Positions 1 through 20,488 of a DNA stretch of 20,488 nt are shown piece after piece (position 1 is the stretch's first letter; every line of letters begins with the position of its first letter). The notes beneath the pieces were generated by a model. It was given only the letters and a program-made list of their open reading frames with translations, made no database searches and was not told where the DNA came from. The position numbers and the translations under genes are program-made. Origin of the DNA: a virus; the IMG/VR virus record IMGVR_UViG_3300017756_000148, positions 1-20,488 of that record, one strand, 5' to 3'.

Positions 1-1
1 A

Positions 2-2638
2 TTAGATATGTCTGATGCTGGTACTGCGATATTTAATCATGACATTTCTCTCGCTGATGACGGTATTGCAAAGTTTGGTACTTCTGACGATTTACAGATT
101 TATCATGATGCTTCTAATTCTTATTTAAGACATGTTGGTACTGGAAACTTAAATATATCAGGCGATGAAGTTCGTATTTTAAATCAAGCAAATGATGAAC
201 TTAAAGCATTATTTACAACGAACGGTTCAGTAGAACTTTATTTTGATAATACTAAAAGACTTGAAACAAAAGATAGTGGAGTTGCAATCACTGGTACTTT
301 ATCTGTAGACAGTGCAACTCTAACTAACCTTACTGGAGATAGTGCGACTATCACAAACATTGCAAACTCAGTTCTAACTGCGAAAGCAATCACTGGTACT
401 ACAGTTACTACATCTGGAGATATAGTCTCAAGTGGTACAATAAGAGCTGGTAATCTAAACGTAGACTCTGCAGACATAGACACTATTGCAAAAGCATCTT
501 TACTCGGTGGTACTGGTGTTACTTATGATAGTAGTTCAGGTGTTATTGCAATTGGACAACCAGTTGCAACAACTGACTCGGTAACTTTCTCTGGATTAAC
601 TATTGGTGGAAACCTAGTTGTCTCAGGAACTACAACGACTGTTGCAACTACTAACACAACTATGACTGACCAACTCTTTGAGTTAGGTAATGGTCGAACT
701 GGAAGTCCAAGTGGAGATGCGGGTATTGTCATTGAAATGGGAGATGACTCAAATGCATTTATGGGATTTGACCAATCACTTGGTAAATTTATTGTTTCCA
801 GAACAAATGCAACGGGTTCATCTACTGGTAATTTAGTACACACCACTGCACCACTAGTTGCAAATACAATAGAAGTAGACTCCGCAGATATAACTAAAGC
901 AGACATAGACTCTGCAACCGTAGGTAATCTTGCAGTTACTAATTTAGTAGTTTCTAGTGGGGACTCCGCAACTATTACCAATATTGCGAACTCAGTATTG
1001 ACTGCAAAAGTAATTACTGCTGACAGTGCAACTATAGGTAATATTGCAGTATCTACTGGATTAAACACTAATTCATTAATAGTAGATGATATTACAATAG
1101 ACGGTTTCACTATATCTCAAGGTGGTGGAAACCTAAGATTAGATATAGGAGGCACATTATTCCTTGATGCAGATACCAAAATAGATTTAGAAGACGGTGG
1201 TTCGACTTACGGAAGATTTAGTATGAATAGTACTAGTTCTAAAGACTTTATTATTCAATCCGTACAAGATGATAAAGATATTATATTTAAAGGTAATGAC
1301 GGTAGTTCTACTATAACTGCATTGACATTAGATATGTCAGAAGCTGGTGATGCAACATTCAATAGAAATGTTAACTTAGTAGATGACGGTCAAATAGTAT
1401 TTGGTGCTGGTTCAGATGCAAACATAAGACATGACGGAAACAATACTAAATTTACACACACGGGTACGGGTGGATTATATATTGGTGCAGATACTTTTGC
1501 ACTTCAAAATGGAACACACGATGAAAACTATATTGTCATGGGAGACAATGGTTCGGTAGAATTATATGAAGATAATGTTAAAAGGTTAGAAACAAGTATC
1601 TACGGTGTCACGGTCACGGGTACTATAAACGCAGATAGTTCTACATTAACTAACCTTACTGTAGACTCTGCAGACATTAGACAGTTATCTGTAGACTTTA
1701 TAAATGCGGACAGTGCTTTCTTAGATAGTGCAACCATAACTAACCTTGCAGTCGGAACACTTAACATTGATAACATTAATATCGGGGATAGTGCAACCTT
1801 TACTAATGTTGCGGTAACTACTGAATTAAACACTAACAAATTAATAGTAGATGACCTTACTATAGACGGTTCATCTATTGCAGATGCGGGAGATTTTTCT
1901 TTAGATATAGAAGGAGATATAACATTTGATGCAAATGGTGGTAATGTAAAACTTTCCGATGACGGTTTACTTTTTACAACTATTAGTAGAGATGCAGCTA
2001 ATACAGTCATAAAAGTAAATCAATCAGACGGAGACTTAGTTCTTAAAGGTAATGACGGTGGTTCAGAAATTACTGCACTGACCTTTGATATGTCTGAGGC
2101 TGGTAGGGCCTCATTTAACGCTGGTATAATGTTACCTGATAACGGTAAACTTACACTTGGTGCGGGTGAAGATTTACAACTTTATCATGACGGTAACAAT
2201 AGTATTATTACTGATGCGGGAACGGGTGAATTATTCATAAGAGGAACAAACGCAGTAAATATACAAAGTGCAATAGGAAACAATTATATAAAATCAACTG
2301 TTAATGCTGGAACTAAAATTTACTTTAACGATGCAGAAAAATTTGAAACTACAAGTTATGGTGCTAACATCACTGGTACACTAACAGTTGGAAACTTAAA
2401 TGTCGACTCTGCAGATATAGGTTTAATTGCAAGAGAAAAATTATCAACTGGAAGTCCAGACGCATTGACTTATGATAGTGCGGCTGGTCAGTTTGCACTA
2501 AATGCTAACCATGTAATGGCACTTATTAAAACAGTAGACTCAAACGGAAGTGGACTAAACGCAGATACATTAGAAGGACAAGCAGGTATATACTATCGTA
2601 TAAACGTCTACAACGCAAGTGGAACACTACTGAACTAA
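2..2638 (+). CDS. Modular tail-fibre-like structural protein, 5' end outside the window
   Basis: At least 878 residues are visible and the frame is open to the window edge. The ATG at position 8 is not a credible start: it sits inside a repeat motif (D-M-S-[DE]-A-G-x-A-x-F-N) that recurs at residues 442-452 and 694-704 counted from that Met, and here it is also preceded by Leu-Asp. Recurrent motifs are the IYHD..N......GTGxL block (residues 31-48, 473-490, 725-742), the SVELY.DN.KRLET block (74-87, 516-529, degenerate at 769-782) and DSATITNIANSVLTAK (111-126, 319-334). The C-terminus carries a SGLNADTLEGQ motif near residue 848, like the DADTLDGQ motif common in marine myovirus fibre proteins. 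No enzymatic domain is seen. It lies directly before gp13. Composition is rich in Asp, Ser, Thr, Gly and Asn, as expected for beta-structured fibres. A virion fibre or appendage role is inferred from these family-like repeats; which fibre it is cannot be said. Confidence 0.8.
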   Translation, partial: LDMSDAGTAIFNHDISLADDGIAKFGTSDDLQIYHDASNSYLRHVGTGNLNISGDEVRILNQANDELKALFTTNGSVELYFDNTKRLETKDSGVAITGTLSVDSATLTNLTGDSATITNIANSVLTAKAITGTTVTTSGDIVSSGTIRAGNLNVDSADIDTIAKASLLGGTGVTYDSSSGVIAIGQPVATTDSVTFSGLTIGGNLVVSGTTTTVATTNTTMTDQLFELGNGRTGSPSGDAGIVIEMGDDSNAFMGFDQSLGKFIVSRTNATGSSTGNLVHTTAPLVANTIEVDSADITKADIDSATVGNLAVTNLVVSSGDSATITNIANSVLTAKVITADSATIGNIAVSTGLNTNSLIVDDITIDGFTISQGGGNLRLDIGGTLFLDADTKIDLEDGGSTYGRFSMNSTSSKDFIIQSVQDDKDIIFKGNDGSSTITALTLDMSEAGDATFNRNVNLVDDGQIVFGAGSDANIRHDGNNTKFTHTGTGGLYIGADTFALQNGTHDENYIVMGDNGSVELYEDNVKRLETSIYGVTVTGTINADSSTLTNLTVDSADIRQLSVDFINADSAFLDSATITNLAVGTLNIDNINIGDSATFTNVAVTTELNTNKLIVDDLTIDGSSIADAGDFSLDIEGDITFDANGGNVKLSDDGLLFTTISRDAANTVIKVNQSDGDLVLKGNDGGSEITALTFDMSEAGRASFNAGIMLPDNGKLTLGAGEDLQLYHDGNNSIITDAGTGELFIRGTNAVNIQSAIGNNYIKSTVNAGTKIYFNDAEKFETTSYGANITGTLTVGNLNVDSADIGLIAREKLSTGSPDALTYDSAAGQFALNANHVMALIKTVDSNGSGLNADTLEGQAGIYYRINVYNASGTLLN
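1076..2383 (+). repeat. Two full copies of a ~252-codon fibre module
   Basis: Within the fibre-like gene, a module running from LIVDD.TIDG through KGNDG.S.ITALT.DMSEAG, RHDGNN/YHDGNN and the ET..YG...TGT block occurs twice (about 1076-1627 and 1841-2383). Corresponding motifs are 252-255 codons apart. The second half of a further copy is present at 8-301 at the cut left edge. The copies have diverged at the DNA level, so this is an old duplication, not a recent slippage repeat. Confidence 0.75.
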
Positions 2639-2641
2639 GGA

Positions 2642-2649
2642 TATAAATA
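2642..2649 (+). promoter_or_regulatory. T4-type late promoter box for gp13
   Basis: Exact TATAAATA. T4 late boxes occupy about -13 to -6, so the predicted start is the A of the gp13 ATG (five intervening bases, GTATT), giving a leaderless transcript. An AAGGA at 2637-2641 could act as a ribosome site only on read-through mRNA and is 13 bases from the ATG. Confidence 0.8.
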
Positions 2650-2654
2650 GTATT

Positions 2655-3440
2655 ATGGCAAAACTAAATTCAAGACAAAACCTAATAGATTACTGTTTAA
2701 GAAGATTAGGACACCCAGTTATTGAAATCAATGTAGATGACCAACAACTAGAAGATAGAGTAGATGACGCATTACAGTTGTTTAGAGAGTATACTGCAGA
2801 CGGTTCTCGTAGAGTATATTTTCCAGTACAGATTACTGCACAACATATATCTGATAAGTACATTGATTTGAGTAATCCAACGGGTTCTGCAGAAACAGAA
2901 TTTTCTGGTAGAATACTTGATGTAGTAAAAGTATTTATGATTGGAGACTCTACTTCAAACGTAAACTTCTTTGATATCAAATATCAAATGCGATTAAATG
3001 ACCTTGCAGATTTAGCAACTGGTGTAGGAGACCTTGCATACTATGAACATATGCAACAATATCTTGCAATGATTGATTTAAAATTAACTGGTCAACCGCA
3101 AATACAATATAATAGATATCTAGATAGATTATTTATTTTTGGAGATTTAAATTCAAAAGGTGATTTAAAAGCGGGAGACTTTATTATGGTGGAAATGTAT
3201 GTAGAGTTAAACGAGTCTGTCACTAGTCAATATGACAATCTATTCTTAAAAAACTATACTACTGCATTGATTAAAAAACAATGGGGTGAGAACTTAAGTA
3301 AGTTTGAAGGTATGACACTTCCTGGCGGTGTCACACTAAATGGTAGACAAATTATTGATGATGCAAAAGAAGAACTTGAAAAAGAACACGAAAAACTAAG
3401 AAACGAGTACGACAATCCACCATTCTTTTTCATGGGGTAG
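2655..3440 (+). CDS. gp13: Neck protein gp13
   Basis: 261 residues; T4 gp13 is somewhat longer. The N-terminal stretch LIDYCLRRLGHPVIEINVDD followed by QLEDRVDDALQLF is the hallmark of the T4-like gp13 family. In T4, gp13 and gp14 form the neck that closes the filled head and accepts the tail. The C-terminus is charged (a Lys/Glu helix near residues 235-252) and ends in PPFFFMG. The gene starts five bases after an exact late-promoter box and is followed three bases later by gp14. The order fibre-13-14-15 agrees with a virion assembly cluster. Confidence 0.93.
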   Translation: MAKLNSRQNLIDYCLRRLGHPVIEINVDDQQLEDRVDDALQLFREYTADGSRRVYFPVQITAQHISDKYIDLSNPTGSAETEFSGRILDVVKVFMIGDSTSNVNFFDIKYQMRLNDLADLATGVGDLAYYEHMQQYLAMIDLKLTGQPQIQYNRYLDRLFIFGDLNSKGDLKAGDFIMVEMYVELNESVTSQYDNLFLKNYTTALIKKQWGENLSKFEGMTLPGGVTLNGRQIIDDAKEELEKEHEKLRNEYDNPPFFFMG

Positions 3441-3443
3441 ATT

Positions 3444-4316
3444 GTGGCTACTAATCAATATTTCAAAAACAAAGTTCGTTCAGAACAACAATTATATGAA
3501 GATATAATTATTGAAGCACTCCAGATGTATGGACAAGATGTCTATTATCTTCCTAGAGAGATTAAGAATTTAGATAAAATATTTTTAGATGATATACCTT
3601 CTAGATTTTCTGATGCATATAAAATTGAAATGTATATTGAAGGTGCAGAAGGGTTTGAAGGAGAAGGAGACTTATTCACTAAGTTTGGTATCGAGTTAAG
3701 AGACCAAGCAAACTTTGTAGTATCCAGAAAAAGGTGGACACAACTTATTGGTAGTAATTTAGAGAAACAAAACTTTAGACCAAGAGAAGGCGATTTAATT
3801 TATTTAACTTTAACAAACTCTTGTTTTGAAATCAGGAGAGTTGAAACCGAAACACCATTCTATCAGTTAAGTCAATTACCAACATTTAGATTACAATGTG
3901 AATTGTTTGAATATAGTGGAGAAGATTTTGATACGGGTATTGATACTATACAAGATATTGAAACCGAAGGTTCTTTCAAATATAATTTATCACTTGACTC
4001 AGGTGGTGGTAGATTTATTCAAGGTGAAACGGTCACACAAGTATTCGATACTTATCAAATGAAAGGTGAAGTTGCATTTGCATCTGACTCTGGTAATACT
4101 TTACATCTAATTCATAGTGGTGCAACTGACGGATTATTCCATGAGTGGACTACAACTAAAAGTATTATTGGAGACCAAAGTCAACACGTTGCAACACCAA
4201 CTTCAATAAATCAAATAAATGATATACTGACTGATAATCAAAACAAAACCTTTGATGACTTTGAGTCAGACTTCTTAGACTTTAGTGAGTCTAATCCATT
4301 TGGAGATATGCAGTAA
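3444..4316 (+). CDS. gp14: Neck protein gp14
   Basis: 290 residues from a GTG start three bases after the gp13 stop. The N-terminus (ATNQYFKNKVRSEQQLYEDI) and the block ALQMYGQDVYYLPRE are typical of T4-like gp14, the second neck component acting with gp13 at head completion. No in-frame ATG gives a better start, since the conserved family N-terminus begins right at the GTG. The stop overlaps the gp15 ATG (TAATG), so the two are probably translationally coupled. The C-terminal tail is acidic (DDFESDFLDFSESNPFGDMQ). Confidence 0.92.
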   Translation: MATNQYFKNKVRSEQQLYEDIIIEALQMYGQDVYYLPREIKNLDKIFLDDIPSRFSDAYKIEMYIEGAEGFEGEGDLFTKFGIELRDQANFVVSRKRWTQLIGSNLEKQNFRPREGDLIYLTLTNSCFEIRRVETETPFYQLSQLPTFRLQCELFEYSGEDFDTGIDTIQDIETEGSFKYNLSLDSGGGRFIQGETVTQVFDTYQMKGEVAFASDSGNTLHLIHSGATDGLFHEWTTTKSIIGDQSQHVATPTSINQINDILTDNQNKTFDDFESDFLDFSESNPFGDMQ

Positions 4317-5101
4317 TGTTTGGTACTTATTTTTATCACAAAAGAGTCCGAAGTGCAGTAAGTGTCTTTGGTTCTTTATTTAATAACTTATATGTACTGC
4401 GAAAAAACTCTGCGGGACAAACTATCTCACAAGTTAAAGTACCATTATCATATGCACCAAAGAGAAACTTTATTGCAAGACTTGAGTCTATGAACAATGG
4501 AGAAGAAGCAGAAAGAAGAGTTGCAATTAAATTACCAAGAATGTCCTTTGAGATTACAAGTATTGCATATGATGAAACACGACAGTTAAATAAAATGAAT
4601 AACATAAGTAAGTCGGTTAGTGGTAGTAGTACAACAAGACAAAAGATATTTTCTCATACACCATATAATATAAACTTTGACTTAAATGTTTATGCAAAAT
4701 CTCAAGATGATGCACTGCAAATAGTAGAACAAGTATTCCCATTCTTTACACCACAATATACCGTGACTGTAAAACCATTTAGTAATATTACTGACTTAAC
4801 AGAAGATGTACCAATCACTCTAACGGGTACTGCGTTTGCAGATGATTTTGAAGGTGCAATAGAACAAAGAAGAACTATTATATATACCCTAAGTTTTGAA
4901 ATGAAGATAAACTTCTATGGGCCTCTCAATACTTCTAAAATTATTCGTGAAGTTAGTAATAACATTTATATTATTGACAGTGCGGGAAGTAGTGGAGACT
5001 ATATAAAAACACAACAAATAACACCGACACCAGCAGGAGTGACCGCAGATAGTGATTATGGATTTAATGAGGCTGACTCAGATAATCCAAGTAATGTATG
5101 A
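4316..5101 (+). CDS. gp15: Tail sheath terminator/stabiliser gp15
   Basis: 261 residues; T4 gp15 is 272. The N-terminus MFGTYFYHKRVRSAVSVFGSLF and the central block DDALQIVEQVFPFFTPQYTVTV match the T4 gp15 family, which forms the hexameric ring capping the sheath and joining tail to neck. It overlaps the gp14 stop at the start and the following oxygenase-like gene by ATGA at the end, so it belongs to a tightly packed operon. The C-terminal ~40 residues (Pro/Ser/Asp-rich) look flexible. Confidence 0.92.
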   Translation: MFGTYFYHKRVRSAVSVFGSLFNNLYVLRKNSAGQTISQVKVPLSYAPKRNFIARLESMNNGEEAERRVAIKLPRMSFEITSIAYDETRQLNKMNNISKSVSGSSTTRQKIFSHTPYNINFDLNVYAKSQDDALQIVEQVFPFFTPQYTVTVKPFSNITDLTEDVPITLTGTAFADDFEGAIEQRRTIIYTLSFEMKINFYGPLNTSKIIREVSNNIYIIDSAGSSGDYIKTQQITPTPAGVTADSDYGFNEADSDNPSNV

Positions 5102-5676
5102 TATATGAAGAAAAATATGCTCTAAGTAAAGAGATTTGTGATGATATGATATCTTGGTTTGATAACAAGATATTATGTGGAGATACTGGAATGAATTATT
5201 CAAAGACTTCTATTAAAGGAAGAAAAGATAGTTCTATTTCTGAATGTCAACAGTTTGGTTCTTTTAAACCTTTCTATAATCAGATAAACTCTATTATTCA
5301 TAAACATATGGTGCATTATATAAATGAATTTAATAAAGGTGGGGGTACGGGTTTCTATACTATCACTGGATATAAATTTCAAAAGAGTGTAGAAGGTGGT
5401 GGATTTACTGCATGGCATTCTGAACTACCAGTATTTAAACCACAATGGGAAAAGGTTAGAGATAGGTTTGGAGTCTGGTCAATTTATTTAAATGATACTG
5501 ATACTGGATACACTGATTTTTTGCATCAAAAACTATCAATAAAACCCGAAACTGGTAAACTAGTAATATGGCCTGCATACTTTACACACACGCATCGTGC
5601 AAATCCAGATTTAAAAGAAGATAAATACATTATAACAGGGTGGTTGGAGACCGATTATGAAAGAAACAGAAAATAA
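5098..5676 (+). CDS. Putative 2-oxoglutarate/Fe(II)-dependent dioxygenase
   Basis: 192 residues, start overlapping the gp15 stop (ATGA). The C-terminal half looks like a double-stranded beta-helix dioxygenase: GGGFTAWHSE with His107 and Glu109 as a possible first metal pair (HxE in place of the commoner HxD), a VWSIYLND strand near 126, TGKLVIWPAYFTHTHR with distal His154 or His156, and KYIITGW near 166-172 for the 2OG-binding side. Related proteins are frequent in marine T4-like phages; their substrates are generally unknown, with protein or nucleic-acid hydroxylation proposed. Its place between gp15 and gp16, embedded in virion genes by overlaps at both ends (20 bases into gp16), suggests late expression and perhaps action on a virion or host protein. 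Fold assignment is fairly confident, activity is inferred. Confidence 0.7.
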   Translation: MIYEEKYALSKEICDDMISWFDNKILCGDTGMNYSKTSIKGRKDSSISECQQFGSFKPFYNQINSIIHKHMVHYINEFNKGGGTGFYTITGYKFQKSVEGGGFTAWHSELPVFKPQWEKVRDRFGVWSIYLNDTDTGYTDFLHQKLSIKPETGKLVIWPAYFTHTHRANPDLKEDKYIITGWLETDYERNRK

Positions 5677-6013
5677 AAATGTAGATATAGATTACGAGTA
5701 CAGTCGTAAGACTTACTATGAACTTATAGAAAAGAGTAAAGAGTCCCTTGACTTGATGTTAGAAGTCGCAAAGGAGTCTGAACACCCACGTGCATTTGAA
5801 GTACTTGGTAATATGATAAAACAAATATCTGATGTAAATGATAAGTTGTTAGATGTAAATATCAAAATGCAGAAAGCAAAATCTCAAGATGAAGTAAAAC
5901 AATTAGAAAGTACTACAAATAATCTTTTTGTTGGAACTACTACAGAATTGCAACGCATGTTAAAACAAATAAAACCAGACGAGAATGTTATAGATGTTGA
6001 ACCAGAAGAGTGA
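5657..6013 (+). CDS. gp16: Small terminase subunit gp16
   Basis: 118 residues; T4 gp16 is 164, so this is a short member. The segment DYEYSRKTYYELIEKSKESL followed by SEHPRAFEVLGNMIKQISDVN corresponds to the conserved helical core of T4-like gp16 (compare T4 DDYGVVRRNMHFQQQ and SPRHMEVFATLMGQM). It is predicted largely alpha-helical and coiled-coil, as expected for the oligomeric regulator that loads DNA into gp17. It overlaps the preceding dioxygenase-like gene and the following gp17 by 20 bases each, consistent with coupled translation. Position next to gp17 supports the call. Confidence 0.85.
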   Translation: MKETENKNVDIDYEYSRKTYYELIEKSKESLDLMLEVAKESEHPRAFEVLGNMIKQISDVNDKLLDVNIKMQKAKSQDEVKQLESTTNNLFVGTTTELQRMLKQIKPDENVIDVEPEE

Positions 6014-7604
6014 TACTTATCTCGGTAATATTAATGTTAAACGAGACGGTGTTCAACATGAGTTTACCAAGAAAGAAGTCAACGAATATATCAAGTGTGT
6101 AAATGACCCAGTATACTTTTGCACAAAGTATCTTAAGGTTATCTCTTTAGATGACGGTCTTGTACCATTCCAACTCTATCCTTATCAGGAAGATATGTTC
6201 AAACATTTTGATAAGAATAGATTTTCTATAGTACTTGCATGTCGACAATCTGGTAAATCAATTAGTTCGGTTGCATATCTTTTATGGTATGCATGTTTCC
6301 ACCCAGAAAAAACAATCGCTATACTTGCAAACAAAGGACAAGTTGCGAGAGAGATGCTTGCAAGAATAACTTTGATGTTAGAGAACTTACCTTTCTTTTT
6401 ACAGCCAGGAACAAAAGCACTTAACAAAGGGTCATTAGAATTTAGTAATAATAGTCGTATCATTGCGAGTGCAACATCTGGTAGTTCTATTCGTGGTATG
6501 TCAGTTAACTTACTATACCTTGACGAGTTTGCATTTGTAGAACGTGCAAACGAATTCTATACTTCTACTTACCCAGTAATATCTGCGGGTACAGATACCA
6601 AAGTAATTGTAACATCAACCGCAAATGGTATCGGTAATACTTTTCATAAACTCTGGGAAGGTGCGTGTCAGAATACAAACGAATTCAAACCATTTACGGT
6701 CAACTGGTATGACGTACCAGGCCGTGATGAAAAATGGAAAGAGATGACAATTGCAAATACATCTGCACTACAATTTGACCAAGAGTTTGGTAATACATTC
6801 TTCGGGACGGGAGACACATTGATAGACGGAGAAACGCTAATGGGTTTCCGTGCGAAAAATCCTCGCAAAGTGCGTGAAGGTGGAGATTTACTTATATATC
6901 GTGAACCGATAAAAGACCACCAGTACATTATGACTGTAGATGTTTGTAAGGGAAGAGGTCAGGATTATTCAACCTTTTCGGTATTCGACATTAGCACTAG
7001 GCCCTTTAAACAAGTCGCTGTATATCGCAATAATACTATTTCTCCAGTTCTCTTTCCTAATATTATATATAAGTACGCAAAGTTCTATAATGACGGTTAT
7101 GTCGTTATTGAGTCCAATGACCAAGGGTCTGTCGTCTGTAATGGACTATATCAAGAACTAGAATACGAGAATACTCACATGGAGTCCGCAATAAAAGCTG
7201 ACCGAATTGGTATCGAAATGACTCGTAAGGTTAAACGTATCGGTTGTTCTGCAATCAAGGATATATTAGAACATAAGAAACTCCAGATATTTGATGAGCA
7301 AACTATATTGGAAATATCTACATTTGTTGCGAGAGGACAGTCATATGAAGCATCTGACGGTAATCACGATGACCTAATGATGAACTTAGTAATGTTTGGA
7401 TATTTTGTATCTGGTACATATTTTAGAGATATGACTGATATTAATCTAAAAGAGATTATGTTCTCCGAAAGAATGAAAGAGATAGAACAAGACGTAGTTC
7501 CAGTAGGGTTTATAGATGACGGAAGTCAATATATGAATGAGTTAGAGAATAGAGAACAGAATTGGATAGAACAATCATATAACGCAGAAGACGATGAATG
7601 GTAG
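5994..7604 (+). CDS. gp17: Terminase large subunit gp17
   Basis: 536 residues, packaging ATPase and nuclease. Walker A is ACRQSGKS near residues 82-89; Walker B is LLYLDEF at 173-179 with catalytic Glu178; the coupling motif TSTANG follows. The C-terminal RNase H-like nuclease shows DVCKGRGQD (first Asp), VIESNDQG (Glu) and a late HDD motif. T4 gp17 is 610 residues, so this is a compact version. The ATG start overlaps the end of gp16. The protein powers DNA translocation through the portal gp20, encoded further along, and cuts concatemers. Confidence 0.96.
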   Translation: MLNQKSDTYLGNINVKRDGVQHEFTKKEVNEYIKCVNDPVYFCTKYLKVISLDDGLVPFQLYPYQEDMFKHFDKNRFSIVLACRQSGKSISSVAYLLWYACFHPEKTIAILANKGQVAREMLARITLMLENLPFFLQPGTKALNKGSLEFSNNSRIIASATSGSSIRGMSVNLLYLDEFAFVERANEFYTSTYPVISAGTDTKVIVTSTANGIGNTFHKLWEGACQNTNEFKPFTVNWYDVPGRDEKWKEMTIANTSALQFDQEFGNTFFGTGDTLIDGETLMGFRAKNPRKVREGGDLLIYREPIKDHQYIMTVDVCKGRGQDYSTFSVFDISTRPFKQVAVYRNNTISPVLFPNIIYKYAKFYNDGYVVIESNDQGSVVCNGLYQELEYENTHMESAIKADRIGIEMTRKVKRIGCSAIKDILEHKKLQIFDEQTILEISTFVARGQSYEASDGNHDDLMMNLVMFGYFVSGTYFRDMTDINLKEIMFSERMKEIEQDVVPVGFIDDGSQYMNELENREQNWIEQSYNAEDDEW

Positions 7605-7621
7605 TTGAAAAACTCATTTTT

Positions 7622-7629
7622 TATAAATA
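7622..7629 (+). promoter_or_regulatory. Late promoter box for gp18
   Basis: Exact TATAAATA in the 85-base gap between gp17 and gp18, directly after a T6 run. Predicted start is near 7635, leaving a ~55-base leader with an AAGGA ribosome site at 7678-7682, seven bases before the gp18 ATG. Confidence 0.8.
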
Positions 7630-7689
7630 AAAGTATTATTGAATATAACCGTATTATGTTTAACTTATAATTAGATAAAGGATTTTAAA

Positions 7690-9486
7690 ATGGCATTATT
7701 TTCACCGTCAGCAAGTCCTAGTGTAACCGTAAAGGAAGTAGACTTAACGGGAGTAGTCCCTAACGTACAAACTTCAACGGGTGCATTTGTAGGAAACTTT
7801 AACTGGGGGCCTGTATACGAGACAACACTGATTTCAGATGAAGCAGGGTTAGTCTCTACTTTTGCAGCTCCTTCAACAACAAACACCGTAGATTTTCACC
7901 AAGCCGCAATGTTTCTGAAATATTCATCGCAACTATTCGTAGTTCGTGAATGTGACTCAGACGCTAAAAACGCACTTGCAGTAAACAACTTAACATCAAC
8001 TGCAACAAGAGGAGCAAGTTCTGCAACTGCAACAAACCAAAAACTTGGTAATCTAAATAATTACGAAGCCGCAACGATTGACTCGTCTGACGGTGCGTTT
8101 ATTGCTAGATACCCTGGCGCATTAGGGAACTCACTACTTATATCAATATGTGGTTCAGACTCCGATAATGGTGGTTCAACCAACTTTAGTGCATGGACTT
8201 ACGGTAACTCATTTGATGCAGCTCCAGGCACTTCATCTTACGTAAGTGGACTTGGTGGTAAGAATGACGAAATTCACATCGCAGTAATCGATGAAGACGG
8301 AGAAATCTCTGGTAATGCGGGTACGGTTTTAGAAACATATCCTTTCTTATCTGTTGCAAGTAATGCTAAGGCAACAGACGGAACATCTAATTATTTTAAA
8401 GACGTGTTAAAAGCAAGGTCAGAATATATTTATTGTGGTGATTTCCACAGAAATGACTCTGCATCATTAAGAGACTTTTCTGGTTCTTTATGGTCAACTG
8501 ACGCAGTAAATGGTTCACAAGACTTCGCTGCTGATGTAAAATTTGGAACTGGTCAAAACGAATGGTCATTCACTGGTGGTGTGACTTCCGCAACATTAGG
8601 TAACGATGACATCTTAAGAGGTTTTGATAAGTTTGAAGATAAAGATAACATCGAAGTAGACTTCTTAATTGCACCACAAAGAATTGCAGATGCAGACGCA
8701 ACTGTAGTAGTAAATGACTTAGTGGGAACTGCTGCTAGTATAAGAAAAGATTGTATTGCAGTTGCATCTCCAAGTAGAAATGCAGTTGTTTCTATTGGTA
8801 CAACCACTGCAGTTACAACATGTAATGATACTTATACAAAAGGTTCATATTTAGTACAAGATAATAATTTTGTAAAAGTATACGATAAGTATAATGACCA
8901 ATTTATTAAGATACCTGCTAACAGTTCAGTTGCGGGTCTGATGGCCGCAACAGATTTAGTTGCAGCTAATTGGTTCTCACCTGCTGGACAACGAAGGGGT
9001 AGATTATTGGGTATAACCGATATCGTATTAACTCCTTCAAAATCAGAAAGAGATGTATTGTACAAAAAAGGTATAAACCCGATTGCAAATATTCCAGGCC
9101 AAGGTATCATGTTGTTTGGAGATAAGACCAATGAGTCAAGACCTTCTGCATTCGATAGAATAAATGTTAGAAGACTATTCTTAGGTATAGAAAGAGCAAT
9201 TGCAATTGCGGGTAGAAATGTAATGTTTGAATTCAACGATGAATTTACTCGTGCAGAATTCGTAAACATTGTAGAACCTTTCTTAAGAGAGATACAAGGT
9301 CGAAGAGGAATTACGGACTTTAGGGTTGTTTGTGACTCAACAAATAATACTGCAGCCGTTATAGATAGAAATGAATTCATTGCATCTATCTTCATTAAAC
9401 CTGCTAGAAGTATTAACTTTGTGACACTTAACTTTGTCGCAGTTAGAACTGGGGTAGAGTTTGAAGAAGTTGTAGGTACAGTATAA
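7690..9486 (+). CDS. gp18: Contractile tail sheath protein gp18
   Basis: 598 residues (T4 gp18: 659). The N-terminus SPSASPSVTVKEVDLTGVVP and the segment TGAFVGNFNWGPVYE are characteristic of myovirus sheath subunits. The C-terminal part has the conserved sheath core: NPIANIPGQGIMLFGDKT, INVRRLFLGIERAI and FVNIVEPFLREIQGRRGI near residues 458-540. It ends with the short FEEVVGTV segment. The gene has its own late promoter and a normal ribosome site, fitting a protein needed in many copies. Tail tube gp19 follows after 19 bases. Confidence 0.95.
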   Translation: MALFSPSASPSVTVKEVDLTGVVPNVQTSTGAFVGNFNWGPVYETTLISDEAGLVSTFAAPSTTNTVDFHQAAMFLKYSSQLFVVRECDSDAKNALAVNNLTSTATRGASSATATNQKLGNLNNYEAATIDSSDGAFIARYPGALGNSLLISICGSDSDNGGSTNFSAWTYGNSFDAAPGTSSYVSGLGGKNDEIHIAVIDEDGEISGNAGTVLETYPFLSVASNAKATDGTSNYFKDVLKARSEYIYCGDFHRNDSASLRDFSGSLWSTDAVNGSQDFAADVKFGTGQNEWSFTGGVTSATLGNDDILRGFDKFEDKDNIEVDFLIAPQRIADADATVVVNDLVGTAASIRKDCIAVASPSRNAVVSIGTTTAVTTCNDTYTKGSYLVQDNNFVKVYDKYNDQFIKIPANSSVAGLMAATDLVAANWFSPAGQRRGRLLGITDIVLTPSKSERDVLYKKGINPIANIPGQGIMLFGDKTNESRPSAFDRINVRRLFLGIERAIAIAGRNVMFEFNDEFTRAEFVNIVEPFLREIQGRRGITDFRVVCDSTNNTAAVIDRNEFIASIFIKPARSINFVTLNFVAVRTGVEFEEVVGTV

Positions 9487-9489
9487 ATA
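9482..9489 (+). promoter_or_regulatory. Late promoter box for gp19
   Basis: Exact TATAAATA overlapping the gp18 stop codon. Predicted start is near 9495, just past the GGAG at 9491-9494, so a transcript from this promoter would have only ~11 bases before the gp19 ATG and would lack that Shine-Dalgarno; read-through mRNA would keep it. Confidence 0.75.
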
Positions 9490-9505
9490 AGGAGAAAGTA
9501 AGACA

Positions 9506-10033
9506 ATGGCAATACTAGGAGTAGATGATTTTAAATCGAAAATAAGAGGTGGTGGTGCGAGACCCAATCTCTTTAGGGCGACTGTTAACTTTCCTACCTA
9601 TGCAGCTGGAGATGTAGAACTTACATCTTTCATGTGTAAAGGTGCTCAACTACCTGCCTCTGTAATGACTGCAATTGATGTACCATTTAGAGGTCGTCAA
9701 TTAAGAGTTGCGGGAGACAGAACATTCGAGCCTTGGACAGTAACTATCATTAATGATACTGACTTCACTGTAAGAGACTCAATGGAAAGGTGGGCAAATG
9801 GTATCAATAACCACAAAGCAAACACTGGACTAACTAATCCTACAGATTATCAAGCAGATTTATTAGTTGAACAGTTAGATAGAGACGAGTCTGTAATAAA
9901 AACTTACAACTTTAGAGGTTGTTTTCCAATTAATATTGCAGCTATCGAGTTAAACTATGAGACTGTAGATACTATTGAAGAGTTTACTGTAGAGTTTGCA
10001 ATTCAGTACTGGGAGAGTAATTCGACAACATAG
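9506..10033 (+). CDS. gp19: Tail tube protein gp19
   Basis: 175 residues (T4 gp19: 163). MAILGVDDFKSKIRGGGARP followed by NLFRATVNFP, the CKGAQLPAS loop, VPFRGRQLRVAGDRTFEPW and the C-terminal ELNYETVDTIEEFTVEFAIQ are family hallmarks of the T4-like tube protein that stacks as hexamers inside the sheath. It follows gp18 after 19 bases and has its own late promoter. A GGAG lies 11 bases before the start. Confidence 0.95.
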   Translation: MAILGVDDFKSKIRGGGARPNLFRATVNFPTYAAGDVELTSFMCKGAQLPASVMTAIDVPFRGRQLRVAGDRTFEPWTVTIINDTDFTVRDSMERWANGINNHKANTGLTNPTDYQADLLVEQLDRDESVIKTYNFRGCFPINIAAIELNYETVDTIEEFTVEFAIQYWESNSTT

Positions 10034-10046
10034 TCTTTAGGACATA

Positions 10047-10054
10047 TATAAATA
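10047..10054 (+). promoter_or_regulatory. Late promoter box for gp20
   Basis: Exact TATAAATA in the gp19-gp20 gap; predicted start near 10060, leader ~44 bases. No clear Shine-Dalgarno is seen before the gp20 ATG. Confidence 0.75.
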
Positions 10055-10070
10055 AAGGTGTAAACCTTTA
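10053..10070 (+). other. Perfect hairpin with GTAA tetraloop
   Basis: TAAAGGT (10053-10059), loop GTAA, ACCTTTA (10064-10070): seven perfect pairs closed by a GNRA loop. It overlaps the late-promoter box, so it would form only in read-through RNA from gp19, not in RNA started at this promoter. No T-tract follows, so it is not a standard terminator; a role in RNA stability or processing is possible. Confidence 0.5.
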
Positions 10071-10103
10071 TAATGGGTGAATTGAATAGTATGGAAATAA
10101 TAT

Positions 10104-11627
10104 ATGGCAGAACAAGACAATAGTATCTTTAAACTTTTTGGTTTTGAACTTAAAAGAGCTGAAGAAAAACAAAAAGAAGAAAAGAAAAAGAAACTTCAAT
10201 CTATAGTTGCACCGACTGACCCAGACGGTGCTGGTTATATCACTGCGAGTGGTTCTCACTATGGTCAATTTCTTGACATGGACGGAACTCAAGCAAAAGA
10301 CAACCGTCAACTTATTCTTAAATATCGAGGAGTTGCAGTACACCCAGAAGTAGATGCAGCTATCGAAGATATTGTAAACGAAGGTTTTGTCAATGACGAA
10401 AACCAATCCCCCGTAGAATTAAATCTTGATAACGTAGAAGCACCAGACAATATCAAGAAAACTATGATAGAAGAGTTTGAAAAAGTTTGTCAGATGATGA
10501 AGATACAAGATTTAGGTTCTGATATTTTTAGGTCTTTCTATATTGACGGTAGAGTGTATCATCACCTAATCGTAAACGAAGAACAACCCAAACTAGGTAT
10601 TCAAGACATTAGAAACATTGATTCAACTAAAGTTAGAAAAGTTAAAAATATCAAGTACAAAAAAGATGAAGCAACTGGTGCAAAGGTTGTAGATAAAGTA
10701 GAAGAATTTTACATCTTCCAAGAAAAGAGTGGAAGTAATCAGGGGATTAAATTATCTCCAGACTCAGTATCATATGTCACGTCTGGACTGTTAGACCCTG
10801 CTAAAAAAACAGTACTATCGTACTTACATAAGGCATTAAAACCCATAAACCAGCTTCGAATGATGGAAGATTCACTGGTAATCTACCGTCTTGCAAGGGC
10901 TCCAGAGAGAAGAATATTTTATATTGACGTTGGTAATATGCCTCGTGGTAAATCAGAAGCATATATGAAAGACATCATGACTCGTTATCGAAACAAGTTA
11001 GTCTATGATGCAAATACTGGTGAATTAAAAGACGACAGAAAACACATGAGTATGTTAGAAGATTTTTGGTTGCCAAGAAGAGAAGGTGGTAGGGGTACTG
11101 AGATTACTACACTTCCTGGCGGAGAGAACTTAGGACAAATAGATGATATCGTCTATTTCCAAAAAAGATTATATCGTTCATTGAACGTACCTTTAAGTAG
11201 GTTGGAACAAGAAGCACAATTTAGTCTGGGTAGAAGTACTGAGATTAATCGTGATGAAGTTAAGTTCCAGAAGTTCATTGATAAAATACGAAAAAGATTT
11301 TCTAAGATGTTTGTTGACATATTAAGAAAACAACTACTCTTGAAAAGTATTATTACTGAACAAGATTGGGAGTCTTGGAAGAATGACATTACTGTTGATT
11401 TCTTACGAGACAATCACTTTGCAGAACTGAAAGATGCAGAAGTACTACAGAATAGACTGAATACTTTAGACCAGATTTCAAGTTATGTAGGTGAATATTT
11501 CTCACGTGAGTGGGTAATGAAAAATGTTATGATGATGTCTGATGAAGACATTAACCAAATGAAAGACCAAGTTGAAGGAGAAAATTCATCTGGAGATGAC
11601 TCCGAAGATGACGGTGATGACTTTTAA
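10104..11627 (+). CDS. gp20: Portal vertex protein gp20
   Basis: 507 residues (T4 gp20: 524). Diagnostic stretches are YRGVAVHPEVDAAIEDIVNE near 74-93, LRMMEDSLVIYRLARAPERR with FYIDVGNMPRG near 250-281, and LEDFWLPRREGGRGTEITTL with PGGENLGQIDDI near 317-346, a block highly conserved among marine T4-like portals. The C-terminus is acidic (SSGDDSEDDGDDF). The dodecameric portal nucleates head assembly and is the channel for gp17-driven packaging. The N-terminal ~30 residues are very Lys/Glu rich. A small basic protein gene follows after 14 bases. Confidence 0.96.
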   Translation: MAEQDNSIFKLFGFELKRAEEKQKEEKKKKLQSIVAPTDPDGAGYITASGSHYGQFLDMDGTQAKDNRQLILKYRGVAVHPEVDAAIEDIVNEGFVNDENQSPVELNLDNVEAPDNIKKTMIEEFEKVCQMMKIQDLGSDIFRSFYIDGRVYHHLIVNEEQPKLGIQDIRNIDSTKVRKVKNIKYKKDEATGAKVVDKVEEFYIFQEKSGSNQGIKLSPDSVSYVTSGLLDPAKKTVLSYLHKALKPINQLRMMEDSLVIYRLARAPERRIFYIDVGNMPRGKSEAYMKDIMTRYRNKLVYDANTGELKDDRKHMSMLEDFWLPRREGGRGTEITTLPGGENLGQIDDIVYFQKRLYRSLNVPLSRLEQEAQFSLGRSTEINRDEVKFQKFIDKIRKRFSKMFVDILRKQLLLKSIITEQDWESWKNDITVDFLRDNHFAELKDAEVLQNRLNTLDQISSYVGEYFSREWVMKNVMMMSDEDINQMKDQVEGENSSGDDSEDDGDDF

Positions 11628-11641
11628 TTATAGGAGAAATT

Positions 11642-11803
11642 ATGTTTGAAGAAATATATAAATGGTTTATGGAACTTTTTAGTGTAAAGGAAGAAGAAAA
11701 ACCCGCACCTAAAAAGAAACCAGTTGCAAAGAAAACTGCGACTAAGAAAAAACCAGTTGCAAAGAAAACTGCGACTAAAAAGAAAACAACTGCAAAGAAG
11801 TAG
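11642..11803 (+). CDS. Small Lys-rich repeat protein in the head-core gene position
   Basis: 53 residues. The start is well supported: ATG with an AGGAG five bases upstream, in the short gap after the portal. The N-terminal 20 residues (MFEEIYKWFMELFSVKEEEK) could form an amphipathic helix with aromatic face. The rest is disordered, strongly basic, and contains an 11-residue unit PVAKKTATKKK twice plus a partial third (TTAKK), resembling histone H1-like or other nucleic-acid-binding tails. T4 has the acidic core protein gp67 at this place, so this is not an obvious orthologue. It may be an internal head or core protein that contacts DNA or acidic scaffold, but this is inference from composition and position. 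Confidence 0.72.
   Translation: MFEEIYKWFMELFSVKEEEKPAPKKKPVAKKTATKKKPVAKKTATKKKTTAKK
11718..11778 (+). repeat. 33-bp tandem repeat
   Basis: A 28-base segment (11718-11745) recurs identically at 11751-11778, period 33 bases (11 codons). Identity at synonymous sites points to recent duplication by slippage or unequal recombination inside the Lys-rich gene. Confidence 0.85.
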
Positions 11804-11812
11804 GTAATAAAC

Positions 11813-12214
11813 ATGGAAGAAATAGAAGACTTTGAATTAGAACAAGAAGTTGACGGTGAATTTCCTGAAACTCAAGAAGTTGAATATCATGACCAAGACG
11901 ATTTACCGTCTGCGGTTGATGATGCAGCTGACGTGATGTCTGAATATGACCCACAAGACGAACTACCTTTAGGTATGGAAAACGATGAAGAACCCGTAAG
12001 GGACTTAGTTGACCAAATAACTGGAGATGATTTAGTTAGTGCAGAAGGTTCATTCACATCTATTATCGCAGATAAGATAAGAGATGCATTGGATAATAAG
12101 AAGGTTGAGATTTCAAACTCTGTATACAATGGTATAGATGCGTCTGAGACCGAAATAGAGGACGCTGGAGACCTTATTTCAGACGAAATGACTGATAGTA
12201 TGGAAGAAAACTAG
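11813..12214 (+). CDS. Acidic head-core-region protein, gp67-like by position
   Basis: 133 residues, strongly acidic through residues 1-75 (many Asp/Glu, few basic residues), then a helical segment SFTSIIADKIRDALDNKKVE near 81-100 and an acidic C-terminus. Such an amphipathic 'I..KI.DALD.KK.EI' helix resembles elements I associate with prohead-core proteins, and its location between portal gp20 and protease gp21 matches T4 genes 67/68. T4 gp67 is also short and acidic. No confident sequence match can be made, so the core role is inferred. It begins nine bases after the basic repeat protein; the pair has opposite charge and might interact. Confidence 0.7.
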   Translation: MEEIEDFELEQEVDGEFPETQEVEYHDQDDLPSAVDDAADVMSEYDPQDELPLGMENDEEPVRDLVDQITGDDLVSAEGSFTSIIADKIRDALDNKKVEISNSVYNGIDASETEIEDAGDLISDEMTDSMEEN

Positions 12215-12232
12215 TATCAAAATCTTCTTTTG

Positions 12233-12240
12233 TATAAATA
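12233..12240 (+). promoter_or_regulatory. Late promoter box for gp68-like/gp21/gp22/gp23
   Basis: Exact TATAAATA in the 45-base gap; predicted start near 12246, ~14 bases before the next ATG. It is the last exact late box before the end of gp23, so it probably drives the core, protease, scaffold and capsid genes together. Confidence 0.78.
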
Positions 12241-12259
12241 ATAGTTATATAAAAAAGAT

Positions 12260-12466
12260 ATGAAAAGTTTTCTTCAAATAAGGGAGGCAACTTCCAACGG
12301 AAAGGTAGTCTTCAAGAAGAAGATTAACCGTGTCGATGTGGTAATCTACAAGGAAACTGGTAGATTGCCTTTTGTCGCATATGTAGACGGTGACAAACTC
12401 GATGCGTTTAGAAATCAGAAAGACGCAGAATTAGCTGCAAAGGAAACTATTAAAGCACTAACATGA
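12260..12466 (+). CDS. Putative prohead core protein, gp68-like
   Basis: 68 residues. The pattern MKSFLQIREA...KVVFKKKINRVDVVIYKE...FVAYVDGDKLDAFRNQKDAE resembles short proteins found just upstream of gp21 in marine T4-like phages and annotated as gp68-like, though T4 gp68 is longer (141 residues). Predicted fold is a small alpha/beta unit. The stop overlaps the gp21 start (ATGA), showing coupled translation with the protease. A role as minor scaffold component is inferred from position, not from a recognised motif. Confidence 0.65.
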   Translation: MKSFLQIREATSNGKVVFKKKINRVDVVIYKETGRLPFVAYVDGDKLDAFRNQKDAELAAKETIKALT

Positions 12467-13122
12467 AATTAATAACAGAATATAATCAAAGTAATTTAGA
12501 ATGTTTAGTTGAAGCGAAAGAGAATGGTGAAAAAGATTACACCATTCAAGGTATCTTTGCACAAACAAATAGAAAGAACAGAAATGGTCGTATATATCCA
12601 AAGGCTACAATGGAACAAGCCGTTGATAAGTACGACAAAGAACAAATTCAAACTAAGAGGGCAGTTGGAGAGTTAAACCACCCAGAAGGGCCGACTGTAA
12701 ACTTAGATAAGGTTTCACACTTAATCACCGAACTTAAATTTAAGGGAGATGATATAGTAGGAAAGGCACGAATACTTGATACCCCGAATGGTAAGATTGT
12801 AAAAGGTCTACTTGACGGTGGAGTTCAATTAGGTGTGTCAACTCGTGGTATGGGTAGTCTTGCGAATAAAGGTGGCGCTATGGAAGTCGGTAAAGACTTT
12901 ATTCTTAGTACGGTTGATATCGTACAAGACCCTTCCGCACCGTCAGCATTTGTTAATGGTATAATGGAAGGTGTAGATTGGGTCTGGAATAACGGCATCT
13001 TAACAGCGCAAGAAGTTGAAAAAATAGAGACAGAAATTAAAACTGCTCCAAAGAAGTTTGCTTATGAGACTTCGGTAAGAGAGTTTAAAAATTTCCTCTC
13101 GTTAATTAAATCTAGAATGTAA
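12463..13122 (+). CDS. gp21: Prohead core protease gp21
   Basis: 219 residues (T4 gp21: 212), serine protease of the phage prohead (S78-like) class. Candidate triad: His73 in AVGELNHPEGP, Ser126 in LGVSTRGMGS and Asp156 in DIVQDPSAP. NRNGRIYPK near 39-47 is another family signature. It degrades scaffold and trims the capsid protein after [L/I]-x-E sites; gp23 in this window has such a site (LFE then AAPA, residues 54-60). Start overlaps the preceding gene by ATGA. The C-terminus is basic and may be a self-processed tail. Confidence 0.95.
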   Translation: MKLITEYNQSNLECLVEAKENGEKDYTIQGIFAQTNRKNRNGRIYPKATMEQAVDKYDKEQIQTKRAVGELNHPEGPTVNLDKVSHLITELKFKGDDIVGKARILDTPNGKIVKGLLDGGVQLGVSTRGMGSLANKGGAMEVGKDFILSTVDIVQDPSAPSAFVNGIMEGVDWVWNNGILTAQEVEKIETEIKTAPKKFAYETSVREFKNFLSLIKSRM

Positions 13123-13134
13123 TAGGAGACGATT

Positions 13135-14247
13135 ATGTCAGAAACTAGAAATGACGAGTCTTCTACTGATGAAGTAATTAACGACATCGTGGAAGAAACT
13201 CTCGAAGAAGCACAAGAGCCAAAAGCAAAAGGTAATGCAAGTGACGAAAGTCCAGTGTCAGAACCTGAAGCTATTGCAAGTGTTGATAAAGCTGCTTCCG
13301 ACTCTCCTGATAATTCTGCAAAAAACAAAGCATCAATTGCACCAAAAACTAAAGCTGGTATGATTAATGCAATGGTAAATGCTACTATGGACTATGGTCA
13401 AAAACACAATAAAGACGATGTCGAGAAAGCATATGTTGCGGCGATGAAAGTCATGAATGGTGATGAACCTGAAATGAAAAAAGAGTCGTATGAAGCAGAA
13501 GAGTCAGTAGATGCAGTTGATACTGCAAAAGCAGAACTTGACACTCTTGTCAATAACGAAGCAACTCTTTCCGAAGAGTTCAAAGAAAAGACTGCAGTTA
13601 TCTTTGAAGCCGCAGTTAAAACTAAACTATCAGAGGAAATTGATAGATTAGAAACTCAATACAAAGAAGAATTAGCAGAAGAAGTATCTTCTACTAAATC
13701 TGAATTGGTTGAGAAAGTAGACAGCTACCTTAACTATGTAGTTGAAAACTGGATTAAGGAAAATGAAATCGCAATCGAGAACGGTCTTAGGACTGAAATC
13801 GCTGAAGGTTTCATGGACAAATTGAAAGACTTATTTACTGAGTCTTACATTCAAGTCCCTGAGTCCAAAGTAGACCTAGTTGATGAACTTGCTGAACAAG
13901 TAGAAGAGTTAGAAACTAAACTTAACGAAACTACTCAGAAAGTTATCGACCAATCGGGTGAAATCGAAGAAATGACAAAAGACCGCATAATCAACGAGTC
14001 TGCGTCAGACCTAGCGGACACTCAAGTCGAGAAGTTAAAATCTTTAGTAAATGACTTAGACTTTGAAAACGAAGAAAAATTCAAAGAAAAAGTTGACACT
14101 ATTAAAGAAGCTCACTTCTCACAAGAAACTGGTAGTAGTGACGAAAGTGCTATGATTGAAGAAGACGGACATGACGAAGTCATGGAAACTTCTCCTAACA
14201 TGGAACGATACGTTTCTACATTAAAGAAAACCGCACCAAAGAATTAA
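13135..14247 (+). CDS. gp22: Prohead scaffold protein gp22
   Basis: 370 residues (T4 gp22: 269), very acidic and rich in Glu, Lys, Ala and Ser with long heptad-like stretches near 120-290, as expected for the coiled-coil internal scaffold. The block KTKAGMINAMVNATMDYGQK near 73-92 and the end MERYVSTLKK resemble T4-like gp22. It begins 12 bases after gp21 with AGGAG at 13124-13128 and precedes gp23. The extra length is mainly a low-complexity N-terminal region. Several L/I-x-E sites are potential gp21 cuts. Confidence 0.9.
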   Translation: MSETRNDESSTDEVINDIVEETLEEAQEPKAKGNASDESPVSEPEAIASVDKAASDSPDNSAKNKASIAPKTKAGMINAMVNATMDYGQKHNKDDVEKAYVAAMKVMNGDEPEMKKESYEAEESVDAVDTAKAELDTLVNNEATLSEEFKEKTAVIFEAAVKTKLSEEIDRLETQYKEELAEEVSSTKSELVEKVDSYLNYVVENWIKENEIAIENGLRTEIAEGFMDKLKDLFTESYIQVPESKVDLVDELAEQVEELETKLNETTQKVIDQSGEIEEMTKDRIINESASDLADTQVEKLKSLVNDLDFENEEKFKEKVDTIKEAHFSQETGSSDESAMIEEDGHDEVMETSPNMERYVSTLKKTAPKN

Positions 14248-14276
14248 TCTTTGATGCATAACATAGGAAAAATAAA

Positions 14277-15584
14277 ATGGAACAACCAAATTATTCTTCA
14301 CTGATTGAAAAATGGTCACCAGTATTAGACGAAGAGTCTGCTGGTGAAATTAAAGACAATCACAGGCGTTCCGTGACTGCAGCCCTTTTGGAAAACCAAG
14401 AGAAAGCAATCTCAGAACAAAACGCACAAGGTATGTTATTCGAAGCCGCACCTGCTAACAATGTTTCAAGTGTATCGAATTTCGACCCAGTGTTAATTTC
14501 TTTAGTTAGAAGAGCTATGCCTAACTTGATTGCATACGATGTATGTGGTGTGCAACCAATGAATGGCCCAACTGGATTAATCTTTGCGATGAAAGCAAGA
14601 TATCAAGGTGGTTCAACTTCTAACAGAGAAGCATTATTTAACGAAGCAGAAACTAGATTTTCTGGTGACTCTTCTGGTACTCATGACTCTGACAACGCTT
14701 CAGGTTATAACGGTATTGACTCAGACGGTGACAGATTAACTTCTTTAGCCGCTACTGGTATGCCGACTGTTGACGCAGAAGAGTTAGGTGCAACTACTGG
14801 TAGTACTTTCAATGAAATGAGTTTCACAATTGAGAAATCAACTGTGACTGCAGTTTCAAGAGCTCTTAAAGCTGAGTACTCACTAGAACTTGCTCAAGAC
14901 CTTAAAGCAATTCACGGTTTAGATGCTGAGACTGAATTAGCTAATATCCTTTCTACTGAAATCCTTGCGGAAATCAACAGAGAAGTTATTAGAACTATTA
15001 ACTCTCAAGCGAAAGACGGTGCTCAACAAGCTAACGTAACTGTAAATGGTGTGTTTAACATGTCATCTGATGCAGACGGACGTTGGAGTGCTGAGAAGTT
15101 CAAAGGTTTAGGTGTACAGATAGACAGAGAATGTAACCAAATCGCTAAAGACTCAAGAAGAGGAAAAGGAAATATCCTAATCTGTTCTTCTGACGTTGCA
15201 ACTGCACTTGCAGCTGCTGGTACTTTGGATTACTCTCCAGGCATATCTAACAACTTAAATGTTGACGATACTGGTAATACTTTTGCTGGTCTTCTTAACG
15301 GAAGAATTAAAGTATACATCGACCCTTACGCAAACACTGACTACTGTACAGTAGGTTATAAAGGTACTAACCCTTATGACGCTGGTGTTTTCTACTGCCC
15401 ATATGTACCTTTACAAATGGTTAAAGCAGTTGGGGAAGATACTTTCCAACCTAGAATTGGTTTTAAAACAAGATACGGAATGGCGTCAAACCCATTTGTA
15501 GGTTCAACACCTGCTAACGGTCTTGCTTCAGTGAAAACTAACTTCTACTACAGAATATTTAAAGTGACTAACATTTTAACATAA
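14277..15584 (+). CDS. gp23: Major capsid protein gp23
   Basis: 435 residues; T4 gp23 is 521, marine relatives are shorter. Signature stretch LVRRAMPNLIAYDVCGVQPM near 76-95 followed by NGPTGLIFAMKARYQ, then FNEMSFTIEKSTVTAVSRAL and LKAEYSLELAQDLKAIHGLD. The N-terminal ~56 residues form the propeptide, likely removed by gp21 after LFE56. An AGG at 14265-14267 is the only Shine-Dalgarno candidate. No late box lies immediately upstream. The gene ends 19 bases before a strong terminator. Confidence 0.97.
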   Translation: MEQPNYSSLIEKWSPVLDEESAGEIKDNHRRSVTAALLENQEKAISEQNAQGMLFEAAPANNVSSVSNFDPVLISLVRRAMPNLIAYDVCGVQPMNGPTGLIFAMKARYQGGSTSNREALFNEAETRFSGDSSGTHDSDNASGYNGIDSDGDRLTSLAATGMPTVDAEELGATTGSTFNEMSFTIEKSTVTAVSRALKAEYSLELAQDLKAIHGLDAETELANILSTEILAEINREVIRTINSQAKDGAQQANVTVNGVFNMSSDADGRWSAEKFKGLGVQIDRECNQIAKDSRRGKGNILICSSDVATALAAAGTLDYSPGISNNLNVDDTGNTFAGLLNGRIKVYIDPYANTDYCTVGYKGTNPYDAGVFYCPYVPLQMVKAVGEDTFQPRIGFKTRYGMASNPFVGSTPANGLASVKTNFYYRIFKVTNILT

Positions 15585-15603
15585 TCTGTTTAGGTCAAAG
15601 ACC

Positions 15604-15636
15604 AAAAAGGGGAGAACTTCGGTTCTCCCTTTTTTT
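15604..15636 (+). terminator. Intrinsic terminator after gp23
   Basis: GGGAGAAC (15610-15617), TTCG loop, GTTCTCCC (15622-15629), then T7. An A-run before the stem makes it potentially bidirectional. The very stable UUCG loop and eight perfect pairs make this the strongest terminator in the window. Confidence 0.93.
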
Positions 15637-15657
15637 ATATTATTTTGAAAATAAGTG

Positions 15658-15686
15658 TTGACATTTCTTGTTCCACCATGTATAAT
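15658..15686 (+). promoter_or_regulatory. Perfect sigma70-type promoter
   Basis: TTGACA at 15658-15663, 17-base spacer, TATAAT at 15681-15686. Predicted start near 15693. It points into the non-coding RNA and tRNA region, so host-polymerase (early) expression is expected. Confidence 0.88.
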
Positions 15687-15692
15687 ACTTGT

Positions 15693-15820
15693 ATTAAGAA
15701 TGAGAAAGAGAGGTCAAGTTCAGAATAAAGTAACGGCGTAAAGTCAAAGGTCGATAGACACTCACCCCACCACTCGTAGATATTGAAAGTTCGCAACTTT
15801 CCGAGGTGGTGGGTTTTCTT
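15693..15820 (+). ncRNA. Candidate ~128-nt phage small RNA
   Basis: Bounded by a perfect sigma70 promoter and a terminator-like structure. No ORF longer than 13 codons begins near its 5' end. The 3' half folds into a long hairpin: CCCACCAC (15766-15773) pairs with GTGGTGGG (15806-15813), three further pairs with a bulged G, and an inner stem GAAAGTT/AACTTTC (15785-15791 with 15795-15801), followed by TTTTCTT. The 5' ~65 bases are less structured and could be a target-pairing region. I do not recognise a known RNA family. It ends exactly where the tRNA late-promoter box begins. Confidence 0.6.
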
Positions 15821-15827
15821 ATAAATA
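15820..15827 (+). promoter_or_regulatory. Late promoter box for tRNA-Asp
   Basis: Exact TATAAATA whose first base is the last T of the preceding U-tract. Five bases (CATGT) separate it from base 1 of the tRNA, so the predicted start is the mature tRNA 5' end. Confidence 0.7.
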
Positions 15828-15832
15828 CATGT

Positions 15833-15906
15833 GGTCTCTTAGTTTAATGGTAGAACACGACACTGTCGATGTTGTAGTAGGGGTTCGATTCCCCTAGAGA
15901 CCGCCA
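15833..15906 (+). tRNA. tRNA-Asp (anticodon GUC)
   Basis: Full cloverleaf of 74 bases including encoded CCA: acceptor GGTCTCT/AGAGACC, D stem GTTT/GAAC with GG in the loop, anticodon stem CGACA/TGTTG with loop CTGTCGA (GTC at 15865-15867), four-base variable region, T stem AGGGG/CCCCT with loop TTCGATT. Discriminator G is correct for tRNA-Asp. It can be reached by the upstream sigma70 promoter through read-through and by its own late box. Confidence 0.95.
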
Positions 15907-16165
15907 GAATTCACAAGTAGAGAAGAGTCGTAGTTGGTTGGTTGTTGTGAGACTCAGAAAAGATGTTCTAGTTGTTAAAGTCAATTAAGACGTGACATAT
16001 GGTAGTGAGACTAGAATTAACATCGAACAATGATTGCAAAGAAATTCTTATGTAGTTGGGTTGGGATTTGCAGTAAAACGATACTTGTTATGGTGGAAGG
16101 CCGAAACCACCTAGATAAAAAATAGAGTGTAAGAAATCGGGTAATCCCCGAGACATTGAACTACT
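15907..16165 (+). other. Non-coding stretch between tRNA-Asp and iscU, possibly structured RNA
   Basis: No convincing gene. Inverted pairs include GAGTC/GACTC flanking a T/G-rich loop (about 15925-15955), TTCTAGT (15966-15972) with ACTAGAA (16010-16016), TGCAAA (16035-16040) with TTTGCA (16067-16072), GGTGG (16092-16096) with CCACC (16107-16111) and TCGGG (16137-16141) with CCCGA (16147-16151). The series fits a folded RNA co-transcribed with the tRNA, but AT-rich DNA gives some pairs by chance. Confidence 0.4.
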
Positions 16166-16188
16166 GTGCAATCAACTGCACGATTTTT
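16166..16188 (+). terminator. Weak terminator-like hairpin before iscU
   Basis: GTGCA (16166-16170), six-base loop, TGCAC (16177-16181), then GA and T5. The last T is the first base of the iscU late box. The stem is short, so read-through is likely. Confidence 0.45.
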
Positions 16189-16195
16189 ATAAATA
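16188..16195 (+). promoter_or_regulatory. Late promoter box for the iscU operon
   Basis: Exact TATAAATA, five bases (GTAGT) before the iscU ATG; the predicted transcript starts on the ATG. No Shine-Dalgarno lies upstream even on read-through RNA. Confidence 0.8.
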
Positions 16196-16200
16196 GTAGT

Positions 16201-16614
16201 ATGGCATATAGTAATAAAGTAATAGACCGATTTGAGTCTGTATTAAAGAACCCGAAGAAACATGCGGTGGGTAGGTTTGACCCTAAAGACCCGAATGTCG
16301 CAACTGGACTCGTAGGAGCTCCTGCTTGTGGTGATGTTATGAAACTAGACCTTAAGATGAACGGAGATGTTATAGAAGATGTCAAGTTCAAGACTTATGG
16401 TTGTGGTTCTGCAATTGCATCGTCTACTATGTTTGTTGAAATGTTAAAAGGTAAGACTATAGAACAAGCAAAAGAAATCAAAGATAAAGATATTGCAGAT
16501 GCATTAGAATTACCCAAGATTAAATTACATTGTTCTGTTCTTGCAGAAGAAGGTATAAGAAAGGCAATCGAAGATTGGGAAAGTAAAATTGCACACCGTA
16601 AACACAATCAATGA
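16201..16614 (+). CDS. iscU: IscU-type iron-sulfur cluster scaffold
   Basis: 137 residues, starting MAYSNKVID exactly as bacterial IscU (MAYSEKVID). An in-frame ATG 45 bases earlier lies before a hairpin and the promoter and is rejected. Conserved ligands are visible: Cys43 and Asp45 in GAPACGDVMKL, Cys68 in TYGCGSAIASS, His110-Cys111 in KLHCSVLAEE. IscU assembles [2Fe-2S] clusters on these cysteines with sulfur from IscS and passes them to carriers. Two deviations: a ~10-residue insertion after residue 12, and LPKIK in place of the LPPVK motif bound by the chaperone HscA. No IscS or HscA gene is nearby, so host partners would be needed. First gene of a three-gene coupled operon. Confidence 0.95.
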   Translation: MAYSNKVIDRFESVLKNPKKHAVGRFDPKDPNVATGLVGAPACGDVMKLDLKMNGDVIEDVKFKTYGCGSAIASSTMFVEMLKGKTIEQAKEIKDKDIADALELPKIKLHCSVLAEEGIRKAIEDWESKIAHRKHNQ

Positions 16615-16940
16615 TAGAACTAACAAATGAAGCGATTACAAAAGCTGTTGAACGATGTGGAGAGTTTACTCCCGAGAAAAGTAATATTCGTCTTGGGGTT
16701 ACTGGTGGTGGTTGTGCTGGGTATGAGTATGTTATTGAACACACCGACACTATTACTTCAAACGATAATGTTCTAGATTACGGTAAATTTAAAATTGTTG
16801 TTGATGATATAAGTTTACCATTCCTCAAAGGTTCTACCTTAGACTATCAAAGAGAAGGACTTAACGAGTTCTTTAAAATCATAAATCCAAACGAAGTATC
16901 CTCATGTGGGTGTGGAGTTTCGGTTCAATTAAAAATATGA
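16611..16940 (+). CDS. A-type Fe-S carrier (IscA/ErpA-like)
   Basis: 109 residues. The three invariant cysteines are present: Cys35 in TGGGCAGYEY and Cys99/Cys101 in SSCGCGVSV. The DISLPFLKGSTLDY segment matches the region before the C-terminal motif of ErpA/IscA. These proteins take Fe-S clusters from IscU and deliver them to apo-proteins. ATG overlaps the iscU stop (ATGA), and its own stop overlaps the next start the same way, so scaffold and carrier should be made in step. Whether it is closer to IscA, ErpA or SufA cannot be settled by eye. Confidence 0.92.
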   Translation: MIELTNEAITKAVERCGEFTPEKSNIRLGVTGGGCAGYEYVIEHTDTITSNDNVLDYGKFKIVVDDISLPFLKGSTLDYQREGLNEFFKIINPNEVSSCGCGVSVQLKI

Positions 16941-17173
16941 AAAAAACTAAAAAAAAATATATTCATGTAAATCAACACAAAATTCGTTCCAATAAAAAAC
17001 ATGGTACTAATGAACCAGTTATTACTATAAAGGAAGGAAAGACTAATACATATTGTCATGAAGTAAAAATTTTAGGTGAAAGTACAATACGATATGGTGG
17101 TAATGAAAAACCTATATTACCATGTGGTGCAAGGGTTGTTATTGAGACAACAGCAGATATAGAAATAACTTGA
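16937..17173 (+). CDS. Conserved-looking hypothetical protein in the Fe-S operon
   Basis: 78 residues from an ATG overlapping the iscA-like stop (ATGA); an in-frame ATG at 16904 would overlap iscA by 37 bases and is less likely. N-terminus is very basic (MKKTKKKYIHVNQHKIRSNK). The middle (EPVITIKEGKTNTYCHEVKI) and end (LPCGARVVIETTADIEI) suggest a small beta-rich fold. It has two Cys residues (Cys47-48 region and PCG), but no recognised metal motif. I recall similar short HVNQH...CGARV proteins in marine T4-like phages without known function. Coupling to iscA may mean a shared role, or only shared late expression. The bS21 promoter begins inside its stop codon region. Confidence 0.75.
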   Translation: MKKTKKKYIHVNQHKIRSNKKHGTNEPVITIKEGKTNTYCHEVKILGESTIRYGGNEKPILPCGARVVIETTADIEIT

Positions 17174-17198
17174 CATTTGTTGTTCGTATCGGTATAAT
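17170..17198 (+). promoter_or_regulatory. Perfect sigma70-type promoter for bS21
   Basis: TTGACA at 17170-17175, 17-base spacer, TATAAT at 17193-17198. Six bases (ACGACA) separate it from the bS21 ATG, so +1 is expected at the A of ATG. Confidence 0.88.
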
Positions 17199-17204
17199 AC
17201 GACA

Positions 17205-17513
17205 ATGAGAAAATTTAATCGAAGAATACAGAAACCAAAATCATTCGATAGAAAACCTAAGAAGAAATATACAGGCCCTAAAGATACGGGACTTTCTGTG
17301 TATGTACGAGAAGGTAATGTAGATAGAGCATTACGTACTTTCAAAAAGAAAGTAAAGAATGCGAATATCATGCAAGACTTGAAAGACAGAGAGTTCTTTC
17401 AGACTCGTAGAGAGAAACGTAGACTATTGAAAGATAAAGCAATACGTAGACAGAAAAGAGAAAACGAAAATAATAAGGGTTTAGGATTTACTAAACGAGG
17501 AAGATTTCAGTAG
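17205..17513 (+). CDS. rpsU: Phage-encoded ribosomal protein bS21
   Basis: 102 residues; bacterial bS21 is about 60-75. The bS21 core lies at residues 29-85: LSVYVREGNVDRALRTFKKK, VKNANIMQDLKDREFF and EKRRLLKDKAIRRQKR, matching the VRENE..D.ALRRFKR....GIL.E.RRREFYEKP pattern. It carries extra basic segments: ~28 residues at the N-terminus and a Gly/Asn/Arg C-terminal tail. bS21 sits on the small-subunit platform near the anti-Shine-Dalgarno and helps initiation; phage versions are known in marine phages. The promoter is early-type and the mRNA should be leaderless; no Shine-Dalgarno is present. A structured 3' UTR and terminator follow. Confidence 0.93.
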   Translation: MRKFNRRIQKPKSFDRKPKKKYTGPKDTGLSVYVREGNVDRALRTFKKKVKNANIMQDLKDREFFQTRREKRRLLKDKAIRRQKRENENNKGLGFTKRGRFQ

Positions 17514-17611
17514 AAACTCAAAGTCACTAGTCGACTAAAGAGTAATCAGACTAGGGTTAGTTACCGAACACTCAATGTAGAAATGAGAAAGTCTACAATT
17601 ACCTCTCAAAA
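17514..17611 (+). other. Structured 3' untranslated region of bS21
   Basis: No gene. It contains the perfect palindrome TAGTCGACTA (17528-17537), CTAGTC (17527-17532) able to pair with GACTAG (17549-17554), and TGTAGA (17576-17581) with TCTACA (17592-17597). It leads into the terminator at 17612. It may be only a stability element, or could be released as a small RNA. Confidence 0.4.
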
Positions 17612-17641
17612 GGGGAGATAGAAATATCTTCCCTTTTTTTT
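17612..17641 (+). terminator. Intrinsic terminator after bS21
   Basis: GGGGAGATA (17612-17620), GAAA tetraloop, TATCTTCCC (17625-17633; one G-T pair), then T8. Nine pairs with a GNRA loop. Confidence 0.93.
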
Positions 17642-17656
17642 ATAAATTACTATTTG

Positions 17657-17664
17657 TATAAATA
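17657..17664 (+). promoter_or_regulatory. Late promoter box for the small membrane protein gene
   Basis: Exact TATAAATA shortly after the bS21 terminator; predicted start near 17670, 36 bases before the ATG at 17706. Confidence 0.72.
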
Positions 17665-17672
17665 GTTACACT

Positions 17673-17692
17673 TGTGACACACAATTGTCACA
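17673..17692 (+). repeat. Inverted repeat in the leader of the small membrane protein
   Basis: TGTGACA (17673-17679) and TGTCACA (17686-17692) with six bases between. On RNA it is a hairpin at the extreme 5' end of the late transcript; on DNA it resembles an operator. A further GACACA follows at 17698-17703. Confidence 0.5.
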
Positions 17693-17705
17693 CAAATGAC
17701 ACAAT

Positions 17706-17861
17706 ATGAAAACACTAGACAAATTGATGAAAAGTGGTAGGATAGATAAGATATGGTCTGGTAATAATGATGACTTAAAACCATGGGAATGGAACACTAG
17801 TATATTCATGATACCTTCATTATGTCTTTGTAGTGTTATACTACTATCATTGATATTTTAA
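17706..17861 (+). CDS. 51-residue protein with one C-terminal membrane span
   Basis: Starts MKTLDKLMKSGRIDKIW and ends with a hydrophobic stretch at residues 32-51 (SIFMIPSLCLCSVILLSLIF) after a Trp/Pro/Lys interface segment (LKPWEWN). It is probably tail-anchored with the N-terminus in the cytoplasm. Support for being real: late promoter upstream, a terminator seven bases after the stop, good membrane-protein composition. No Shine-Dalgarno is clear. Single-span small phage proteins can act as holins, antiholins, superinfection-exclusion or membrane-remodelling factors; nothing here decides among these. Family not recognised. Confidence 0.6.
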   Translation: MKTLDKLMKSGRIDKIWSGNNDDLKPWEWNTSIFMIPSLCLCSVILLSLIF

Positions 17862-17867
17862 AACATA

Positions 17868-17894
17868 GGGGGACACGAAGTCCCCCTTGTTTTT
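17868..17894 (+). terminator. Terminator between convergent small genes
   Basis: GGGGGAC (17868-17874), loop ACGAA, GTCCCCC (17880-17886), then TTGTTTTT. Seven perfect pairs. It ends the plus-strand transcript; the T-tract reaches the stop codon of the minus-strand gene at 17893. On the minus strand the hairpin is followed by an A/T mix and would be weaker. Confidence 0.88.
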
Positions 17895-17985
17895 AAGACA
17901 AGAATAAAATCAACGCAATCGAAAATATAAAAATTCCAATATACGCATCGACTTTACCCAGTTTTTGGTGTCTTACTTTATACAT
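17893..17985 (-). CDS. 30-residue single-span membrane miniprotein
   Basis: MYKVRHQKLGKVDAYIGIFI then FSIALILFLS. A basic N-terminus is followed by a 17-residue hydrophobic segment reaching the C-terminus. The start overlaps the end of the YRG-repeat gene by eight bases, and the stop lies at the hairpin of the shared terminator, so it fills the gap exactly. Overlap suggests translational coupling. No family recognised. Small size makes it uncertain, but the sharp basic/hydrophobic partition is unlikely for a random frame. Confidence 0.5.
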   Translation of the reverse strand: MYKVRHQKLGKVDAYIGIFIFSIALILFLS

Positions 17986-18145
17986 GTTTTACACCACGAT
18001 AAATACCACCTTGTGCTTTTTTAGCAGCGTTAGATGATTTTACAGTGATTGCATCATGTTTAATTCCACGATAAATGCCTGCGACACGAGATTTTTTCTC
18101 TTTCGCAACATTTTCGGGAGTTTGTTTGATACCTCTGTAATACAT
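17978..18145 (-). CDS. 55-residue protein with three YRG[IV]K repeats
   Basis: The start at 18145 is set by a strong GGAGG (18158-18154) eight bases upstream; a longer frame beginning at 18190 would bury that site. The protein shows YYRGIKQ, IYRGIKH and IYRGVKH at residues 2-8, 24-30 and 48-54, separated by Lys/Ala/Ser-rich linkers. It is basic overall. Short YRG[VI]-type proteins (such as DUF4278-like ones in cyanobacteria and phages) come to mind, but their function is unknown and the link is tentative. It follows a long structured leader with a late promoter, which suggests post-transcriptional control. Confidence 0.68.
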   Translation of the reverse strand: MYYRGIKQTPENVAKEKKSRVAGIYRGIKHDAITVKSSNAAKKAQGGIYRGVKHV

Positions 18146-18385
18146 AGGTTCGCCCTCCAGTTTTCTAATCGATTTCGTACATAGTCTCACGACTACACCC
18201 TTCTCATAGCGTTCCTTCGGTAAAACTGTCGGTCTCTGTTCCCCTTACGGGTACTTAGCTTTCCTTTCTGAATAGAAAGAGGTTTTCAGGTTTTCCTACT
18301 TCCGTCTTATATAAAATATAAGATGAACGAAGTCTGAATACTCAGCCTAAGCTATACACCCCCCTTGGCGGCGTATTCAGTATTC
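18146..18385 (-). ncRNA. Long structured leader or small RNA upstream of the YRG-repeat gene
   Basis: About 240 bases of RNA expected from the minus-strand late box at 18398-18391, with no convincing ORF. Folding elements on the minus strand: CTGAATAC (18380-18373) with GTATTCAG (18341-18334) enclosing a G-rich loop; TCTTATAT-TTT-ATATAAGA (18323-18305), extended by ACTTC/GAAGT; CCC-GTAA-GGG near 18251-18242; and TAGTC-GTGA-GACTA (18195-18182). Two have GNRA loops. It is compositionally unlike the coding DNA, with C/G runs. It could be a cis-regulatory leader or an independent RNA. Confidence 0.45.
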
Positions 18386-18390
18386 AGTAT

Positions 18391-18398
18391 TATTTATA
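18391..18398 (-). promoter_or_regulatory. Late promoter box, minus strand
   Basis: Exact TATAAATA read leftward between gp55 and the structured leader; predicted start near 18385. A 7-base tandem repeat (GTATTCA units, 18373-18390 on the plus strand) abuts it. Confidence 0.68.
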
Positions 18399-18415
18399 CA
18401 AATTAAGTTTTTGAC

Positions 18416-19027
18416 TTAATCTGATAAAAAATCCTTTAAATCCGAGTCCACATTGACCGCACGTCTTTTTCTTTTCTTCTTCTCTTCGGTCACGACATCT
18501 TTCCAATAACGGTCTACACTCTTAATATCATCTATCTTTTGTCTAAGAGTATCCACTAGGAATTGTCCAGCTTCATCTGATTGTTCTGTTCCACTCTCGT
18601 TATCAACTAAATCTTCATACTCAATGTTTGCCATATATTTTAGTTTGATATCTTGTTGTTTCTTTTCTTTATCTATTCTACGTAAGAATGCATACCAAGC
18701 GATTTGCGTAAAGTATGCGAATGCATTAGGTGTTCCCGTTCTAGTTGCAGTCTCAATATCATAGTTCTTGATTGCTTTTAAACAATTCTCTACTGCGTCC
18801 ATAACCATTTCTTCACGATAAGTATATCGAATAAAATTAGATTTGTGTGATAATCCTTCTGCGATTTTTAGAAAACACTCTGCAATGTAATTATCAATCA
18901 CTGGGATTTTCTTTGACTTCTGTTTCTGTGCTTTCTGTAATCTATTACAGTAATCTACAACCGCAAGAGAAAACTCTTTGTTGTTTACGTAGTGTGGTTT
19001 ATCTTGTGGTTTTATTTTTTGTGTCAT
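18416..19027 (-). CDS. gp55: Late transcription sigma factor gp55
   Basis: 203 residues (T4 gp55: 185). Matches T4 gp55 in order: HYVNNKEFSLAVVDY (T4 YNYVNNKELLQAIID), IAEGLSHKSNFIRYTYREEM (T4 [22 protein letters not shown]), AVENCLKAIKNYD, and the FAYFTQIAWYAFLRRIDKEK block (T4 AYITQACFNAFVQRIKKER). In T4 the C-terminal SLDFLYE motif binds the gp45 sliding clamp; here the end is DLKDFLSD, a plausible equivalent. gp55 directs RNA polymerase to TATAAATA, which occurs ten times in this window. It has its own sigma70-type promoter, as expected for a gene needed before late transcription. Confidence 0.94.
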   Translation of the reverse strand: MTQKIKPQDKPHYVNNKEFSLAVVDYCNRLQKAQKQKSKKIPVIDNYIAECFLKIAEGLSHKSNFIRYTYREEMVMDAVENCLKAIKNYDIETATRTGTPNAFAYFTQIAWYAFLRRIDKEKKQQDIKLKYMANIEYEDLVDNESGTEQSDEAGQFLVDTLRQKIDDIKSVDRYWKDVVTEEKKKRKRRAVNVDSDLKDFLSD

Positions 19028-19054
19028 AATATATCCATATTTTAATTGTTCTGT

Positions 19055-19083
19055 ATTATACTTGATAAAACATATTTAGTCAA
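19055..19083 (-). promoter_or_regulatory. sigma70-type promoter for gp55
   Basis: On the minus strand TTGACT (19083-19078), 17-base spacer, TATAAT (19060-19055). Predicted start near 19048 leaves a ~21-base AT-rich leader without a Shine-Dalgarno. Confidence 0.83.
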
Positions 19084-19098
19084 TAATTAAATTAGTTC

Positions 19099-19127
19099 TT
19101 GACAAAACTTGTTTCATCGTATATAAT
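19099..19127 (+). promoter_or_regulatory. Perfect sigma70-type promoter pointing antisense
   Basis: TTGACA (19099-19104), 17-base spacer, TATAAT (19122-19127) on the plus strand. Predicted start near 19134. All downstream genes in the window are on the minus strand, so its product would be antisense to the 19158-19658 gene and uvsW. It is back-to-back with the gp55 promoter, 15 bases apart. Confidence 0.75.
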
Positions 19128-19157
19128 CTCTGCTAAGTTCCGCCCCCCGCTGAATAC

Positions 19158-19658
19158 CTAGTGTAATTTATCTTTATCTGGGTCATGCATAGGGAAGAAT
19201 AATAACTTTCCTAATTTATCTGCAGCTTCTTCGACTTCTTCTTTTGTCTTTTCAACTAATCCGTCTACATATTCTTGTATCTTACCTTCACGCATAGCAG
19301 CCTCTGCATCTTTCCAACTACGCATTCTATCTTCATAGTTTGCGTTCATATCTAATAATGCTTCTTCCCATTGCAATAATAAATGTTCGGGTGGTTTTGC
19401 CATACTGACAATATGATAAGAATTCAATGACATAATACTTGCAAGACTTTCTTGATACACCATAAACGGACGCATCGTATAAAACGGAAAACCAGTAGTT
19501 GATTTTGCATAAACCATTTTCACTGCCTTTCTGATTACGATTTCTTCTTGACGAGTTGCATCATCACTGTATGGGTCATTCCATTCAATAACTTCGCATA
19601 TAACTTCGTCTCCTGATGCAAGTTTAAAGTGTCTTACGTCACCTATTTTTTTATCCAT
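19158..19658 (-). CDS. Hypothetical late protein, possible Sm-like barrel
   Basis: 166 residues. The first ~95 (VRHFKLASGDEVICEVIEWN, EEIVIRKAVKMVYA, FPFYTMRPFMV, HIVSMAKPPEHLL) read as alternating short strands, and the 'KL.SGDEVICEV' opening resembles Sm/Hfq-like small barrels. The C-terminal third (KTKEEVEEAADKLGKLL) is a charged helix. The similarity is weak and I do not claim RNA binding. The gene begins five bases after an exact late box that touches the uvsW stop codon, with no Shine-Dalgarno, so the mRNA is predicted leaderless. Position between uvsW and gp55 may be conserved in marine relatives but cannot be checked here. Confidence 0.8.
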   Translation of the reverse strand: MDKKIGDVRHFKLASGDEVICEVIEWNDPYSDDATRQEEIVIRKAVKMVYAKSTTGFPFYTMRPFMVYQESLASIMSLNSYHIVSMAKPPEHLLLQWEEALLDMNANYEDRMRSWKDAEAAMREGKIQEYVDGLVEKTKEEVEEAADKLGKLLFFPMHDPDKDKLH

Positions 19659-19663
19659 ACTAT

Positions 19664-19671
19664 TATTTATA
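19664..19671 (-). promoter_or_regulatory. Late promoter box for the 19158-19658 gene
   Basis: Minus-strand TATAAATA immediately after the uvsW TAG stop, five bases (ATAGT) before the ATG. Predicted start coincides with the ATG. Confidence 0.8.
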
Positions 19672-20488
19672 CTATTTTAAATTAACGGGTATTATCTTAT
19701 ACGGGAACTGTTCCTTTGCATATATCTTTATTCTTTCTCCAGAATGACGCAAAGTAAAGTTCTTGTGTCCTTTTACATGTAAATCATCTGCGATATCATA
19801 GAGTGTAGTATTACTACCGTCATCTGATTGTCTGAGTCCACGTCCGATAGATTGTAATACTTTTATCTGACTTTTACTCGGACTTGCAAATACAATGTTA
19901 TGTAAGTTCTTAATATTTATCCCAGTACTAAATGTTCCTAACGATGCGACAATGATTGCATTCTTCTGCGACTCTACAATACCACGTATTTGTTCACGGT
20001 CTTTTGCATCTACTTCTCCAGATACATAAAATACTTTTCGGTCTTTCTCTGCACCCTTTCTTATGATATCAAATAACTCTTTACCATGTTTCTCTACATA
20101 TTGAAACAATACCAGTGTATTACCTTTTAAATCTAATGTTAAGTTCTTAATAAAATTATTTCGTTTTTCGTGTCGGACAATATAATCTACTTCTTCTGCA
20201 TAAGTCTTACCTTTTAACAAATGACAAACGTCATTGTGGTATCTAAGAAGTATAACATTAATATCAAGACCCGCAAGTGTACCACGGACTTGTAAGTCTT
20301 TGGTTGCGATTACTTTATGGGTTAGTCCAAACAATCCTTCTAATACTAATTTATTTGTTTCTGTACCGTCCAGTGTACCCGTAGTACCAAAACGATATTC
20401 TGCATTCTTACATTTATTCATTACACCCGTCAACGACTTAGCCTTAAATAAATGTACTTCGTCTCCAAAGACCGCACCGAATTGTTCA
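19672..20488 (-). CDS. uvsW: UvsW-type recombination helicase, C-terminal part
   Basis: 271 complete codons are visible; the frame continues through the right edge, so the N-terminus is missing. A TTG at 20433 is not the start because conserved sequence precedes it: GDEVHLFKAKS contains the DEVH (motif II) box at 20463-20452. Further SF2 motifs: RFGTTGTL (motif III region), LRYHNDVCHLLKGKTYAEEV (T4 LRYPDEFTTKLKGKTYQEE), VFYVSGEVD, IIVASLGTFSTGINIKNLHN (motif V) and LQSIGRGLRQ (motif VI). T4 UvsW is an RNA-DNA and branched-DNA helicase that shuts off origin replication and promotes recombination-dependent replication. Confidence 0.95.
   Translation of the reverse strand, partial: EQFGAVFGDEVHLFKAKSLTGVMNKCKNAEYRFGTTGTLDGTETNKLVLEGLFGLTHKVIATKDLQVRGTLAGLDINVILLRYHNDVCHLLKGKTYAEEVDYIVRHEKRNNFIKNLTLDLKGNTLVLFQYVEKHGKELFDIIRKGAEKDRKVFYVSGEVDAKDREQIRGIVESQKNAIIVASLGTFSTGINIKNLHNIVFASPSKSQIKVLQSIGRGLRQSDDGSNTTLYDIADDLHVKGHKNFTLRHSGERIKIYAKEQFPYKIIPVNLK

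Follow-up and report, generated by a model that had tools for sequence, protein, structure and literature searches.

A candidate small RNA gene with a start-less Shine-Dalgarno block in a clade of marine T4-like phages

We describe a candidate phage small RNA (sRNA) in an ocean myovirus clade, for which the promoter, the terminator, the covarying structure, and the conserved core are already delimited. The sequence comparisons indicate that the sRNA is an autonomous intergenic gene with its own promoter and its own intrinsic terminator, and that its family is confined to one clade. The reading we favor, with moderate confidence, is that of a trans-acting phage sRNA, which would be transcribed early and would pair with other RNAs through a 28-nt core, with a Shine-Dalgarno (SD) block as an accessory docking element.

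Genomic context

The window, that is, the whole stretch of DNA that was analyzed, is a virus record of 20,488 bases with a T4-like structural module. The gene order after gp23 is tRNA-Asp, an IscU/NifU homologue, an IscA/HesB-type protein, a bS21 homologue, a glutamine riboswitch, and a gp55-like late sigma factor. The nearest named phages, according to the DNA identity of gp23, include Melnitz (69.6%), Mosig (69.9%), and HTVC008M (71%), all of them marine and classed in Kyanoviridae; the carrier of the sRNA is a marine T4-like myovirus of the pelagimyophage/Melnitz-like group. Pelagimyophages have SAR11 as their host, and Melnitz has OM43. The features of the neighborhood are the following:

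14277-15584: gp23 (major capsid), before the sRNA unit
15604-15635 (+): gp23 intrinsic terminator, with a 14-pair stem, a loop of 4, and a T run; upstream insulation of the unit
15658-15686 (+): sigma70-type sRNA promoter TTGACA-17-TATAAT, matching the consensus at 12/12 positions
15692-15820 (+): predicted sRNA of about 128 nt, with an inferred 5' end; covariance-model match at 15692-15819, 159.9 bits
15766-15820 (+): bulged terminator hairpin and U-tract, 8+3+7 pairs, with an invariant UAGA in a one-sided internal loop (15777-15784)
15820-15827 (+): T4-type late promoter TATAAATA of the tRNA-Asp unit, read in the sequence; downstream border of the sRNA
15833-15906: tRNA-Asp, 3' of the sRNA unit
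17205-17513 (+): bS21 homologue (Pfam Ribosomal_S21, E 8e-15)
18416-19027: gp55-like late sigma factor encoded in the window

The transcription unit and its coding potential

Relatives were collected through gp23 and through exact pieces of the sRNA unit, and a contig was assigned to the clade if its gp23 was at least 95% identical. The full-length sRNA is represented by 12 distinct sequences of 127-129 nt, and all 12 carry the TTGACA-17-TATAAT promoter. In the window, the two boxes occupy 15658-15663 (TTGACA) and 15681-15686 (TATAAT), with a 17-bp spacer between them; the window contains three perfect promoters of this kind, compared with 0.045 expected. No gene overlaps the unit on its own or on the opposite strand; it sits between the gp23 terminator, which is also kept in close relatives, and the late-type TATAAATA. 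The first-pass annotation of this DNA had proposed a complete sRNA transcription unit, composed of a consensus promoter, about 128 bases without an ORF, and a terminator hairpin, and insulated on both sides. Our results agree with this proposal: the promoter is present in every full-length copy, no sense ORF is conserved, the gp23 terminator and the late promoter flank the unit, and its completeness is suggested by the conserved promoter, the covarying hairpin, the constrained length, and the survival of the unit through relocation and inversion. The promoter type is also what points to early expression; host RNA polymerase would then transcribe the sRNA early in infection.

An ORF scan found no sense-strand ORF of 40 aa in the unit. 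The presence of an SD sequence and of a 13-codon ATG frame in the window would suit a unit that encodes a tiny peptide, but this frame, the only one on the sense strand that starts with ATG, has 5 codons in L002, L003, and L093 and is absent from L012 and L099. The frame that would start at the ATT, GTT, or TTT triplet described below is likewise broken in L007, L086, and L022. Because neither frame is conserved, we reject the small-peptide reading as highly improbable.

Structure and covariation of the terminator hairpin

The hairpin, described beforehand as 8+3+7 pairs followed by TTTTCTT, is found exactly so. The outer stem CCCACCAC/GTGGTGGG forms 8 pairs and is followed by a bulged G and by the 3 pairs of TCG/CGA; the one-sided 8-nt internal loop is UAGAUAUU, and the inner stem GAAAGTT/AACTTTC contributes 7 pairs closed by the loop CGC, with TTTTCTT after the stem. 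A simple terminator scan misses this hairpin because the internal loop interrupts the stem. Its folding z-score is -2.46, and an equally good fold was obtained in 2 of 200 shuffled sequences.

Among the 12 distinct copies, two-sided changes that preserve pairing are seen at 9 of the 19 modelled pairs. Neither of the two sequence-based refuters named in the first-pass annotation, a lack of compensatory changes and a lack of the promoter in relatives, therefore applies. Standard pairs are formed in 97.3% of the cells of the hairpin alignment, a value that drops to 38-54% when the partner is slid by 1-3 columns. For example, the window, L003, and L009 carry CACCAC/GTGGTG, CACTGC/GCAGTG, and CGTCAC/GTGACG, respectively. 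Since these compensations are present between near-identical copies, they are recent and repeated and do not reflect a single inherited change. In the proposed mechanism, the hairpin would both terminate and protect the sRNA.

Phylogenetic distribution and autonomy of the unit

The sRNA unit is present in 17 of the 17 contigs of this marine T4-like clade that reach the region (L001-L004, L006-L012, L014-L018, and L022, the unit being truncated in L018); L005, L013, and L019-L021 stop short of the sRNA region and were left out. A covariance search did not find it in the fetched flanks of gp23 relatives below 90% identity, which represent the next clade, nor in the Melnitz, HTVC008M, Mosig, and C48C1 records. 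Outside the unit, this search gave weak matches only, two of which correspond to a homologous early-gene leader. Looser patterns for the leader and the hairpin, applied to 2.9 million viral contigs, gave no carrier beyond the same clade, and the core pattern had zero matches in bacterial and archaeal genomes. The opinion that the RNA belongs to no known family also stands: no Rfam family covers it at gathering or relaxed thresholds, and a word-11 search for DNA similarity in 50,697 phage records gave nothing credible, only matches with E >= 0.05 in unrelated records. We found no mention of the sRNA in the papers searched. It thus appears to be a new family, phage-encoded sRNAs themselves being already known.

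The unit occurs in three settings. In the first one, tRNA-Asp is the downstream neighbor, and in most copies gp23 is on the other side. In the second (L022 and L099), tRNA-Asp has been lost and the unit lies directly before iscU; loss of the tRNA has thus not entailed loss of the RNA. In the third (L011, L015, L016, and L018, as well as L088 and L094), the unit is inverted and converges on gp23, and in L016, L088, and L094 tRNA-Asp is found about 2 kb away. The promoter and the terminator travel with the sRNA in all three settings, and since the unit remains intact across them, we consider it an autonomous gene and not a leader or attenuator. A riboswitch-like cis-acting leader or attenuator of the downstream tRNA-Asp or iscU would fit the position of the unit directly upstream of one of these genes in most relatives, but in the inverted copies of L011, L015, L016, and L018 only its own terminator lies downstream on its strand, and tRNA-Asp is displaced in L016. 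No fixed same-strand position upstream of a gene is kept, and the inverted copies rule out a riboswitch, leader, or attenuator in general; we give this reading next to no probability.

Conservation of the internal modules

The 5' part of the sRNA is divided into three modules, a conserved start-less SD sequence, a variable spacer, and an almost invariant core:

15703-15714 (+): AGAAAGAGAGGT, invariant SD-like block, identical in 12/12 copies and complementary to the 16S rRNA 3' tail
15715-15731 (+): variable spacer of 16-18 nt, site of the ancestral start codon; 71-100% identity between the window and relatives
15732-15759 (+): 28-nt core AACGGCGTAAAGTCAAAnGTCGAyAGAC, candidate pairing site; 96-100% identity between the window and relatives

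Divergence was measured between the window and L011, L012, L016, and L022, with the four-fold sites of gp23 as the yardstick. These sites differ by 24-27%, the core by 0-4%, the leader by 4-13%, and the spacer by 12-24%, while the sequence of the hairpin differs by 30-41% with its pairing kept. These values point to strong purifying selection on the core and on the SD-like block, and a frozen core next to a drifting terminator with a kept structure is, on this evidence, the profile of a trans-acting sRNA. The same pattern bears on whether the unit is a relic without function, left by the duplication of an early promoter and gene start and ending at a terminator by chance. In favor of a relic, the 5' part clearly copies an early-gene 5' end without its start codon; however, the core is frozen while neutral sites diverge by up to 27%, repeated compensation maintains the pairing of the hairpin, and none of the 17 contigs, including those with an inverted unit, has lost the unit. 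We regard a relic as very improbable.

The first-pass annotation had also described the 5' part as unstructured and free for pairing. This holds only in part: the region is modular and not featureless, and it is predicted to be moderately single-stranded, with mean unpaired probabilities of 0.53-0.68. The core, with a mean of 0.53, is predicted to be only about half unpaired and not strongly single-stranded, which counts against the favored reading; its free accessibility is thus a supposition.

Origin of the 5' part and the start-less SD block

The promoter, the leader, and the first codons of the sRNA are homologous to the 5' end of an early gene that has an ATG in related phages, with 83% identity over 77 nt at G3:38021-38096 (E 2e-16) and 79.5% over 88 nt at G1:52170-52084. 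The homologous early ORF has a near-consensus promoter (11/12) and begins with MQNDKF in G3. At the position of the ATG, the sRNA reads ATT, GTT, or TTT in 12 of 12 copies. Hence the sRNA looks like a captured early leader that has lost its start codon and has acquired a core and a terminator; we infer that the copying went from early-gene leader to sRNA. Duplication of an early promoter and leader, followed by loss of the start codon with the SD sequence kept, is a plausible route for the birth of an sRNA.

The longest invariant block of the leader, and the only one without variation among the 12 copies, is AGAAAGAGAGGU; it is also the stretch that can pair with the 3' tail of the 16S rRNA, and it has no usable start codon behind it. 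With the 16S tail ACCUCCUUUCU, a sequence taken from one locus, it is predicted to form an 11-pair duplex with one bulge, of -13.8 to -13.9 kcal/mol in four variants and of -13.8 kcal/mol or stronger in all 12. In two related records, where a simple rule was used to call gene starts, this strength is matched at only 1 start of 136 and at 2 of 67; among random windows, it is reached in 0.2%.

Such a block may serve for ribosome docking or as a decoy, or may be a general purine-rich pairing block. According to the decoy explanation, the strong start-less SD sequence occupies the 16S 3' tail or the 30S subunit and damps the translation of the host or of competing phages, perhaps together with bS21, whose homologue is encoded nearby. 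It draws on the invariance of the block, the strength of its duplex, and the loss of the start codon in every copy. However, it leaves the 28-nt core unexplained and would need a very high abundance of the RNA; in addition, the strong SD sequence may be merely inherited from the source leader, and the block is only partly unpaired in the prediction (0.59). We therefore consider a decoy unlikely, and equally doubtful is its fuller version, in which a captured start-less leader, through its over-strong SD sequence on the 16S tail and together with the phage bS21, would bias translation during takeover. To our knowledge, RNA-based ribosome decoys are not known from any phage; if true, this would reveal a novel phage strategy directed at ribosomes, and the start-less SD sequence is the feature that could make the sRNA more than a new family.

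The resemblance of the 5' part to an early-gene leader also suggests a sponge for a protein that recognizes early leaders, such as the phage translational repressor RegA, whose gene is found in three related records of the clade. T4 RegA sites require an AUG after a 5' A-tract (PMC3014915), but the sRNA has no A-tract-AUG, and the corresponding spacer is among its least conserved parts. This conservation pattern disfavors the RegA sponge, which we rate as quite unlikely.

Proposed mode of action and search for targets

According to the favored reading, the sRNA would act in trans by RNA-RNA pairing; its core would be the most likely contact to phage or host RNA, and the start-less SD block would probably dock on the 16S rRNA 3' tail or on another pyrimidine-rich RNA. 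When pairing with phage gene starts was predicted, the core did no better than its shuffled versions. The top phage target shared between two phages was rejected: it is an internal start and its pairing differs between them. Among 147 SAR11-family genomes, no conserved near-exact complement of the core was found, with counts at the control level or zero. Hfq (PF17209) was not detected in 4 SAR11 genomes, which are possibly incomplete, and was found in Caulobacter and others; therefore, if the host is SAR11, the pairing would have to be independent of Hfq.

Comparison with known phage RNAs

RNAC and RNAD are small RNAs of the tRNA region of T4, of unknown role, and, like the sRNA, are encoded beside tRNA genes in a T4-type phage (PMC3014915). 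They show no similarity to the sRNA in a word-11 sequence search, which leaves room for distant homology, and they differ from it in that the sRNA carries a promoter and a terminator of its own and can move independently of the tRNA. Another non-coding RNA of a marine T4-like phage is CfrI of cyanophage S-PM2 (PMC12197685), which is a cis-antisense RNA of about 225 nt at psbA, whereas the sRNA unit overlaps no gene and has no fixed neighbor. The sar RNA of P22 is short, phage-encoded, and trans-acting by pairing (PMC12197685), and its mode of action resembles the one proposed in the favored reading of the sRNA. Finally, the glutamine riboswitch (RF01739) is, like the sRNA, a structured RNA found in the same phage group (PMC9004378) and in the same window, but it is a cis-regulatory aptamer of a known family, while the sRNA forms a unit by itself and matches nothing in Rfam.

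Other RNAs and promoters in the neighborhood

A structured RNA of about 285-290 nt, which we call nc2, lies at 15907-16190 (+), directly 3' of the CCA of tRNA-Asp. Homologues are found at L012:6624-6914, L257:1296-1544, and L262:532-780, and nc2 is absent from L008, L022, L096, and L099. Its copies are about 95-99% identical in relatives whose genes can be as little as 80% identical; iscU has only 79-83% identity in several of the contigs that carry nc2. Another phage group, with about 70% identity in gp23 DNA, contains a distant homologue with its own TTGACA-17-TATAAT promoter. Stems of the nc2 homologue are compensated, with UUCUAGU/ACUAGAA replaced by UCCACAC/GUGUGGA, and CGGG/CCCG by UGGG/CCCA. 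A search of Rfam gave no match for nc2, which, judging from these comparisons, is an unrecorded family of structured RNAs, separate from the sRNA and broader than it.

Adjoining gp23 in some contigs is RNA X, of about 510 nt, with no long ORF and with its own promoter (TTGACA..TATTAT) and terminator. It is located at 85363-85915 (+) of the G1 contig, in L121, at L012:4350-4900 (-), and also in L099, L106, and L107, and it has no match in Rfam. Its colinear similarity to nc2 is weak, with 2 of 200 shuffles scoring as well, and RNA X is possibly a distant member of the nc2 family. The sRNA has no significant relation to nc2 or to RNA X (56 and 113 of 200 shuffles as good, respectively).

The glutamine riboswitch (46.8 bits) is located at 18206-18331 (-), upstream of a 70-aa ORF at 17978-18190 (-) with weak similarity to DUF4278. 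In the bS21 homologue region, 17170-17513 (+), there is a perfect promoter with the end of its -10 box 6 bases upstream of the ATG (17205), which suggests a nearly leaderless mRNA. The third perfect promoter of the window, at 19099-19127 (+), is oriented antisense to the ORF at 19158-19658 (-), into which it reads. G1 and G3 have comparable promoters, at 82160 (-) and 6663 (+), respectively, and a transcript starting from the promoter in the window could be an antisense RNA or a second small RNA.
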